Assembly (NCBI RefSeq): GCF_011492945.1
Contig: NZ_CP045119.1
Span: 434,001 to 498,000, forward strand
DNA from: Rubrobacter tropicus
GTDB taxonomy: Bacteria > Actinomycetota > Rubrobacteria > Rubrobacterales > Rubrobacteraceae
DNA length: 64,000 nt
Reading direction: 5' to 3'
Numbering within the stretch: position 1 is the first letter of the stretch; every line of letters begins with the position of its first letter. Positions 1-64,000 of the stretch are shown here, in pieces. Made by a program: the position numbers and the translations under genes. The notes beneath the pieces are model-generated. The model was given only the letters and a program-made list of their open reading frames with translations. It was not told the DNA's origin and did no database searches.

Positions 1-3000
1 GTATGCCGAACGGAAGAGGGTCGCCTGCAATAGGCCGCTTTCGTCTTCTATCAGGAGGAAGTACACCCGGTGGCCGCTCTTTGTCGGCGGGCTCTGCAGG
101 CACTCTATGAGGCCCGCGGCGCGGGCCCGGGTGCCGTGGGGAAGTCTCCTTATCTCCTCGCTCGAAACCGCTCCCAACTCTCTGAGCGCCGCCCGGTAGG
201 GCAGCAGCGGATGCCTGCGGGCGTTGAGGCCGAGGACCTCCCACTCCATCTTTTCTCGGGCGGTCTCGGCAAGGGGCAGGTGCTCGATGCCCCTCCTCTC
301 CCGCGTCGTCCACCAGCTCGCCGGGTGCCTCAGGGGTATCTCCGGCTGCTCCCCGCGCCTCCGCTTCTTCGGTAGGGTCATGGCCTCGTCGAGCAGCCGT
401 GACCGGCCGGGCTCTCCTGGTAGATCGTCCAGAAAGCCGCCCTTGATGAGGTTCTCCAGCGAGTCTTTCTCGACCGCGGTCCTCCCGTACAGGTCGGTGA
501 CGGAGGCGAAAGGCCTTTCGCGACGACCTGAGAGGATCGAAGATATAGCCTTCTCCGAGAGGCCCTTGCAGTAGCGGAGGCCCACGCGGAGCGCGGCTCC
601 GGCTTCGACGGCGAATTCTGCTTCGGAGAGGTGGATGTCGGGTGGGAGCACTTCGAGCCCGATCCTGCGCGCCTCGTTCAACAGCAGCCTGGGGCTGTAG
701 AAGCCCATCGGCTGCGAGTTTAGAAGGGCGGCGAAGAACTCGGCCGGGTAGTGGGTCCTCATGTACGCCGATGCGTAGGAGAGCTCGGCGAAGGAGGCGG
801 CGTGGGCTGCCGAGAAGCCGTAGACGGAGAAGCCCTCCATCCAGGAGAAGACCTCGCTCGCCCTGACGGCCGTAACGCCTTTCTCGCCCGCCCGGTCCAG
901 GAACTCGCGGCGCAGCCCGTTCATCGCGCCCGGGCCCCGGTCTTTGGTCATGGCGCGGCGGAGCATGTCCCCCTCTGTGAGGGAGAAACCGGCCACGGCG
1001 TTCGCCACGGCGAGGACCTGCTCCTGGTAGACGAGGACGCCATAAGTCCGGCGCAGCACTTCCCTTAATTCGGGTAGGATCTCCGCGCTCCGTCCTTCTT
1101 CGTTCTTCCTCTGTATAAAAGGGGTTATGAGGTCTCCCCTGACGGGTCCGGGCCTGAAGAGCGAGATCTGGGCCACAAGGTCCGTGAACTTCTCGGGCCG
1201 GAGACGCCGGCTCAAATGCATCTGACCCGGGGACTCGAGCTGGAACATCCCGGCGTTCCGGCCGGTCCTGATGAGCGCGTAGGTGTCCCCGTCCTCGGGC
1301 GGCAGGTCGTAGGGGTCTACCTTCCGGCCCGTTCTCTTCGTTGCGAGGACGCCTGCCCTGTGCAGCGCGGTGTGCATCCTCAGGCCCAGCAGGTCGAGCT
1401 TGGGGATGCCGATCCGCTCCAGGTCGTCCTTGTCGTACTGGCAGCGCAGCAGCCCCTCCTTCCCCGAGGGCTCTAGCGGCACGAGCTCGGAGAGGTGGCG
1501 CTCGGCCGTCCCGAAGACCATCCCGCCGCTGTGCGTCCCCGCCTCCCTGACGCGCCCGAGGAGACCCGCCGAGAGCTCCAGAAGGAGCCGGTATCTCTCC
1601 ACGTCCTGCAAGGGGTGGTTCCGCATGGCCGGTTCGGAGAGCGCCTCCTTCCAGCCGTCGAGGCCCGCGTAGACCCGGTCGCGGTCCCTGAAGCGGGTAG
1701 GGACGTGCCGGCTGAGGTCGTTTATCTCGCCAGGCTGGTGTCCGAGCGCGCGGGCCGCGACCCTCACCGCCCCCCGCAGGGACATGGTCTGGACCGTGGC
1801 CGCCTCCGCGGCACCGCTCCTTTCGTGGCGCCGGACCATCTCGAAGCGGACCTCGTCGCGCCGGAGCGAGCAGAAGTCCAGGTCTATGTCCGGCGGGTCT
1901 TTGCGACCCTCGTGCATGAACCGCTCGAAGAGGAGCCCGTTGCCGAACGGCTCGGGCTGGGTCAACTCCAGACAGTACGAGACCAGGCTGTTCGCCGCGC
2001 TCCCCCGGCCCGTCACCGGGATGCCTCTGGAGCGCGCGATCTCCCGCGCCTCGCACGCCACCAGGAAGTATGGCGCGAACCCCAGCTTCTCTATGCACCC
2101 GAGCTCTCGCTTTAGCCGGGCCGCCACCTCCCCGAGCGTCGGGTCTTCGCCGGCCTTCCCGTAACGCTTCCTCGCCCCCGCGAAAGCCATCCTCCTTATA
2201 GTCCTCCACGCCGAAGATCCCCGCGGGACCCTGGCGGCCGGCACGTGTACTCTCCCGGAGAGGTCCACCGCGCCGGCGCAGCGCTCCGCCACCGCCGCGG
2301 CGCATGCCAGGGCCTCCGGGCGGTCCTCGAAGAGCCGGCGCATCTTTTCGGGAGTTTTTAGATAGAGCTGATCTGTCGGCCTGTACTCCGGCCCCGGCAG
2401 GCGCGAGAGGTGCGAGGCGGCGACGAGGACCTCGTGCAGGCGATGGTCCCCCGGCCGCAGGTAAGACACCTCGTTGGTCGCCAGGACCGGCAGACCTCTT
2501 TTCCGGGCCAACGCCGCGACCTGTCCCATCCTTCTTCGGCTGCCGGCGGTCCCGTCGTCCGTGAGCTCCACGAAGACCCCGTCCCGCCCGAACGCTTCCC
2601 CCAAAAGGTCCGCGACCCTCTCCGCGCGGGCGCCCTGACCGGAGAGAACGAGGCGGGGGACGAGGCCGAAGGGAACGGCCCCCGTCAGGCAGACGAGACC
2701 TTCGGCGTGGTCCAGAAGGGTCGCGAGCGGGCACGCCGGTTTGCGCCTGTCCCCAGACGAGCACCTGTAGGCCGTGATGAGCCTGCAGAGCGAGCGATAC
2801 CCTTCCATCCCTTCGGCCAGCAGAACCAGGTATCCGCCGCCTTCGATGCAGATCTCGGCCCCTACGATGGGAGATATACCCGCCTCCCCGGCGACCTCCA
2901 GAAAGCGCGGGATGCCGTACAACCCGTCGCGGTCGGTGAGGGCGAGGGACCTCATCCCCATGCCGGCGGCCTCCTCGACCAACTCCTCCGGCGTCGCCGT

Positions 3001-3060
3001 CCCGTATCCGTAGGAGAAGCCGCTCCTTACGTGCAGGTGGACGAAGTGGTGGGAGGCCAT
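1..3060 (-). CDS. dnaE2: Error-prone DNA polymerase III alpha subunit, DnaE2/ImuC type (3' end outside window)
   Basis: This is a replicative-family (C-family) DNA polymerase, probably the mutagenic DnaE2/ImuC form used in translesion synthesis. The ATG at 3060 opens a frame that stays open to base 1, giving about 1,020 residues, so only the extreme C-terminus is missing. The N-terminal PHP domain has LHVRSGFSYG and the LTDRDGLYG variant typical of DnaE2 rather than the TDHG of housekeeping DnaE. The catalytic PDIDLDF motif is intact, and an OB-fold-like segment begins near the left edge. The start overlaps the stop of the 139-aa gene upstream (TGATG), so the two are coupled. Divergent lexA and a LexA-like box lie upstream, consistent with SOS control. 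No imuA or imuB is visible on this side. The polymerase family is certain; the DnaE2 subtype is likely. Confidence 0.92.
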   Translation of the reverse strand, partial: MASHHFVHLHVRSGFSYGYGTATPEELVEEAAGMGMRSLALTDRDGLYGIPRFLEVAGEAGISPIVGAEICIEGGGYLVLLAEGMEGYRSLCRLITAYRCSSGDRRKPACPLATLLDHAEGLVCLTGAVPFGLVPRLVLSGQGARAERVADLLGEAFGRDGVFVELTDDGTAGSRRRMGQVAALARKRGLPVLATNEVSYLRPGDHRLHEVLVAASHLSRLPGPEYRPTDQLYLKTPEKMRRLFEDRPEALACAAAVAERCAGAVDLSGRVHVPAARVPRGSSAWRTIRRMAFAGARKRYGKAGEDPTLGEVAARLKRELGCIEKLGFAPYFLVACEAREIARSRGIPVTGRGSAANSLVSYCLELTQPEPFGNGLLFERFMHEGRKDPPDIDLDFCSLRRDEVRFEMVRRHERSGAAEAATVQTMSLRGAVRVAARALGHQPGEINDLSRHVPTRFRDRDRVYAGLDGWKEALSEPAMRNHPLQDVERYRLLLELSAGLLGRVREAGTHSGGMVFGTAERHLSELVPLEPSGKEGLLRCQYDKDDLERIGIPKLDLLGLRMHTALHRAGVLATKRTGRKVDPYDLPPEDGDTYALIRTGRNAGMFQLESPGQMHLSRRLRPEKFTDLVAQISLFRPGPVRGDLITPFIQRKNEEGRSAEILPELREVLRRTYGVLVYQEQVLAVANAVAGFSLTEGDMLRRAMTKDRGPGAMNGLRREFLDRAGEKGVTAVRASEVFSWMEGFSVYGFSAAHAASFAELSYASAYMRTHYPAEFFAALLNSQPMGFYSPRLLLNEARRIGLEVLPPDIHLSEAEFAVEAGAALRVGLRYCKGLSEKAISSILSGRRERPFASVTDLYGRTAVEKDSLENLIKGGFLDDLPGEPGRSRLLDEAMTLPKKRRRGEQPEIPLRHPASWWTTRERRGIEHLPLAETAREKMEWEVLGLNARRHPLLPYRAALRELGAVSSEEIRRLPHGTRARAAGLIECLQSPPTKSGHRVYFLLIEDESGLLQATLFRSAY

Positions 3061-3479
3061 CAATCCAGCACCCCGACCACGAACCAGCCGCCTTGCTCCC
3101 GGGTGAGATCCGCCACCGTTCCGTCGGAGAGGAGCACCCTGGCCGTGGTCCTGTCGGCCGCCCTGTCCTCGTCCCACCACCACCCGACCTCCCGCCAGCG
3201 AACGAGACCCTCCACGATCCACGCTTTACGTGAACGCCCCCGGCCCGAGGTCCGCGTGACCCGCACGCGACCGCGGAGGTTCTCGACCTCGACCGGCTCC
3301 CGCCTGACGCGGGCGGCCTGTCCCCCGGTCCCGGCCAGCTCCGAGGCCCGCGAGAGCCACGGCGCCCGAAGCAAATGCTCGACGACCGCCCGCTTCGACC
3401 CGCTGGTGGGAAACAACGGCTCCTCGAACCCATCGGGCCTCGCCGGGTAGGCGTGTATCTCGGCGACGCTCGCTTCCAA
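3060..3479 (-). CDS. Small protein upstream of dnaE2 (DUF6504-like)
   Basis: This is a 139-residue protein translated from TTG at 3479, which follows a strong GGAGGAGG ribosome site five bases upstream. The C-terminal half is rich in W and R (GWWWDEDRAADRTTARVLL) and ends in a strand-rich segment, resembling the small DUF6504-type domain found next to dnaE or imuB genes in actinobacteria. That family match is from memory and moderate. No catalytic motif is visible. Its stop overlaps the dnaE2 ATG, so it is almost certainly co-translated with the polymerase. It may be an accessory of the mutasome, perhaps taking the place of ImuA or ImuB, which are absent here; that role is inference. Confidence 0.6.
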   Translation of the reverse strand: MEASVAEIHAYPARPDGFEEPLFPTSGSKRAVVEHLLRAPWLSRASELAGTGGQAARVRREPVEVENLRGRVRVTRTSGRGRSRKAWIVEGLVRWREVGWWWDEDRAADRTTARVLLSDGTVADLTREQGGWFVVGVLD

Positions 3480-3663
3480 GAGATCCTCCTCCCAGAGCGC
3501 CGGCAGCCGAGCCAGGGGTGGGGAGGACCCGCGCCGCCCGGTATAATCCGGACGAAGGGCGTCCTCGCCTCCTCAAACCCCCGAAGACCGCTACTGGTTG
3601 GTCGCCGTTCGGTCGCCGGGGCCCGGGGTGGGGGCGCTCCTCTATTTTTCTTTCACGCTACCA

Positions 3664-3677
3664 CAAACTATTGTTTG
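3664..3677. promoter_or_regulatory. Candidate LexA (SOS) box
   Basis: CAAAC-TATT-GTTTG is a perfect 5-bp inverted repeat with a 4-bp spacer, extended imperfectly by CC/GG on the outside. It has the same layout as the actinobacterial SOS box GAAC-N4-GTTC. It lies 59 bp upstream of the lexA ATG and in the shared divergent region with the dnaE2 operon, where autoregulation by LexA is expected. Binding is inferred. Confidence 0.6.
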
Positions 3678-3735
3678 CGGTCTAGGGCAAGATCCGCTAG
3701 AGTGTTCCCGCGGCACGGCGACAGAGGGAGCGGAG

Positions 3736-4389
3736 ATGGTCCCTGAGAACTGGGGGAAGAGGTTGGAGATGCTCCGGCACCTGGCCCGCCTGGGCGCCGG
3801 GGGGGGCGGGGCGCCGACCGTGCGCGAGCTGGGGGAGGCCGTCGGGTTGCGGAGTTCCCAGACGGCCTACAAGCACCTCAAGAAGTTGGAAGAGGCCGGC
3901 TACGTCGAGCGGGAGGGCGCGTCGCGGAGGGCGCGGGGCATCAGGCTAACGGGGAAAGGTTGGGAGGTGGTCGGGGAGATGCCGCTGCTCGGGCGCATCG
4001 CCGCTGGTCGCGGGCTGGAGGCCGTGGCGGCCGTGGACGGGGCGTACTCGCTGGCCGCCGAGCTCGTCGGGTCCCGTTCGGGGCGTCGGCGGTACCTGCT
4101 GAGGGTGGTGGGGCAGTCCATGATCGGGGCCCACATAGCCGACGGTGACCTGCTCGTTGTCGAGGAGGACGAAGACCCGGCGGACGGCGAGGTCGTCGTG
4201 GCGCTCTTGCGGGGCGGGGAGGAGGTAACCGTAAAGAGGATCTTCCGCGAGAGGGGCGAGGCCGGGGAGTTCGTGAGGCTCAGGCCCGAGAACGGGGACC
4301 ACGAGGACCTCGTCGTGCCCGCCGAGGAGGCGGAAGTCCAGGGGCGCGTGGTCTACGTCGTCCACCCGCCGCGGGGAAGACGTCCCTGA
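3736..4389 (+). CDS. lexA: LexA repressor
   Basis: This is the SOS-response repressor, 217 residues. An N-terminal winged helix (residues about 1-72, with TVRELGEAVGLRSS as the recognition helix region) is followed by an S24 autoprotease domain. The Ala90-Gly91 cleavage site sits in GRIAAG. Ser128 (GQSM) and Lys167 (TVKRIF) form the catalytic dyad, so it should self-cleave when RecA is activated. I chose ATG 3736, preceded by GAGGGAGCGGAG, over in-frame starts further upstream because those would run through the operator and add unconserved residues. It is divergent from the dnaE2 operon, and the CAAAC-N4-GTTTG box lies in the shared promoter region. Confidence 0.96.
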   Translation: MVPENWGKRLEMLRHLARLGAGGGGAPTVRELGEAVGLRSSQTAYKHLKKLEEAGYVEREGASRRARGIRLTGKGWEVVGEMPLLGRIAAGRGLEAVAAVDGAYSLAAELVGSRSGRRRYLLRVVGQSMIGAHIADGDLLVVEEDEDPADGEVVVALLRGGEEVTVKRIFRERGEAGEFVRLRPENGDHEDLVVPAEEAEVQGRVVYVVHPPRGRRP

Positions 4390-4390
4390 A

Positions 4391-4474
4391 TCGGCCCGCT
4401 CCGGCTTCGCCTCAGCTTTCAGCGGTCGGCTTTTTTGCCCTCGCTGAAAGCTGACCGCTGAAAGCTGAAAGCTG
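4391..4474. repeat. Intergenic palindromic repeat, copy A
   Basis: This copy lies just after the lexA stop. It has an 18-bp stem with one mismatch (arms 4413-4430 and 4450-4467) and contains AAAGCTGACCGCTGA and CCGGCTTCGCCT, both shared with copies at 10613, 39433 and 42740. A T-run in the loop is also shared. It may act as a transcript end for lexA. It looks like a non-autonomous dispersed element. Confidence 0.7.
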
Positions 4475-4543
4475 GCGTTCTGCACGGAGCTGCCGTAAAG
4501 TGAGAGGACTAACAAGCATCGTTTTCTTGGCGATGTAAGCTTT

Positions 4544-6169
4544 GTGGCGTTGGTGCGTGGGTTTGGGGCTGTCTTCGGGGGTGGCCGCTTCCGTAAAAAG
4601 GGTTTAGGAGGGGTTTTGGCTGGCACTGAAGATCGCGGGGTTTTGGGCGGTGGGGTCAGTCGCTCCCGTTTCCTGAAGTTGGCGGGCCTTGGGGCCGGGC
4701 TCTCGCTTTTCCCCGGCTCGCTGCTCCCTTCGGGGGCCGGCCTGGCGCAGACGGTGGGCGGGCCGGCCATCTTGAACGACGGCAGGTATCCGATCGCGGC
4801 GTGGTGGCCGCCGCCGCCCGTGCCAAACACGAACCCCGATCCCGCGTCGGAGACGGCGAGGCGCTACGCGGAGCTCGCCGGGGCGAACTTCAACACCGTC
4901 ATCGGCGGCAACGGCGTGAGCAACGACAGGGCGAACAGGCTCGCCCTGGAAGCCTGCGGGCCGAACGGCCTGCGGCTCGTGCTCGACGACGGCAGGCTGC
5001 GCAACGCCATCGAGGGCACGGCCCCCGCCCAGGCCGCCCGGGCGGGGGGACAGGAGGAGCCTGAGGGCGTGTTGCAGGCCCTCAACGAGCAGGATTCCGA
5101 GCAGGACGTGCGGGCGCAGGCGGCCGCCGACCCGGCGGCGATCACGCAGAGGATCCAGGAGCTTCAGGTCAGGTTCGGCAACGGCCAGTACCCGGCGCTC
5201 GCCGGCATCTTCCTCTACGACGAGCCGGGCAGGAGCCTGTTCCCCACCCTCCGGTTCGCCAGAGAGGAGGTCGAGCGGGTGTTCGGCGGCGAGGAGTTGC
5301 CGTACGTGAACGCCTGGCCTTCCTACGCGTCTCCCAGCAACGCGCTCGAAGCCCCGTCCTACGAGGCCTACCTCAACTACTACATGAACGAGACGCAGTA
5401 TCCCAACTCGGCCATCGCCCCGCCTTTCCTGAGCTTCGACCACTACCCGCTGTTGGCGAACGAACGGACCACCACAGACTACTTCTACAACCACGCGGTC
5501 ATCAGGCGTTTCGCGCTCCGTTTCGGGGTGCCCTCCTGGGGGTTCGTGCAGAGCATGGGCTTCGACGGGCGGGGCATCGGGCTCGCGCCGCGCCGGTCGC
5601 CCGACGAGGCAGAGCTCTTCTGGCAGCTCAACGTGGCCCTCGCCTACGGGGTGAAGGGCATCCAGTACTTCACCTACTGGACCCCGGCCAGCGGCAACGG
5701 TATCAGGTTCGGCAACGCCCTGATCACGCGCGCCGGCCAGCGCACTTTTCTCTACAACTACGCCCAAAGGGCGAACGAGTACCTGCGAAGGGTGGGCGCC
5801 GTCCTCTTGCCCCTCACCTCCACCTCCGTGACCCACGCCAACGAGCCAAAGCCGCCGCGCGGCGCCCAACCCTTCAGGGGAAACCCTTACGTCAGGGCCG
5901 CCACCGGGAGCGCGGTCATCCTGAGCTTCTTCAACAAGCCGGGTGCCCCCTCCGAGCGGTACATGCTCGTCGCGAACCGCGGCCCCAACCGGGCGGCGAA
6001 GGCCCGCCTGACCATCTCCAACCTCGTCAGGGGCGTGGAGGTGTTCGACCCCTCGGCCGGGGCGGACGGCGCGTTCGTCCAGACCAACCTTGGCGGGACG
6101 CCGCCCCAGTACCTCTACCCCGTAATCTCTCCCGGCAGGGCCCGCCTGTACCGTCTGCGCACCGGCTAA
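4544..6169 (+). CDS. Secreted glycoside-hydrolase-like TIM-barrel protein
   Basis: This 541-residue protein is probably exported. Residues 39-45 (SRSRFLK) followed by a hydrophobic stretch and GLAQ look like a Tat-type leader, but the twin arginines are split by a serine. The body resembles the barrel of GH42/GH-A-like enzymes: FLYDEPG, LSFDHYPLL, the WGFVQSMGF strand, and GIQYFTYWTP near the end of the barrel, then a C-terminal beta domain. The acid/base and nucleophile glutamates cannot be assigned with certainty. It stands alone, with the lexA-side repeat upstream and an ABC transporter downstream. The GTG at 4544 is the longest start; one nearer the signal region is possible. A role in polysaccharide breakdown is inferred from the fold only. 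Confidence 0.6.
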   Translation: MALVRGFGAVFGGGRFRKKGLGGVLAGTEDRGVLGGGVSRSRFLKLAGLGAGLSLFPGSLLPSGAGLAQTVGGPAILNDGRYPIAAWWPPPPVPNTNPDPASETARRYAELAGANFNTVIGGNGVSNDRANRLALEACGPNGLRLVLDDGRLRNAIEGTAPAQAARAGGQEEPEGVLQALNEQDSEQDVRAQAAADPAAITQRIQELQVRFGNGQYPALAGIFLYDEPGRSLFPTLRFAREEVERVFGGEELPYVNAWPSYASPSNALEAPSYEAYLNYYMNETQYPNSAIAPPFLSFDHYPLLANERTTTDYFYNHAVIRRFALRFGVPSWGFVQSMGFDGRGIGLAPRRSPDEAELFWQLNVALAYGVKGIQYFTYWTPASGNGIRFGNALITRAGQRTFLYNYAQRANEYLRRVGAVLLPLTSTSVTHANEPKPPRGAQPFRGNPYVRAATGSAVILSFFNKPGAPSERYMLVANRGPNRAAKARLTISNLVRGVEVFDPSAGADGAFVQTNLGGTPPQYLYPVISPGRARLYRLRTG

Positions 6170-6335
6170 ATCGCCCCGCAGACCGCCAGCAGAAAGCGTC
6201 AAACCGGCCATCGCTCGGGCGAACCGACCGATGGAATAGAGGGCTTTGCAAGTAGAATTATTGGCAGAAACAACACGTCGAAACACGGGCAAAAAGCGGG
6301 GAGGCGGTAGGGGTTTGGGCGCGCGAGGGGCATCT

Positions 6336-7310
6336 TTGAATGGAACCGCGATCAGGGCCGAGGGCCTCGTCCGGCGGTTCGGGGAGAACGCGGCGGTCGA
6401 CGGGGTAGACCTCTCCGTAAAGCCGGGTGAGATCTACGGCTTCCTCGGCCCGAACGGGGCCGGCAAGACCACGACGGTCAGGATGCTTGTTACCCTGCTG
6501 TCTCCGACTGCCGGCCGCGCCACGGTCGCCGGACGGGACGTCGTCTCCGAGCCGCACGAGGTCCGGCTCCGGATCGGGGTGGCGTTGCAGGAGGCGGCGC
6601 TCGACGCGCAGCAGACGGGCGCCGAGATCCTGCACCTCCAGGGACGCCTCTACGGCCTGACCACCGGCGAGACCAAGCGCCGCCTCGCCGAGCTCGGCGA
6701 GCTCATAGACCTCGGCGACGCCCTCGACCGGCGCGTCGGCGGCTACTCCGGCGGGATGCGCCGCCGCCTCGACCTGGCCGCCGCCCTCGTCCACAACCCG
6801 GACGTCCTCTTCCTCGACGAGCCGACCACCGGCCTCGATCCCGTAAGCCGCCAGAAGGTCTGGGAGGAGGTGAGACGCCTGAACGATGAACTGGGCGTCA
6901 CCATCTTTCTCACGACCCAGTACCTGGAGGAGGCGGACCGTCTCGCCGACAGGGTGGGCATCATCGACGCGGGCCGCATCGCCGCCGAGGGCACGCCCGA
7001 AGACCTCAAGCGCTCCGTGGGCCAGGACATCGTCGTCGCCCGCACCCGCGGCGAGGCGAACGGCGCGGTCGAGAAGCTGCGCGGCCTGGAGGCTGTCGAG
7101 AGGGTGGACGTCCACGGCGAGGAGCTTACCGTCGCGACCCCCGACGGCCCGCGCGTAGTCGGCAAGGTGGCCGTGGCGCTCGAAGAGTCGGGCGTTGCCG
7201 TGGAGAGGCTGACCCTCCGCACCCCGACCCTCGACGACGTCTTTCTGGAGGTAACCGGCAACAGGCTCGGCACGGACGACGGCGCGGACACGGACGAGGA
7301 GGGACGATGA
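6336..7310 (+). CDS. ABC transporter ATP-binding protein (DrrA type)
   Basis: This is the ATPase of a drug or lipid exporter of the DrrA/CcmA group, about 324 residues. It has a Walker A (GPNGAGKTT), a Q-loop in VALQEAALD, the signature YSGGMRRRLDLA, Walker B (VLFLDEPTTGLD) and an H-loop region where TTQYLEEAD replaces the usual His with Gln. The C-terminal ~100 residues form the DrrA regulatory extension. The frame is open from 6246, but TTG 6336 is preferred: it has GAGGGG five bases upstream and is followed directly by the conserved N-terminus. It overlaps the permease gene by ATGA, so the pair is coupled. Confidence 0.93.
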   Translation: MNGTAIRAEGLVRRFGENAAVDGVDLSVKPGEIYGFLGPNGAGKTTTVRMLVTLLSPTAGRATVAGRDVVSEPHEVRLRIGVALQEAALDAQQTGAEILHLQGRLYGLTTGETKRRLAELGELIDLGDALDRRVGGYSGGMRRRLDLAAALVHNPDVLFLDEPTTGLDPVSRQKVWEEVRRLNDELGVTIFLTTQYLEEADRLADRVGIIDAGRIAAEGTPEDLKRSVGQDIVVARTRGEANGAVEKLRGLEAVERVDVHGEELTVATPDGPRVVGKVAVALEESGVAVERLTLRTPTLDDVFLEVTGNRLGTDDGADTDEEGR

Positions 7311-8113
7311 CAGGGGCCAGCATCGAAGTGGGCGACGGGCGCGTCGGGGCGCGGCCAGCGGGTTTCTGGCGGGACCTCGTAAGCGTCGCGGGGAGGGCCC
7401 TGCGGGCCATACCACGCGAGCCGGAGGCGCTCATACCGGCGCTCATAGTCCCGATCTTCTTCTTCGCCGTGAACGTCGGGGCGCTCGCGGACATCTCCTC
7501 GTTCGCGGGCGTCGAGGACTTCGAGGCGTTCCAGTTGCCCGTCGCCATCGTCTTCGCCGTGACGGGCATCTCCAGGGCGTCCGCGCTGGTCACGGACATC
7601 CAGTCCGGCTACTTCGACAGGCTGCTCGTCTCCCCCGTGAGCCGCTACAGCCTGCTGCTCGGCCTGATGGCCGCCGACCTCGTGCTCGTCATCGCGCTCT
7701 GCGTGCCTGTTCTCGTCCTCGGCTTTATCCTCGGCGTCGGCTTCGCGACCGGGCCCCTGGGCGTGCTCGCGTTCCTGCTTCTCAGCGGTCTCTGGGGGCT
7801 CGCCTTCACGGGTTTTCCCTACGCCATCGCGCTCAGGACCGGCAACCCGGCGGCGGTCAACTCCTCCTTTATCCTGTTCTTCCCCTTCGCCTTTCTGACG
7901 ACCACGTTCTTGCCGCAGGAGGCGCTGACCGGCTGGCTCGCCACCGTCGCGGACTACAACCCCGTGACGTACCTTCTGGCGGGACTGCGGGCCCTGATCT
8001 CCTCCGGCTGGGTCCTCGCCGACCTCCTCCCCGCCATCGGCGCCGTCGCCGCGGTCGGCCTCGTCTCGTTCTACCTGGCCTTCTCCGCCCTGCGTGCCAG
8101 GGTCCGAAACTAG
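7307..8113 (+). CDS. ABC transporter permease (DrrB/ABC-2 type)
   Basis: This is the membrane half of the exporter, 268 residues with about six membrane segments and the ABC-2 signature region (FLPQEALTGWLATVADYNPVTYLLAGLR) before the last helices. The GFDRLLVSP-like loop (YFDRLLVSPVSR) typical of DrrB is present. Its ATG overlaps the ATPase stop. The downstream winged-helix gene starts inside its 3' end, so all three genes form one transcription unit. Substrate is unknown; hydrophobic drugs or lipids are usual for the family. Confidence 0.92.
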   Translation: MTGASIEVGDGRVGARPAGFWRDLVSVAGRALRAIPREPEALIPALIVPIFFFAVNVGALADISSFAGVEDFEAFQLPVAIVFAVTGISRASALVTDIQSGYFDRLLVSPVSRYSLLLGLMAADLVLVIALCVPVLVLGFILGVGFATGPLGVLAFLLLSGLWGLAFTGFPYAIALRTGNPAAVNSSFILFFPFAFLTTTFLPQEALTGWLATVADYNPVTYLLAGLRALISSGWVLADLLPAIGAVAAVGLVSFYLAFSALRARVRN

Positions 8114-9203
8114 CGGATACGCCTTGTCCGCCATCCAGGAACAGGCCGGGCGCTGGTCCTACGACCGCCAGCGCCTGGGACACAGATCCCCCGACGTGGA
8201 GGCCGCCCTGCGGGCCGTCGTCGGCGTGTACAGCTCCCACCCGTCGGCCCCGCTCTCGCTACGCGCCCGCGCGAAGGGCTTCACCACGGAGGCCTTCAGG
8301 CGTCTGGACGCCGATCGGCGGGCGCTCCGGCTGCCGGCGATGCGCGGGTCGATCCACCTCCTCCCGCGCGAGACGGCCCACCTCGCTTTCCGCGCCGCCC
8401 CCGAGCCGCCGTCGGGCCTGAGGCAACGCCTCAAGTACTTCGGCATCGCAGAAGATCGCTACCCCGAACTGCGCGAAGCGGCGCTCGCCGCGGCCGACGA
8501 ACCGAGCACGGCCAGGGATCTCGGCCAGAAACTGCGCGAGGCGACAGGCTACGATGGCAGCCCGACGCCCGTCCTGAGCGGCATGGCCCGTGAGGGCGTC
8601 CTCCTGCGCGTCGGCGCCGAGGGACCGCGCTCCAACGCCCTCCGCTACGTCGCCACCCAAACCTGGCTCGGCGACGACCTGCCCGCGGCCGACGCCGACA
8701 AAGCCCTCGCCTGGCTCGCCGGCGAGTACCTCCGCGCCTTCGGCCCGGCCCGGCCGGAGGATTTCCGCTGGTGGGCCGGCGTCTCTAAAGGCCGCGCCGC
8801 CGCGGCGCTAGAGACCGTGGAGACCATCGAGCTCGAAGACGGCCACCTCCTGCCGTACCAAGACCTCCAGGCTTTCGAGGCTGCCGAAGGCCCCGGTCCC
8901 GACGCCGTGGACGTCCTTCCGAAGTGGGACTGCTACACGATGGGGTACGCCCCCGATGGGCGGGAGCGCTTCGTGCATCCGGACGTGCGGGGACGCGTCT
9001 ACACACCGGCCGGGGACGGCCTCGGCGTGGTGCTCGTGGGCGGGACGGCGGTCGGGGCCTGGGAGGCGCGGTTCTCCGGCAAGGTCATGGAAGCGCGGCT
9101 GGATATGTTCGAGCGTCCCGGCGCGCGTTTGAAGAGAATCCTGGACGGCCGGTTCGGGGAAATAGCGGTCTTGCTAGGCGCGCGCGAGATCCGTTTTGCC
9201 TGA
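8094..9203 (+). CDS. Winged-helix DNA-binding protein (HTH_42 / YcaQ-like)
   Basis: This 369-residue protein matches the winged-helix 'DNA-binding domain-containing' family related to YcaQ/AlkX DNA glycosylases, which unhook interstrand crosslinks in the members that have been studied. Recognisable parts are the N-terminal RGSIHLLP segment, the central FRWWAGVSKGRAAAALE block and the C-terminal PKWDCYTMGY...RFVHPDVRGRVY and GVVLVGGTAVGAWEAR strands. The GTG start at 8094 lies inside the permease gene (20-bp overlap). Coupling to a drug exporter suggests joint protection against a DNA-damaging compound, but that is inference. Confidence 0.8.
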   Translation: MPGSETSGYALSAIQEQAGRWSYDRQRLGHRSPDVEAALRAVVGVYSSHPSAPLSLRARAKGFTTEAFRRLDADRRALRLPAMRGSIHLLPRETAHLAFRAAPEPPSGLRQRLKYFGIAEDRYPELREAALAAADEPSTARDLGQKLREATGYDGSPTPVLSGMAREGVLLRVGAEGPRSNALRYVATQTWLGDDLPAADADKALAWLAGEYLRAFGPARPEDFRWWAGVSKGRAAAALETVETIELEDGHLLPYQDLQAFEAAEGPGPDAVDVLPKWDCYTMGYAPDGRERFVHPDVRGRVYTPAGDGLGVVLVGGTAVGAWEARFSGKVMEARLDMFERPGARLKRILDGRFGEIAVLLGAREIRFA

Positions 9204-9260
9204 TCCCAAACGGCGAACGCGCTCACCCGTCCCAAAACGACCCGGCAGTAAAATACGCGG

Positions 9261-9593
9261 GTGAACTACACGAACGGCGCAGGGGGTGGGAGGTGCGAGT
9301 TGTGCGGCCGGCCCGTGGAGCGGCTGACGCGCCACCACCTCGTCCCCAGGACGCGCCACAAGAACAAACGGAACAAAAAAACCTTCGACCGGCGGGAGAT
9401 CCACCGCACCGTCGGCCTCTGCCCGCCCTGCCACCGGCACATCCACACCGTCCTGGACAACAAAGATCTCGAACGCCACTACAACACCCTGGAAGCCTTG
9501 AGGTCACACCCCGAAGTCGGGAAGTTCGTAGCCTGGATCGGCAAGAAACCCCACGGCACCACCACGGTTGGCCGCCACCGCGACCCCCGCTAG
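9261..9593 (+). CDS. Small HNH-type zinc protein
   Basis: This is a 110-residue protein with CELC, HHLVPRTRHKNKR, then CPPCHRHIH. The layout of two CxxC pairs around an HH and a terminal H-x-x-x-H fits a compact HNH (beta-beta-alpha metal) nuclease domain of the type often annotated as HNH endonuclease. It starts at GTG 9261 with no obvious ribosome site. It stands alone between the winged-helix gene and the phasin-like gene. Target is unknown. Confidence 0.7.
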   Translation: MNYTNGAGGGRCELCGRPVERLTRHHLVPRTRHKNKRNKKTFDRREIHRTVGLCPPCHRHIHTVLDNKDLERHYNTLEALRSHPEVGKFVAWIGKKPHGTTTVGRHRDPR

Positions 9594-9760
9594 GAACGGA
9601 GCAGCCCGACTTGGACCGACTCCCCGTGACGCCGCCGGACGTCGCGCGCGTGAACTATTTCACGCGAATCGCCGCCCGGAGGTTTCGGATTGCGAGAGTG
9701 TGGTACATATATGCAGTAAGAACATAGAGGAAGCGATCTACTTCAACGGAGGCAAGACTG

Positions 9761-10516
9761 ATGGCTACTACTACGAACATTGACAAGATGACCCGCACTG
9801 CGCGGGAGATGACGGAGGCCCAGCGGGATTCTTACGAGGCCCTCGCGGAGAGCTTTACCGCCTCCCAGCGTCGGAGCGCCAGGCTGGCCCAGGACGGGCT
9901 CAAGTTCTTCAAGCTCCAGGAGGACAATGCCAGGGCGGCGCAGGAGTGGTTCGCCAACGGCGTGCGCCTGATGCAGCTCCAGCAGCGCAACGTCAGCTTT
10001 GCCCAGGACTGGTTTGGCGGCGGCGTCGAGGCCCTGCGGGACCAGGCGGAGCAGAACCTCCGCACGGCGGACGTCTTCGCGCGCAGCGCCCGCAAGCAGC
10101 AGGAAGGTCTACAGGCGCTCGGCCGCGAGTGGGTGGGGGCCTACCGTAACTTTTTCTCCCCCTTCGCCTACGCCCGGGAAGGCCTGAGGACCGCCCAGAA
10201 GGCCACCGAGCAGGGGATCCAGGCCACCCAGCAGGTCGCCCAGCAGGGTCTGCGGGTTGCCGAAGAGACGGCCGGACAGACCGAGAAGGTTCTTCGGGAG
10301 ACCGTCGAGGCCACCCGTGAGGCCGAGCTCAGGACTGCCGTCTACGGCGCCCTCAAGACCCAGAGCTATGAGGATCTCAACGTCGACGAGGTCTCCAAGA
10401 GGCTCGACGGCCTCTCCGCCGGGCAGCTCAAGCAGGTGCGGGAGTTCGAGAAAAAGAACAAGAACCGCGAGACCCTCATCGAGCAGATCGACCGCAAGAT
10501 AAAGGCCGCCTCGTAG
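9761..10516 (+). CDS. Phasin-like coiled-coil protein with C-terminal helical module
   Basis: This 251-residue, almost wholly helical protein is rich in Gln, Ala, Glu and Arg. Residues about 20-190 resemble phasins, which coat polyhydroxyalkanoate granules (YEALAESFTASQRRSARLAQ, FFSPFAY, long amphipathic heptads). Residues about 200-251 form a separate charged module (YEDLNVDEVSKRLDGL...VREFEKKNKNRETLIEQIDRKI) that I recall as a stand-alone tail in other actinobacterial proteins. No PHA synthase gene is nearby, so the granule role is only a family inference. A strong terminator follows the gene. Confidence 0.75.
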   Translation: MATTTNIDKMTRTAREMTEAQRDSYEALAESFTASQRRSARLAQDGLKFFKLQEDNARAAQEWFANGVRLMQLQQRNVSFAQDWFGGGVEALRDQAEQNLRTADVFARSARKQQEGLQALGREWVGAYRNFFSPFAYAREGLRTAQKATEQGIQATQQVAQQGLRVAEETAGQTEKVLRETVEATREAELRTAVYGALKTQSYEDLNVDEVSKRLDGLSAGQLKQVREFEKKNKNRETLIEQIDRKIKAAS

Positions 10517-10543
10517 CTTAGGGCGCTACCGATACAGGTATGT

Positions 10544-10575
10544 GAGGGCCGGGGTTCAACCCCGGCCCTCTTTTT
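10544..10575 (+). terminator. Rho-independent terminator after the phasin-like gene
   Basis: A perfect 11-bp stem (GAGGGCCGGGG / CCCCGGCCCTC) with loop TTCAA is followed by TTTTT. It lies 28 bp after the stop codon and is the clearest intrinsic terminator in the window. Confidence 0.95.
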
Positions 10576-10612
10576 CGTTGGTCGACCCGGCAGGCGGGGC
10601 GTTCATCAGCCT

Positions 10613-10724
10613 AGAGCGGTCAGCTATCAGGCCGCTCCGGCTTCGCCTTCGCTCTCGGCCTTCAGTTTTTTGTCTTTGGCTGAAAGCCGACCGGCTGACA
10701 GCTAATAGCCTCGCAAACCGCTCT
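10613..10724. repeat. Intergenic palindromic repeat, copy B
   Basis: This is the most complete copy: the ends AGAGCGGT and ACCGCTCT form terminal inverted repeats around the shared core (GCTCCGGCTTCGCCT and AAAGCCGACCGGCTGA). It ends within the stop codon of the DsbA-diadenylate cyclase gene, so it also forms the 3' end of that operon. Confidence 0.75.
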
Positions 10725-11832
10725 AACGCCCGGGATACGGCCCGTAGCCGCGGAGCATCCACACCTCGGGCACGACCTCGGCGACGACGCCGCCTTCGTC
10801 GAACACCCTGACGGTCGAGCTCTCGGAGACGGCGACGGCCACTGTTCCCGTGTTTCTCGAGATGGAGGCCGCCGCCATGTGGCGGCTCCCGAGGCCGAGG
10901 GGGATGTCCAGGTTCCGCGAGGCCGCGTCGAGGTAGCGGGCCGCCGAGACGACGACGCCACCGTCGGAGACCACGAAGGCGCCGTCGAGCTGGGCGAGCT
11001 CCTTTATGGTTTCGCGCATGTCGGGGTCCTTGACGCGTTTCTTGTCGTCCGGGTGGCCGGTGAGGGGGTCGAGGATGAGGGGCCTGGACCTGACCAGGAC
11101 CTCCTCGTGGTCGCCGACGGTGAACAACGTCCCGATCTTGCGCCCCTCCCGGCCCTCCCGCGCTATCTCGACCGCGAGCTCGACCACCTTCTTGAGCGTT
11201 CTGTTGTCGACGCCCCTCTCCTCGGAGCAGATCTCGGCGATAGGGTCGTCCAACCCGTCCAACAGGCTCCCCGGCCCGACGCGCCGAACCGCGCGGTCCT
11301 CCCCTCCGTCAGGGCGGTCAAGCTCCCCCTCGACCGCTTCGAGCAGAGCCTCGAACTCCAGGGGGCCGTTGTACGGAGCGCCGTTGAGGAAGACGCCCGG
11401 CGTGCCGCGCACGCCGCTACGTTCTCCCGCGAGGCGGTTCTCCTGGACCCGTTCGGCGTGGCGGTGCTCCGCGAGGTCCCCGTCGAAGCGCGCGAGGTCG
11501 AGCTTTAGCCTCACCGCGTAGGAGCGCAGGTCCCCGTCGGACAGGTCATCCTGGTTCTCGTAGAGTAGGCCGTGCATGGGCCAGAAGGCGCCCTGCGCTC
11601 CGGCCGCCTCTGCCGCCTCGGCCGCGCGCCTGGCGAGTGGATGGACGGAGTCGAGCGGGTAGTGGCGGAAGACGAGGCGCACCTTCCCGTCGGACCTCTC
11701 GACGAGGTCTTCGAGGACGGGCCTGGCTTTGGCGCAATAAGGGCACTGGTAGTCCCCGTACTCGACGAGCGTCACCGGCGCGTCGGCCGGCCCTATTGCG
11801 TGGTCTCCACCCTTCGTCTCTGCCACCGTCAT
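10723..11832 (-). CDS. DsbA-like thioredoxin fused to a diadenylate cyclase (DAC/DisA_N) domain
   Basis: This 369-residue protein has two domains in one uninterrupted frame. Residues about 10-175 are a DsbA/thioredoxin_4 fold with active site C30-P-Y-C33 and cis-proline loop T144-P145; no signal peptide is present, so it should be cytoplasmic. Residues about 185-369 are a DAC domain like the archaeal DacZ group: VEIAREGREGRKIGTLFTVGD, the catalytic D283-G-A and the ATP-binding GSRHMAAAS (315-323), where Met replaces the usual third Arg of RHR. It should make cyclic di-AMP if the Met is tolerated. It is the last gene of the trxA operon and its ATG overlaps the EamA stop. Redox control of c-di-AMP synthesis is the obvious inference. 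Confidence 0.88.
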   Translation of the reverse strand: MTVAETKGGDHAIGPADAPVTLVEYGDYQCPYCAKARPVLEDLVERSDGKVRLVFRHYPLDSVHPLARRAAEAAEAAGAQGAFWPMHGLLYENQDDLSDGDLRSYAVRLKLDLARFDGDLAEHRHAERVQENRLAGERSGVRGTPGVFLNGAPYNGPLEFEALLEAVEGELDRPDGGEDRAVRRVGPGSLLDGLDDPIAEICSEERGVDNRTLKKVVELAVEIAREGREGRKIGTLFTVGDHEEVLVRSRPLILDPLTGHPDDKKRVKDPDMRETIKELAQLDGAFVVSDGGVVVSAARYLDAASRNLDIPLGLGSRHMAAASISRNTGTVAVAVSESSTVRVFDEGGVVAEVVPEVWMLRGYGPYPGR

Positions 11833-12803
11833 CTTTCCTCCGTCCTGAGGTCCGTATCTTGCAGGGTCTTGTCTCCCGACCTACCGAGGGCGTAGATGGC
11901 CGCCCAGAGCAGGAAGAACCCGACTACCTGCCCTGCGTTGATCCCCACGCCCAGCAACGCCCAGTTCAGGGCGACCGCGGTCGCCGGGAAGGCGAGCTCC
12001 GCGAGCGTCGCGTGCGAGGCCCTCGTCGAGGAGAGGCCACGATAATACAGCAGGAGGCCCAAAAGACCCGGGATCAGGGCCAGCAGGACCAGCCTCCCCG
12101 GCTGGGACCCGAAGCCCGCGCCAAGCTCTCCGAACGCCCCCTGGGCCAGCGCTATAACCGTCAGGGGCGCGAGGGCGAGCAACAGCCGGGCGCCGGTCAG
12201 GGCGTGGAAGGGGACGTCCCGCAAGACGAACCTCCCGAGCGCCGTCGAAGAACCCCACAGCGCCGCTGCCCCCACCGCGAGCAAGGCCCCCGACGCCGCC
12301 TCCGAGCCGAGCGCTGCGAAGGGGCTCAGGTTTCCGAAGGAGACCAGGTAAGCCCCGACGATGGCCGCGGCGAAGAGCGGCCAGTAGGCGGGCTTCAGGC
12401 GTTCCCCAAGGACGAGGTGAGCCGCCCCGATCGCGAAGAGCGGCTGCGTCTTTTGCAGGAGTATGGCGACCGTGGGATCTCCCGCCGCGAACGCCGCCGT
12501 AAAGAGCAGCGTGGCCAGCGCCGACCCGCCCCACCCGATGACCAGCAAGGCGCCCCAGCCCCTGACGCCGAGCCTTCCAAGCGCGCCCCATCCGAGCGCC
12601 ACGGCCGGGACGGAGTAGAGCAGCAGGATCAGGTGCTCCCCAAGCACGATGGCCGCGGGCGACATCTCCCCGAGCAGGGGCACCCGCAGCACCCCGTCCG
12701 TACCCCACAGCGCCGCCCCGAGGGCGACCAGCAGCACGCCTGCGCCGACGCCTGCCCTGCCGGAATAATTCGCGTGCCAGTGGCGGGCGATCCGGGCGGG
12801 CAT
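11829..12803 (-). CDS. EamA/DMT-superfamily transporter
   Basis: This is a 324-residue membrane protein with about ten hydrophobic segments in two EamA repeats (first around ALWGTDGVLRVPLL to FAIGAAHLVLGERLKP, second from ALWGSSTALGRFVL to AELAFPATAVALNW). Members export amino acids, metabolites or drugs; the substrate here cannot be read from sequence. It starts one base after the DUF2255 gene ends and overlaps the DsbA-DAC gene by ATGA, so it belongs to the trxA operon. Confidence 0.9.
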   Translation of the reverse strand: MPARIARHWHANYSGRAGVGAGVLLVALGAALWGTDGVLRVPLLGEMSPAAIVLGEHLILLLYSVPAVALGWGALGRLGVRGWGALLVIGWGGSALATLLFTAAFAAGDPTVAILLQKTQPLFAIGAAHLVLGERLKPAYWPLFAAAIVGAYLVSFGNLSPFAALGSEAASGALLAVGAAALWGSSTALGRFVLRDVPFHALTGARLLLALAPLTVIALAQGAFGELGAGFGSQPGRLVLLALIPGLLGLLLYYRGLSSTRASHATLAELAFPATAVALNWALLGVGINAGQVVGFFLLWAAIYALGRSGDKTLQDTDLRTEER

Positions 12804-13172
12804 CTACGCCGGGAGCAGCCTGAGCGTGGTCGGCAGGACCTCTTCCCGCAACATCGCCGCCGTCGGGCCGGGGTACGAGGCCCCGTACTTATCTCGGTAG
12901 GCTGCGCTGACCTTCTCGATGGTCGCCGCGTCCGTCTCGGGCACGGCGCGCACCAAAATCCGCCTGTCGTCCACCCGGAGCGCCGCTTCCCGGTTCGCCG
13001 AGGCCTCGCGGTACCAGCGGCCCTTCTCGCCGCGCACGGAGCGCACGAAGACGGTGTCGTCGACGACGACGGCCCAGATCACGGCGCCGGGAGATCCGCC
13101 CCCGCCGGTCTCGACGCGGACCTCCTCGGCCTCGTCGAGCACCTCCAGCGTCTCCCTGTCGAACTTATCCAT
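12804..13172 (-). CDS. DUF2255 family protein
   Basis: This is a 122-residue protein of the DUF2255 family, a small split-barrel-like fold (VVDDTVFVRSVRGEKGRWYREA is the diagnostic stretch). The pattern resembles flavin- or F420-binding split barrels in which a substrate-facing WYR segment follows a VRS strand, but no cofactor is proven. Its ATG overlaps the nitroreductase 3' end by eight bases. It sits among flavin and NADP(H)/F420-type oxidoreductases, which suggests a redox role. Confidence 0.82.
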   Translation of the reverse strand: MDKFDRETLEVLDEAEEVRVETGGGGSPGAVIWAVVVDDTVFVRSVRGEKGRWYREASANREAALRVDDRRILVRAVPETDAATIEKVSAAYRDKYGASYPGPTAAMLREEVLPTTLRLLPA

Positions 13173-13698
13173 AACGCTCCTCGTGGACTATCTCCGAGAG
13201 CGGCTTGCGCGCCGGGGCCCCGCGCCCCCGACGGGCCTCCTCGTCCGGGTAGCCGAGGGAGATCGCGGTCCGCACCGTCCGTCCTGCCGGGATGCCGAGG
13301 AGCCTCTTTGCTTCCGCCCTCCCCTCCCGGACGAACCAGCCGATGCCGGAGCCGACGCCGTGGGCCCAGGCGGCGAGCATGATCCTCTCGCACAGCCGTC
13401 CCTCGTCGTAGGCTTCCTGCTCTTCCCGCTCCCCGGCCATGACGAGCACTATCCCGAGCGGCGCGTCCCTCAGGTGGCCCGCGTAACCTCTCACGCCGGC
13501 CAGGGCGTCGAGCGCCGCCCGGTCCCTGACCACGACGAGCTCCCAGGGTTGCCTGTTCGAGGCGCTGCCCGAGAGGCGGGCGACCTCCAGGACGTCGTCC
13601 ACGACCTCCCGCGGCACGGGCTCGTCTCTGAACTCTCGCACGGCCCGCAGCGAGCGCAGGAAGGAGGCGTGGTCACCCGGTTTTTCTCTCCCGGTCAC
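13165..13698 (-). CDS. Nitroreductase family protein
   Basis: This is a 177-residue FMN-dependent nitroreductase-like enzyme. The N-terminal RSLRAVREFRDEPVPREVVDDVLE and the SGSASNRQPWELVVV flavin-binding loop are typical, as is the AAWAHGVGSGIGWF helix. It starts at GTG 13698, nine bases after the F420/NADP reductase-like gene, and overlaps the DUF2255 gene by eight bases. It probably reduces quinone-like or nitro-aromatic substrates with NAD(P)H. Confidence 0.9.
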   Translation of the reverse strand: MTGREKPGDHASFLRSLRAVREFRDEPVPREVVDDVLEVARLSGSASNRQPWELVVVRDRAALDALAGVRGYAGHLRDAPLGIVLVMAGEREEQEAYDEGRLCERIMLAAWAHGVGSGIGWFVREGRAEAKRLLGIPAGRTVRTAISLGYPDEEARRGRGAPARKPLSEIVHEERYG

Positions 13699-13707
13699 CG
13701 CCCTACC

Positions 13708-14331
13708 TTAACCCATTTCGGCGAGCATCTCGCGGGCCTTCTCCGGCCCCATGGGGACGTTGTAGATGGGGGAGCCCGGCTCCTGTCTGCGGCTCCCGGC
13801 GAGCGTGCCCGTGTCCACGGGGGCGAAGCCTATCTCCTCGATCAGGCCGGAGACTACCCTCTTTGCCTCCCCGTCGTCCCCGGCCACAAAGACGACTTCC
13901 CGGTCCTCCAGCGGCGCGTCGGGACGGCCGTTGTCCCGCAGCCTCTCGTAGTAGATGGTGTTGAAGGCCTTTACGACGCGGGCCCCCGGGAGGTGCCTCT
14001 GGACCAATTCGCTGGACGCCAGCCCATCGTGGTCTATCTCCCCGTCGCGCCCGGGGTAGTAGTTGGACGCGGTCACGAAGATCTTGCCCGCGAGCCCTCC
14101 GGCCGGCAAGCTTTCGTAGAGCCCGAAGGGGATGGCCTCCATCACGACGTCCCCGAACCCGGCCGCCTCCTCGACGGTGGCGGCGCGGGCGTTTGGCCCG
14201 ATCCCCCGGACCAGCTCGCCCAACGTCTCTGGCCCGCGCGAGTTGCTGACGGCTACCCTGTGGCCGGCCGCCGCGAACAGCTTCGCCGCGTTGGCGCCGA
14301 TGTTGCCCGATCCTATGACCCCGATGTTCAC
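13708..14331 (-). CDS. NADP/F420 oxidoreductase-like Rossmann protein
   Basis: This is a 207-residue protein of the Fno/COG2085 family. The N-terminus has the dinucleotide fold (IGVIGSGNIGANAAKLFAAAGHRVAVSNSRGPETL), where SNSRGP is the usual loop for the NADP phosphate. Later motifs are VVKAFNTIYYERL and FVAGDDGEAKRVV. It may pass hydride between NADPH and F420, but many family members do not use F420. It starts at GTG 14331, overlapping the stop of the 40-aa gene (GTGA). Confidence 0.85.
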   Translation of the reverse strand: MNIGVIGSGNIGANAAKLFAAAGHRVAVSNSRGPETLGELVRGIGPNARAATVEEAAGFGDVVMEAIPFGLYESLPAGGLAGKIFVTASNYYPGRDGEIDHDGLASSELVQRHLPGARVVKAFNTIYYERLRDNGRPDAPLEDREVVFVAGDDGEAKRVVSGLIEEIGFAPVDTGTLAGSRRQEPGSPIYNVPMGPEKAREMLAEMG

Positions 14332-14450
14332 TTTTCTTTTTTCTCGGGCTCTTCCCGATCTTCGAGGTACAGGACCGGGTCTTCCGTGGGATCCGGGCCG
14401 TTCTCGTCGGTCTCGCGGCCAAAGAGGCGTCTTGCCTCGGCCCGCGTCAC
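14328..14450 (-). CDS. Small acidic protein between trxA and the reductase gene
   Basis: This is a 40-residue frame beginning at GTG 14450 and ending at TGA 14328. Both ends are coupled: its GTG overlaps the trxA stop (GTGA) and its stop overlaps the GTG of the next gene (GTGA again). The product begins TRAEARRLFGRETDENG and is acidic in the middle and lysine-rich at the end (EEPEKKEK). I do not recognise it. The double GTGA overlap is strong evidence that it is translated, either as a small partner of thioredoxin or as a coupling device. Confidence 0.65.
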   Translation of the reverse strand: MTRAEARRLFGRETDENGPDPTEDPVLYLEDREEPEKKEK

Positions 14451-14785
14451 GCCCGCGCCCCGTCTAGCGCCTCGTCGAGCTGGGCCTCTATGCGGGCCTT
14501 CGGCAACGCGCCGACGACGCGCCCCACCTCTTCGCCGTCCCTGAAGACTAGCAGCGTCGGGATCGAGTTCACCCCGTAGCGCATCGCCACATCCGGGTTC
14601 TCGTCCACGTTGAGCTTGAAGACGCTCAAGCTGTCGGCCCTCTCCGTGGAGATCTCATCGACTATGGGACCCACCTTGCGGCAGGGACCGCACCACGCGG
14701 CCCACAGGTCCACCAGCACCGGCTTCTCAGACCCCAGAACCTCAGCGTCCCAACCCGCCGTTCCAACCTGCCTCACCTCGGACAT
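14447..14785 (-). CDS. trxA: Thioredoxin
   Basis: This is a 112-residue thioredoxin with active site WCGPC, the buried Asp region (VLVDLWAAWCGPC), and the cis-proline motif SIPTLLVF. It reduces protein disulfides in the cytoplasm. ATG 14785 has AGGAGCGG upstream. It is the first gene of a seven-gene operon that ends in the DsbA-diadenylate cyclase fusion. The promoter region is shared with a divergent ArsR regulator whose likely operator lies 63 bp upstream. Confidence 0.95.
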   Translation of the reverse strand: MSEVRQVGTAGWDAEVLGSEKPVLVDLWAAWCGPCRKVGPIVDEISTERADSLSVFKLNVDENPDVAMRYGVNSIPTLLVFRDGEEVGRVVGALPKARIEAQLDEALDGARA

Positions 14786-14847
14786 CCGACCGCTCCTGAC
14801 TCTCTAGCCAAACTCGACACCCGCAGATTATGCTCCCAACTCCCCGG

Positions 14848-14879
14848 ATAGTCAAACAATCGCTTGTGTGTTTGACTAT
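14848..14879. promoter_or_regulatory. Perfect inverted repeat, likely ArsR-family operator
   Basis: The arms ATAGTCAAACA and TGTTTGACTAT are perfect 11-bp inverted repeats with a 10-bp spacer, between trxA (minus) and the ArsR gene (plus). The position and size match operators of winged-helix ArsR/SmtB repressors and would control both directions. Confidence 0.75.
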
Positions 14880-14915
14880 TTGACCGAGACGGGTGTGAGA
14901 AGTAAGATAGGTTTC

Positions 14916-15212
14916 ATGGTGGAGAATGCGGGACAAGGCAGGCGGGGGGTGGATCTCGAGCGTCGGGCGAAGGTTTTCGCGGCGCTTTCGGACCCGAACC
15001 GGTTGAGGATCGTGGAACTGCTCAGGGAGCGGGAGGAGTTGTGCGGCAAGGAGGTTGCGGGGGCTTTGGGTATAAGCCTCTCGCTCTACTCCCACCACGC
15101 CCGGGCGCTCAGGGAGGCCGGCATCATCACGCGCCGCAAAAGCGGGCAGACCGGGTATTGTTCCCTGGACCGGGAGCTGCTGGCGGACGCCCTGGGGCCC
15201 CTCAGCCGCTAG
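14916..15212 (+). CDS. ArsR-family transcriptional regulator
   Basis: This is a 98-residue winged-helix regulator. The helix-turn-helix (LREREELCGKEVAGALGISLSLYSHHARALREAGII) and the wing (RRKSGQTGYCSLDRE) are clear. Cysteines occur at ELCGKE and TGYCSLD, which could sense metal or redox state, but the classic ELCVCDL metal site is not complete. I prefer ATG 14916 over the GTG at 14868, because the latter lies inside the inverted repeat. It is divergent from the trxA redox operon, which it probably represses. Confidence 0.88.
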   Translation: MVENAGQGRRGVDLERRAKVFAALSDPNRLRIVELLREREELCGKEVAGALGISLSLYSHHARALREAGIITRRKSGQTGYCSLDRELLADALGPLSR

Positions 15213-15299
15213 GGGCTTGTGTTACGGTTCGCGGGCGGCCTCTTTCGGGGCCGTTGACGTTGCGAGAGACACTTTCGGCACGACAGACGGAGGTGCTGG

Positions 15300-16649
15300 A
15301 TCTTTACGACCGAACAACCGTCCGACAAGACGGAGAGGGAGCACGCCTACCCGGGCGACCTGGCGGCCTTCGTGCGGGAGCGGTGGGCAAGGTACCCGGA
15401 CGATACGGGGGACTCGGACGGCGGGGAGGGGGCGTTGCCGGAGGCGTCCGTGATGGAGGCTTTGCTTTCCACCTGTTACCAGGCGAGCCTCTTGCGCGAA
15501 GAAGAGCGGCCCGTGATCTTCCGCATGATCTTCGCCTCCCCCGAGGAGTTTCCGGAGGGCGATGGCCCGCCAGAAGGGCTGCACCGGCTTGAGTTCGACA
15601 AACCCCGCCCCTTCGACGAGCATGAGCTCAGGCGCCTCTCCCCGGCCGCCGACTTCGACCGGTCCCTGATCGGGGTCTCGCACGACGACGACGGGGACCT
15701 GAAGGTCTGGGGCGTCGTCCACTCCGGGCCGCGCTGGCTCAGGGGCGTGCAGGGCGGGCGGGAGCCTTCGGCGCCGCTGCCGCCCGTGCCGGTCGTCGAG
15801 GTAGAGGGCCCCGGGCGTCTGCAGGTGAGGAAAGGCTCCGTCTCCATCGCGGAGCTGGAGGCCGGCCGGCTCGGCGACTCGTACACCGACGTCTTCGCCA
15901 GCTGGTGGCTCCCCGAAATGTTCGCGCCCGTGCGGGCCGAGCTCGTGGAGCTCCACGAAGAGGCGCGTCGGGAGGCCGCCTCCGTCGAGGAGCCGTGGGC
16001 GCCGCTCGACCACGACCTCTCGCGCAAGGTGGCCCAGCAGATGTTCCGCAGGCTCGTCTCGACCGTGCGCGACGCGCGCCACGGGGGCACCATTATCATA
16101 GTCCCGCCGGAGAGGGCCGATGAGGTGCTCGCGGGCAGACGCGTCTCCCTCAAACACGCGTTCGTGGACGGCGAGCCCAGGCGGCGTTTTCGGACCCTGA
16201 TCGTGCGCATAATGAACCGCCTGGCCCAGTCCCACGGCAGGGGCGAGGAGGCGGCCTACCCGAGGGCGGTCGGGTGGGAGGAGTACGTCTGGAGCGAGGA
16301 CCGCGAGCTGGCCGAGCTCGACGAGGCGATCTTCGAGTTCGCCCACCTCGTCGCGGGCCTCGCCGCCGTCGACGGCGCCGTCGTGATGACCCGCCGCTTC
16401 GAGCTCCTGGGCTTCGGGGGTGAGATATCCGGCGAACTGGAGCCCGTCCAGACCGTCCGAAACGCCCTCGACCTCGAAGGCGAGAGCACCATAGAGGAAG
16501 GCACGCAAGGGGTCGGCACCCGGCACCGCTCCGCCTACCGCCTGGCGGGGTCTCTCCCGGACGTCCTGCTGGTCGTGATCTCCCAGGACGGCGACGCCCG
16601 CTTCGTCAGGGATAAAGACGGCGCGGTGACGTGCTGGGATCAGGCGTAG
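15300..16649 (+). CDS. DACNV-type DAC-like sensor domain protein, with non-standard start
   Basis: This protein of about 425-449 residues matches the DACNV family, a DAC-like sensor domain with a long N-terminal region. The C-terminal third holds VDGAVVMTRRFELLGFGGEI and GTRHRSAYRLAG, the DGA and RHR motifs of DAC domains, followed by VLLVVISQDGDARFV. The conserved N-terminal stretch (HAYPGDLAAFVRERW, then YQASLLREEERPVIFRM) begins upstream of the first standard start, GTG 15372. In that frame there is no ATG, GTG or TTG back to the stop at 15255, but ATC 15300 has a GGAGG six bases before it. I therefore propose ATC 15300; GTG 15372 is the fallback. Whether it makes or binds c-di-AMP is unknown. 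Confidence 0.75.
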   Translation: MFTTEQPSDKTEREHAYPGDLAAFVRERWARYPDDTGDSDGGEGALPEASVMEALLSTCYQASLLREEERPVIFRMIFASPEEFPEGDGPPEGLHRLEFDKPRPFDEHELRRLSPAADFDRSLIGVSHDDDGDLKVWGVVHSGPRWLRGVQGGREPSAPLPPVPVVEVEGPGRLQVRKGSVSIAELEAGRLGDSYTDVFASWWLPEMFAPVRAELVELHEEARREAASVEEPWAPLDHDLSRKVAQQMFRRLVSTVRDARHGGTIIIVPPERADEVLAGRRVSLKHAFVDGEPRRRFRTLIVRIMNRLAQSHGRGEEAAYPRAVGWEEYVWSEDRELAELDEAIFEFAHLVAGLAAVDGAVVMTRRFELLGFGGEISGELEPVQTVRNALDLEGESTIEEGTQGVGTRHRSAYRLAGSLPDVLLVVISQDGDARFVRDKDGAVTCWDQA

Positions 16650-16677
16650 GGGGCGGTTCGGGAACCGCCCCCTACGC
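16644..16677. terminator. Bidirectional hairpin between convergent genes
   Basis: Perfect 16-bp arms (GCGTAGGGGGCGGTTC / GAACCGCCCCCTACGC) meet with only two bases between them. They include the stop region of the DACNV gene and face the stop of the MFS gene. No T-tract follows, so it may be a rho-independent stop in GC-rich style or a transcript-end stabiliser. Confidence 0.7.
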
Positions 16678-16684
16678 TCGGAGA

Positions 16685-17860
16685 TCAATACTCGCGGGGT
16701 TCTGGTCCACGTACTCGCCGTTTGGGACGGATGAACGCCGTAGCGACGGAGAGCGCGGCCATAAAGGCAAAGGCAGGCCTGAGGCCGGATTCTCCCACCG
16801 TCGCGCCCACGAGGGCGGGGCCGACGACGCCCCCGCCTCCGAAAAAGAGCAGGGCGGCGCTGAAGCCGGACGAAGGCCGCTCGCGAAATGCGGCCGAACT
16901 CCACAAAGACAGCAGCGCGCTCATGAACATCGTGCCGGCCCCAAAGAGAACCGCCGAGGCCATCACGGCCGGAAGCAGAGCCGGCGCCAGGCCGAGAAGC
17001 CCGGCCGCGATGCCTACGCAGACGAGCGTCACGCAGAGCGTACGCCGCAGCCCGAAACGGGCCACCGTGTCCCCGGTGAGAAGTCCGGCGAACCCCGAGG
17101 TCCCGAGGGTCGCATAGAGTAGCGGTCCCGTTACCGCAGGGGGGCCGGTCGCGCCGGAGACCGCGTCCACGGCGAAGGACCAGTACACCGCGTTGACCAC
17201 CCCGAAGCAGAACGCCACGACAAACAGCGGCGCGGACGCCGGGCGCCAAAACCACCGCAATCCCGGCCGATCCACCGCCCGCCCGTTTCCCGGGAACCCG
17301 GTGCCCCGCGGAAGGAGCGCGGCGTTGGACACCGCGGCGGCCAGGGCGCCCGCGGCGAAACCGAACCAGGCGGTGCGCCACGGGAGCCCGTGGGTCGTCG
17401 CCGCCAGAGCGGCCAGCCCGGCGACCGCAACTCCCAACGTCGTGCCCGTGCTTATGACCGAGAGTACCCTGTCCCCCGAAGCGGCCGGCACCGTCCGTCC
17501 CACGGTGTCGTTGTACGGTGCCCATGACCAGCCCGCAGCAGTTCCGGCGATGACGACGCCCGCAGCCAGAACCGTCACGCTATGGGAGAACGCCACCAGG
17601 GCCATCCCCACGCCGGCCGAGAGGAGCCCGATCGTCACCGGCAGACGCGGGCCGTTCCTGGCGGCGAGCAGACCAACGGCGAGCAACGCAGCCAGATAAC
17701 CCACGTAGAGCCCACTCGCTATGAACCCGAGCATCTGCGTGGACAGCCCGAACTCTTCTCGTATCTCCGGCAGGAATAGACCGTAACCGTTGCGGGCCGG
17801 ACCGAAGGTTACAGCCGTGGCGACGAACCCGGCGAAGCCCAACCGCCTCGATGCGCCCAC
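16685..17860 (-). CDS. MFS transporter
   Basis: This is a 391-residue major facilitator with twelve predicted membrane segments (NGYGLFLPEIREEFGLST in the first loop; APYNDTVGRTVP in the fifth helix region; FGLRRTLCVTLVCVG in the second half). The frame extends further upstream, but that part runs antisense through the hydrolase gene. GTG 17860 is chosen because it follows the hydrolase stop by two bases. It forms an operon with the hydrolase, so it probably moves that enzyme's substrate or product. Confidence 0.87.
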   Translation of the reverse strand: MGASRRLGFAGFVATAVTFGPARNGYGLFLPEIREEFGLSTQMLGFIASGLYVGYLAALLAVGLLAARNGPRLPVTIGLLSAGVGMALVAFSHSVTVLAAGVVIAGTAAGWSWAPYNDTVGRTVPAASGDRVLSVISTGTTLGVAVAGLAALAATTHGLPWRTAWFGFAAGALAAAVSNAALLPRGTGFPGNGRAVDRPGLRWFWRPASAPLFVVAFCFGVVNAVYWSFAVDAVSGATGPPAVTGPLLYATLGTSGFAGLLTGDTVARFGLRRTLCVTLVCVGIAAGLLGLAPALLPAVMASAVLFGAGTMFMSALLSLWSSAAFRERPSSGFSAALLFFGGGGVVGPALVGATVGESGLRPAFAFMAALSVATAFIRPKRRVRGPEPREY

Positions 17861-17862
17861 CG

Positions 17863-18708
17863 CTACGGGTTCGCGCCGGGCGGGATCTCCGCGAAGAACC
17901 CTGCCAAGATCTCCGCCACCCTCCCGGGCGCGTCCTCCATCACGAAGTGCCCTGCACCAGCGACGAACCGCAGTTCGGCACCGGGTATCTTCCTTACCAG
18001 GGCCTCGGCCTGCGAAGGATGGAGCCACGCGTCCTCCCCGCCCCACACCACCAGCACGGGCGCCCGAACATCTCCCAACAGCCGCTCGACTTCCGCGGTG
18101 TCCCGCTCTATGAGCGCCTCGTCCTTTCTCAGGTACGCCGCCTGACCCTCCGGCCCGCGCCACTGCGAAAGGTAGGCCTCTGATACTTCCCTGTCCATCT
18201 TACGGCTCGTGGTCCCTTCCAGGCGGGCGGCGACGTATGCTTCGAAGACTTCTGTCGGCATCGTCCGGTAGGCGCCCAGATGCTCCCTGACGTGTCTCAG
18301 CGCAGGCGTTCCCCACGGCGTCAGGACCACCGCGTCGAGGAGCGAGATCTTCCTGAAAGAAGTTCCTTCGAGAAGGTGGGCCCGCAAAACGATCCCACCA
18401 CCTATGTCGTGCCCCGCTACCGCCGGCTCCTTCAAACCCCACCGCTCGACGAGCCCGGCCAGCACCCTTCCCTGCGCGGCTATGGAGATGTCCTGACCCT
18501 CGTGCCTCTCGGACTTCCCGAAGCCCGGCAGGTCGTAAACGTAGACCGCGTGACGCTCCGCCAACCGCGAAACCACGCCCCGCCAGATGTGCGAACGGCT
18601 CGGAGTCCCGTGCACCAGGACCACCGGCGAGCCCTCCCCGAAGACCCCGTAGGCCACCTCGCCGACATCCGTCCGTACCCGATTCTCAAGCCTCAAGCCA
18701 CCCTCCAC
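17863..18708 (-). CDS. Alpha/beta hydrolase with Asp nucleophile (dehalogenase/epoxide hydrolase group)
   Basis: This is a 281-residue alpha/beta hydrolase. The oxyanion motif HGTPS, the nucleophile elbow GHDIGGG (Asp101 in this numbering) and the C-terminal GAGHFVMED histidine are visible. An Asp rather than Ser nucleophile places it with haloalkane or fluoroacetate dehalogenases and epoxide hydrolases. The frame is open from TTG 18744, but that start lies inside the inverted repeat. GTG 18708 has GGGAGG seven bases upstream and is preferred. It is cotranscribed with the MFS gene and divergent from the CGNR regulator. Confidence 0.85.
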   Translation of the reverse strand: MEGGLRLENRVRTDVGEVAYGVFGEGSPVVLVHGTPSRSHIWRGVVSRLAERHAVYVYDLPGFGKSERHEGQDISIAAQGRVLAGLVERWGLKEPAVAGHDIGGGIVLRAHLLEGTSFRKISLLDAVVLTPWGTPALRHVREHLGAYRTMPTEVFEAYVAARLEGTTSRKMDREVSEAYLSQWRGPEGQAAYLRKDEALIERDTAEVERLLGDVRAPVLVVWGGEDAWLHPSQAEALVRKIPGAELRFVAGAGHFVMEDAPGRVAEILAGFFAEIPPGANP

Positions 18709-18728
18709 TACCGTTCCTCCCGATTCCG

Positions 18729-18767
18729 TATTAGTTACTGTCAAATACTTTATGGTAGTAACTAATA
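18729..18767. promoter_or_regulatory. Inverted repeat, candidate operator for the CGNR regulator
   Basis: The arms TATTAGTTACT and AGTAACTAATA are perfect 11-bp inverted repeats 17 bp apart, in the region shared by the hydrolase-MFS operon and the divergent CGNR gene. It is AT-rich against GC-rich surroundings, as expected of an operator/promoter. Confidence 0.65.
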
Positions 18768-18800
18768 CCGGTCAATAGTTTTAGAAGGTAAAATCTCGGT

Positions 18801-19388
18801 ATGGAGAGAAAACGTCAAGAAGGTCGGGACCTCGATGGCCTGAGGTTGAAGCCTGCGCCGGGACCGTTGGCGCTGGTACAGGGTTTCGTAAACACAAGGA
18901 ACGTTATGCACGACTACGACTTGTTGGAGGGTACTCGGGAGGCGGCCGCCTGGCTGTCCGAGCGGGATCTATTGGATAAGGGCGTCCCGTTAGAAAAAGA
19001 GGAACTGGCCCGGCTGTTGGTACTTCGGGAGGGGTTGCGGGAACTGCTCCTGGCCCACAACGGGGGGAGCGCGGAGAGAAGCGTCGAGATCCTGAACGAG
19101 TTGGCGGAAGACGCGCTCCTGTGTCTACGCTTCGACGAGGAAGGCAAGCCCGACCTGTTGCCGGCGGGCTCGGGTACCGCGGCTGGCGGGGTGACGGCCC
19201 GTCTGCTCGTCGCGGCGGTGCGCGCGTCGTCGGAGGGAACCTGGCGGCGGCTCAAGGTCTGTCGCAACGAGGACTGTTTGTGGGCCTTCTACGACGGCTC
19301 CAGGAACCGCTCGGGCAGCTGGTGCACGATGGATGTGTGCGGTTCCAGGGCCAAGATGCGTGCCTACCGGCAGCGCAGGTCCTCCTAG
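18801..19388 (+). CDS. CGNR zinc-finger / ABATE-domain regulator
   Basis: This is a 195-residue protein with an N-terminal ABATE (stress-response ligand-binding) domain and a C-terminal zinc finger. The finger reads CRNEDCLWAFYDGSRNRSGSWC...CGSRAKMRAYRQRR, so the name motif CGNR is CGSR here; the four cysteines are kept. Such proteins are transcriptional regulators. ATG 18801 lies about 35 bp from the perfect inverted repeat shared with the divergent hydrolase operon, which it probably controls. Confidence 0.88.
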   Translation: MERKRQEGRDLDGLRLKPAPGPLALVQGFVNTRNVMHDYDLLEGTREAAAWLSERDLLDKGVPLEKEELARLLVLREGLRELLLAHNGGSAERSVEILNELAEDALLCLRFDEEGKPDLLPAGSGTAAGGVTARLLVAAVRASSEGTWRRLKVCRNEDCLWAFYDGSRNRSGSWCTMDVCGSRAKMRAYRQRRSS

Positions 19389-19420
19389 CCGATACGGAGA
19401 TCCTACTATCGGCGTTGGCT

Positions 19421-20254
19421 TTACAGGTGGTTACGCCACGAGTGATCCGGGGCGTACCCGAGCAAGTCTCGGGCCTTGTCTATCGAGAGGAGCGTGTCGA
19501 AGTTTCCGGTTCCGTCTTTCAGGGGAACGCCGGGGAAGACCTCGGCCATCAACTCCGCGTTGGGCCGGTTCATTACCGTATCGGCCGCCGCGATGATGAA
19601 CGCCTCCGCGCCGGTGACGTCGGCCTCGAGGCCCACGCGGCAGCTCTGGGCAACGTCGCGGGCGTCCACGTAGCCCCACAGGTTCCACTTGCGGAGCATC
19701 GGGTCGTCCCAGAAGCCGGGGAACCTCGCGTAGTCGTGGGGCTCCATGATGTTCGAGAACCGCAGGCCCACGAACGGGATGCCGCCCGTCCGGTTGAGCT
19801 GGCGGGCCATCTCTTCGGAGAGGACCTTCGAGAGAGCGTAGCTGGACTCCGGGTAGAGTGGGTGTTCCTCGTCTATGGGCGCGTAAAAAGGCTTCTCGCG
19901 GTCGAACGGGAGTCCCAGGGTGGTCTCGCTGGAGGCCCAGACCACCCTTTCGAGCCCGAGAGAGACCGCGGCCGAGAAGACGTTGTGGGTGCTCACGGTG
20001 TTATTGCGGAACGTCTCGCCCTCGGGGCGGCGTCCGGGGGCCGGGATCGCGCCCAGGTGGACCACCGCATCCGCGCCGGTCAAAACCTCGAACGTTTGTC
20101 CGAGGTCCGTGAGGTCCACTTCGAGGGAGGGGCAGAGGTCTTCTTTCGGGGGAAGCAGGTCAACGTTTAGGACCTCGTAGCCGTTCTGGAGGAGGTCCCG
20201 GATCACCGCCCGCCCCGCCTTGCCGCTCCCGCCCGTTACCACGACGTTTTTCAC
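19421..20254 (-). CDS. NAD-dependent epimerase/dehydratase family (uronate dehydrogenase-like)
   Basis: This is a 277-residue extended SDR. The NAD fold TGGSGKAGRAVIRDLL, the acidic VDL after strand 2, a Ser at SSETT and YALSK (Tyr-x-x-x-Lys) are all present. The closest-looking group is the NAD epimerase/uronate dehydrogenase family; in a uronate operon, oxidation of galacturonate or glucuronate to the aldarate lactone is plausible but not proven. It starts at GTG 20254 and is the last gene of the 15-gene run. Confidence 0.82.
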   Translation of the reverse strand: MKNVVVTGGSGKAGRAVIRDLLQNGYEVLNVDLLPPKEDLCPSLEVDLTDLGQTFEVLTGADAVVHLGAIPAPGRRPEGETFRNNTVSTHNVFSAAVSLGLERVVWASSETTLGLPFDREKPFYAPIDEEHPLYPESSYALSKVLSEEMARQLNRTGGIPFVGLRFSNIMEPHDYARFPGFWDDPMLRKWNLWGYVDARDVAQSCRVGLEADVTGAEAFIIAAADTVMNRPNAELMAEVFPGVPLKDGTGNFDTLLSIDKARDLLGYAPDHSWRNHL

Positions 20255-20311
20255 GTTCTACGTTCTCCTTCGTCTTGGACCGTATCCACGTCTCGCAAAG
20301 AGCTCCGGGCG

Positions 20312-21148
20312 CTACACCCCAGAGAAGGCGCCGAAGCCCCCGTCAACGGGTACGACCACGCCGGTCACGAACCTGGCGGCCGGGGAGCACAGGAAGATCA
20401 GGGCCCCCACCAACTCGTCCGGCTCCCCGAATCGTCCGGCCGGCGTGTGGTCCACGATCTGCCGTCCCCTTTCGGTGAGGCCGCCGCTCTCGTCGACGAG
20501 CATCGCCCGGTTCTGTTCCCCGAGGAAGAAGCCTGGGGCCAGGGCGTTGACCCGCAGGCCGGCGCCGTACTTGCGCGCCAGCTCCACCGCCGTCCAGCGG
20601 GTAAAGCTCTCGACCGCCGCCTTGGCCGCCGAGTAGCCGACGACGTTGGTGAGGGGTCTCTGCGCCGCCATCGAGGAGACGTTGACGATGGAGCCTCCGG
20701 GGTCGGTACCCTGCGCCATCGCCTCGCCGAAGACCTGGACCGGCAGCACGGTCCCGATCAGGTTGAGGTCAAAGACGCGTCGCAAAGCCTCCTCGGGCAG
20801 ATCGAAAACCTCCATGCCGCCGGAGACCGTGGCCTCGGGAACGTTGCCGCCGGCGGCGTTCACGAGGATGTCCGGCCCGCCCCAGCGCCCGACGAGCGCG
20901 TCGCGGGCCGCCTCCAACTGCCCGCGGTCGAGGACGTCGGCGGGCAGCGCCATCGCCTCCCCGCCCGCCGCCTCTATCTCCGCGACGACCCTGGCGGCCC
21001 GTTCCTCGCGCCGTCCCAGCACGCCGACCTTCGCGCCGGCGCGGGCGAGGCCGCGGGCCATCTCGCCGCCTAAAGTACCCGTGGCGCCGGTGACGGCCGC
21101 CACCCTGCCGGAGAGGTCGAAAAGCCCGCCAAGGAACGCCTCCGTCAT
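20312..21148 (-). CDS. SDR oxidoreductase, probable D-fructuronate (mannonate) reductase
   Basis: This is a 278-residue classical SDR with TGATGTLGGEMARGLA, NAAGG, the catalytic Ser in VNVSSMAA and YSAAKAAVE. The long insert GGMEVFDLPEEALRRVFDLNL is typical of the SDR form of D-mannonate oxidoreductase, which interconverts D-fructuronate and D-mannonate. Its ATG overlaps the uxaC stop by four bases. It is the step expected after UxaC on glucuronate or after UxaE on tagaturonate. Confidence 0.8.
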   Translation of the reverse strand: MTEAFLGGLFDLSGRVAAVTGATGTLGGEMARGLARAGAKVGVLGRREERAARVVAEIEAAGGEAMALPADVLDRGQLEAARDALVGRWGGPDILVNAAGGNVPEATVSGGMEVFDLPEEALRRVFDLNLIGTVLPVQVFGEAMAQGTDPGGSIVNVSSMAAQRPLTNVVGYSAAKAAVESFTRWTAVELARKYGAGLRVNALAPGFFLGEQNRAMLVDESGGLTERGRQIVDHTPAGRFGEPDELVGALIFLCSPAARFVTGVVVPVDGGFGAFSGV

Positions 21149-22611
21149 CGGGTGCTCCTCACTGGCTCCCCTTCGAGGTTGTAGGCGCGCCTGGCGAGGC
21201 CGTAGGCGAAGTCGTGGGCCATCTCCCCGGCGTCCTCCTCGTCTATGACGCCGGTGATGAGTTTTTCGGCCAGCCAGTCGCACGTCACGCGGCGCCAGAC
21301 GTCGTGGCGGGAAGGGATGGAGGCGAAGGCTCGGGTGTCGTCGTTGAAGCCCGCGGTGTTCTGTAGGCCGGCCGTCTCGATCACGGCGTCGAGGTAACGG
21401 CGCATCCCGAGCGGGCTGTCGTAGAACCACCACGGCGCCCCAAGCAGCATCGCCGGGTAGTGCCCGGCCAGGGGCGCCAGCTCCCGCGCGTAGGCGCCCT
21501 CGTCGAGGGTGAAGACGACCAGCCGGAAGCGCGGGTTGGAGCCGAAGTCGTTGAGCAACTCCCCGAGGCCCCGCGTCCAGTCCGCCCTGACGGGGATGTC
21601 CGCGCCCGAGTCGGGCCCGAAGCGTTGGTGGACGTCCTCGTCGTGGTCGCGAAAGCTGCCGATGTGCATCTGCATCACGAGCCCGTCCTCGGTGCTCATG
21701 CGCGCCATCTCGTGGAGCATGTGCGCCGTGAAGCTCCCGGCGTCTTCTTCCGTGGCCTCGCCGCGCAGGGCCCGCGCGAAGATCTCCTCCGCCTCGTTTT
21801 TGGGAAGACGCCTCACGAGCGGGTAGAGGGCGCTGTGGTCCGTGGCGAGCGCCCCCATCTCTTTGAAGAAAGCCCTTCGGTCCTCCAACGCCCGCGCGAA
21901 CGAGCCGTAGTCAGTTACTCCCACGCCCGAGGTCTCGGAGAGCCTCTCGATGTTGTCCATCCAGTCCGGGTGGGCGAGGTCCGTGACGCCGTCGGGGCGG
22001 AAGGTCGGGCGCACGGTATCGCCCCAGCCCTCTTCGCGCAGGGAGCGGTGGTGCTCCAGGGCGTCGCCCGCGGCGTCGGTCGTGCAGAGCGTCTCGACCC
22101 CGAAGCGCCGGAAGAGGGCGCGCGGGGAGAACTCGGGCCTGGAAAGCTTCTCTTCCAGTTCGTCGTATAGCCTCCGGGCGTTCCCGGCCGAGGGTTTCTC
22201 TGTCATGCCGAAGACGTTCGCGAGTTCGTCGCGGAGCCAGAGGCCCGTGGGGGTGGCGCGGAAGAGGTGGAAGTTCTCGCAGAAGCGCTGCCAGACACGT
22301 CGGTGGTCCGTCTCTACCGGCGTCCCGTCCCTGGTCGGCACGCCGAGCCCCTCCATCGGGACGCCGCGGCTGTAGAGCATGCGGTAGACGTAGTGGTCGG
22401 GGATGATGAAGAGGTCGGCCGGGGTGCCTAAAGTCGCGTCGGGGTCGGAGAGGAGTGCCGGCGGGACATGGCCGTGCGGGCAGACGAGCGGCAGGTCTTT
22501 TACCTCTGCGTAGAGTTCCCTGGCCGCGGAGCGCCGGGACGGCTCCGGGTCGAAGAGACGGTCGGGTGAGGGGGCGTGGACCGGACCTGCGGTCTCGCGC
22601 GCGGCGCCCAC
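21145..22611 (-). CDS. uxaC: Glucuronate/galacturonate isomerase
   Basis: This 488-residue enzyme converts D-glucuronate to D-fructuronate and D-galacturonate to D-tagaturonate. Family landmarks are CPHGHVPP near the N-terminus (metal-binding His), DHYVYRMLYSRGV, the GVETLCTTDAAGD block, MQMHIGSFRDHDEDVHQRFGPD and GFNDDTRAF near the end. The frame is open further upstream, but that part is antisense to the Gfo gene. GTG 22611 is chosen because it overlaps the Gfo stop by one base (TAGTG). It is a central enzyme of the operon. Confidence 0.93.
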   Translation of the reverse strand: MGAARETAGPVHAPSPDRLFDPEPSRRSAARELYAEVKDLPLVCPHGHVPPALLSDPDATLGTPADLFIIPDHYVYRMLYSRGVPMEGLGVPTRDGTPVETDHRRVWQRFCENFHLFRATPTGLWLRDELANVFGMTEKPSAGNARRLYDELEEKLSRPEFSPRALFRRFGVETLCTTDAAGDALEHHRSLREEGWGDTVRPTFRPDGVTDLAHPDWMDNIERLSETSGVGVTDYGSFARALEDRRAFFKEMGALATDHSALYPLVRRLPKNEAEEIFARALRGEATEEDAGSFTAHMLHEMARMSTEDGLVMQMHIGSFRDHDEDVHQRFGPDSGADIPVRADWTRGLGELLNDFGSNPRFRLVVFTLDEGAYARELAPLAGHYPAMLLGAPWWFYDSPLGMRRYLDAVIETAGLQNTAGFNDDTRAFASIPSRHDVWRRVTCDWLAEKLITGVIDEEDAGEMAHDFAYGLARRAYNLEGEPVRSTR

Positions 22612-23660
22612 TATGCTTCCTTCCTGGCGTCGAGCGCGGGGTCGAGGGAGACCCGTTCCCCTTCGCTGGCGGCGCGGTAGATGCCGAGTATGATCTCGAC
22701 GGCCTTGCGGGCCTCTTCGCCTGGTATGGGCGGCTCCGTGCCTTCGCGCAGCGCCGAGAAGATCGCGCGCAGTTGCCGCTCGTGGGCGGCCCCGAAGGGT
22801 TCTTCCGGCGCGTCGGGGAAGGCGGCCAGCTCCCCGGCGGAGAGGACCTCCTCCTCGCGGGCAGGACGCCAGTCGGTCAGCCGGGACCTCTCGAAAGTGG
22901 CGCCCCCTTCTGTGCCCCGGATCTCCACCTTCAGCGGGTAATCCGCGTGGGTCGAGGTGGTGCCCTGGATCGCGCCCAGCGCCCCGCTCGTGAAGCGCAG
23001 GGCCGCAGATGCTACGTCCTCGGTCTCTATGTCGTGGGTGAGCGTGTCGGCGTAGGCGCAGAGGCTCTCCACGGGACCGAGGAGCCACTGCAGGAGGTCG
23101 ACGGCGTGGACGCTCTGGTTCATCAGGGCCCCGCCGCCGTCGAGGTCCCACGTGCCCCGCCAGCCGCCCTTCTCGTCGTAGTACGCCTGGTTGCGATGCC
23201 AGTGCACGAGGGCGTTGCCAAGGACGGGACGCCCGAAGAGCCCCGCGTCGAGGGCCCGTTTCAGGCGCAGGGCCTCGCGGTTGAAGCGGTACTGGAAGAT
23301 CACCGACAGCGTCACCCCGGCCTCGCGGGTGGCCCAGATCATGCGGTCCAACCCTTCGAGCGTTACCGCCATGGGCTTCTCCGTGATGACGTGCTTTCCC
23401 GCTTCGGCCGCGGCCACGGCGGCATCGGGGTGCATCCCGGAAGGCGTACACAGCACCACCACGTCCACGTCGTCTCTGCCGAGCAGGGCCCCCGCGTCGG
23501 CGTGCCACCCGGCCCCGTTCTCCCCGGCGAGCGTCCGCCCCGCCTCCTCCCGCGGCTCGGCGACCGCCACCAGGCGGGCCTCCTCTATCTCGCCTATTGC
23601 CCTGGCGTGTACCGCCCCTATGGTCCCCGCCCCGACGATGCCTACCCCAAACTCCGCCAC
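22611..23660 (-). CDS. Gfo/Idh/MocA family oxidoreductase
   Basis: This is a 349-residue NAD(P)-dependent sugar dehydrogenase-like protein. It has GVGIVGAGTIGAVHARAI, the EKPMAV motif whose Lys is catalytic in the family, and GGGALMNQSVHAVDLLQWLLG. Substrate is likely a sugar or inositol-like compound. It is coupled to uxaC by a one-base overlap and lies 56 bp after the TIM-barrel gene. Confidence 0.88.
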   Translation of the reverse strand: MAEFGVGIVGAGTIGAVHARAIGEIEEARLVAVAEPREEAGRTLAGENGAGWHADAGALLGRDDVDVVVLCTPSGMHPDAAVAAAEAGKHVITEKPMAVTLEGLDRMIWATREAGVTLSVIFQYRFNREALRLKRALDAGLFGRPVLGNALVHWHRNQAYYDEKGGWRGTWDLDGGGALMNQSVHAVDLLQWLLGPVESLCAYADTLTHDIETEDVASAALRFTSGALGAIQGTTSTHADYPLKVEIRGTEGGATFERSRLTDWRPAREEEVLSAGELAAFPDAPEEPFGAAHERQLRAIFSALREGTEPPIPGEEARKAVEIILGIYRAASEGERVSLDPALDARKEA

Positions 23661-23716
23661 GCTTCTCCTCTCCGTCTATCGGTCGGTCTACGCTCCCGCG
23701 TCCGCCACCGGCCAGC

Positions 23717-24568
23717 TCAGATCCTCCCCGCGCCGGCCCTCTCCAGGAACGTCCGGACGAAGCCCAGGTTGTGCCTCAGGGCCTCGCGGCTCGGGCGGGC
23801 GTCGCTGAAGTCCTCGATCACGAGCCACCCGTCGTAGCCGACGCCCTCCAGGGCCTCGAAGACCCCACCGAAGTCCACCACCCCGTCCTCCAGCGGCGAC
23901 CAGCGGGGCCTCCACACGCCGCCCCCCTCTGGCCGCTCGAATGCGGCGTTCTTGATGTGGACGTGCGCCAGGTACGGGCCCAGAAGCTCAGCGCCGATGC
24001 GGTAGTCCTCGAAGCCCTCCTGGGCCATGTTGCCCGGGTCGAAGATGACGCCAACGAGGTCGGGATCGAAGGCAGAGACCAGCCTGTGGGCGAGCGAGGC
24101 GCTCGGGCAGATGGTCTTGTGGTGGATCTCCACGAGCGCCTTGACCCCGTGCGACCCGGCCAGGTCTTCGACCCCCCTCAGGAACTCCTTAGCCACAGAG
24201 AACAGTTCTTCGTAAGAAGATCCATCCGGGGCCCCGACGCCCACCCGCACCTGCGGGGCGCCCGCGGTCCGGGCGAAGCGCATCGCCTCCTCCGCGGCTT
24301 CGATGTCGCCCACGGCGACGTAGGTGCCGATCCCTGGCACCTCGAGGCCGGCCTCCTCCGACACGCGGCGCGCCCTGCTGGCCTCCTCCTCCGTGGGCGC
24401 CAGGGTGCAGAGGTTGTTGCCCCAGAACGAGGGCTCTTCGTATCGGACCTCGTCCGGGACGCGGGTGACGCGCCACTCCACGCCGTCGTAGCCGGCGTCC
24501 TTTATCTCGCGCGCGGCCTCCTCGGGCGTCAGGTCCGGCAGACCCACCGTAAAGACTCCTACCTTCAT
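23717..24568 (-). CDS. Sugar phosphate isomerase/epimerase (AP endonuclease 2 fold)
   Basis: This 283-residue TIM-barrel protein belongs to the xylose-isomerase-like group. It has the starting YDGVEWRVT, ALVEIHHKTICPS, VGVIFDPGNMAQEG and YLAHVHIKNAAF with metal-binding Glu, Asp and His. These enzymes epimerise or isomerise sugars and inosose. ATG 24568 has AGGAGGTTC directly before it. It is one of three such proteins in the run. Confidence 0.85.
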   Translation of the reverse strand: MKVGVFTVGLPDLTPEEAAREIKDAGYDGVEWRVTRVPDEVRYEEPSFWGNNLCTLAPTEEEASRARRVSEEAGLEVPGIGTYVAVGDIEAAEEAMRFARTAGAPQVRVGVGAPDGSSYEELFSVAKEFLRGVEDLAGSHGVKALVEIHHKTICPSASLAHRLVSAFDPDLVGVIFDPGNMAQEGFEDYRIGAELLGPYLAHVHIKNAAFERPEGGGVWRPRWSPLEDGVVDFGGVFEALEGVGYDGWLVIEDFSDARPSREALRHNLGFVRTFLERAGAGRI

Positions 24569-24617
24569 GAACCTCCTCTTCGGCTCTCCGATCTACAGCT
24601 CTTCGGGCCCCGCCTCG

Positions 24618-25613
24618 TCAGGCCATCAGGGCCTCCCTCTCCCTGGTCACCTCGTGCTGCAGGGGATCCCCGCCCACGTACCGGCGCAACTCGTCCACCA
24701 CGAGGCGGCCCATGCGCCTGCGCTCGGCGCCCTGGGAGCCGGCGATGTGCGGCGTGAGCACGACGTTGGGCAGGTCGTAGAGGGGGGAGCCGGGCTCAGG
24801 CGGCTCGGGATGCGTCACGTCGAGGACCGCCTGGAGGTCGGGCCTCTCCGCGAGCACGGAGACCATCTCGGCCTCCCGCACGACGGCCCCGCGCGAGGTG
24901 TTGATAAACGTGGCGTCCGGTTTCATGGAGGCGAGGTGGGCGCCCTCGACCATGCCCTCCGTCTCCTGCAGCCAGGGCGTGTGCAGCGAGACGACGTCCG
25001 ACGTCGCGAACAGCTCTTCCAGCGGAACGAGCTCGACGCCCAGGCCGGCCGCCTCTTCTTCCGTTACGTAGGGGTCGTGGGCCACCACGCGCAGGTCGAA
25101 GGGTTCGAGGCGCTTACGCAGCAGGCGTCCGGTGGCGCCGAGGGAGACGATCCCGACCGTGCTCCCGTAGGCGCCTGGTATCCCCACGCGCGGCGGGAAA
25201 CCCCGCTCCCGCCTGACGGCGGCGGCGAGGTGCCAGACGCGCTTCAGGGAGAACAGGACGGCAGCCAGGGCATATTCCGCGACCGGAGCGGCGTTGGCCG
25301 CGTAGGCGCTGACCACGCGGACATTCCTCTCCCAGAGCTCATCCGTGACGAAGTGGCGGACGGACCCGGCCCCGTAGAAGACGGCTTCGAGACCTGGGGC
25401 CGCCTTCAGGAAAGCCGCATCCATGACCGGGGCTCCCCAGCCGGAGAGGATCACCTCCGCCCCGGCCAGTAACCCCGGGTCCTCCGCGACGGACTCGGCG
25501 GTCTGCGGCGGGGCATAGACGTCCACCATCTCCTCGATGTCCGCCCTCTCGGGCCCGCCGTAGACCCCGGCGAAGGCGTCTGGCCTGAGAACGTACAGGG
25601 CGCGGGGCTTCAC
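24618..25613 (-). CDS. D-2-hydroxyacid dehydrogenase family protein
   Basis: This is a 331-residue NAD-dependent dehydrogenase of the glycerate/phosphoglycerate dehydrogenase type. NAD fold: GIVSLGATGRLLRKRL, VVAHDPY. Catalytic regions: NTSRGAVV (Arg), DVTHPEPPEPGSPL (Glu) and LTPHIAGSQG (His). The GTG at 25613 overlaps the stop of the TIM-barrel gene upstream (GTGA); the longer frame upstream is spurious. In this context it may reduce a 2-keto acid such as hydroxypyruvate or a keto-sugar acid. Confidence 0.88.
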   Translation of the reverse strand: MKPRALYVLRPDAFAGVYGGPERADIEEMVDVYAPPQTAESVAEDPGLLAGAEVILSGWGAPVMDAAFLKAAPGLEAVFYGAGSVRHFVTDELWERNVRVVSAYAANAAPVAEYALAAVLFSLKRVWHLAAAVRRERGFPPRVGIPGAYGSTVGIVSLGATGRLLRKRLEPFDLRVVAHDPYVTEEEAAGLGVELVPLEELFATSDVVSLHTPWLQETEGMVEGAHLASMKPDATFINTSRGAVVREAEMVSVLAERPDLQAVLDVTHPEPPEPGSPLYDLPNVVLTPHIAGSQGAERRRMGRLVVDELRRYVGGDPLQHEVTREREALMA

Positions 25614-26452
25614 GCAGAACCTCCCGCGGGCACCTCGCCGAGCACGTGCTCCAGGTAGCGACGCTTCATAGTTTCGAGGACCTCTTCGCCGGGCTTCGCC
25701 CAGATCGCCTCGTTGAAGATCTCGACCTCCACGGGGCCTTCGTAGCCCGCGTCTTCGACCGCCTCGCGCATCCGGCGAAGCCCGATCACGCCGTCGCCCA
25801 TCATGCCGCGGGAGAGAAGCGGGTCCCCGCCTCCCCTGGGCCAGTCGTCCACGTGAAACCCGAGAATGCTTCCGGACGCCCGCCCTATTTCGGTGTAGAG
25901 ATCCGCGTCCCACCACACGTGGTAGGCGTCAATGACGACCCCGACCCGTGGCGAGCCGACCCGTCTGACTATGCCGTTCGCCTCGCCCAGGGTGCAGACG
26001 ACGGAGCGGTCGGCGGCGAAGGCGGGATGCAGAGGCTCTATCCCCAGGTTGATCCCCGCCTCGTCGGCGTAAGGCGCCAGGGTTTCTATGGCCTCTTCTA
26101 CCTCGTCCCTGGCTGCCCTGAGGTCCCTGCCTGGGGCCGCGCCGCAGACCAGCACGAGCACGTCCGTGCCGAGGGTGGCGGCCTCGTCCACCGCGCGGCG
26201 GTTGTCGTCGAGGCGGTCTAATCGCTCCCGCTTCGTGGTGGCCGGGAACATGCCGCCGCGGCAGAGGCTCGAGACCTTCAGGCCCGTCTCCCGCACGATG
26301 CTGGCGCTCTCTTCCAGGCCCGTTTCGGCCACCTTGTCGCGCCACAGTCCGATCCAGGGTATCCCGGCCCGCGCGCAGCCCTCGGCCGCCTCGCGCACGC
26401 CCCACCGTTTCGTCGTTGCCTGGTTGAGGCTGAGCCGTGAGAGGCCTGTCAT
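25610..26452 (-). CDS. Sugar phosphate isomerase/epimerase (TIM barrel)
   Basis: This is a 280-residue TIM-barrel protein of the AP-endonuclease-2/xylose isomerase-like fold: WIGLWRDKVAE, NLGIEPLHPAF (metal Glu), VGVVIDAYHVWWD (metal Asp/His) and ILGFHVDDWPRG, then VEVEIFNEAIW. ATG 26452 overlaps the DUF993 stop (ATGA). It differs clearly from the other two TIM-barrel proteins, so each probably handles its own substrate. Confidence 0.86.
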   Translation of the reverse strand: MTGLSRLSLNQATTKRWGVREAAEGCARAGIPWIGLWRDKVAETGLEESASIVRETGLKVSSLCRGGMFPATTKRERLDRLDDNRRAVDEAATLGTDVLVLVCGAAPGRDLRAARDEVEEAIETLAPYADEAGINLGIEPLHPAFAADRSVVCTLGEANGIVRRVGSPRVGVVIDAYHVWWDADLYTEIGRASGSILGFHVDDWPRGGGDPLLSRGMMGDGVIGLRRMREAVEDAGYEGPVEVEIFNEAIWAKPGEEVLETMKRRYLEHVLGEVPAGGSA

Positions 26453-27621
26453 CAGGAGACGCCAGCCAGCGCCAGCACGGGCCGCATCCTTCCGGCGGAC
26501 TGCTCGGGGTCGGCCAACAGCCCGGCCCGGTCGGCCAGCACGAAAATCTCGGAGAGGTGGATGATGGATCTCGCCCCTTCGAGCCCCCCGACCATGCGGA
26601 AGTGGTCCTGGTGGCCGTTCAGGTAAGCGAGGAAGACGACGCCTGTCTTGTAGAAGCGGGTTGGCGACCGGAAGACGTGGCGGGCAAGGGGGACGGTGGG
26701 GGAGAGTACCTCCCCGTAGCGTTCTTCGTCGCCCTCGTCCAGGGCGCGCAGGGCGAGGGACGCGGCGGGTGCTATGGCGTCGAAGACGCCGAGCAGGGCG
26801 TCGGAGTAGCCCTCCTCGTCGCCAAGGATGAGGCCGGGGTAGTCGAAGTCGTCGCCGGAGTACATTCTCACGCCCTCGGGCAGCCGGCGGCGCATAGCGA
26901 CCTCGCGCTCGGCGTCGAGCAGGGAGACTTTTATGCCCTCGATCTTGGGCGCGTGCTCCCCGATGATGCCGAGGCACGACTCCATCGCGAGGTCGAGGTC
27001 GTCGTGGCCCCAGTAACCCTTCAAGGCGGGGTCGAAAGCTTCCCCGAGCCAGTGCAGGACTACGGGTTCCGAGACCGCCGAGAGCACGTTCCCGTAGACC
27101 CTGGCGTAGTCTTCGGGGCCGCGGGCGGCGGCGGCCAGCGCCCGGCTCGCCATCAGGATGACGCGCCCGCCCGCGCTCTCGACGGAGGCGCACTGTTCCT
27201 CATAAGCCCTTTCTACGTCCACGAGGGAGCTTGCCTGGTTCTGATCTAGGTGGTCCGTGCCGGCGCCGCAGGCTATGCGGTCTTTGGCGCCCTCCGCGCG
27301 GGCCTCGGCGACGGAGCGCCGTATCAACTCCCCCGACGTCTCCCAGTCGAGGCCCATCCCCCTCTGGGCCGTGTCCATCGCCTCTGCCACGGAGAGGCCC
27401 AGGGACCAAAGGTGACGCCTGTAGGCGAGCGTAGCCCCCCAGTCTAGAGCTACCCTGAGCGTCGGGTCGTTGTCTGCCAAAGGGTCGGCGACGACGTGGG
27501 CCGCGGCGTAGGCGACCCGCGTCCGCGGCGGCGCGGCGGGCACGATGGGTAGCGGTTCTCCGTGGGGTATGTATGGTTTCAGCGACCCGTCGGCGCGCGG
27601 GAGCGTTAGTTCTTTAAGCAC
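26452..27621 (-). CDS. DUF993 protein (dihydrodipicolinate synthase-like barrel)
   Basis: This is a 389-residue member of the DUF993 family, annotated in databases as dihydrodipicolinate-synthase-like but functionally unknown. Visible stretches are VALDWGATLAYRRHLWSLGL, CGAGTDHLD, LHWLGEAFDPALKGYWG and GIKVSLLDAE with a Lys in the usual Schiff-base strand position. An aldolase-like role on a sugar or inositol-derived keto acid is my inference. The start is GTG 27621, and it overlaps the Gfo gene by eight bases. Confidence 0.85.
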   Translation of the reverse strand: MLKELTLPRADGSLKPYIPHGEPLPIVPAAPPRTRVAYAAAHVVADPLADNDPTLRVALDWGATLAYRRHLWSLGLSVAEAMDTAQRGMGLDWETSGELIRRSVAEARAEGAKDRIACGAGTDHLDQNQASSLVDVERAYEEQCASVESAGGRVILMASRALAAAARGPEDYARVYGNVLSAVSEPVVLHWLGEAFDPALKGYWGHDDLDLAMESCLGIIGEHAPKIEGIKVSLLDAEREVAMRRRLPEGVRMYSGDDFDYPGLILGDEEGYSDALLGVFDAIAPAASLALRALDEGDEERYGEVLSPTVPLARHVFRSPTRFYKTGVVFLAYLNGHQDHFRMVGGLEGARSIIHLSEIFVLADRAGLLADPEQSAGRMRPVLALAGVS

Positions 27622-28813
27622 GGCCCAGCTCCCTCTCGGGCTCCCGCGACGGCCGCGCCTCGAGTTCGGGGACGTCTAGCCAGCGCCGCTCCCTCCAGGA
27701 CTGCAGGCCGAGCTCGGCCAGTTGCACGCCCCTGGCGCCTTCGAGCAGGTCGTAGGGGAACGGGTCGTCGGCGACCACGTGTTTTAGGAACATCTCCCAC
27801 TGGATCTTGAACGCGTTCTCCGGCTCGTCGTCCTGAGGGATATCGAACCACTGCGAGCGGTAGTCGTTCGTGTCGGGCAGGTCGGGGTTCCAGACGGCCT
27901 TCGGCGTGTTGGCCCGGTGCTGGGCCTTGCAGTCGCGCAGGCCCGCGACCGCGCTTCCCTCCGTGCCGTCGACCTGCAACTCGAAGAGTTCGTCCCGGTT
28001 GACGCGCACGCACCACGAGGAGTTGAAGTGCGCGACTATGCCCCCCTCCAGCTCGAAGGTCGCGTAGGCCGCGTCGTCGGCCGTCGCCTCGTACGGGGCG
28101 CCGGCCTCGTCCCGGCGTTCGGGGATGTGGGTCGCCCCGAGGCAGGAAAGGGCCTTGATCGGGCCGAGCAGGTTGTCCAGGACGTAGCGCCAGTGGGGGA
28201 GCATGTCCACGATGATCCCGCCCCCGTCCTCCGCGCGGTAGTTCCAGGACGGCCTCTGCGAGGGACGGCCCTCCCCCTCGAAGACCCAGTAGCCGAACTC
28301 GCCCCGCACCGAGAGGACGCGGTCGAAGAAGCCCTCGTCGACGAGACGCCTCAGCTTGAGCAGGCCAGGCAAAAAGAGCTTGTCCTGGACTACGCCGTGC
28401 TTGACGCCCCGCTCGCGGGCCAGGCTGGCGAGGTCCAGGGCTTCATCCAGGCTCGTTGCGGTCGGCTTCTCGCAGTAGACGTGCTTGCCCGCTTCTATGG
28501 CCTGGCGAACGGCCTCCACCCTGCGGGTCGTTGTCTGGGAGTCGAAGTAGATCTCCGTATCGGGATCTGCCAGGCACCCCTCGAGGTCCGTGCTCCAGCG
28601 CCCGACTCCGTGCGCCTCGGCCAGGGTGCGCAGCTTCTTCTCGTTGCGCCCGACGAGGATCGGATCGGGCATAAGCGTCTCGCCGCCGGGCAGCGCGACC
28701 CCGCCCTGCTTCCTGATGGCGACGATGGAGCGCGCGAGGTGCTGGCGGGTTCCCATCCTCCCCGTGACGCCGTTCATTATGATGCCGATCCTGCGTCCCG
28801 AAGGCGACGCCAC
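27614..28813 (-). CDS. Gfo/Idh/MocA family oxidoreductase
   Basis: This is a 399-residue dehydrogenase-like protein. NAD region: IGIIMNGVTGRMGTRQHLARS; EKPTATS carries the catalytic Lys; GGGIIVDMLPHWRYVLDNL follows. It is longer than its paralogue at 22611 and has a distinct C-terminus. GTG 28813 has GGAGGCGTAGCC upstream and lies two bases after the preceding gene. Pairing with DUF993 and TIM-barrel epimerases suggests a pathway of oxidation, epimerisation and cleavage. Confidence 0.86.
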   Translation of the reverse strand: MASPSGRRIGIIMNGVTGRMGTRQHLARSIVAIRKQGGVALPGGETLMPDPILVGRNEKKLRTLAEAHGVGRWSTDLEGCLADPDTEIYFDSQTTTRRVEAVRQAIEAGKHVYCEKPTATSLDEALDLASLARERGVKHGVVQDKLFLPGLLKLRRLVDEGFFDRVLSVRGEFGYWVFEGEGRPSQRPSWNYRAEDGGGIIVDMLPHWRYVLDNLLGPIKALSCLGATHIPERRDEAGAPYEATADDAAYATFELEGGIVAHFNSSWCVRVNRDELFELQVDGTEGSAVAGLRDCKAQHRANTPKAVWNPDLPDTNDYRSQWFDIPQDDEPENAFKIQWEMFLKHVVADDPFPYDLLEGARGVQLAELGLQSWRERRWLDVPELEARPSREPERELGRA

Positions 28814-28815
28814 GG

Positions 28816-29664
28816 CTACGCCTCCAGCTCCACGCCGGCCTCTTTGCAGAGGACCCGGATCTCGGCGAGCGACTCCCGGGTGGCGCCTTCGAGGCCGCCC
28901 CGGGCAGTCTCGTAGTGGGTTTCGAGGGAGAGCAGGCCGGCGTACCCGTCATCGGCGAGGGCGCGAAGCTGGCCAACGTAATCTATTACGCCCGAGCCCA
29001 TCTTCGTCCAGTCGCCTCTCTCGTCCACGTCCTTGAGGTGGACGTGGACTACGCGGTCGCGGACGTGGGCGTAGCCTTCGGGGAAGGGCCGTGAGCTCAT
29101 GGCCGCCTCGTTGCCGGGGTCCCAGATCACGCCGAGCGCCGGCGACCGCACGCGGTCGAGGACCCAGCCGGTCTCCTTGCCCGTGGCCAGGTTGCAGGCG
29201 TGCTCGTTCTCGATGCCCAAAGTGAGGCCGGCAGCCTCCGTTCTCCTGGCTGCTTCGGCCAGCGCCTCCGAGACCTCCTCCCGCACCTCGTCAGGCCTCT
29301 CGACCCGCCAGAACGAGAACGCCCGCACCAGCGGGGCATCGAAGAGGCGGGCGACGTCGAAGGAGCGTTCGAGGACCTGCCACTGCTCGTCCCTGGCCGC
29401 CGGCGAGGCGAAGTGCGTGGCGCCTCCCGGCTCCCCGCTACCGTCGAGGTGGCACTTGAAGAGCGGCGAGGCTATCCCGCCGACGCGTATCCCCCTGGCG
29501 TCGAGGAGCGACTTCATCTCGGTCAGGCTATCCTCGTTTTGGGAGACAACGTTCTCGCCGCCGACGGCGCGCAGCTCGACCGTGCTCACGCCAAGGTCCT
29601 CGCAGACGTCGAGGGCGTGGGCAAGATCCTGGGAGATTTCGTCAGTGATCACGCACAGGCGCAC
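28816..29664 (-). CDS. Sugar phosphate isomerase/epimerase (TIM barrel)
   Basis: This is a 282-residue protein of the xylose-isomerase-like barrel family: GVSTVELRAVGG near the start, LGIENEHACNLATG, LGVIWDPGNEAAM and VVHVHLKDVDERGDW with the metal ligands Glu, Asp and His. It starts at GTG 29664 behind AAAGGAGAG. It is the third barrel epimerase of the operon. Exact substrate unknown. Confidence 0.86.
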   Translation of the reverse strand: MRLCVITDEISQDLAHALDVCEDLGVSTVELRAVGGENVVSQNEDSLTEMKSLLDARGIRVGGIASPLFKCHLDGSGEPGGATHFASPAARDEQWQVLERSFDVARLFDAPLVRAFSFWRVERPDEVREEVSEALAEAARRTEAAGLTLGIENEHACNLATGKETGWVLDRVRSPALGVIWDPGNEAAMSSRPFPEGYAHVRDRVVHVHLKDVDERGDWTKMGSGVIDYVGQLRALADDGYAGLLSLETHYETARGGLEGATRESLAEIRVLCKEAGVELEA

Positions 29665-29687
29665 CTGTTCTCTCCTTTCGTCGTGTC

Positions 29688-31055
29688 CTAGCGGGGGCCG
29701 GCGGTGAGCCCGGAGGGTTCCTCGAAATGGGACAGGTACTCCGACTGGGCCTCGAACATCTCATCGAACATCTCCCTCGCGCCTGGCCTGTGGCCGACGA
29801 GGGGGTCGTTCGCGAAGGCCCTGTAGGCGAGGTCCCGGTCCCCGGCCAGGGCCGCGTCGACGATCACCTCGGCGTTCCAGACGTGCGGGTGGACGAGGGC
29901 CGCGACTTCGGGCGGGAGCTCCCCGAACGCGACGCCCGAGGCCCCGAGTCCGCCGACCGCGCCGAAGGTCTCGACCACCGCACCATCCGGGACGCCGCGG
30001 AGCTGGCCGTTGTTTGGCAGGTTCATTATGTTGACGGATGTCCTGCCCGTCGTCATCGCGGCGATGATGTCGGAGATCTCCTCCCGCGAGCGCTCGAGGG
30101 GGATGGGCTCTTCGCCGGAGGCCATCCTGCGCGTCTTCTCCCTGGCGGCGGCGAGCTTCTCGCGCCGGGTCTCCATCGTCGTGATCCTGAGGTCGAGCCG
30201 CCCGCGCTCCTCATCGCTCTCCAGGTAGCCGGGGACGAACTCGCAGACGTGTCGGTCGCCCGCCGCGGGCAGGTAGCCGTGCGTGCGGCACAGCTCGGTC
30301 CTCATGCCCCAGGTGTTCACGAACGGGTCGCCGGAGGACGACCTCCCCAGCGCCCGCTCGCGCGCCTCGCCGCCCGCGACGCGCCGGAACGCTTCTCCCG
30401 TGACGTCCCGCCCGCGGGCGGAGACGGCCGTGATCCAGATAAAGTGGTTGACGCCGGCTACGCCCACGCCAACCTCTTCTTCCGGAACGTCGAACATCTC
30501 GGAGAGCATGGCCAGGGTCGAGAAGAGCTCGTGGCAGAGGCCGACGCAGCGCACGGAGGTCGCCTTCGTGACGGCCCTGGTGAGCGTCGTCATCGGGTTG
30601 GTGAGGTTGAGCATAACCGCGTCCGGGCAGTGCTCCTCCATCGCGCGGGCGATGCCGACGACGACTGGGATGTTCCGCAGGGCGCGGAACACGCCGCCCG
30701 GGCCTACCGTGTCCCCGACCGTCTGCACCACGCCGTATCGGGCCGGTATCTCGAGGTCGAGCGCCATCGTGTCGAGGCCGCCGGTGGAGATGCAGAGCAC
30801 CACGAAGTCCGCCCCGGCGAGGGCCTCCTCCAGCACGGTAGTCTTCTCCAGCGCGAGGTCTGCGCCGGAGAGGGAGACCATGCGTTCACCCAGGCGATAG
30901 AGGTCTTCAAGGGCCTCGGGGTCGAGGTCGTGGAGGGTGAGCGTGCTCCCCGACAGGTCCTCGTTCAGGGCGACGTCTTCTATTATCTTCGGCCCCCACT
31001 GGTAGCTGCCGCCCCCGACGACGGCTATCTTCGGTGCCGCTTTACCCTCGCTCAC
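29688..31055 (-). CDS. Glycoside hydrolase family 4 (alpha-galacturonidase/alpha-glucosidase type)
   Basis: This is a 455-residue NAD- and metal-dependent GH4 enzyme, which cleaves sugars by redox-assisted elimination. Landmarks: VVGGGSYQWGPKIIEDV (NAD fold), NLTNPMTTLTRAV, the Mn-binding cysteine in VGLCHE and VNHFIW. In a uronate operon an alpha-galacturonidase or alpha-glucuronidase activity is likely. GTG 31055 overlaps the stop of the sugar-binding protein gene (GTGA); the longer upstream frame is spurious. Confidence 0.88.
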   Translation of the reverse strand: MSEGKAAPKIAVVGGGSYQWGPKIIEDVALNEDLSGSTLTLHDLDPEALEDLYRLGERMVSLSGADLALEKTTVLEEALAGADFVVLCISTGGLDTMALDLEIPARYGVVQTVGDTVGPGGVFRALRNIPVVVGIARAMEEHCPDAVMLNLTNPMTTLTRAVTKATSVRCVGLCHELFSTLAMLSEMFDVPEEEVGVGVAGVNHFIWITAVSARGRDVTGEAFRRVAGGEARERALGRSSSGDPFVNTWGMRTELCRTHGYLPAAGDRHVCEFVPGYLESDEERGRLDLRITTMETRREKLAAAREKTRRMASGEEPIPLERSREEISDIIAAMTTGRTSVNIMNLPNNGQLRGVPDGAVVETFGAVGGLGASGVAFGELPPEVAALVHPHVWNAEVIVDAALAGDRDLAYRAFANDPLVGHRPGAREMFDEMFEAQSEYLSHFEEPSGLTAGPR

Positions 31056-32349
31056 CGGTTGGCCTTCTCGAGGGCGCTCTCGGCCTCGGTAAAGAACTGG
31101 TCGACGGCCTGGTCGACGTTCGACCGGCCGAAGGCTACGTCCTGGTTGGTGCGGAGCAGGATCTCCTCGATCTCGCCCGCTCCCATCGGCGGGGGAGGGG
31201 GCAGGGGCGCGGCGTCCTGGCGGACGGAGGCGAGGTAGTCGAAGACCTTCTGCTCCGTCTCGGGGACCTCGCTGCGCAGCATCTCGCGGATCTCCGAGTT
31301 GCCCGAGATGCCGCGCTCGGTGCCGAGGATCCTGTTCGCCTCCTTGTCGTTGAGGAAGAAGTCTATGAGTTGGACGACCTCCTCCTGGTAGTCGCTGCGC
31401 GAGTAACCGCTCAGGAGCTGGGAGGGCTTGAGGTATATGCCGGGCTCGGCGCCGCTCGGTATCGTGGTCAGGTCGAGCTCCCTCTCGGTAAGCTCCGCCA
31501 GGCCCGTGTACTGGTTGGAGAAGGCGAACTCCATGGCGGCCTTGCCCCGGATCAGGAGCGTCGTGTTGAGGTCCCCCGTGTCGGTCGCCTGCAGGTCGCC
31601 GGGCGCGGCGGCACCGGAGCGGCGCAGGTCGTCCCAGAACGTCAGCCACTCCCTGTAGGTCTCCTCGTCGAAGCCGAGGCTGGTGCCGTCGTAGAGGCTC
31701 TGGCCCCTCTGGATGGTGAAGATCTCGAGCACGGGCTCCACACCACCCGCGTCCTCGACCCCGTAGAACTCTTCCCCGCCTGCCCCCGAGAGCTGCCCGG
31801 CGGTCCGGGCGAGGTCGTCCCAGGTCCAGGAGTCGTTCGGGGCTCCATGCCTGCGTCCTCGAAGCGCGCCACGTCGTAGGCGACTATCTGCGCGTTGTCC
31901 CCGAAGGAGAGCGCGTAGGTCTTGCCGTCGATCTGGCCGTTCTCTATCTGCCCCCGATCGAAGTTCTGGAGGTTGATCTCGTCCGGTATGTACTCGTCGA
32001 GCTCCATGAGTACGCCGCGACCGGCGTACTCCGTCAGGTAACGGTAGTCGGTCTGGATGACGTCCGGGGCGTTGCCGCCGGAGGCCTGGGTGGCGAGCTT
32101 GTTCCAGTACTCGTCGAAGTCGCCGATGGGCTCGGGCGTGATCTTGACCCCCGAGTTGTTCTTCTCGAAGAGCTTGAGGGCCTCCCTCGTCCTCTCGTGG
32201 CGCACCGTCGAGCCCCACCAGGTCATGCGCATCTGCGTCCCGCCGGCGCCGCTGCCGGCGCAGCCGGCCAAAAGCCCAGACGCGTAGAGGCCGGCCAGGA
32301 CCGCGCCGCCCCCCTTGAGCACCTGCTTCCGGGTCAACGTGTTTTGCAT
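31052..32349 (-). pseudogene. Sugar-binding lipoprotein of an ABC importer, broken by a frameshift
   Basis: This would be an extracellular solute-binding lipoprotein of about 430 residues, with lipobox LLAGC after KGGGAVLAGLYASG and the typical MTWWGS start of the mature part. ATG 32349 has a strong GGAGGAATT site. The reading frame shifts near 31840: upstream it runs to FEDAGMEP, and the continuation SWTWDDLART is found in the next frame and runs to the end at 31052. Restoring one G in the minus-strand GAGCCCCGAAC joins them. Either the gene is inactive or there is a base error. The paralogue at 34324 is intact. Confidence 0.85.
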
Positions 32350-32395
32350 AATTCCTCCAAGGTTCTCTGGTCTTTGGCTCGTCTTCTCCACAGGC

Positions 32396-33280
32396 TCAGC
32401 CTTTCAGGCCCGTGGTGGAGATGCCCTCCACGATCAGGCGCTGGAAGAACAGGAAGAACAGGAACGTGGGCGCGAGCGAGAGGACGCTCATCGCGAACAT
32501 CGGCCCCCACTGCGAGTCTCCGGTGGAGTCGAGGAACAGCCTCAAGCCCAGCGGCACCGTGTAGAGCGCGGTGTCCGAGAGGTAGATGAGCTGGCTGAAG
32601 AAGTCGTCGTAGGTCCACAGGAAGGTAAAGATCGCCGTCGTCACCAGCGCCGGCAAAAGGAGCGGGACGATGATGCGCCAGTACACGGAGAACGGCCCGC
32701 AACCGTCCACCTTCGCCGCGTCGTCCAGCTCCCTCGGGATCCCCCTTATGAACTGGACCATGAGGAAGATGAAAAAGGCGTCCGTGGCGAGGAACTTCGG
32801 CACGATCAGGGGCAGGAACGTGTTGACCCAGTCGAGGTTGAGGAAGAGCGTGTACTGCGGGATCAGGGTGACGTGCTGGGGCAGCATGATGGTGAGAAGC
32901 ATCATCGCGAACCAGAAGCCCTTGAAGCGGAAGTCGAGCCTGGCGAAGGCGTAGGCCGCCATCGAGCAGGCGAAGACGTTGCCCACAACGGCCCCGGCGC
33001 ACACGACGAAGGAGTTAAGGAAGAAGCCGCTGAAGGGCGTCCCGGCACCGAACCAACCGTCCACGTAGTTAGAGAGCACGATCTCCCTCGGGATCAGGGA
33101 CAGGTCGCTGAAGATCTGGTCGGCCGGCTTGAGGGAGCTCGCGAACATCCAAAGCAGGGGGTAGAGCATGATCACGGCCCCCCCGATGAGCAGGGCGTGC
33201 AAGGTCAGGGCCCGCCAGCCGGCCCCCGCCCCCCGCTTGCCCGCCGGCGCTTCCGTCGGTGCCGCGCTTTGCGTCGCCAT
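32396..33280 (-). CDS. Carbohydrate ABC transporter permease (MalG/UgpE type)
   Basis: This is a 294-residue inner-membrane permease with six predicted membrane helices. The EAA loop, where the ATPase docks, reads ELDDAAKVDGCGPFSVYWRIIVPLL. It begins six bases after the MalF-type gene. No ATPase gene lies in this run, so it probably shares a MsmK/UgpC-type ATPase encoded elsewhere. Confidence 0.93.
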   Translation of the reverse strand: MATQSAAPTEAPAGKRGAGAGWRALTLHALLIGGAVIMLYPLLWMFASSLKPADQIFSDLSLIPREIVLSNYVDGWFGAGTPFSGFFLNSFVVCAGAVVGNVFACSMAAYAFARLDFRFKGFWFAMMLLTIMLPQHVTLIPQYTLFLNLDWVNTFLPLIVPKFLATDAFFIFLMVQFIRGIPRELDDAAKVDGCGPFSVYWRIIVPLLLPALVTTAIFTFLWTYDDFFSQLIYLSDTALYTVPLGLRLFLDSTGDSQWGPMFAMSVLSLAPTFLFFLFFQRLIVEGISTTGLKG

Positions 33281-33286
33281 CTCCTC

Positions 33287-34327
33287 CTACCTTCCGTCGT
33301 CTTCGTAGTGGACCCAGTAGCGGCTCATGAGGAAGTTGGCCGCCGTAAAGGTGCCTATGATCAGGAGCAGGACCCACGCCATCGCCGCCGCGTAGCCCAT
33401 CCGGAAGTTGGCGAAGCCCTCCTGGTAGAGGTAGAGCGTGTAAAACAGCGTCGAGTCCGAGGGACCGCCGGAGCCGCCGGAGACTATGAAGGCCGGCGTG
33501 AAGGCCTGGAAGGCCCGGATGAGCTGCAGGACGAGGTTGAAGAAGATGATCGGGGTTAGGAGCGGGATCGTTATCCTCAAGAACCGGGACACCTTGCCCG
33601 CCCCGTCCACGGCCGCGGCGTCGTAGAGTTCCTGCGGGATCTGCCTGAGGCCCGCCAGGAAGATGACCATTGGCGAGCCGAACTGCCACACCCTCAGGAG
33701 CACCAGCGTGTAGAGGGCTGTCCCCGGCGTGGAGATCCAGCTCGGGGCGGTCTCCCAACCCAGGAGCGCCAGGAACTGGTTGAAGAGCCCGTCGCCGCCG
33801 AAGACCTGCCGCCACATGATGGCGATGGCCACGCTCCCGCCCAGGAGCGAGGGCAGGTAGTAGATGGCCCGGTAGGTCCCGAGCGCCCTGATGCCCCTGT
33901 TGAGCAGCACCGCCACCAGGAGGGCGAACGCGAGCTCCAGCGGCACCGAGAGCGCCACGTAGATGAAGGTGACCTTGAGCGACTGCATGTAGCGCGGGTC
34001 TTCGGTGAACATCCTGACGTAGTTCTCCAGGCCCACCCACGTGGGTGCCGTCAGGAGGTCGAAGTCGGTGAACGAGAAGTACAGCGAGGCGAGCATCGGC
34101 CCGAGCGTGAGCGCGAAGAGCCCGAGAAACCACGGAGCGAGGAACAGGTAGCCCCACAGGTTCTCGCCCTGCTGGCGCCGGCTCCGGCCGCCGGAGGGCG
34201 GTCGGGCGGGCACGACCTCGCCCGCGGCGTCGTCTCGCGCTCCCACTTCCGTGCCCCTCTCGCGGGCGGTCCCGCCGACGGCGAGGGCGCGCGGGTCGTG
34301 CCCGTCCGCGTTGCCTGAGAGCGTCAT
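33287..34327 (-). CDS. Sugar ABC transporter permease (MalF/UgpA type)
   Basis: This is a 346-residue membrane protein with a polar N-terminal extension (about 55 residues, rich in Arg and Gly) and six membrane helices. The EAA loop is ELYDAAAVDGAGKVSRFLRITIPLL. ATG 34327 overlaps the binding-protein stop. Works with the MalG-type partner to import an oligosaccharide, most likely uronate-containing. Confidence 0.93.
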   Translation of the reverse strand: MTLSGNADGHDPRALAVGGTARERGTEVGARDDAAGEVVPARPPSGGRSRRQQGENLWGYLFLAPWFLGLFALTLGPMLASLYFSFTDFDLLTAPTWVGLENYVRMFTEDPRYMQSLKVTFIYVALSVPLELAFALLVAVLLNRGIRALGTYRAIYYLPSLLGGSVAIAIMWRQVFGGDGLFNQFLALLGWETAPSWISTPGTALYTLVLLRVWQFGSPMVIFLAGLRQIPQELYDAAAVDGAGKVSRFLRITIPLLTPIIFFNLVLQLIRAFQAFTPAFIVSGGSGGPSDSTLFYTLYLYQEGFANFRMGYAAAMAWVLLLIIGTFTAANFLMSRYWVHYEDDGR

Positions 34328-35661
34328 GACAGAATCCTCCCCGCCTCCTCGAAGAACCGGTCGACGCCTTCGTCTATGCTCGTGCGGCCGAAGGCTATGT
34401 CCTGGGAGGTGCGCTCGAGGAGGCTGCCGGTGTCGGCCAGCACCTCCCCGACGTTCACGGGCCTCTGGATGGTCATGGGTACCTGCTCCTCGGCGACGCG
34501 CTCGACGTAGGCGACGATCTCACGCTCCATCTCCTCCATGTCGGGCAGGAGGAACTCCCGGATCTCGGGCGAGGGCGGTACCCCCCGCTCGGTGCCCAAC
34601 GGCCTCGCCACGTCTGGCACGTTGACCAGCGCGTTCATGACCTTCGTCGCCTCCTCCGGGTACTCGGTGCGCGAGTAGGCGCACATGGTCAGGGCCGGGC
34701 GCAGGTACATCCCGTACCGCGAACCCGAAGGACCGTTTGGTATGACGTTGTGCCCGAGACCCTTGTCCACGAGCCCCGAGAACGCGATGAGCCTGTTCGA
34801 GAAGTCGAACTCGGCCGCGGCCTTGCCCGTGACGAGCGGCGTGTCCGTGACGTCGCCGGTGGAGAGCGCCTGCACCTCGGCCGGCACGGCGGCCCCGCTC
34901 TCTCTCAGACGGTCCCAGAACTCCCACCAGTCGGCGAGGTCGGACTTCTCGAAGCCGAGCCGGCCGTCCTCGGTGAAGAGCTCCCTACCCCGCTGGCGCA
35001 CCCACACCTCCAGCACGTAGCCGTCCCCGCCGGTGTCCTCCGTGCCGAAGTACTCTCCCCCCGAGGACCGCCCGACGTCGGTGGTGATCCTCTCGAAGTC
35101 CTCCCACGTCCAGCCCTCGTCCGCCTCCCTGACGCCGGCCTTCTGGAACGCCGCCGCATCGTAGATGAACATGAACGAGTTGAGCCCGAGCGGCACGCCG
35201 AGCAGCTTCCCGCCTACCCGGTCGAGATCTAACGTCTCCTCCGGCCAGCCTTCGACGGAGAGCAGGTCCGGCACGAAACGGTCGAGCTCGAGCAGGATGC
35301 CGCCCCGCTGGGAGAGCTCGGCGAACTGGTTCGGCTCGGACTGGAAGACGTCCGGCGCGTTGCCGCCCGTGGCCTGCGTGACCAGCTTCTCGAAGTACCC
35401 GTCCCCGCCCGAGAGCTCCGTGGCGATCTCTACCCCCGGGTTCTTCTTCTCGAAGACGCGCAAAGCCTCCTGCGTCCTCCTGTGCCGCCCCTGCTCTCCC
35501 CACCACGTCATCCGCAACCGGGTCCCCCCGGCGGAATCCCCTCCCCCGCAACCGACCAGGCCCATCGCCAGAGCCCCGGCCACCGCGCCCCCGCCAACCC
35601 TCAGAAAATCGGCCCGCGTATGCCCCCGCCGAAGACCACCGGTCCCTCCAATGCCAGACAC
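34324..35661 (-). CDS. Extracellular sugar-binding lipoprotein of ABC importer
   Basis: This is a 445-residue family 1 solute-binding protein. The N-terminus is a Tat/Sec-like leader (RRGHTRADFLRVGGGAVAG) ending at the lipobox MGLVGC, so it should be anchored outside the membrane. Mature start MTWWGEQGRHRRTQEALRVFEKKNPGV is typical. GTG 35661 has GGGGAGGAAAG upstream. It is the first gene of the minus-strand run and lies just behind a LacI-type operator. It is paralogous to the broken gene at 31052. Confidence 0.93.
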   Translation of the reverse strand: MSGIGGTGGLRRGHTRADFLRVGGGAVAGALAMGLVGCGGGDSAGGTRLRMTWWGEQGRHRRTQEALRVFEKKNPGVEIATELSGGDGYFEKLVTQATGGNAPDVFQSEPNQFAELSQRGGILLELDRFVPDLLSVEGWPEETLDLDRVGGKLLGVPLGLNSFMFIYDAAAFQKAGVREADEGWTWEDFERITTDVGRSSGGEYFGTEDTGGDGYVLEVWVRQRGRELFTEDGRLGFEKSDLADWWEFWDRLRESGAAVPAEVQALSTGDVTDTPLVTGKAAAEFDFSNRLIAFSGLVDKGLGHNVIPNGPSGSRYGMYLRPALTMCAYSRTEYPEEATKVMNALVNVPDVARPLGTERGVPPSPEIREFLLPDMEEMEREIVAYVERVAEEQVPMTIQRPVNVGEVLADTGSLLERTSQDIAFGRTSIDEGVDRFFEEAGRILS

Positions 35662-35680
35662 CTGCTTTCCTCCCCACAGA

Positions 35681-35696
35681 TAGAAAGCGTTTTCTA
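35681..35696. promoter_or_regulatory. LacI-family operator
   Basis: TAGAAAGCGTTTTCTA fits the GAAA-N-CG-N-TTTC consensus of LacI/GalR repressors, with a central CG. It lies 20 bp upstream of the first transport gene and in the region shared with divergent lacI, so it probably controls the whole uronate operon. Confidence 0.8.
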
Positions 35697-35782
35697 AACA
35701 GGGAACATAACAAACGGTTCCTGGGGTGTCAACCCGATCCGGGAGGGCGGTCGATGACTTGTTTTCGCGAGGAAAGGGGTAG

Positions 35783-35794
35783 GATAAGCTTATC
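35783..35794. promoter_or_regulatory. Perfect 12-bp palindrome upstream of the lacI-type gene
   Basis: GATAAGCTTATC is a perfect palindrome 37 bp before the TTG start of the LacI-family gene. It could be an autoregulatory site or the -10 region; it lacks the central CG of the main operator, so assignment is weak. Confidence 0.3.
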
Positions 35795-35831
35795 GTTCGG
35801 GTGTGGCGTATGGTTCAGGAGGTAGGGCGGG

Positions 35832-36863
35832 TTGGCCAATCTCGCGAAAGTCGCCAGGCGGGCCGGGGTCTCTCTGGCCACGGCTTCGCGGGTGATCTCC
35901 AACAGCCCGTACGGGGTGACGGCGGAGTTGCGGGAGCGGGTGTTGGAGGCGGCGCGGGAGCTGGATTACGTGCCCAACGCGCACGCCAGGGCGCTTGTCA
36001 GTTCCAGGACGCAGACCATCGGCGTCGTGGCCCAGGACGTCAGCGACCCTTACTTCTCCGAGGTCGTGCGGGGGGTGCAGCACGTGGCGGACGAGGCGGA
36101 CCGGCTCGTGACCGTGTGCAACACCCACCGGGACCCAGAACGGGAGCTCGCGTACTTCAGGCTATTGAGGTCGCAGATGGTAGAGGCGATCCTGCTCGCC
36201 AGCAGCGGGCTCGAGGACGAGGGGCACGTCAAGACGATGGCCGCGCAGATAGCGGCGTTCCAGTCCTCCGGGGGGAGGGTTGCCCTGATCGGGCGCCACA
36301 GCCTCGTCGCGGATAACGTGGTGCCCGAGAACTTCAAGGGCGCGAGGGCTCTGGGCCTCGAGCTGTCGCGTCTCGGGCACCGGCGCTTCGGGGTCATATC
36401 CAGCCCGACGCGCCTCGCGAGCACGACGGACAAGCTGGAAGGCTTCAAGGACGCGCTCTCCGAAGCCGGCATCGAGCTGCCGCCTGAGTGCGTGGTCGAG
36501 GGGGACTTCACGCGCGACGGCGGCTACGAGAGCATGCGTAAGCTCCTTGGCAGGGTCCCCGACCTCACCGCCGTCTTCGCGGCCAACGACCTGATGGCCG
36601 TCGGGGCGCTTGCCCTGCTGCGGGAGAAGGGCGTGGCCGTGCCCGAAGAGGTCTCGGTCGCCGGCTTCAACGACTTCCCCATAGCCCGCGACATGGTCCC
36701 GTCGTTGACTACGGTTCGCCTGCCGCTCGTCGAGATGGGAGCAAGGGCCGCCAGGCTAGCCCTCAGACCGCGCGAGGACGGGGCCGACGGCGGGCCGCGC
36801 GTCGAGAGCCTGCCCACGCGCCTGATCCTACGCGACAGCACCGGCCCAGCGCCGAAAGGTTGA
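35832..36863 (+). CDS. LacI-family transcriptional regulator
   Basis: This is a 343-residue repressor. The N-terminal helix-turn-helix and hinge helix (ANLAKVARRAGVSLATASRVI, NAHARALVS) are followed by a periplasmic-binding-like sensor (IGVVAQDVSDPYFSEVVRGV; FAANDLMAVGALALL; VAGFNDFPIARDMVPSLTTVRLP). It starts at TTG 35832, with AGGAGG upstream. It is divergent from the sugar importer operon and has a fitting operator there. The effector is probably a uronate or its keto form. Confidence 0.94.
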   Translation: MANLAKVARRAGVSLATASRVISNSPYGVTAELRERVLEAARELDYVPNAHARALVSSRTQTIGVVAQDVSDPYFSEVVRGVQHVADEADRLVTVCNTHRDPERELAYFRLLRSQMVEAILLASSGLEDEGHVKTMAAQIAAFQSSGGRVALIGRHSLVADNVVPENFKGARALGLELSRLGHRRFGVISSPTRLASTTDKLEGFKDALSEAGIELPPECVVEGDFTRDGGYESMRKLLGRVPDLTAVFAANDLMAVGALALLREKGVAVPEEVSVAGFNDFPIARDMVPSLTTVRLPLVEMGARAARLALRPREDGADGGPRVESLPTRLILRDSTGPAPKG

Positions 36864-36984
36864 GCCGGTCAGCATTTCAGCTAGTCAGCACTTCAGCTTT
36901 TTGCTGACGGGCTTAGAGCGAGGCCTGCTACGAGCAGGCCGAAGCGTGCTGACAAGCTCGCGAAGCGAGCGGGCTGACTAGCTG
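36864..36984. repeat. Intergenic palindromic repeat, copy C (divergent subtype)
   Basis: Perfect 12-bp arms (CAGCTAGTCAGC 36878-36889 and GCTGACTAGCTG 36973-36984) enclose further hairpins, GCCTGCT-ACG-AGCAGGC and GCTCGC-GAA-GCGAGC. The CAGC/GCTG-rich plan with a TTTTT in the loop matches the other copies, but the core is not identical. It reaches into the last codons of uxaE. Confidence 0.6.
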
Positions 36985-38477
36985 CCCGAAGGGCTGGCGA
37001 AGGGGGCGAGGTGTCTGCGGAAGTGCGACTCCAGGTTGGCGGCGTAGGCTTCCTCGTCTTCGCGCAGGAGCTCGAAGAGGCGTCCGCCCAGCGCGGCGGC
37101 GTCGAGCACCGAGCCGAAGGTTACGTGCAGGATCTCGCGCTCGTCGAACCTGTCCAGGAGCAATGGTAGCTCCGCATCCTCGACGGTTTCGGGACGGGCG
37201 GCCTTCTCCACGTTCGCGGAGACGTGGTAGCTCGCGCGGTCCTCCGGGTAGCGGGCCAGGGCGAGCGCGTAGACCTCGCGGAAAAATGCTGGGTCGAGGA
37301 CCGCGGCGGTCCTGAGCGCCTCCAGGTAGCTCGTCCCCGCGGTCTTGAGGTGCGCCAGCCCGCGGGTCTGGCGCACGAAGGCGGGGTAGACGGAGAACTT
37401 GTCGGAGCCCGAGTGGAGGCTGAGCTTGTACGGGCCGTTCGGGGAGGCCTCCCTGGCGATGGCCGCGTGTACCGCAAGGTCCTTCTCGAACTCGGCCACG
37501 TCGCCCAAGTAGTCGACGCCCTTCTCGAAAGAGCCGACGAGGCGCGGCGCGAGGCTGACGAAGCGCACCCCGAGTCGGGAGAGCTCGCGGACTATGTAAA
37601 GGTGCTGGACGTGCGTGGTTGGCGACTCGGTCTCGTCTACCGAGACCTCCACCTCGAACTCACGCTTCCCCATTACCGACTCAAGCCGCCGGTACAGGTA
37701 GGCCGCGTGTACGACGGCCCGGCCGTACTTGACGGCGGCCCGGGCTACCGACTCCCCGTCAACGGGGACTTCGTGGCCGTCAAGGGAGAGGCTTGCGTCC
37801 GGGTAGCGTCCCAGGAGGTTTCCCGGGGTATCCTCCAGATCGTCCCAGGGCAGACCGTCGAAGAGGGCGCGCAGCGCGGTCGGGTCGGCGGTCCCGGCGC
37901 GGTCGTCGACGCGGTCGCCAGGGTCGAAGGTGAAGAAGGTGTAACCGGCCGCGGCGCAGGCGTCCACGTGTTCGGCCGTCTTGAGGTGGTCCGCGTCGGC
38001 GCCGAAGCCGTCGCGCCAGTCCTCAGCGAAGACGCCCCACGCCGCGTCGTCCATCACCTGCCGCGGCGTGCGGCCCGCGCGCTCCATCTCCCGGATGGAC
38101 TGCTGGGCGAAGATGGGGCCTATGCCTGCACCGGAAGAACGCATAGCCCGCACGTGGCCCGGCGTCGCCAACCCCAGCCTGTCGCCCATGCCGGCTGAGG
38201 TGCCCAACCCTAGCGGACGCGGGACGAGCCACGGCAGGACCCCGCGCAGGGCATCCAGGTTCTTCGGCCCCGCGGGGCCGAGGAGCAGGACTTCGTCGCC
38301 GCGGCGGGCGCGGTCGCCCTCCAACCTCGCCAGCAGCGGCGAATCCGGGGGAGCCAGCGCGGCCAGCCGGGGCTCAGAACCGTCCCGGGACAGCCCGACC
38401 TCCGCCTCTCCGACAACGCTCACGGACCGGACGTCCAGGTCGCGCAGCGCCCGTAGACCGCCGGGTTTGAGGCTCAT
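36978..38477 (-). CDS. uxaE: Tagaturonate epimerase family protein (UxaE)
   Basis: This is a 499-residue protein of the UxaE family, which in Thermotoga epimerises D-tagaturonate to D-fructuronate. Landmarks include FGLGTSAGMGDRLGLATPGH-like text (PLGLGTSAGMGDRLGLATPG), IFAQQSIREMERAGRTP, YTFFTFDPGD, EVSVDETESPTT, KLSLHSGSDKFSVYP and HVTFGSVLD. Together with UxaC and the fructuronate reductase-like SDR it would let galacturonate and glucuronate flow through one branch. It is transcribed on its own, beyond lacI, with ATG 38477. The last residues come from repeat copy C. Confidence 0.85.
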   Translation of the reverse strand: MSLKPGGLRALRDLDVRSVSVVGEAEVGLSRDGSEPRLAALAPPDSPLLARLEGDRARRGDEVLLLGPAGPKNLDALRGVLPWLVPRPLGLGTSAGMGDRLGLATPGHVRAMRSSGAGIGPIFAQQSIREMERAGRTPRQVMDDAAWGVFAEDWRDGFGADADHLKTAEHVDACAAAGYTFFTFDPGDRVDDRAGTADPTALRALFDGLPWDDLEDTPGNLLGRYPDASLSLDGHEVPVDGESVARAAVKYGRAVVHAAYLYRRLESVMGKREFEVEVSVDETESPTTHVQHLYIVRELSRLGVRFVSLAPRLVGSFEKGVDYLGDVAEFEKDLAVHAAIAREASPNGPYKLSLHSGSDKFSVYPAFVRQTRGLAHLKTAGTSYLEALRTAAVLDPAFFREVYALALARYPEDRASYHVSANVEKAARPETVEDAELPLLLDRFDEREILHVTFGSVLDAAALGGRLFELLREDEEAYAANLESHFRRHLAPFASPSGS

Positions 38478-38545
38478 GATCCAGGTCCTTTCATATACGC
38501 TTCGTTACACGCCGAGGGGCGAGAACGTGGGGTGGCCTTTCTTCT

Positions 38546-38566
38546 ATCAGGTTGTTGACCCCTGAT
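38546..38566. promoter_or_regulatory. Short inverted repeat upstream of uxaE
   Basis: ATCAGG and CCTGAT are 6-bp arms nine bases apart, about 70 bp before the uxaE start. The motif differs from the LacI operator at 35681. It may be an operator for uxaE or chance; support is weak. Confidence 0.3.
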
Positions 38567-38750
38567 GCTTTCCCCTGTTCCAGGGTCGACGACTCGACCA
38601 CCAACAACGTACAGGACGGAGAGGATCTGTCAACCTGACGGCGCCGGGCGTCGCACGGAAGCCCTCTTTCGGAGCGACGGACGACGCTCTGCTCTAAACT
38701 CTGTTTGTGCGTCACGGAAGAGACAACTTCGTCGGCTCGAAAGAGTGCCG

Positions 38751-39434
38751 GTGAGCGGGGAACTCGACGGGCGTCCGGCGCCGGTTGCGCTTGTGGTCCG
38801 CGCGGTCGAAAGGCCGGGGGTGCTCCACGCGCTTACGAGCGTCATTCTGGAGCATGGGGCGAACATCGCCTACGTCGATATAGCCGAGCGGCGCGAGGAC
38901 GGGTCCACGGTCTACTTCGAGCTCGAAGGCGTTACGGAGGCGGCGGCTGAGGTCTTGATCCGGGACCTGGAGGCGCTGCCAATCGTCGGGGAGGTCGAGC
39001 GGGCGCCGTCGTTCGCGAAGATATACGGGAAGAGGATCATAGTCGTCGGCGGCGGCGCCCAGGTGGGTCAGGTGGTCATCGGCGCCGTCGCCGAGGCCGA
39101 CCGCCACAACATCCGCGGGGAGAAGATCTCGATCGACACCATCCCGCTGGTGGGCGAGGAGGACCTGGCCGCCGCGACGAGGGCCGTGGCCCGGTTGCCC
39201 CGCGCGGTGGCCCTGGTGCTCGCGGGCGCCTTGATGGGCGGGGACGTCGCCAAGGCCGTGTACGAGATCCGGGAGAAAGGCATCATCGTCCTCTCCCTGA
39301 ACATGCCGGGCAGCGTCCCCGACGCCGCCGACCTCGTAGTCAGCGACCCCGTCCAGTGCGGCGTCATGGCCGTGATGGCCGTCTCCTCCTCCGCCCGCTT
39401 CGACATCGCCCGCCAGCGGGGAAGACGCTATTAG
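38751..39434 (+). CDS. ACT domain plus DUF5612 protein
   Basis: This is a protein of about 227 residues with an N-terminal ACT domain (VALVVRAVERPGVLHALTSVILEHGANIAYVD) that usually binds an amino acid, and a C-terminal DUF5612 domain (RIIVVGGGAQVGQVVIGAVAEADRHN, then LSLNMPGSVPDAADLVVSDPVQCGVMAVMAVS). The second half resembles a small Rossmann fold. Function is unknown; a regulatory or sensing role is likely. The start is uncertain between GTG 38745 and GTG 38751; the frame is open from 38565, but that part looks non-coding. Confidence 0.78.
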   Translation: MSGELDGRPAPVALVVRAVERPGVLHALTSVILEHGANIAYVDIAERREDGSTVYFELEGVTEAAAEVLIRDLEALPIVGEVERAPSFAKIYGKRIIVVGGGAQVGQVVIGAVAEADRHNIRGEKISIDTIPLVGEEDLAAATRAVARLPRAVALVLAGALMGGDVAKAVYEIREKGIIVLSLNMPGSVPDAADLVVSDPVQCGVMAVMAVSSSARFDIARQRGRRY

Positions 39435-39566
39435 AGCGGTCAGCTATCGGCGCGCTGCGGCTTCGCCTCCGCTTTCGGCGGTCAGCTACTTTGTTCTTGC
39501 TGAAAGCTGACCGCTGATGGCTGATAGCCTTGCGAAGAGGCTTATGGGCCTCTTCACAAACCGCTT
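39433..39566. repeat. Intergenic palindromic repeat, copy D
   Basis: It starts AGAGCGGT like copy B, carries GCTGCGGCTTCGCCT and AAAGCTGACCGCTGA, and ends in AAACCGCTT. It sits exactly between two convergent genes and touches both stop codons, so it may serve as their shared transcript end. Confidence 0.75.
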
Positions 39567-40471
39567 CAGGAGCCTTGCGCCGCGTCCTCCGAGGTTATGC
39601 GGATGCCGTTGCGCGAGTGGTCGCGCAGGAAGACGGCGTTCGGCTGTTCCTCGAAGTCCGTCCCGGCCTCCCGCAGGCGCGAGACCACCTTTTCGAGGTC
39701 CGCGGGTTCGGGAAGGTGGATCTCGAAAAGGCGCAAACCCGCGCTTCCGTCCGGCGGTGGTGGGGCGCCCGCGCCGGCCCAGGTGTTGAGGCCTACGTGG
39801 TGGTGGTAGCCGCCGGCCGAGACGAAGAGGGCCTGCCCCCCGTAGCGGGCCACCACGTCGAAGCCCAGGACGCCGTGGTAGAAGCGCTCGGCCTCGGCCA
39901 GATCCCGAACGTGCAGATGCACGTGGCCTATGCTCGCCCCGGCCGGTAGCCCTTCCCACGGTTCCCCGGCGCCGGGCTCCTTGAGCAGGCCGCCGAGGTC
40001 CAGGCGCCTGGTATCCATCTCCACCAGGTTTTCCCGCCAGCGCCAGGTGTCGCGCGGACGGTCGCGGTAGATCTCGATCCCGTTCCCGTCTGGATCGTCC
40101 AGGTAAAGCGCCTCGCTCACCAAATGGTCGGAAGCCCCCCACAGCGGGTAATCCTTGTCCACAAGCCGCCTGAGGGACCTCGCCAGGGAGACCCTGTCCG
40201 GCTGGAGGATCGCGTAGTGGTAGAGCCCCGTCGTGTCCCGCGGTCGCGGCGGCGCCCCCGGCGACTCCGTCAGGACCAGCATGTCCTCCCCGCCTACGCC
40301 GAGATAGGCCTCGTTACCCTGCCGCCGATGTACCCGAAACCCGAGCACCTCGACGTAGAACTCCAGCGAGCGCTCCAGGTCGGCTACCGTTAGACGCACG
40401 GCGCCGAGGTGCAGCGTCGCGGGAAGCCCCTCCGACGCGTCACCGGCCCGATCCCGCCTCACGGAACCCAT
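39566..40471 (-). CDS. VOC-family dioxygenase-like protein (CatE type, two glyoxalase modules)
   Basis: This is a 301-residue protein with two vicinal-oxygen-chelate modules. The first has HLGAVRLTVADLERSLEFYVEVLGF and LYHYAIL; the second has GHVHLHVRDLAEAERFYHGVLGFD, YHHHVGLNTW and FEIHLPE. Metal ligands H-H-E are present, as in Bacillus CatE-type catechol-2,3-dioxygenase. Start ATG 40471 is preferred over the longer frame. Single gene; substrate not known. Confidence 0.85.
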   Translation of the reverse strand: MGSVRRDRAGDASEGLPATLHLGAVRLTVADLERSLEFYVEVLGFRVHRRQGNEAYLGVGGEDMLVLTESPGAPPRPRDTTGLYHYAILQPDRVSLARSLRRLVDKDYPLWGASDHLVSEALYLDDPDGNGIEIYRDRPRDTWRWRENLVEMDTRRLDLGGLLKEPGAGEPWEGLPAGASIGHVHLHVRDLAEAERFYHGVLGFDVVARYGGQALFVSAGGYHHHVGLNTWAGAGAPPPPDGSAGLRLFEIHLPEPADLEKVVSRLREAGTDFEEQPNAVFLRDHSRNGIRITSEDAAQGS

Positions 40472-40576
40472 TACGCCACCACCCCCCGCAACTGCCCGTC
40501 GCGCCGGCCGGAGGCCCCGGTTGTCGCGATGTTCATAAAACCTTCTCCTTATCCTGTCCTGCACGACCGTCGCCGC

Positions 40577-40610
40577 ACGAGAAGCGCGGGGATTCGCCCG
40601 CGCTTCTCGT
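40577..40610 (-). terminator. Hairpin after the DoxX gene
   Basis: The perfect 14-bp arms ACGAGAAGCGCGGG and CCCGCGCTTCTCGT lie ten bases beyond the DoxX stop. There is no T-run on either side, so it may be a GC-type terminator or processing stop. Confidence 0.55.
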
Positions 40611-40619
40611 CGAGTTCTA

Positions 40620-41054
40620 TTACCTGAGTATAGCGAGCGCGCTCTCGAGACTCGGGGTGCCGAGTATGCCATCGAGGCTGAAGGCGCCGGCGCCGGTGAA
40701 CAGCAGGGCGAGCGCCATGGCGGCGAGCGCCAGGTTGTACTCGTAGCCGCCGTTCATGCTGAAAAAGCCGTTCCTCAGATGCACCGTGAGCGTGGCGACG
40801 ACCATCGTCGCGACGAGGGCCAGGGCAGCCAGCGGCGTCAGGAACCCGACGGCTATAAGGATCCCACCCACGAACTCCGCAAGCCCGGCCACTACCGCCA
40901 TCAGATAAGGCGGCCTTATGCCAAGCTGGCCGTGGAACCCCGCCGTGCCCTTCAACCCCGGGCCCCCGAATGCGCCGAACAACTTCTGGGCGCCGTGCGC
41001 GACGAAGATCACACCCAACACCAGACGCAACACCAACAAACCGACGCTTACCAT
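40620..41054 (-). CDS. DoxX family membrane protein
   Basis: This is a 144-residue protein with four membrane segments and the DoxX signatures VFVAHGAQKLFG-like (IFVAHGAQKLFGAFGG), GLAEFVGGILIAVGFLTPLAA and NGGYEYNLALAAMALAL. Members take part in quinone- or thiol-linked redox processes at the membrane. ATG 41054 has GGAGG at good distance; a GTG six bases upstream is less likely. It is divergent from an HxlR regulator with a palindrome between them. Confidence 0.9.
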   Translation of the reverse strand: MVSVGLLVLRLVLGVIFVAHGAQKLFGAFGGPGLKGTAGFHGQLGIRPPYLMAVVAGLAEFVGGILIAVGFLTPLAALALVATMVVATLTVHLRNGFFSMNGGYEYNLALAAMALALLFTGAGAFSLDGILGTPSLESALAILR

Positions 41055-41088
41055 TTCCACCCTCCTCTTGGGCTTTAGTTACTTTACA

Positions 41089-41117
41089 TAACCGAATATA
41101 TATTCGTATATAGGTTA
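41089..41117. promoter_or_regulatory. AT-rich palindrome between doxX and the HxlR gene
   Basis: CGAATATATATTCG (41093-41106) is a perfect 14-bp palindrome, set within the outer pair TAACC / GGTTA. It lies between the divergent DoxX and HxlR-type genes and is a likely operator for the latter. Confidence 0.6.
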
Positions 41118-41133
41118 CGTCAAGTGCGACGTC

Positions 41134-41535
41134 ATGATAAAATTCCGTGCGATGGCGGAGATGCACCAAGAGCGGGTAGAGAGTTCCGAGAGGTTCTGTC
41201 CGAGGTATCAGCGGGCGGTCGAGATCGTTGGCCGCCGGTGGAGTGGGGCCGTGTTGCGGGCGATGCTGGCCGGGGCTTCGCGTTTCGGTGAGATACAGGA
41301 TGCGATACCCGATCTCTCCAACAGGATGCTCTCCGAGCGGTTGCGGGAGCTCGAGGCCGAGGGGATAGTCGAGAGGGTCGTCGTGCCCGAGCGGCCCGTT
41401 CGGGTCGAGTACCGTTTGACGGAGAAGGGGCTGGCGCTCCACGCGGTGGTCGACGGCCTCTCCCGGTGGGCGGAAGAGTGGATCGAGCCGGAAGGTCTCG
41501 ATCCGGACGGAGAACGTTCCGCCGAAACCGCGTGA
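41134..41535 (+). CDS. HxlR-family transcriptional regulator
   Basis: This is a winged-helix protein of up to 133 residues. It has the HxlR core FCPRYQRAVEIVGRRWSGAVLRAMLAGASRFGEIQDAIPDLSNRMLSERLRELEAEGIVER, with one Cys at the usual redox-sensing place near the N-terminus. Starts at 41134, 41152 or 41161 are possible and none has a clear ribosome site. The adjacent palindrome and divergent doxX suggest control of a redox or electrophile response. Confidence 0.88.
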   Translation: MIKFRAMAEMHQERVESSERFCPRYQRAVEIVGRRWSGAVLRAMLAGASRFGEIQDAIPDLSNRMLSERLRELEAEGIVERVVVPERPVRVEYRLTEKGLALHAVVDGLSRWAEEWIEPEGLDPDGERSAETA

Positions 41536-41619
41536 TCCGCGCGCAAGGGTTGTGGGACGAGTTTATCCGACGTCCATAAACGCACGCCAGCAGCAGATAA
41601 GATCCGAAAGGAACGTTTC

Positions 41620-42672
41620 ATGGAGCTAGGCTTGTATACCTTCGCGGACGTTGGGCCGGGCGTGGATCCCGCCGGGCGTTTGCGCAACCTCGTCGAGGAG
41701 ATCGAGCTGGCGGATCAGGTCGGGCTCGACGTCTTCGGCGTCGGGGAGCATCACCGCCCGGACTACGCGGTCTCGTCGCCGGCCGTGGCGCTCGCAGCGG
41801 CGGCCGAGCGCACGAAGAACATCCGTCTGAGCAGCGCCGTTACGGTTTTGAGCTCGGACGATCCCGTCCGCGTCTTTCAGGACTTCGCCACGCTCGACCT
41901 GCTTTCCGGCGGGAGGGCCGAGATCATGGCCGGCCGCGGCTCGTTTATAGAATCGTTCCCCCTGTTCGGCTACGATCTCGGCGACTACGACGAGCTGTTC
42001 GCCGAGAAGCTCGAACTGCTGCTGAAGTTGCGCGAGTCCGAGAGGGTGACGTGGTCTGGAAGGCACCGCGCGCCCTTGGAGGACGTCGGCGTGTATCCGC
42101 GTCCGGTCCAGGACCCTTTGCCGGTCTGGATCGCGGTCGGCGGGACCCCGCAGTCCGTGGTCCGGGCCGCCTTCCTCGGCCTGCCGCTCGCGATCGCGAT
42201 CATCGGCGGCCAGCCCGAAAATTTCGCGCCGCTCGCGGACCTCTATCGCAAGGCCGCGAGCGAGGCCGGCCACGACCCCGGGCGGTTGCCCATAAGCATA
42301 AACTCCCACGCCTACGTGGCCGAAACCTCTCAGCGGGCAGGCGACGAGTACTTCCCGACCTACGCCGCGATGATGAACCGCATCGGCCGGGAGCGGGGCT
42401 GGGGCCCGATGCGCCGCGGCCAGTTCGAGGCGGGACGTTCGCCGCGCGGAGCGCTCCTCGTGGGTAGCCCCGAGGAGGTCGTCGAGAAGATCCTCTACGA
42501 GCACGAGCTCTTCGGCCACGAGCGCTTCATGGCCCAGATCAGCGTCGGCGCCCTGCCCCACGACAAGGCTATGCGCGCCATAGAACTCTTCGGCGCCGAG
42601 GTCGCCCCCGCCGTCCGTAGAGAGCTCGAACGTCGGAGATCCACGAGCGTGCAAGAACCTTCAACCGTCTGA
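41620..42672 (+). CDS. LLM-class flavin-dependent oxidoreductase
   Basis: This is a 350-residue bacterial-luciferase-like TIM-barrel monooxygenase or reductase: [33 protein letters not shown] at the start, [29 protein letters not shown], and [21 protein letters not shown]. The group using FMN rather than F420 is likely. AAAGGAACG precedes ATG 41620. It stands alone downstream of the HxlR gene and may belong to its regulon; a hairpin follows at 42855. Confidence 0.9.
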
Positions 42673-42685
42673 ACAAGAGGCGAAG

Positions 42686-42714
42686 CGCGCTCTGCAGGAC
42701 TCGAACCTGCGACC
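42686..42714 (-). other. tRNA 3' fragment (T-arm) remnant
   Basis: Read on the minus strand, GGTCGCAGGTTCGAGTCCTGC is a T-stem-loop followed by an acceptor-like AGAGCGCGC. There is no matching D-arm or anticodon arm, so it is not a functional tRNA. It resembles the larger fragment at 54525 and may be a relic of an integration site. Confidence 0.55.
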
Positions 42715-42739
42715 GCTAGACGCAAGTGAATATTGCCTA

Positions 42740-42858
42740 AAGCGGTTTGCAAGGAGGTTGGGCCTCTTCGCAGGGCCATCAGCCTTCAGCAAGAACAAGA
42801 AAGCTGACCGCTGAGAGCGGAGGCGAAGCCGCAGCCGGGCTGATGGCTGACCGCGCGG
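42740..42858. repeat. Intergenic palindromic repeat, copy E
   Basis: It begins AAGCGGTTTGC, the reverse of the right end of copy B, and carries AAAGCTGACCGCTGA and GCGGAGGCGAAGCC (the reverse of the shared GGCTTCGCCTCCGC). It lies in the 404-bp gap between the LLM and Yip1-type genes. Confidence 0.7.
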
Positions 42859-42892
42859 ATCGCGGTGGCTCGATGCCACCGCGATCCGCTTT
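42855..42892 (+). terminator. Strong hairpin downstream of the LLM gene
   Basis: The perfect 15-bp arms GCGGATCGCGGTGGC and GCCACCGCGATCCGC with loop TCGAT are followed by TTT. The rest of the gap up to 43076 shows no gene. Confidence 0.65.
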
Positions 42893-43076
42893 AGCGACCG
42901 GCCTCTTCGTGGACCCGGTACTCCCGGAATGCTTGCCCCGGCTCCAGAGATCCGCGTCCGTGGTTCGCAAACCGGCAAGCGTTGCCCAGTTGCTTGATCA
43001 ATTTGAACGTCGTGGACGAAGGATTCGGCGCTTAGAGTCGGGTTGTGGGCCGGCGAGACTCGAAAGGAGAGCGAAC

Positions 43077-43706
43077 ATGAGCGCAGGGACGACACCGGGT
43101 TCTTCGGGGGGCGACTACAACCTCTCTGCCCCGGTCAACGGCTTCATCGAAGTGGTCCGGCGGGTGGTGACGGCGCCGGCGCTGTTCTTCTCGGCGATCC
43201 CCAGGCGCGGCAACTACCTGGCCCCGCTGCTCTTCGCCCTGATCTGCATCGAGATCTCCACGATCCTCGGCGGCCTCGTCAGGCTCGCCTGGCGGAGCGA
43301 GGCCGCCGGCGGCGTGAGGTTCGAGGGGGCGGGCTACGGCTTCGGGAGCTTTGTCGCCGACGTCATCCTGTCGCCCATCGGGGGCACCATAGGCCTATTC
43401 GTTCTGGCCGGCATCGCGCACCTTCTGGTGGTGCTCTTCGTTGGGGGCGGCAACTCGGGGTTCGAGGCGACCTTCCGCGTCGCCTCCTACGTCTCGGTCA
43501 CGAGTCTGGTCAACTGGATCCCCTTCGTGGGCGGGCTCCTCGCCCTCTACGGGCTTTACCTGGCCGTCGTCGGCATCCGCGAGATGCACGCCACGACCAC
43601 CGGCAAGGCCGCGCTCGTGGTGCTGTTGCCGGTCGCGGTGATCGCGCTCATACTCCTGCTCGTGATCCTGGTCGCGGGCGCCTTTATCCTGGGCCGGCTT
43701 ACGTAG
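43077..43706 (+). CDS. Yip1-domain membrane protein
   Basis: This is a 209-residue protein with about five hydrophobic segments. The N-terminal cytoplasmic VNGFIEVVRRVVTAPALFFSAIPRRGNYLAPLLFAL and the later SYVSVTSLVNWIPFVGGLLALYGLYLAVVGIREMH are characteristic of bacterial Yip1 proteins. Their function is poorly known. ATG 43077 has AAAGGAGAG upstream. A toast-rack-like beta protein follows. Confidence 0.85.
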   Translation: MSAGTTPGSSGGDYNLSAPVNGFIEVVRRVVTAPALFFSAIPRRGNYLAPLLFALICIEISTILGGLVRLAWRSEAAGGVRFEGAGYGFGSFVADVILSPIGGTIGLFVLAGIAHLLVVLFVGGGNSGFEATFRVASYVSVTSLVNWIPFVGGLLALYGLYLAVVGIREMHATTTGKAALVVLLPVAVIALILLLVILVAGAFILGRLT

Positions 43707-43747
43707 GCGGCCCCCCGGCACGAATGCGGGCACGAAAGGAGCATCCC

Positions 43748-43843
43748 ATGCGGGACACACCGATCAGCGTCGAATACCCCAAGCGGGAGACCTGCACCTC
43801 CGGATCTCCCTGGGGCCTGCCGCCTGAAGGCGGAACCCGGTGA
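43748..43843 (+). CDS. Short frame in phase with the following beta-repeat gene
   Basis: This frame has a good AAAGGAG site before ATG 43748 and encodes 31 residues starting MRDTPISVEYPKRETC, ending at TGA 43841. It is in the same frame as the toast-rack-like gene at 44057, and the frame after the TGA stays open throughout. It may be the true N-terminus of that gene cut by a nonsense codon, or a small leader peptide. Confidence 0.4.
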   Translation: MRDTPISVEYPKRETCTSGSPWGLPPEGGTR

Positions 43844-44056
43844 GGGGACGGTTGGATCTCCGGCGTCTGCCACGACCCGACCGGCAATCGCCCCCCCAGA
43901 ATAGTCGAGGAAGGTGGAACGGTCAGGATCACCGAGTCCGAGCCTTCCTTCGAGCGCCTGCCGGCGGTCTTTGGGGGCGTCCCCCTCTACGAGATCAGGA
44001 TCGGCGGGGGACGCCCCTTCGCCCTGACCATAGAGACGGGGGCGAGCGAGTTCGAG

Positions 44057-44506
44057 ATGGATCTCGGGGGCGTGCCCATAAGCAGCCTGACGGTCAGGCA
44101 GGGGGCCGGCAGGTTCGAGCTGGATTTTTCGGCCCCCAACCCCGCGCCCATGGAGACGTTCGAGGTGTCGAGCGGGGCGGCGGGCATCGAGCTGAAGAAC
44201 CTCGCGAACGCCAACTTCTCCGAGATGCGGCTCTCCGGGGGGGCAGCCGGCTACGAGCTCGATTTCGGCGGCAAGCTCTCGCGAAACGCCAACGTCGCCG
44301 TCGAGGCCGGCCTGAGCGGTGTGGATATCGAGGTCCCCGCCTCCACCGCGGCCAAGATCGTGGCCGAGACGACCCTCGGCAGCGTCGACGTGGGCGACGG
44401 GTTCGAGAAGAGGGAGGGCGCCTTCTGGACCGGGTCCGGCACGGGGCCGATGCTGACGGTCCGCGCCGGGGTGAGGCTGGGTTCGCTGAAGCTCAGAACG
44501 GCATAA
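44057..44506 (+). CDS. Toast-rack-like beta-helical protein (DUF4097/DUF2154-like)
   Basis: This is a protein of at least 149 residues made of short alternating strands (GGVPISSLTVRQGAGRFELDFS, AAGIELKNLANANFSEMRLSGGAAGYELDF, GLSGVDIEVPASTAAKIVAETTLGSVDVGDGF). This is the single-stranded beta-solenoid pattern of DUF4097/DUF2154 proteins, often tied to membrane stress sensing. Coding-like sequence (RITESEPSFERLPAVFGG, YEIRIGGGRPFALTIETGASEFE) runs upstream to about 43844, but no standard start exists there. The real start may be the ATG at 43748, across an in-frame TGA. It follows the Yip1-type gene. Confidence 0.65.
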   Translation: MDLGGVPISSLTVRQGAGRFELDFSAPNPAPMETFEVSSGAAGIELKNLANANFSEMRLSGGAAGYELDFGGKLSRNANVAVEAGLSGVDIEVPASTAAKIVAETTLGSVDVGDGFEKREGAFWTGSGTGPMLTVRAGVRLGSLKLRTA

Positions 44507-44761
44507 GCCTTCAGCCGACCAGGCCCCTCGGTGACGGAAAGAAGGCCAGATGAACGCGTTGACGAGAACTGCACCGGACCGGGTTACGGGCGCGGGACCA
44601 AACCGTAACGGTGCCGTCTCCAACACGGTAATCTCCGAGAGACGGTACAGTCGTCGGCCGAGTAAGCTCCTAGCATTCGCTCACCTGGACCTTAGGATGA
44701 AGAGCCGATTATGAGGGCTCGGCAAGAATTTGCTAGGGGCTGCACAACCGGAGAGCAATAT

Positions 44762-44775
44762 TATGTTATGTTATA
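44762..44775. promoter_or_regulatory. GntR-type operator site 1 (Rieske promoter)
   Basis: TATGTTATGTTATA has the same ATGTTAT units as the sites at 48604 and 48684. It lies about 60 bp upstream of the Rieske gene, in an otherwise empty 327-bp gap (44507-44833). It is probably bound by the GntR protein at 46632. Confidence 0.6.
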
Positions 44776-44833
44776 TGGATTGTTAGAGTAGCTTCGCCCT
44801 GTATCCGATACGGGGCAAGGTGGAGGTGAGTAT

Positions 44834-45352
44834 ATGGAGGCCCGTAAGAAGACGGCGAGAGAGGTAGAACGCCACATCGTAGCGCGGGTTGGGGACGTGC
44901 CAGAGGGGGAGCACAGGATCTTCAGCGTGGCGGGGAGGGAGATTGGTATTTTCAACGTGCGAGGTGAGTACTTTGCGCTGAGGAACCGTTGTCCTCATCT
45001 GGGCGGGCCGCTATGCGAGGGCGAGGTTCTTGGGCTCGTTTACTCGTCGAAGCCGGGCGATGTGCGGTTCGACGGCTCGAAGAGGCTCATAACCTGTCCG
45101 TGGCACGGATGGGAGTTCGACGTAAAGACCGGACAGTCGTATTTCAACCCGCGTCTCAAGGCTCGCCGGTACACCGTCGAGACGTCGGTGGGGGAGGCGT
45201 CCCGGGAACGCCAAGAGGCTGTTCCCGAGAACCCCGACGAACTGGAGCCGGGACCGTACAAGGCCGAGGTCCTCCAGGTAAAGGAAGAGGGCGAGTACCT
45301 CGTCGTAGCGATGCCCAAGTCGACGGCCGGCAGGGAAAGGGGCGCGTCGTAG
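44834..45352 (+). CDS. Rieske [2Fe-2S] protein
   Basis: This is a 172-residue stand-alone Rieske ferredoxin-like protein. The cluster ligands are in RNRCPHLGGPLCEG and ITCPWHGWEFD, separated by about 40 residues, longer than the usual spacing of simple Rieske ferredoxins (VYSSKPGDVRFDGSKR is the insert). The C-terminal tail is charged. It probably carries electrons for an oxygenase or oxidoreductase. It is the first gene of a catabolic cluster, 57 bp before an amidohydrolase. Confidence 0.9.
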   Translation: MEARKKTAREVERHIVARVGDVPEGEHRIFSVAGREIGIFNVRGEYFALRNRCPHLGGPLCEGEVLGLVYSSKPGDVRFDGSKRLITCPWHGWEFDVKTGQSYFNPRLKARRYTVETSVGEASRERQEAVPENPDELEPGPYKAEVLQVKEEGEYLVVAMPKSTAGRERGAS

Positions 45353-45409
45353 CCTGGCGCAAGGCCAGCCGGGTCGAGGTAGTGCAAGAAGCGGGGAAGC
45401 GGAGGATAG

Positions 45410-46498
45410 ATGACTACGCCGTTACTGGAAGGTAAGTCCCGACGGGAGCTCTGGTCGGGCCCGATAATAGACTGCGACGTGCACGCGAACGTGCCTTCGC
45501 TGGAGGCATTGTTCCCGTATCAGGAAGAAGTATGGGCGCAGTTCGCCAGGGATCGGGGCTGGGGCGGTCCGACGGGGGTGGACATTGCCTACCCGGCGGG
45601 CGCGCCGACGACGGCGAGGCCGGAATGGAGGTCGGAGGGTAGCGTACCGGCCTCCGACGTCGCGATGCTCAGGGAACACATCCTCGAGCCGTGGGATGTA
45701 GAGCGGGCGGTGCTCAACTGCTATTACGCGGTGGACTCGCTGCGGCACCCTGACTGGGCCGCGGCCCTGGCCCGGTCGGTGAACGACTGGGTTGTCGCCG
45801 AGTGGCTCGACAAAGATCCCAGGCTCGTGGCTTCGATGGTCGTTCCGGCGAGGGATCCCGCGGCCGCGGTGAAGGAGATAGAGCGCGTCGGGGATCATCC
45901 CCGCATCGTGCAGGTTCTGATGCCCGTCCGCTCCGAGCGGCTGTACGGACAGAGGGTCTTCTTCCCGATCTACGAGGCGATGACCCGGCGTGACCTGGTA
46001 ATGGGCCTCCACTGGGGCGGTACGCCGGAGGGAGAGCCTTCGACCGGAGGGTTCCCGTCTTGGTACGCGGAGGAGTACGCCGCCGAGACCCAGAGTTACG
46101 GGGCGCAGATCACTAGCCTCATCGCCGAGGGCGTCTTCCAGCAGTTCCCGGACATGAGGGTCGCGGTGCTGGAAGGCGGGTTCACGTGGGTACCGGGCTG
46201 GGGCTGGCGCATGAACGCCGAGTGGAAAGGACTCAGGCGTGAGATCCCCTGGGTGGATCGACCACCGATGGACATAATCAGGGACCACTTCCGTTTCTCT
46301 ATCGCGCCCATAGACGCCGGTCCGCCGCAGGAGATGGCGAAGATCATCAAATGGATCGGCACCGAGGACATCCTCATGTTCGCGACGGACTACCCGCACA
46401 TGCACAACGACGACGTCGGAGCATTCTTGGAGCTCCTGCCAGAGTCCATGCGCCGGAAGGTGATGGCCGATACCGCCCGCGACCTGTATCGGCTGTGA
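45410..46498 (+). CDS. Amidohydrolase family protein (ACMSD-like decarboxylase/hydrolase)
   Basis: This is a 362-residue metal-dependent TIM-barrel enzyme of the amidohydrolase_2 group, which includes ACMS decarboxylase, resorcylate decarboxylase and LigJ hydratase. Metal ligands: DCDVHAN at the N-terminus, LHWGG in the middle and FATDYPHMHND at the end. ATG 45410 follows GGAGGATAG. It probably forms a transcript with the Rieske gene. A paralogue faces it at 47372. Confidence 0.88.
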   Translation: MTTPLLEGKSRRELWSGPIIDCDVHANVPSLEALFPYQEEVWAQFARDRGWGGPTGVDIAYPAGAPTTARPEWRSEGSVPASDVAMLREHILEPWDVERAVLNCYYAVDSLRHPDWAAALARSVNDWVVAEWLDKDPRLVASMVVPARDPAAAVKEIERVGDHPRIVQVLMPVRSERLYGQRVFFPIYEAMTRRDLVMGLHWGGTPEGEPSTGGFPSWYAEEYAAETQSYGAQITSLIAEGVFQQFPDMRVAVLEGGFTWVPGWGWRMNAEWKGLRREIPWVDRPPMDIIRDHFRFSIAPIDAGPPQEMAKIIKWIGTEDILMFATDYPHMHNDDVGAFLELLPESMRRKVMADTARDLYRL

Positions 46499-46611
46499 TC
46501 GCGTCTCTAGCCTCGTTTCGGGCTACATAAAGGTAAGAGAATCGGGCCCCGTTGACCATCGTGTCGGCGGGGCCGTTGCCCGACGCGAAGGATGTCACAG
46601 CATACGGACAA

Positions 46612-46625
46612 ACATATTATAATGT
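46612..46625. promoter_or_regulatory. GntR-type operator site 2 (autoregulatory)
   Basis: ACATATTATAATGT is an imperfect AT-rich palindrome related to the other three sites. It ends six bases before the gntR ATG, so binding would block its own transcription or translation start. Confidence 0.5.
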
Positions 46626-46631
46626 CCAGGT

Positions 46632-47336
46632 ATGAGATCCTTTCCTTCGCCTCTAGAGACCGACATCGCCGACGGCTACGGCAACAAGGTAGAGCGCGTC
46701 GAGCGTAAGCTCAGGGGCATGATGACCCGGGGGGAGATACTTCCGGGCGAGCATCTGAGGCAGGATCAGCTCGCGCACACGATCGGCGCGACCCGAGTGC
46801 CCGTCAGGGAGGCTTTCAAGACCCTCGTGGCGGAGGGCTTGCTCGAACACCGGAGGAACTCCGGGCACTACGTCGTGAAGTTGACGAGCCACGAGTTCCT
46901 GCAGCTGTGCTGGCTGAGAAGCGCGCTGGAGGCGCGTCTGGCTCAGCACACGCGCTGGCCGGATGACCAAGAGATGCGCCGCATAGAGGAGATCAACGCC
47001 CGGATCGAGGATCTAGGCGCCGACCCGGAGTCCGTGTTCGATGTGGTCGAGTTGGACCTCGCGTTCCACTACGAACTGTGGCAGCTATCAGATCAGAACC
47101 TTCTCGCCAGGGAGATGCTCCGCATCCGGCGTCTCATGGGACCGTACCGGGCCGCCACGGCGTACACAAAGGACGTCGTCAAGAACTCCCAGATCGTCGA
47201 GGAGCACGAGAGGATCATCCAGGCGCTGAGGGACAGGGACCTCGAAGAGTACGAGAAGGCCCTCGTCGACCACGTGGGTCTCTTGTACAGGATCGCGGAC
47301 TACATGGCGGAGAAGGAAGAGGCCGGAGAGGCCTAG
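46632..47336 (+). CDS. GntR-family regulator (FCD/FadR subfamily)
   Basis: This is a 234-residue regulator with an N-terminal winged helix (GEHLRQDQLAHTIGATRVPVREAFKTLVAEGLLEHRRNSGHYV) and an FCD ligand domain (LRSALEARLAQH; DLAFHYELWQLSDQNLL; EHERIIQALRDRDLEEYEKALVDHV) with its metal-binding His and Asp/Glu positions. Ligands of the family are small organic acids. It sits in the middle of the catabolic cluster and probably recognises the ATAACATGTTAT-like sites there. Confidence 0.93.
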   Translation: MRSFPSPLETDIADGYGNKVERVERKLRGMMTRGEILPGEHLRQDQLAHTIGATRVPVREAFKTLVAEGLLEHRRNSGHYVVKLTSHEFLQLCWLRSALEARLAQHTRWPDDQEMRRIEEINARIEDLGADPESVFDVVELDLAFHYELWQLSDQNLLAREMLRIRRLMGPYRAATAYTKDVVKNSQIVEEHERIIQALRDRDLEEYEKALVDHVGLLYRIADYMAEKEEAGEA

Positions 47337-47361
47337 TACAGCCCTCTCCGGCCTTCGTTTT
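47321..47361 (+). terminator. Rho-independent terminator overlapping the gntR stop
   Basis: The 11-bp arms GGCCGGAGAGG and CCTCTCCGGCC, with the gntR stop codon in the loop, are followed by TTCGTTTT. The convergent amidohydrolase gene ends 11 bp further. Confidence 0.85.
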
Positions 47362-47371
47362 ACTAACTTCG

Positions 47372-48547
47372 CTAACCGGCTATCGTCGCCGGGTTCTTCG
47401 TGAGGATGCCCCTGTTTTCGAGAAGTGGGATCTTGTACAGGTTGCTGGCGTTCTCGCCGAGGATCTTGCGGCGTGATTCCTCGGAGATCGAGGTCGAGAT
47501 TGCCTCGTACGGCGAGTCGAAGTCCCAATGTGGGTAGTCGGAGGAGAACATCAGCTTCTCCTTGCCGAAGAAGTCCTCGAACATCCCGACGACGTTACTG
47601 ACTTCCTTCTTGCTCTCGGGCTCGACCATCGGCTGTGTGCCGAACCAGAAGTGATCCCGCAGGTACTCGGAGGGCTTGCGCTCGAGGTGCGCGACCTCCC
47701 TCTTCATGGCCTCGTACGAAGCGTCCATGCGCCAGGCGAAAGGAACCGCCCACGCCCAGCCCTGCTCGATGAGCGCGACCTTGAGGTTCGGGAACCGCTC
47801 GAACACGCCTTCGAAGATGAGGCTCGGCGTGAACGAGAAGTTCCTTAGGGCGATGCCGCAGTGCCACTCGAAGTAGTAGCTGATGCCCCCGGACGCGGTC
47901 ATCCTGCGCCCCGGGGAGGTGTGGAACGAGAACGGGACATCGTAGTGCTCGCACGCCTCGAAGACGGGCCAGTACCTCGGGTTGCCGATGAGGTGATCGG
48001 AGCGCGGCTCGGTCATCACCTGTACGTAGCGATCGCCATACGGACCCTCCTTGCAGCGCGAGATCTCCTTTACCGCCGCCCCCGGGTCCTCGATGGGTAT
48101 GTTCAGCGAGGAATAGAAACGCGGGTCGTCGTCCATCCAGACTTCGGCGTGGGCGTCGTTGTACGCCCGGCACAGCTCCAGCGCGAGTTGGGCCGGGAAG
48201 TTCCCGTTTCCCTTGAGTAGCTGTATCGCGGTCGTGTCGTTGAGGATCGCACCGCTCATGTCGTACTCGTCGAGGAGCTGCCCCCGCGTGAAGCTCGGGA
48301 TGTACGCCGGACGACCGCTCGGATCGAGCGCGTCCACCCGGTGCGTGAACTTGCGCTGCGGCGGGATGGTCCGCTCCGTCGAGGTGTCCCGGAAACCGAA
48401 TTCCCGCACGTACTTTCGCCAGCGCGGCGAGAGGCGATCCGAGATCTCCGGATCGGTGGGGGCCAGGGTGGGGTGGACGTCCGTGTCCACGACGGCGATC
48501 CTCTCCTCCGCCTCCCTCGAACTCTCCGTCAATACGGGCTGAGCCAT
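47372..48547 (-). CDS. Amidohydrolase family protein (ACMSD-like), second copy
   Basis: This is a 391-residue amidohydrolase_2 enzyme, clearly related to but distinct from the one at 45410. Ligand motifs: VVDTDVHPT near the N-terminus, FSFHTSPG in the middle and FSSDYPHWDFDSP near the end. A GISYYFEWHCG segment is prominent. It is transcribed towards gntR from a promoter with a perfect TATAACATGTTATA site 57 bp upstream. Decarboxylation or hydration of an aromatic or muconate-like acid is the likely chemistry. Confidence 0.88.
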   Translation of the reverse strand: MAQPVLTESSREAEERIAVVDTDVHPTLAPTDPEISDRLSPRWRKYVREFGFRDTSTERTIPPQRKFTHRVDALDPSGRPAYIPSFTRGQLLDEYDMSGAILNDTTAIQLLKGNGNFPAQLALELCRAYNDAHAEVWMDDDPRFYSSLNIPIEDPGAAVKEISRCKEGPYGDRYVQVMTEPRSDHLIGNPRYWPVFEACEHYDVPFSFHTSPGRRMTASGGISYYFEWHCGIALRNFSFTPSLIFEGVFERFPNLKVALIEQGWAWAVPFAWRMDASYEAMKREVAHLERKPSEYLRDHFWFGTQPMVEPESKKEVSNVVGMFEDFFGKEKLMFSSDYPHWDFDSPYEAISTSISEESRRKILGENASNLYKIPLLENRGILTKNPATIAG

Positions 48548-48603
48548 AAGCGAATCTCCTCCTCGTTAGAGGTCCAGCCTTACAATCGAATTCCCCTGAA
48601 GAT

Positions 48604-48617
48604 TATAACATGTTATA
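48604..48617. promoter_or_regulatory. GntR-type operator site 3
   Basis: TATAACATGTTATA is a perfect 14-bp palindrome in front of the minus-strand amidohydrolase gene. It is the best copy of the motif and fits FadR/FCD-type operators in size and symmetry. Confidence 0.75.
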
Positions 48618-48683
48618 GAGTGCCATCAATGTTCTGGGTGGGCCGAAACTAATCCGGCAGCAAGGCGCTTTGAATCTTCATAA

Positions 48684-48702
48684 ATAACATGTTATGTTAT
48701 AC
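48684..48702. promoter_or_regulatory. GntR-type operator site 4
   Basis: ATAACATGTTAT (48684-48695, perfect palindrome) continues with a further GTTAT, giving two overlapping half-sites as at 44762. It precedes the RraA-lldD-SMP30-MFS unit. Confidence 0.75.
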
Positions 48703-48749
48703 AGGGTGAAGGGGTCTTGTGGTGGCGGCGGGTACAGGAGACGGAAAAC

Positions 48750-49553
48750 GTGAGCCAGCGGTTCTCTGATTCGGCGGATAGTGGATATGGGGGGGGCGTG
48801 GCGCCCGGCGTGCCTCGCCATCGGCCTCTGGGGCACCGGGCGGTCATCCCGCCGAGGACGTTCGGTCTTCCGGAGATGCTGCCCGGGGATGTGATGGTTC
48901 GTTTCGCGGGTATTGGCGCCACGGACGTGAGCGACGCCGTCGGGCAGCTGTACACGATGGACCATGGCATGAGGTCGCTCTACGAACCGGCCGGGAAGCT
49001 AATCGGAGAGGCGTTGACGGTGAAGGTTCCGCCCGGGGACAACTGGGCGATATACGCCGCGCTCCAGCAGGCGAGATCGGGGAGCGTGCTGGTCGTTGAT
49101 TGGCGAGGATACGTCGGGGGGTGCGGGGCGGGCGTGCTCGCGCTCGTGAGGGCTATCCGGAGGGGGCTCGCCGGGGTCGTGATCGACGGAGCCTGGAGAG
49201 ACGTGGCGGAGTTGCGGGCCATCGGGTTCCCCGTCTACGGGAGGGCGGTAAGCGCGTTCTCGCCGTCGAAGCGAGAGATGGGGGAGGTCAACGTTCCCGT
49301 CTGTTGCGGGGGGGTCATCGTCGAACCCGGCGACGTGATAGTCGGGGACGATGACGGGGTGGCCGTGGTCCCCAGGCGTCATGCCCGAGACGTAGCGGAC
49401 GCACTCAGACCCTCGGAGCCTGTCGCGTCGATCGACGACTATCCCCCCGACGAGGAGCTCGATTCAGACGCCGTAGGGGAGATAGAGACCGCCTACCTGG
49501 ATGCCTACGAGGAGCACACGCGGGCCTACCAAGAACGCGGAAGGGAGGAGTAG
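48750..49553 (+). CDS. RraA-like aldolase/decarboxylase
   Basis: This protein of about 267 residues has the RraA fold. VDWRGYVGGCGAGVLALVRAIRRGLAGVVIDGAWRDVAELRAIGFPVYGR carries the Gly-rich and Arg-Asp motifs that bind metal and keto-acid in 4-hydroxy-4-methyl-2-oxoglutarate/CHA aldolases. The C-terminus is extended and acidic. GTG 48750 with AGGAGACGG upstream is chosen over GTG 48717. Its stop overlaps the next gene's GTG. A role in cleaving a branched keto-acid is likely. Confidence 0.85.
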   Translation: MSQRFSDSADSGYGGGVAPGVPRHRPLGHRAVIPPRTFGLPEMLPGDVMVRFAGIGATDVSDAVGQLYTMDHGMRSLYEPAGKLIGEALTVKVPPGDNWAIYAALQQARSGSVLVVDWRGYVGGCGAGVLALVRAIRRGLAGVVIDGAWRDVAELRAIGFPVYGRAVSAFSPSKREMGEVNVPVCCGGVIVEPGDVIVGDDDGVAVVPRRHARDVADALRPSEPVASIDDYPPDEELDSDAVGEIETAYLDAYEEHTRAYQERGREE

Positions 49554-50779
49554 TGGGGCCGTTCGGCTTCGATTACAGGCTGGTCGCGCCGGAGAAGCTG
49601 TTGAGCCTGGACGACTACAGAAGGGAGGCGAAACGCAGGCTCCCGAAGATGGTCTGGAGTTACGTAGACGGCGGCGCGGACGACCACGTGACCATCAGCG
49701 ACAACCGGGAAGCATTCGGTCGCTGGTCGTTCAGAACGAGGGTCCTCGCCGGCCACGCCGCGCGCGACCTTTCGGTGAAAGCCGCCGGGGTAACGCTGGA
49801 CCTCCCTATCATCCTCGGTCCGACGGGGTTCGCCGGGCTGTCGTACTGGCGGGGTGACATCGCGGCTCTCAAGGCCGCCGAGCGTCATGGCACGCGGTAC
49901 GCGGTCAGCACCGTTTCCTCGTGGTCCATAGAGGAGATAGCCCGAGAGTCCGGTGTGGACCACTTCTTCCAGCTCTATCCGCAGTCGGGAGAACTCGCGG
50001 CGAGCCTCATGCGGCGGGCGTGGAACGCCGGACAGAAGACGATGTTCGTGACCGTGGACGTACCGGTGAGGGGGAATCGGGAGGGGGAGCGAAAGCACGG
50101 CATGGGCATACCGCCCGTCCTGACGCCGAGGCGGCTCCTGAACGTGGCGAGGCACCCGAAGTGGGCTCTGGACGTGCTGCTGCATCAAAGGATCGGAGGC
50201 AGGAGCCTTGCGACGACCGGTGGCGTGACCGGTGCTATCGAGTCTATCGAGATCCAGTCCCGCGAGCTCATGCAGTCCACCCTCGATTGGGACGACCTCG
50301 CGTGGATGCGCGACAAGTGGAAGGGAAATCTCTACATCAAGGGCGTTCTTGACCCGGAGGATGCGACGCGGGCGGTGGACCTCGGCCTCGACGGCGTGGT
50401 CGTCTCCAACCACGGCGGCAGGCAACTCGACTTCACACCGGCGACCCTCGACGTGCTGCCGGACATCGCCGACGCCGTCGGCGATCGCGCCGAAGTCCTG
50501 ATGGACGGGGGGGTTCGGAGGGGAAGCGACGTCGTCAAGGCGCTCGCGCTCGGGGCTGACGCGGTCCTGATCGGTCGTCCGTACCTCTACGGGCTCGCCG
50601 TCAACGGCGAGGACGGTGTCGCGCACGTACTCGACATCCTCAGGGAGGAGATCGACACGACGCTCGCGCTTATGGGCGTGGGCAGCGTTGCCGAGCTCGA
50701 TCGGTCGTGGATCGTGCCGAGGGCATCGGCCGCGGCGCAGAGTCAGAACACGTCTGCTTTCCGGGACCAGACCGTCTAG
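49553..50779 (+). CDS. FMN-dependent alpha-hydroxyacid oxidase/dehydrogenase (LldD-like)
   Basis: This is a 408-residue TIM-barrel flavoprotein of the lactate/glycolate/mandelate oxidase family. Motifs: MVWSYVDGGADDHVTISDN, PIILGPTGFAGL, FFQLYP, the catalytic His and Arg in VVVSNHGGRQLD, and LMDGGVRRGSDVVKALALGADAVLIGRPY. It oxidises an L-2-hydroxyacid to the 2-keto acid. It is coupled to the RraA-like gene (GTG overlapping the stop) and 18 bp from the SMP-30 gene. The 2-keto acid could feed the RraA-like enzyme, or result from its action. Confidence 0.92.
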   Translation: MGPFGFDYRLVAPEKLLSLDDYRREAKRRLPKMVWSYVDGGADDHVTISDNREAFGRWSFRTRVLAGHAARDLSVKAAGVTLDLPIILGPTGFAGLSYWRGDIAALKAAERHGTRYAVSTVSSWSIEEIARESGVDHFFQLYPQSGELAASLMRRAWNAGQKTMFVTVDVPVRGNREGERKHGMGIPPVLTPRRLLNVARHPKWALDVLLHQRIGGRSLATTGGVTGAIESIEIQSRELMQSTLDWDDLAWMRDKWKGNLYIKGVLDPEDATRAVDLGLDGVVVSNHGGRQLDFTPATLDVLPDIADAVGDRAEVLMDGGVRRGSDVVKALALGADAVLIGRPYLYGLAVNGEDGVAHVLDILREEIDTTLALMGVGSVAELDRSWIVPRASAAAQSQNTSAFRDQTV

Positions 50780-50797
50780 CGACAGAAAGGATCGACC

Positions 50798-51685
50798 ATG
50801 AGCTTTGCAAGCGAGAAACCGACGCTCCCGACGAACATCGAGAAGCTGGCGGAGGGAGTCGGATTCGCCGAGGGGCCCGTCATAACCGAGGACGGAGAGA
50901 TCTTCGTCACCTCCATCGACCAGGGCCGCGTCTACCGGATAACCGGTTCTGGTGCTGAGGTCCTCGCCGACCTCGGGGGCGGCGCGAACGGCGCCGCCCT
51001 CGCCGAGGACGGGACGCTCTACGTCGCCCAGAACGGCGGCCGGTGGAGCCCCGAGGGCCCGTGGTGGGGCCCGGACTCCATCGGCGGCGTCCAGGCCGTG
51101 CGCCCCGACGGCACCTTCGAGTGGGTGAACAGGGACCCCATCGCGCCGAACGACCTCTGCTTCGGACCAGACGGCTACCTCTACGTGACAGATCCAACGA
51201 GGGCCCCGCGCGCCGCGGACGGCCGCATCTGGCGGGTCGATCCCGCCTCCGGAGAGGCCGAGTTGCTCGTATCCGTGCCCTGGTTCCCGAACGGCATCGG
51301 GTTCGGCCCCGACGACGCGCTCTACCTGGCCTCGACGTGGGATTCCCGAATTATCCGCTTCTCGCTAGACGAGGGCAAACCCGTCGATCCCCAGACCGTC
51401 GTACAGATGGAGTACGGACACCCCGACGGGTTCGCGTTCGACGTCGAGGGGAACCTGCTCATAGGCGCCATCTCCGATGACGACGACACGCCCGGCGACA
51501 TACAGATCTGGGACCCCTCCGGTACGTTGGTGGACGTCCTGGAGCCGGGTCCCGGCAGCAAGTACACGAACGTCGCGTTGACCCCGGATCGCAAGCTGAT
51601 CATAGCCGCCTCGTCGCTCGGCCAGGTGCTCAGCATCGAGGACTGGCCGACCGCCGGGCTACCCCTCCACCCGTTCCGGTCGTGA
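50798..51685 (+). CDS. SMP-30/gluconolactonase family protein
   Basis: This is a 295-residue six-bladed beta-propeller lactonase: GFAEGPVITEDGEIFVTSI, PNDLCFGPDGYLYVTDPT, FPNGIGFGPDDALYLAST and GHPDGFAFDVEGNLLIGAI carry the Glu, Asn and Asp metal ligands. It would hydrolyse a sugar or aromatic-derived lactone. AAAGGATCGACC precedes ATG 50798. It belongs to the RraA-lldD transcript. Confidence 0.92.
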   Translation: MSFASEKPTLPTNIEKLAEGVGFAEGPVITEDGEIFVTSIDQGRVYRITGSGAEVLADLGGGANGAALAEDGTLYVAQNGGRWSPEGPWWGPDSIGGVQAVRPDGTFEWVNRDPIAPNDLCFGPDGYLYVTDPTRAPRAADGRIWRVDPASGEAELLVSVPWFPNGIGFGPDDALYLASTWDSRIIRFSLDEGKPVDPQTVVQMEYGHPDGFAFDVEGNLLIGAISDDDDTPGDIQIWDPSGTLVDVLEPGPGSKYTNVALTPDRKLIIAASSLGQVLSIEDWPTAGLPLHPFRS

Positions 51686-51770
51686 CCCCGATGCGGGTAG
51701 CCGCCGACACAGGTGAGCAGAACAGAAGAAACGGTAGGCAACCGCTTCACCGAAAGGAGTAGGAAGCGAG

Positions 51771-53117
51771 ATGAGCACATCCTACGATCCCGCGACCGCG
51801 AGTTCCGGAACCGGTCAGGAGACCGGTTCCAGGCGGCGCGTGGTGATCTCGACATACATCGGCACGGTCATCGAGTGGTACGACTTCTACCTCTACGGCG
51901 CGGCCGCCGCCCTCGTCTTCAACGTCTTGTTCTTCCCCGAGTTCAGCCCTCTGGCCGGCACGCTCGCCTCCTTCGCCACGCTCGGCGCGGGCTTCCTCGC
52001 GCGTCCGATAGGAGGGATCGTGTGGGGACACTTCGGTGACCGCTTTGGCCGGAAGAGGATGCTGGTGGCGAGCATCGTGATCATGGGGGTGGCGACCACG
52101 CTGGTCGGCCTGTTGCCGACTTACGCCCAAATCGGTGTCTGGGCGCCGGTACTGCTGGTGTCCATACGGATCGTGCAGGGCATCTCGGCCGGCGGCGAGT
52201 GGGGCGGCGCCGCCCTGATGGCCCTGGAACATGCCCCAACCCGCCGGCGCGGGTTGTGGAGCAGCGTGGCCCAGGTAGGCGTGGGCAGCGGAATAGTGCT
52301 GTCAACGCTGGTCTTCTCCCTGTTTACGAGGATGCCCGAGGGGGCGTTCATGTCCTGGGGCTGGAGGGTCCCTTTCCTCCTCGCGTTTCCTCTGGTCGCG
52401 CTCGGGCTGTACATACGGCTCAAGGTCGAGGAGAGCCCAATCTTCCAGGAGGCGCAACGCCGCGGCGAAGACCGGGCGGACGAAGCCGGGGTGCCCATCG
52501 TGGAGCTGCTGCGCCACCAGTGGCGCAGCGTCCTGATAGCCATTATGCTCGTGATCGGGCCGTTCGCGGCGAGCGCCGTGTTCATTACCTTCGGCCTCAG
52601 CTACGCCGCCCAGGTCGGCTTCGACAGCACGACCGCGACCGGTGCCCTGGTGGTTGCCGCCACGGTCTCGGTAATCGGCGGGATTCTGTCCGCCGCCGCG
52701 TCTGACTATTTGGGCCGACGACCTGTGTTCATGACCGGGGCCGCGCTGCTGGCCGTCATGTCGTTCGTGGTTTTCTCTGCGTACAATACCGGCTCGACAG
52801 TACTCCTGTTCCTGGGGTTGAGCATCACGTACGGAACCCATTCCGTGATGTACGGCCCGTTGGCCGCATTTCTCTCGGAACTGTTCGCAACCACCACCCG
52901 GTACACGGGTGCGTCCGTCGGCTACCAGGTGGCCGGGGCCCTCGGCGGCGGATTCGCACCTGCCATTGCAGTCATCCTGCTCGGTGCCGCGGGCGGACCC
53001 CCGAACACCCTGTACGTCTCTCTGTTTATGGCCGCTTGCTGCGCGGCAAGCTTCGTGGCCGCGTATCTAAGTCGGGAAACGTATCGACTGGACTTGACGA
53101 AGGTGTCGAAGAGTTAG
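51771..53117 (+). CDS. MFS permease, metabolite:H+ symporter (MHS) type
   Basis: This is a 448-residue permease with twelve membrane segments. IEWYDFYLYGAAAALVF in helix 1, RPIGGIVWGHFGDRFGRKRML after helix 2 and ISAGGEWGGAALMALEHAP are hallmarks of the MHS group, which brings in shikimate, alpha-ketoglutarate, proline or aromatic acids. AAAGGAGTAGG precedes ATG 51771. It likely imports the acid degraded by the surrounding enzymes. Confidence 0.93.
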   Translation: MSTSYDPATASSGTGQETGSRRRVVISTYIGTVIEWYDFYLYGAAAALVFNVLFFPEFSPLAGTLASFATLGAGFLARPIGGIVWGHFGDRFGRKRMLVASIVIMGVATTLVGLLPTYAQIGVWAPVLLVSIRIVQGISAGGEWGGAALMALEHAPTRRRGLWSSVAQVGVGSGIVLSTLVFSLFTRMPEGAFMSWGWRVPFLLAFPLVALGLYIRLKVEESPIFQEAQRRGEDRADEAGVPIVELLRHQWRSVLIAIMLVIGPFAASAVFITFGLSYAAQVGFDSTTATGALVVAATVSVIGGILSAAASDYLGRRPVFMTGAALLAVMSFVVFSAYNTGSTVLLFLGLSITYGTHSVMYGPLAAFLSELFATTTRYTGASVGYQVAGALGGGFAPAIAVILLGAAGGPPNTLYVSLFMAACCAASFVAAYLSRETYRLDLTKVSKS

Positions 53118-53119
53118 TT

Positions 53120-53974
53120 GTGGCGGCGGAGCCGCAGGCAACCGCTCCGGGGGCGAAGCCTCGGGACGGGTTCGCTCCGTCCGCGAGAGACGCCCCGAAG
53201 AGCGTCTCCCTGCGCCACGAGGTGGAAGGAGAGGGCGAGACCGTTCTTCTCCTCCATCCCGTCGGCCTGGATCTCACCTGGTGCGGCCCACTGGCGGAGC
53301 GGCTACGCCCGCACTTCCGCGTCCTGCGCGTCGACCTGCGAGGCCACGGGGGTTCGCCCGTGCCGCCCGGACCCTGGCGCATAGAGGACCTCGCCGCCGA
53401 CGTACACGCCCTGCTCGGCGCCACGCGCCTGGGCCCGGCGCACGTCGTCGGTCTCCTGTTGGGCGGCATGGTCGCCCAGGTCCTCGCCATCGACCACCCG
53501 GACGACGTCCGTTCTCTCGTGCTGTCGGGCACCGCATGCACCTTCGCCCCCTCGGTACGAGAAGCCCTCGCCGCCCGGGGAGCCGCCGCCGAAGACTGCG
53601 GGATGCAGGCCGTCGTCCGGCCCACGCTCGAACGCTGGTTCACGCCCGGCTTCTTGGGCTCCGAGTTGGTCGAACGGTGCCGACAACGCCTCCTTTCGGA
53701 CAACGTCGCCGGCTGGGCAGCGACCTGGCGCGCCATCTCCGTCTTCGACGCGCTCCCCAGGCTGCGCGAGATCTCCGTCCCCTCCCTCGTGGCTGCCGGC
53801 AGCGTCGACACGAGCACCCCGCCCGAGGTCGCCCGAACCATCGCCGAAGCCATCCCAGGCGCCACCCTCCATACCATGCCCGGTGCCCCGCACATGGCGC
53901 CCTTCGAACGCCCCGACCTCTTTGACCCGCTCGTCCTCACTTTCTTGCGAGGACTGAAAACACGGCCCCTCTAA
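53120..53974 (+). CDS. Alpha/beta hydrolase lacking the nucleophile serine (3-oxoadipate enol-lactonase-like)
   Basis: This is a 284-residue alpha/beta hydrolase resembling PcaD. The oxyanion region LLLHPVGLDLTWC, the loop DLRGHGGSP and the C-terminal APHMAPFERP histidine are present. The nucleophile elbow should read GLSLGGM, but reads G111-L-L-L-G-G-M, so the catalytic Ser is replaced by Leu113. It may be inactive, a binding protein or carry a base error. GTG 53120 begins two bases after the MFS stop, placing it in the same transcript. Confidence 0.82.
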   Translation: MAAEPQATAPGAKPRDGFAPSARDAPKSVSLRHEVEGEGETVLLLHPVGLDLTWCGPLAERLRPHFRVLRVDLRGHGGSPVPPGPWRIEDLAADVHALLGATRLGPAHVVGLLLGGMVAQVLAIDHPDDVRSLVLSGTACTFAPSVREALAARGAAAEDCGMQAVVRPTLERWFTPGFLGSELVERCRQRLLSDNVAGWAATWRAISVFDALPRLREISVPSLVAAGSVDTSTPPEVARTIAEAIPGATLHTMPGAPHMAPFERPDLFDPLVLTFLRGLKTRPL

Positions 53975-54524
53975 CGTGGCCGGGCTCGAGGGAAACGCCA
54001 ACAGTGTTCCCGATCGTCGCCACAGCGGCGACACCGGTTCTCCCATTCGGCGAGGGTAGGATCCGCGAACGCCCGTCTCCGAGACGGACCAGCCGCATGC
54101 GTGGCGCCAGATGCGTCTGGCGCGGAGAACGATTCATGCCGTCTGGAGTAGGGTTGCCAAGGTCTGGCCGGGCAAACCTCACGCCGTAGGTTCGAATATC
54201 GAGTCAGGGTCAACGCCGGACGGTGGATGGTGCCGCGCTGGGACGCTTGTTTCAGTATCCGGCCCAGGAGTAAAACAAGAGGCATCGAATCGGGCACTTG
54301 TTTCACTCAAGAGCGACAACAAGAGCGGCGGACCTCGATCTGCTGGTGGGACCAAGACACGTTCCCTTGCTGACGCGACGGTGAGACGGCGCGGTTAATG
54401 GCGGATCTCCTCTTCCCGTCGAAATCGGTCTCCGACGGGACCGATTAACCGTCAAAGCCCTTTCGGGGCCGAACCGGAGCAGAAAGAAATCCCCCGTAAT
54501 CTGCGTAGGTGTGGGGGATTCGGC
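53975..54524. other. Non-coding gap with hairpins
   Basis: No gene is supported here. Two hairpins are visible: GCGCCAGA-TGCG-TCTGGCGC (54104-54123) and AATCGGTC / GACCGATT (54423-54446). GGTTCGAAT near 54190 resembles another T-loop scrap. The stretch marks the change from the catabolic cluster to the accessory island. Confidence 0.6.
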
Positions 54525-54568
54525 GGCGCGCTCGGCAGGACTCGAACCTGCGACCTCCTGATTCGTAG
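54525..54568 (-). other. 3' half of tRNA-Arg(ACG), likely attachment-site scar
   Basis: On the minus strand the sequence reads from an anticodon loop CTACGAA through TCAGGAGGTC, a perfect T-arm (GCAGG-TTCGAGT-CCTGC) and the acceptor strand CGAGCGC. The 5' half of the tRNA is absent. The 3' ends of tRNA genes are typical integration sites for tyrosine recombinases, so this looks like the copy left at one end of an integrated element. Confidence 0.7.
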
Positions 54569-54683
54569 CGAGCGGCTCCGGGGGCTCACTGAACCCCACC
54601 GGGTCCCGTTTGGCCCCCGTTTACGGGCCCTTCGCCCTGATCCAAGCGTCGTCAAGTCTTCATAAACCCCGTGGGCCCCCACC

Positions 54684-54704
54684 CATAAGTGGTAGCGTAA
54701 GTGG
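54684..54704. repeat. Direct repeat, left copy
   Basis: A 21-bp stretch running from CATAAGTGG to CGTAAGTGG recurs with one mismatch at 57121-57141. Internally TAAGTGGTAG is repeated. Between the left copy and the cassette lies another T-loop-like GGTTCGAATCCTGC (54763-54776). The copies bracket the low-GC cassette and may mark its ends. Confidence 0.55.
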
Positions 54705-54812
54705 TAGATTGACGGTCGCGGCCGGGCCTCCAATGCGCCTAAGTCCGAATCGCTCAGTCCTGGTTCGAATCCTGCGAATGCGCAGAGTTTGAGGTTTGTG
54801 CAAAATAGACCT

Positions 54813-55610
54813 ATGAAACTACGCATTCAACTCTACCGACTGGATAGGTGCGGCTTCTACCGCAGGGGACGACAGGACGCCGACTTCGGGAGCATACAGG
54901 AATGGTACATGGATTTCCTCGGGTGGCTCGAGCCGAAGAGGCTAGCAGGTGTGCCACTGCCACATACCAGCACGTTGGCAGAAGAGAGGAACGATGTTCC
55001 GTTGGACATATATTGCGTCGGCGTGACGGAAGACGGGCGAGGAAATTTCGGAGTGTCGTTGTTCAGCAGGAGCCTCGGTGAAGAAGAGGGCGGAACGGTC
55101 ATGGCGCCCGACGCGTCTCTAGGTAACCCCACGTTCCTGAGCAACGAGCTAAGGCCGGGGGCGATACCCGGATGGCTCAGCTACTTCTGGGTGGTGCCCG
55201 CCGAGAACATAGTCGTGGCCCTCATGCCCGCGAGAGCGGTCGCCAGCATCGATTCTTTCCGTGAGTACTTCCTCGGCTACCTGCGGAGCGAGAGCGAGTA
55301 CCTGGACGAGATGTACCAAAAGGTCGATGTGGCCACGGGGACGAGCAAACCTGTATACAGGTACAAGAATCGTCGGGGAGAATATGCTCATGGGGTGTTC
55401 CCCAGCCTGCAAGTCTCTCAAGAAGTGAGCAACGCGGGCCAGATAAACAGCATCAAGAACAGCTGGCGAGAGATCAGAAGTTTCATAATGCGCACCGAGA
55501 CACTGTACCTGGCCGAGGAGGACAAGGGCGAGGGGGTTGTCAACAAACTGCTGGATAGCTCGCTGTTCAAGCCGAAGGAAGAGACGCAGTCAAACCAGAG
55601 CCCGCCGTGA
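54813..55610 (+). CDS. Protein of unknown function, first gene of low-GC cassette
   Basis: This is a 265-residue protein (ATG 54813; an in-frame start lies at 54789) that I do not recognise. It begins KLRIQLYRLDRCGFYRRG and has WLSYFWVVPAENIVVALMPARAV as its most hydrophobic part, an acidic, Gln- and Ser-rich C-terminus, and mixed alpha/beta composition. No signal peptide or membrane helix is evident. Its stop overlaps the start of the next gene (GTGATG). Base composition is visibly lower in GC than the flanking regions, suggesting transfer. Position in a defence-like island makes an anti-phage role possible, but this is only inference. Confidence 0.65.
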   Translation: MKLRIQLYRLDRCGFYRRGRQDADFGSIQEWYMDFLGWLEPKRLAGVPLPHTSTLAEERNDVPLDIYCVGVTEDGRGNFGVSLFSRSLGEEEGGTVMAPDASLGNPTFLSNELRPGAIPGWLSYFWVVPAENIVVALMPARAVASIDSFREYFLGYLRSESEYLDEMYQKVDVATGTSKPVYRYKNRRGEYAHGVFPSLQVSQEVSNAGQINSIKNSWREIRSFIMRTETLYLAEEDKGEGVVNKLLDSSLFKPKEETQSNQSPP

Positions 55611-55915
55611 TGCAGCTGAAGGTGAAATGGCACCCACAAAGCAGGGAAGAGGTCGAACAGGTCGTAGACGATTGGATGTCCGAACCGCGAACGGAGAACT
55701 CCTGGGCGGGCGTCATGTACAAGAACGACGGCAGTCAGCACAAGTTCGACGTCGCCAAGTGCAGGGATACGGTGAACGTGCAGGGCGGCACGCTCCCCCA
55801 ATCCAGGTGGAGCGAAGAGGACCTGAGAAGGGGGTGGGAATTGGTGAGTGAGCGGGTAGAACAATTGATACGGCAAGCCAAAGAATCCAGGACACCGGAC
55901 GCTGAAACCGAGTAG
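55607..55915 (+). CDS. Small protein of unknown function, second gene of cassette
   Basis: This is a 101-102-residue soluble protein starting at GTG 55607 or ATG 55610. It is rich in Trp, Glu and Arg (KWHPQSREEVEQVVDDWMSEP, WAGVMYKNDG, RWSEEDLRRGWELVSERVEQL). The C-terminal half is a likely amphipathic helix. Overlaps both neighbours in the cassette. No family recognised. Confidence 0.65.
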   Translation: MMQLKVKWHPQSREEVEQVVDDWMSEPRTENSWAGVMYKNDGSQHKFDVAKCRDTVNVQGGTLPQSRWSEEDLRRGWELVSERVEQLIRQAKESRTPDAETE

Positions 55916-56468
55916 GGGAAAGACGGCAGGACTCATAGTATTCACCAGCATCGTTTTCGGTGTCGGGGCTTTTTGGAACGCGGATCTTCCCTTTATCGAG
56001 AGCACGACCAACGCCCTCGTGACCATCGCGGCCGTCGTGTTCGGTATCCTCGGAATATGGATCACCGCACTCAATCCTTTGAAGGTTTTCCGTTCGGATG
56101 CGCCAACGGGGGAAAGCGAACAGGAGCTTATCAACGACCTTCAACCCTTCTTTATAGTGTCGCTATTCGCTTTCTCCGCGGTGGTAGTACTGAGGCTACT
56201 TGTTTTCGTGATCCCACCAACGGCCGACTCGGTCGGCATGTTGGTGGAGGCTCTTGTTGAGCGAGCGAACGGCGGCAAAGATTACGTCTTCGAGTTTCCC
56301 GCGGCTCTCGGTACAGCAGCGAAGGTTCTTGCCGGAGTGGTAACGGTGTTCTTGTTCTTGGTCGAAGCTGTTTTGGTTATCGTGAACCTCAAGCCTCTGT
56401 TCGAAGCCAACAAAGAACAGGTCAATCAGAACATAGAACGGAGCAAGGGCTCCAACAAGCGCAAGTGA
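55902..56468 (+). CDS. Membrane protein of unknown function, third gene of cassette (probable CTG start)
   Basis: The frame codes for about 188 residues if begun at CTG 55902, with an AGGAC site about 12 bases upstream. The first standard start, GTG 56019, would delete the first membrane helix (GLIVFTSIVFGVGAFW). Four hydrophobic helices are seen (also LVTIAAVVFGILGIWI, PFFIVSLFAFSAVVVLRLLVF and VLAGVVTVFLFLVEAVLVIV) and a Lys-rich tail. No family recognised. A membrane partner for two soluble proteins is a layout common in abortive-infection systems. Confidence 0.55.
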   Translation: MKPSRGKTAGLIVFTSIVFGVGAFWNADLPFIESTTNALVTIAAVVFGILGIWITALNPLKVFRSDAPTGESEQELINDLQPFFIVSLFAFSAVVVLRLLVFVIPPTADSVGMLVEALVERANGGKDYVFEFPAALGTAAKVLAGVVTVFLFLVEAVLVIVNLKPLFEANKEQVNQNIERSKGSNKRK

Positions 56469-56667
56469 AAGCTTTTTATTCCGTGTGCATAGTTCGTGTG
56501 TGGGCAGGTCTACGCCTACGTTGCGAACGTCGGACTAAGGACGGCGCTTCTGGTGCCTTGGGCGACCACGCAGGGTAATCGCGAACCTGCCACTCGCACA
56601 CCTTGGTGGTGACACAGTCCGGAGGAATGCCGGGAAGCAGAGCAGAGGCACGACTCTATGCGCGGGT

Positions 56668-56898
56668 TTAGTCCTGCGCCATCTCATCCAGGTTATTACC
56701 GGCCTTACCGTCGGGGTTGGTACGAAGGTACTCGCCACCGTCCTTCTTTTTGACCGCGTGGGCGTTCTCCAATCCGCCCCGCTTGGCCATCTCGATTGCC
56801 CTCTCCACGGGAGTGAAGTTTTGGTTGCCTTTGAGCTTGACGTGACTGATGTTGCCGTCGCGGTCTTGTCTCGCGTCGGTGACCTTCCTTTTGGCCAT
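56668..56898 (-). CDS. DUF3892 protein
   Basis: This is a 76-residue protein: KVTDARQDRDGNISHVKLKGNQNFTPVERAIEMAKRGGLENAHAVKKKDG-type text ending EYLRTNPDGKAGNNLDEM, the mark of DUF3892. Function unknown; common in mobile and accessory regions. I chose ATG 56898 (with GGAGG-type site) over the longer frame. It is convergent with the three-gene cassette. Confidence 0.82.
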   Translation of the reverse strand: MAKRKVTDARQDRDGNISHVKLKGNQNFTPVERAIEMAKRGGLENAHAVKKKDGGEYLRTNPDGKAGNNLDEMAQD

Positions 56899-57222
56899 TC
56901 GGCCTCCCTTCCGCGTGTGCCGTCGTCTCACGACCACTATAACGCCGAAGATTCACACGGGACAGGGTCACCAGGGACTCCACCGACAAGCGATAATCGT
57001 TGGGAAGAAAGGTCTTGTCGACGATTAGTCCAGGGTTCCGTGGACTCTGTTTGGCTTAGTTTGCGCCTCTTGCTCGGCAACGATACCGTTGGATCCTTCG
57101 AATCTCCAGGGATTGGTACACATAAGTGATAGCGTAAGTGGAAATGAAGTGTCCCCGGGATGGCAAGGTCTCAGAGGTCGTAGGATGGACGACGATGGTC
57201 GCGTTCTTCTGGGAGGTGGACC
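56899..57222. other. Gap holding the right direct repeat
   Basis: No gene is supported. The right copy of the 21-bp direct repeat lies at 57121-57141, preceded by TTCGAATCTCC, a T-loop-like scrap. Confidence 0.5.
57121..57141. repeat. Direct repeat, right copy
   Basis: Matches the copy at 54684-54704 with one difference (GTGATAG for GTGGTAG). Distance between copies is about 2.4 kb and encloses the unknown cassette and the DUF3892 gene. Confidence 0.55.
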
Positions 57223-57567
57223 GTGGCGAACGAGGGAGACACCGGCAGTGCTTTCCGCTTCGAGACGACCTTGAAGCCGGGCGAGGATCCTAAAGATGCC
57301 GAGACCCGTTGGTACCGGTGGGACAAGGAAGAGAAGCGGTGGGAGTTCTACGGCAACGAGATGCCGCCCTGGGACGAGCTCTCCGAAGGCGCCAAAGGCA
57401 CCCTCTCTCGGGTGTACGATCTCATCTTCAGGGGTCTCTACGAAAAGGAGCGGGGCGAGGCCATAGGGCGGGGCATGAGCCCCGAAGAGCTTCCGGAATC
57501 ACCCGAGACCATACTGGAGGTCCTCTACTACCTGGACAAGGCTACGAAGCACCAGGCCGAAGATTAG
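57223..57567 (+). CDS. Hypothetical acidic protein
   Basis: This is a 114-residue protein from GTG 57223, preceded by GGGAGGTGGACC. RWYRWDKEEKRWEFYGNEMPPWDELSEGAKGTLSRVYDLIF is Trp- and Glu-rich, and the C-terminus is helical. No known domain or motif. It lies alone between the direct repeat and the Fic gene. Confidence 0.6.
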   Translation: MANEGDTGSAFRFETTLKPGEDPKDAETRWYRWDKEEKRWEFYGNEMPPWDELSEGAKGTLSRVYDLIFRGLYEKERGEAIGRGMSPEELPESPETILEVLYYLDKATKHQAED

Positions 57568-57740
57568 AAGCCCCCGTTGTTCTTCAGCACTCCGTCTCAC
57601 GGATGAGCCCTTGAAGGGTAGGCCCGTCTCCGCTGTGCAAGACCACCCCGACGCGCCGCCGCTCGGATCTTTGCGCAACCGGCGTAGAACAAGGGCAGAA
57701 TTATTCAACTCGAAGGGTATATTGTAGAATAAGCGGCGCG

Positions 57741-58905
57741 ATGCACGAGGGAGATTTTTCGTCCGGGAAGCCAGGCAGGCTGGTGTCAGTCGGTGGAGTG
57801 GGGAAGGCCTTCGTGCCCGATCCTCTCCCCCCGACGCTGGGCTTCGGCTCCCGGCTGGTCCGGGCGCTCTCCGAGGCAGACAGGGCCCTCGGCGAGTTGG
57901 CCGGCCTGGGTCGTACCCTGCCGAACCCTTACCTGCTCACCCGGCCCTTCTCGAGGCGCGAGGCGGTCCTCTCCTCCAGGATAGAGGGCACCCAAGCTTC
58001 TCTGGTGGACCTGTACGCCTTCGAGGCCGAGCCCCCGCTCTTCGGCGCGCTCGAGCGTCGGAGCGACGTGCGGGAGGTGCAGAACTACGTGCGGGCCCTG
58101 GAGCACGGCCTGGAACGCCTGAAGGAGCTGCCGATCTCCCAGCGCCTCTTGCGGGAGATGCACGCCGTCCTTATGGAGGGGGTACGGGGGGCGCAGCGCG
58201 ACCCGGGGGAGTTCCGCCGCGTGCAGAACTGGATCGGTCCCCGGGAGCAGGCGCGGGGAGGCCACCTTCGTGCCCCCGCCGCCCGGCGAGATCTCTGAGG
58301 CTGTGGGCATGCTGGAGCGGTACGTCCACGAGGACGCCGGGTTACCGCCGTTGGTGGACATCGCCCTCGTCCACTACCAGTTCGAGGCCATCCACCCCTT
58401 CCTCGACGGCAACGGCCGCATAGGCCGCCTGCTCATAACCCTCATGCTCATCGAGCGCGACCTGCTCCCCGAGCCGCTCCTGTACCTGAGCGCCTACTTC
58501 GAGCGACACCGCGAAACCTACTACGACCGCCTGCTCGCCGTCAGCCGGGAGGGAGCGTGGGAGGAATGGCTGCTGTTCTTCCTGAGGGGCGTCCTCACGG
58601 AGGCGCGCGACGCGGCCCGCCGGGCGGGGACGCTCTTCGACCTGCGCGAGGCCTACCGGGAACGGTTCCGTAGGGAGGGGGGAGGCGCCAACCTGCTCGC
58701 CGCCGTGGAGCACCTCTTCGCCCGACCCGTTACCGACATCCGCGAGATCGAGGGGTCCCTGAACGTCTCCTTCGAGGCCGCGCGCAGGCTGGTGAACCGC
58801 CTCGAAGGGGAAGGCGCCCTCGAAGAGATCACCGGGCGGCGTCGTAACCGGGTGTACGCGGCCCGGGAGATCGTGCGTATCCTGCAAGGGCCGCTCGGCG
58901 AGTAG
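57741..58905 (+). pseudogene. Fic family protein, split by a frameshift
   Basis: This would be a Fic AMP-transferase-type protein of about 385 residues. The first frame (57741 on) has the N-terminal domain and an inhibitory helix motif SSRIEG (S/T-x-x-x-E-G/N, class II). The second frame carries the active-site loop HPFLDGNGRIGRLL intact and a C-terminal winged-helix (FEAARRLVNRLEGEGALEEITGRRRNRVY). The break is near 58241-58265: NWIGP in frame 1 continues as EATFVPPPP in the next frame, one extra base. A true pseudogene or a base error; a downstream GTG at 58270 could still give the catalytic half alone, without its inhibitor. Confidence 0.85.
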
Positions 58906-59000
58906 TGATGCGGCGAAGGCGCGGGTGAGAGAGCGCGAACGTTGACTTGCCACCGGGGTGCTCACTTCGTATCCGCCACTATCGCTCTCTGTCTCTGGCT

Positions 59001-59567
59001 TTACTTGGTGTCCGCTACCCGCTCCGCCTCGAGACCCTTCTCCCACAACTCGCCGTCGGCCACGACGGTGCGGTAGTCACGCGGCACGGGCGTCTCGCTT
59101 TCGACGACCACCTCCTGCACCAGGATCGTCTCGCCCCTGGTCGCGAAGCGGACCAAGGCCAGCGGCAGGGGAAGAGGTTTGCTGAGCCACCGCAGGTCCG
59201 CCAGCTCCTTCAGCCCGGGACCATCCTTGCCGAGCAGCCACCTGCGAGCACCCGTGCCCGGTCGTCCCGGCTCCGGCCGCACCAGCTTCGTGATTAGGGC
59301 CTCTTCCAAAACGAGCCTACGCACCTCATCTCGGCGCACGCCCAGAAAGTCGTACAGCGTCGGGCTCGTCGTCCACCTGCGCCACTCCGGCGGCCTGCCG
59401 AAGCCGGTCTGCTCGGGCCACGCCTCGCTCGGGATGAGCCACTGCCTGCCCACCTTGACCGCCCCCGGTATCCGCCTCGCTATGCACAGTCTTCTCACTT
59501 GACTGTCGTCCACCCCGAACCTCATGGCTGCCTCCTGGGTCGTCTCGTAGCCCGGTATTCCGGTCAT
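59001..59567 (-). CDS. Helix-turn-helix protein, excisionase/MerR-like
   Basis: This is a 188-residue protein. Its N-terminus (GYETTQEAAMRFGVDDSQVRRLCIARRIPGAVKVGRQWLIP) is an HTH_17/excisionase-type DNA-binding domain, and a second similar unit follows (PTLYDFLGVRRDEVRRLVLEEALITKLVRPEPGRPGTGARRWLL). The C-terminal ~70 residues are unknown. ATG 59567 follows AAGAAGG. A role in transcription or recombination of the island is possible. Confidence 0.72.
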   Translation of the reverse strand: MTGIPGYETTQEAAMRFGVDDSQVRRLCIARRIPGAVKVGRQWLIPSEAWPEQTGFGRPPEWRRWTTSPTLYDFLGVRRDEVRRLVLEEALITKLVRPEPGRPGTGARRWLLGKDGPGLKELADLRWLSKPLPLPLALVRFATRGETILVQEVVVESETPVPRDYRTVVADGELWEKGLEAERVADTK

Positions 59568-60147
59568 CAAACCGCCTTCTTATCCCGCCACTGCGCTGTA
59601 GTATTTACTGGCAAGCTCTCGACTTCTGAGCTGGTGACGTCGATTCACACAGCCCGCAGGTTTCTATAGATCGACGTGTTTCCCCCTTGGGTGTAGCGGG
59701 ACGCTGTCCCTGCCCTGAGAAGCCGTTCGGTGTTGGGATCCTCCGCCTCTGACCTTGGCTGGTCGAGTGCGCCGTGTGTTTCCAGACGGTAGCCGAGCTC
59801 TAATGAATCCACGCCTCTTATATACACGTGAACGTGTATAAGTGCAAGGGCTGAAGGAGCCGGGATGCCGAGCTCGCTCAGGGACCTAGGGGAGGATAGG
59901 GCGTTCGCGTTCCTGCAAGGACAAGTACTCTTGGCCCCGCGAAGGTGAAGTGTCGTCGGATCCTTCTGTCCGTTAACATAATTGGGTGCTTTAAGATTAG
60001 GTTTTGTTGCAGAGTTCATAGGATGGGGAAACGCGATGGGGACGCGGCTGTGTAAAGTGGCGGTTAGCCTTTGCGGGAGTTGCGAGGCGGTCTAGGCTCG
60101 CGATGTTTACTTAGTCCGTTGGCCCAAGGAGCCGGAGGAGCGTCACT
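59568..60147. other. 580-bp gap with inverted repeat
   Basis: No gene is supported. The only striking element is the inverted repeat at 59821. The right end contains the AGGAGC ribosome site of the DUF262 gene. Confidence 0.55.
59821..59840. promoter_or_regulatory. Near-perfect inverted repeat, operator-like
   Basis: TATACACGT-GA-ACGTGTATA has 9-bp perfect arms, extended outward by CTTA/TAAG with a two-base slip. It lies between the excisionase-like gene and the DUF262 gene. A dimeric HTH protein is the likely binder. Confidence 0.5.
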
Positions 60148-61776
60148 TTGGCATACGAGTCCATAAAGATCCGCGAGGTTGTCGACCGCGCCGTCAACCA
60201 TACTTGGAGTATCCCGGAGTTCCAACGCGGGTTCGTGTGGAAGTCGACCCAAGTCCGTGATCTCGCCGAGTCTTTGTGGCTCGACTACCCGATAGGCAGT
60301 TTGCTAGTGTGGAACAGCCAACAAGAGGTCGAGGCGCGCGCCGGGCAGGACGCGCAAAGTCCGGCGCTGTGGGTCGTGGACGGCCAACAAAGGGCGACGG
60401 CCCTCAGCATACTTTTCGGCCGCAAACCTTACTGGTGGGATAGCGCAAGTGAGTGGGAGAAGACCCTCACCAAGTACGACCTACGGTTCGACATCGACGC
60501 TAAAGAACCGCCGTACTTTCGGGTGGCCAACGCTGCGATCCGAAGGGCAAAGGGCGACCGGTACATACCGCTGCGCAATCTTCTGGTGCTCGACACGCAA
60601 AAAGAAAAAGATCAGCAGAAACTGCAAGCTCTGGCCAAAGAGATTAAGCACCAGGGGCTCTGTGACGGCATGGACGCTATGGAGGTGTTCACGCGTATCG
60701 ATCGTATCCGCAAGATCCGCGATAAGGAAGTGGTGACGATCTCTGTGGACCACGAGCTTGAGGACGTCGTCGAGATCTTTTCTCGCCTCAACAGCAGGGG
60801 CACGCGGGTAACGGAGGCGGACATCTACCTGGGTGTCGTGGCGGCGAGGACTCCGGGATGGGTACGCGGGACGTTCTTGCCTTACAGGGACAGTCTCGCG
60901 GACGCGGGCTTCGATCTGAGCCCCAACCTCCTCTTCAGGAGCTTGACGGGGGTCGGGGCCAAGAAGGTGAAGTTCAAAGAGATCCCGAACGCCTTCTGGG
61001 ACCAGAGCAACATTCATCCCTATTGGGGCCGCACGAAGCAGGCGTGGAACGAACTGATCCTTCAGTTCAGGAAGTTCGGCGTCTTGAGTAACACCCCGAT
61101 GCCTACCCAGGCGGCGCTGGTGACCATGATCGCGCTGCTCGACAAGTTCCCCGGCAAGTCCTTCGAGCCCGCCCTCTACTGGTTCCTCCAAGCCTCCCGG
61201 TGGGGGAGGTACAGCGGGTCGGGAGCGACGGCTTTGGAAGAAGACCTTCGGGACGTCCAAGAGGCCGATTCGCTGCACGCGGCAGCACAACGCTTACTGA
61301 ATCGCTTGCCCCACGAGCGCCCCTTGGAGGCGGAGGACTTTCTTCGCGACTACGGCGACTGGCGGTTCGGGCGCTTCCTTTTGTACTTGCTCGTCTACCG
61401 CAACGAGGCCCAGGATTGGGACCAAGCCGGTCACCGCATCGGCTTCGAGGGACTGGAGGTGCTCGCCGACTTCCGACCCCAGTGGCACCACGTCTTTCCG
61501 AGAAAGTTCTTGGAGGGCAAAGCGGCGGGGGAGAAGATCGACGCCCTGGCCAACATAGCGGTGATCGGGCCCAGCATCAACATCCGCATCAGCGCTAAAG
61601 ATCCGATGGACTATATCGAACGGTACGGCATTGCCAAGGAAAAGCTGGTCCAGCAGTTCATCGATCCGAGCATATCAGGTACCCATGCCGCGGCATATGA
61701 GGCCTGGCTGAAGGAGCGAGCCGACAAACTAGCCCAGGCGGGTAACGCCTTCTTGAGTGAACTCAAGGAGTCCTAA
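60148..61776 (+). CDS. DUF262 protein with C-terminal HNH/DUF1524-like region
   Basis: This is a 542-residue protein related to GmrSD-type modification-dependent restriction enzymes. The N-terminal DUF262 (ParB-like nucleotide-hydrolysing) domain has IPEFQRGFVWK, LDYPIGSLLVW and WVVDGQQRATALSIL. The C-terminal part has QWHHVFPRKFLEGKAAGEKIDALANIAVIGPSINIRIS, a His-Asn nuclease pattern of the DUF1524/HNH kind. Thus nucleotide-fuelled cutting of modified DNA is likely. TTG 60148 with GGAGGAGC upstream is the start. It lies 192 bp before the restriction helicase gene, and both may be one defence locus. Confidence 0.82.
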   Translation: MAYESIKIREVVDRAVNHTWSIPEFQRGFVWKSTQVRDLAESLWLDYPIGSLLVWNSQQEVEARAGQDAQSPALWVVDGQQRATALSILFGRKPYWWDSASEWEKTLTKYDLRFDIDAKEPPYFRVANAAIRRAKGDRYIPLRNLLVLDTQKEKDQQKLQALAKEIKHQGLCDGMDAMEVFTRIDRIRKIRDKEVVTISVDHELEDVVEIFSRLNSRGTRVTEADIYLGVVAARTPGWVRGTFLPYRDSLADAGFDLSPNLLFRSLTGVGAKKVKFKEIPNAFWDQSNIHPYWGRTKQAWNELILQFRKFGVLSNTPMPTQAALVTMIALLDKFPGKSFEPALYWFLQASRWGRYSGSGATALEEDLRDVQEADSLHAAAQRLLNRLPHERPLEAEDFLRDYGDWRFGRFLLYLLVYRNEAQDWDQAGHRIGFEGLEVLADFRPQWHHVFPRKFLEGKAAGEKIDALANIAVIGPSINIRISAKDPMDYIERYGIAKEKLVQQFIDPSISGTHAAAYEAWLKERADKLAQAGNAFLSELKES

Positions 61777-61968
61777 CGGTGGACGCGGGGGATTCGACAA
61801 GTATGAGATTGCCGTTCACTTCTTCTTCGGTACGGTTCTCATACATCGCGGCGTCCGCTCGTAGCGCCGTCATTGATGTGCTGGCACCGTTGTCTCCTTG
61901 CGATGTAGCGAAGTGGTAGCCGCCTGTACAGGAGTAGCAGAGCACCCTCTGCACGGAGCCTCCAAGGT
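61777..61968. other. Short gap between the DUF262 and helicase genes
   Basis: 192 bp without a supported gene or clear terminator. The two genes may share one transcript. Confidence 0.5.
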
Positions 61969-64000
61969 ATGAAGTACTACAACGAGGCCGACACCCGGGC
62001 GAAGCTCATCGACCCCAAGGTCAAGCTCGCAGGATGGGGTGAAAGCCAGATCGAGCGGGAGCACTACTTCGTGAAGGGCCGCGCCGTGACGGATGGCAGG
62101 ATTTACCTCGTAGGTGAAGAGTCCCGTCGGCGAGAACCTCGCCGGGTCGACTACCTGCTCCGCTACAACGGCCAGATGATCGCCGTTCTCGAGGCGAAAG
62201 ACGAGCGCCAAGCACCGGACGCCGGCTTGGAGCAGGCCAAGTCCTACGCCCGTCTGCTCGATGTACCCTTTGCCTACTCCTCAAACGGTCACGCCTTCGT
62301 CGAGTTCGACCTGCAGGAGAATAAGAGCCGCGAGCTGGACGGCTTCCCCGCTCCAGACCCTCTCTGGAATCGATGGCAGGCGACGAGGAGTGATAGCGCA
62401 GGAGCCGCAGACCTGGTCGCTGAACCTCGGACAGGATACGCGACCGATCCGCTGTTGCAGCCGTTCTGTCCGCCTTCGCGCTCCGGTAAGGAGCTAAGGT
62501 ACTTCCAAGAGGTCGCGGCCCGACGCGTGATCGAGCGCGTTGTCCGAGGTCAGAGCCGCATCCTGCTCACCATGGCGACCGGGACCGGCAAGACGTTCAC
62601 GGCTTTCCAGATCGCCTGGAAACTCAAGAAGAGCGGCTGGCTACGTAAGCCGATCCTGTTTATAGCCGACCGCAACGTCCTGCGCGATCAGGCGTACAAC
62701 GCTTTTGCTCCGTTCGTGGACGGGCAGTCCGATCCTCGCGCCGTTATCGAGGGCGGACGGTTCAACGCCAATCGGGACCTGTACTTCGCGCTCTACCAGG
62801 CGCTCGACGCCGAAGACGGCGGTGCCCCCCTCTTCAAGCGCATTCCTCGGGATTTCTTCGGTCTGATCGTCATAGACGAGTGCCACCGTTCGGGATTCGG
62901 CAAGTGGAACGAGATCCTCCGCCACTTCCCCAACGCCGTCCAACTCGGCATGACGGCCACGCCGAAGCGGGACGACAACATAGATACCTATGCCTACTTC
63001 TGTTCGGAGGAGCCGGAAGTGTACGCGGACCCCGAGGACCCCTCGAAAGGGACTACTCGGCCGCCGGCCTATGCCTACAGCCTTGGACAGGGGATAGACG
63101 ACGGATTCCTGGCGACCTACAGAGTTCACAAGGTCAGGACGAGCGTGGACAGGGACGGTCTGCACATCGAGGACGCCCAGGTGCAGGGAGCGGAGATCTA
63201 CATACCCGAGAACGCCGACCTGCGCGACCTGTACAACACCTCGAGCTTCGAGCGCGAGATCACGCTGCCCGACCGCACGAAGGCGATGGTTGAGCACCTC
63301 GCCGGTCTCCTCCGGCGCTTCGATCCCATGGAGAAAACCATGGTGTTCTGCGTGGATATGGAGCACGCACGCCTTGCCGCACGACTGCTTCAGAACGAGT
63401 TCTCAGACCGTGGCCGTCCTGACTACGCGGTCCCCATAATCTCCGAGGAGGGGGAGGCATCCTCCTGGCTCGAGCGCTTCGCCGACCCCGACCGCGAATG
63501 GCCCGTGGTGGCGACGACCGCCGAGCTCCTCTCCACCGGGGTAGACGTGCCTTCTTGCCGCAACGTCGTGTTCATGAAGCCCATCGCCTCGCCGGTCCTG
63601 TTCAAGCAGATAGTCGGGCGCGGCTCTCGGGTCGACCCGACCACAGGCAAAGAGTGGTTCCGCATCATCGACTACGTCGGGGCCTCGCGGCTCTTCGACG
63701 AGTGGGACCGCCCGCCGGGCGAGCCGCCACCCGCCGTGGACGGACCGCGCACGAGCGTCCTTGAAGGCACCGTCCTCGACGCCGAGTCGGGCGCCCTGAT
63801 CGTGGGGGCGTCGGTGAGCGCGCGGGTCGCCGCCAACGAGCAGCAAGGTCCGGTTCGCACCGACGAGCACGGGCGCTTCCGCTTCGCCGACCTCCCGGCA
63901 GGGACTGTGCGTGTGTACGTGCGCGGGACGGGCTTCCGTCCCCGGGACGTGGGCGCGGAGACGGGGCCAGAAGTGACGGCGAGCATCACTGTCGAGCTCC
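61969..64000 (+). CDS. Type I restriction R-like DEAD/DEAH helicase-nuclease with carboxypeptidase-regulatory-like domain (3' end outside window)
   Basis: The frame from ATG 61969 is open to the edge, at least 677 residues. Residues about 1-110 are a restriction nuclease domain with D61 and E76-A-K78. The SF2 helicase follows: MATGTGKT (Walker A, about 202-209), IDECHRS (motif II, about 302-308), GMTATPKR (motif III) and, in the second RecA lobe, AELLSTGVDVP and QIVGRGSR (motifs V and VI). From about residue 590 comes TSVLEGTVLDAESGALIVGASVSAR...DEHGRFRFADLPAGTVRVYVRG, a CarboxypepD_reg-like beta-sandwich usually seen in secreted proteins. An EcoEI-like C-terminal region is expected beyond the edge. 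hsdM and hsdS, if any, lie to the right. Likely cuts foreign DNA. Confidence 0.88.
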   Translation, partial: MKYYNEADTRAKLIDPKVKLAGWGESQIEREHYFVKGRAVTDGRIYLVGEESRRREPRRVDYLLRYNGQMIAVLEAKDERQAPDAGLEQAKSYARLLDVPFAYSSNGHAFVEFDLQENKSRELDGFPAPDPLWNRWQATRSDSAGAADLVAEPRTGYATDPLLQPFCPPSRSGKELRYFQEVAARRVIERVVRGQSRILLTMATGTGKTFTAFQIAWKLKKSGWLRKPILFIADRNVLRDQAYNAFAPFVDGQSDPRAVIEGGRFNANRDLYFALYQALDAEDGGAPLFKRIPRDFFGLIVIDECHRSGFGKWNEILRHFPNAVQLGMTATPKRDDNIDTYAYFCSEEPEVYADPEDPSKGTTRPPAYAYSLGQGIDDGFLATYRVHKVRTSVDRDGLHIEDAQVQGAEIYIPENADLRDLYNTSSFEREITLPDRTKAMVEHLAGLLRRFDPMEKTMVFCVDMEHARLAARLLQNEFSDRGRPDYAVPIISEEGEASSWLERFADPDREWPVVATTAELLSTGVDVPSCRNVVFMKPIASPVLFKQIVGRGSRVDPTTGKEWFRIIDYVGASRLFDEWDRPPGEPPPAVDGPRTSVLEGTVLDAESGALIVGASVSARVAANEQQGPVRTDEHGRFRFADLPAGTVRVYVRGTGFRPRDVGAETGPEVTASITVEL

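Follow-up and report, generated by a model that had tools for sequence, protein, structure and literature searches.

A window of 64,000 nucleotides from the Rubrobacter tropicus genome contains a single open frame of 369 amino acids (10723..11832, minus strand), in which a DsbA-like thioredoxin fold is joined to a diadenylate cyclase (DAC) domain, and this raises the question of whether a cell could set its cyclic di-AMP (c-di-AMP) level by its redox state. To our knowledge, few of the signals that act on diadenylate cyclases have been identified. With its built-in disulfide enzyme and its single invariant thiol, such a cyclase turns the question into a precise and easily tested hypothesis, that redox state sets c-di-AMP, for which the solo paralogue, found both in this genome and in other genera of the family, would provide natural controls. 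The frame starts with ATG, preceded by the Shine-Dalgarno-like sequence GGACGGAGGAAAG (11833..11845, minus strand) containing GGAGG. An internal start yielding a separate DAC was rejected, since only TTG or GTG codons at residues 191, 194 and 216 are available near the junction and their use is unsupported.

The N-terminal part of the protein, about residues 7-172 (residues 9-172 at 11317..11808, minus strand), was assigned to the DsbA-like thioredoxin-fold domains by Pfam, Foldseek and AlphaFold2. Thioredoxin_4 matched residues 7-168 (3e-26; 92.9 bits against a cut-off of 23.2) and DSBA matched residues 21-166 (1e-19, above its curated cut-off), while Foldseek retrieved BdbD and other DsbA-like structures. 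The CPYC motif was located at residues 30-33 (11734..11745, minus strand) in the alignment of five fusions, across which both this motif and the TP cis-proline loop (GTP, residues 143-145) are invariant. Read by eye, the N-terminus MTVAETKGGDHAIGPADAP shows no hydrophobic export signal of the kind that classical DsbA has. By this absence of a signal peptide the fusion protein is predicted to be soluble and cytosolic, in agreement with the first-pass annotation, which had called the DsbA-like domain cytoplasmic.

The DacZ-like DAC domain occupies about residues 196-365 (10738..11247, minus strand; Pfam and NCBIfam). The Pfam DAC family (PF02457) matched residues 224-347 (7e-19; 68 bits against a cut-off of 27), and the closest NCBIfam DAC model was that of archaeal DacZ (NF041371; residues 209-357, E 2.6e-41), whose whole-protein cut-off of 430 bits was not reached by the 141.7 bits of the fusion, which covers model positions 123-269 only. 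The PK_C-like domain of DacZ was not found at the N-terminus by Pfam or Foldseek, the DsbA-like domain being there. A profile of the DAC part matched the crystal structures of CdaA and DisA, and the DGA and GSRHM motifs claimed beforehand were located at residues 283-285 (10978..10986, minus strand) and 315-319 (10876..10890, minus strand). The reported catalytic landmarks of DAC enzymes, GALI, DGAhh, GxRHRxA and (V/I)SEE (PMC7288161), are all present in their DacZ forms. The RHM in place of RHR, which had been called odd, is neither an oddity nor a defect, as each of the family's solo DacZ-like DACs covering the site has GSRHM and Natrialba DacZ has GARHM; judged by these sequences, RHM is a trait of the DacZ-like subfamily and its usual motif.

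The claim of an uninterrupted frame joining a CPYC thioredoxin fold to a DAC domain is thus borne out by the open reading frame, Pfam, AlphaFold2 and four further genomes, and only the bounds proposed for the domains (residues 10-175 and 185-369) had to be moved to those given above. Between them lies a variable linker of about residues 173-195 (11248..11316, minus strand) that is predicted to be disordered. Structure prediction, which had been recommended as a check, placed both domains with confidence and left the linker (about residues 177-195) at pLDDT <50 (AlphaFold2, 58-row alignment; mean pLDDT 84.8), and with a pTM of 0.53 the mutual placement of the domains, hence that of CPYC with respect to C202, is not fixed.

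A search of 39 Rubrobacteraceae genomes revealed the fusion in five of the nine genomes of the genus (G000, which is that of the window, G001, G003, G004 and G005) and in none of the 30 family genomes outside it. The four relatives, namely the uncultured Rubrobacteraceae MAGs AVDCRST_MAG01, AVDCRST_MAG02 and AVDCRST_MAG03 and Rubrobacter sp. MGR_bin397, share the domain order and the gene order, and so the lack of conservation that the first-pass annotation would have taken as a sign of a chance join was not observed. Their proteins are 79-83% identical to that of the window, with both domains kept and the linker varying; the copies of G001 and G003 are cut by contig ends inside the DAC part, and the other members of the genus are mostly metagenome assemblies. 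Purifying selection acts on the DsbA part (dN/dS 0.12-0.24) and on the DAC part (0.10-0.18) alike; the linker, at 0.44-0.80 where a value could be computed, is relaxed. In the Rubrobacteraceae tree the three complete fusions group by their DAC parts into a single clade (support 100/100), which points to a single origin of the fusion. No fusion was seen among the matches listed for 396 genomes of the same phylum, for 301 genomes from the phylum to which an Anaerolineales genome belongs or for the PLSDB plasmids, where no record covered 80% of the query, and in a contig search with patterns inside the DsbA part the fusions among the 80 loci listed were those of the four relatives alone. G005 holds a further DAC piece with 89% identity to that of the window, which was not accepted as a real extra copy because it reaches a contig end and has the same neighbours; it probably represents a strain duplicate, the listed contamination of this MAG being 6%.

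The fusion gene stands last in a minus-strand run composed of thioredoxin (14447..14785; Pfam), F420/NADP oxidoreductase-like (13708..14331; Pfam and NCBIfam), nitroreductase-family (13165..13698; Pfam), DUF2255 (12804..13172; Pfam) and EamA transporter (11829..12803) genes, the EamA gene overlapping the fusion by 4 nt, and the gene spacing suggests that the run is one transcript. Its earlier description as a redox-themed operon holds well, with the thioredoxin and F420/NADP genes in the neighbourhood of the fusion in all five fusion genomes and the nitroreductase in four; the EamA gene adjoins the fusion in all five and DUF2255 is found in three. Divergent from the run lies an ArsR-type regulator gene (14868..15212, plus strand; Pfam), adjoined by a gene (15372..16649, plus strand) for a second DAC-fold protein, in which a DACNV sensor domain precedes a divergent DAC. 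This 425-aa protein lies 3.5 kb from the fusion across the divergent promoter region, carries DGA (DGAVV) and TRHR (GTRHRSA) motifs in its C-terminal half, which bears a weak likeness to the CdaA fold (E 0.005), and is syntenic in G003 and G004 with homologues in other Rubrobacteraceae genera; a literature search on 'DACNV' found no paper. Convergent with the fusion is a gene for a 251-aa phasin-like helical protein without a Pfam match (9761-10516, plus strand), kept beside the fusion in G004 and G005.

Three cysteines are present in the fusion: C30 and C33, which belong to the CPYC motif, and Cys202 (C202; 11227..11229, minus strand), the sole cysteine outside it, 25 residues ahead of GREGRK. 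The latter can be followed in the solo DAC of Rubrobacteraceae, a protein of ~195 aa (e.g. L061:5082-5669) whose DAC is ~70% identical to that of the fusion and shares its motifs and invariant cysteine, but which is without the DsbA domain, ends in a C-terminal tail of ~15 residues absent in the fusion and sits in an unlike gene neighbourhood. An equivalent of C202 is present in the fusions and in all 27 family solo DACs covering the position. In 26 of the 27 no other cysteine was seen in the DAC frame, and no other residue is invariant among the first 19 positions aligned, the N-terminal segment being variable apart from it; in the alignment, haloarchaeal Natrialba DacZ has no cysteine there. 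C202 is a conserved candidate regulatory cysteine of the kind known from thiol-regulated enzymes, and a sole invariant cysteine in a presumably cytosolic enzyme is what one would expect of a thiol switch. It could alternatively have a structural role; it is older than the fusion, and since Rubrobacteraceae are low in cysteine, a single one stands out less than it seems to.

Upstream of the solo DAC gene of G000, and reading the same way, lie a gene for a 553-aa response regulator-pyridine-nucleotide-disulfide oxidoreductase, thioredoxin-reductase-like by sequence, and three kinase-like genes; the one kinase-like gene scanned encodes cNMP-binding and HATPase domains, and the run (L061:5082-11585; G000:C1, ~1613080-1619585) also holds DUF924. 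The arrangement of oxidoreductase, two or three kinase genes and solo DAC is kept in six of 11 family genomes checked, and in the other five no such redox neighbour of the solo DAC was found. Considered with the gene run of the fusion, this implies that both versions of the DAC can adjoin disulfide chemistry. The DacZ genes of Natrialba and an Anaerolineales genome (L159 and L163) adjoin genes for MscS-like channels (by sequence), an arrangement reported for DacZ relatives (PMC6741144). Besides the fusion, two further frames of G000 pass the Pfam cut-off for DAC, that of the solo DacZ-like protein and one of 385 aa and DisA size. The genome also has DHH-DHHA1 matches, one of them in a frame of 329 aa, which equals c-di-AMP/pApA phosphodiesterases in size. 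A c-di-AMP riboswitch was found in three of the five fusion genomes and none in G000.

The best explanation of these observations, which we hold at about even confidence, is that the fusion would be a soluble cytosolic thiol-controlled DAC carrying its own thiol-disulfide oxidoreductase domain. In its most likely form, and with equally balanced chances, C202 would control the DAC, the tethered CPYC would make or break its disulfide or thiolated form, and thioredoxin or a small thiol would be the electron partner. Two DAC domains would pair and convert two ATP into c-di-AMP; C202, which lies just ahead of the first DAC helix, would alter pairing or activity once oxidised or thiolated; the tethered CPYC domain would form or break the C202 bond via disulfide exchange over the flexible linker, and would be recharged by the thioredoxin of the same gene run or by another cellular thiol. 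What the sequences show is the fusion itself, its conservation and selection, the motifs, the invariant lone cysteine and the neighbouring genes; from these we infer the enzyme activity of the fusion, the switch at C202, the direction of its effect and the electron partner.

A thiol-controlled DAC is favoured because the CPYC motif and the TP cis-proline loop are invariant in the five fusions, the DAC motifs are intact and the domain is homologous to the CdaA and DisA structures, purifying selection acts on both domains, no cysteine besides C202 lies outside CPYC and it recurs in 27 of 27 solo paralogues covering the position (as the sole one in 26), thioredoxin heads the run in each fusion genome, and the response regulator-disulfide oxidoreductase gene precedes the solo DAC in six of 11 genomes. 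Against it stand the confinement of the fusion to one genus, the five of 11 genomes whose solo DAC is without a redox neighbour, the possibly structural nature and greater age of the cysteine, and the unfixed placement of CPYC and C202 in the AlphaFold2 model. The redox-control link proposed by the first-pass annotation has gained the invariant lone DAC cysteine and the thioredoxin-reductase-like gene beside the solo DAC and is still conjectural, the sequence features suggesting that the cell sets c-di-AMP by redox state. Somewhat more tentatively, Rubrobacteraceae may make their c-di-AMP via a thiol-switched DacZ-like cyclase whose lone invariant cysteine reads redox, one genus having wired in its own oxidoreductase by fusion to give a direct redox-to-c-di-AMP converter.

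Relatives of the DsbA part are mainly small proteins of ~175-210 aa with CPxC, spread over many bacterial and archaeal phyla, and domains of this family also occur on NhaA antiporters, attached at one end or the other (NhaA and transporter fusions at L149, L150, L151, L157, L086 and L216) and joined to a haloarchaeal formate/nitrite transporter family protein. Among the relatives, one at G000:C1:67724-68257, with counterparts in many family genomes, has in-frame TGA codons, possibly marking selenoproteins of the Rcas_1661 (seleno)lipoprotein kind, and one in G004 (L064:3387-4187, minus strand) has CPYT for CPYC, with loss of the second active-site cysteine. c-di-AMP has an established role in potassium and osmolyte control, because of which the DAC would fit a theme loosely shared by the fusion partners, ion or osmotic homeostasis, and a redox input shared by ion and osmotic control is conceivable from the NhaA fusions. 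The same partners could also mean that the domain is a general accessory module, here a scaffold or docking module aiding DAC pairing or client access, with redox chemistry that has no effect on c-di-AMP output; oligomerisation is obligatory for DAC enzymes (PMC6741144, PMC7288161). We consider this rather unlikely, since all five fusions keep the CPYC and cis-proline that a pure scaffold does not need.

As both halves look intact in sequence, control might also run in reverse, with the DAC part binding ATP or c-di-AMP and tuning an oxidoreductase that acts on other cell proteins. This is improbable: the DGA and RH motifs of active relatives are retained in the DAC part, and the oxidoreductase takes the N-terminal site where DacZ has its presumed regulatory domain (PMC6741144). 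Two independent activities on one chain, for instance for co-expression and without cross-talk, would suit the flexible and fast-evolving linker; we find this no less improbable, as the fusion is intact in five genomes with both parts constrained, and the solo DAC paralogue likewise adjoins redox genes in several genomes. A chance or assembly join, conceivable for a fusion confined to one genus represented mostly by metagenome assemblies, is scarcely credible given five genomes with shared gene order, one clade and selection on both halves.

Overall, DAC and thioredoxin-fold domains are each known, no DAC-thioredoxin fusion was found in the literature searched, and their combination appears to be a new DAC architecture among that literature. 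With DacZ/CdaZ (DacY) (NF041371; Haloferax DacZ, PMC6741144) the putative thiol-controlled DAC shares the DAC subfamily, the DGA and RHM motifs, solubility and a presumed regulatory domain at the N-terminus; this domain is PK_C-like in DacZ and DsbA-like in the fusion, and C202 is missing in Natrialba DacZ. The NhaA-DsbA and DsbA-NhaA proteins (e.g. L149 and L086) carry a domain of the same Thioredoxin_4/DSBA family, ~50% identical and likewise fused to a partner in the cytosol, but that partner is a Na+/H+ antiporter and not a cyclase. SbtB, the cyanobacterial c-di-AMP receptor (PMC10117731), likewise couples a disulfide under thioredoxin control to signalling by adenyl nucleotides, c-di-AMP among them; it is unrelated to the fusion and works at the receptor, whereas the fusion would act at synthesis.
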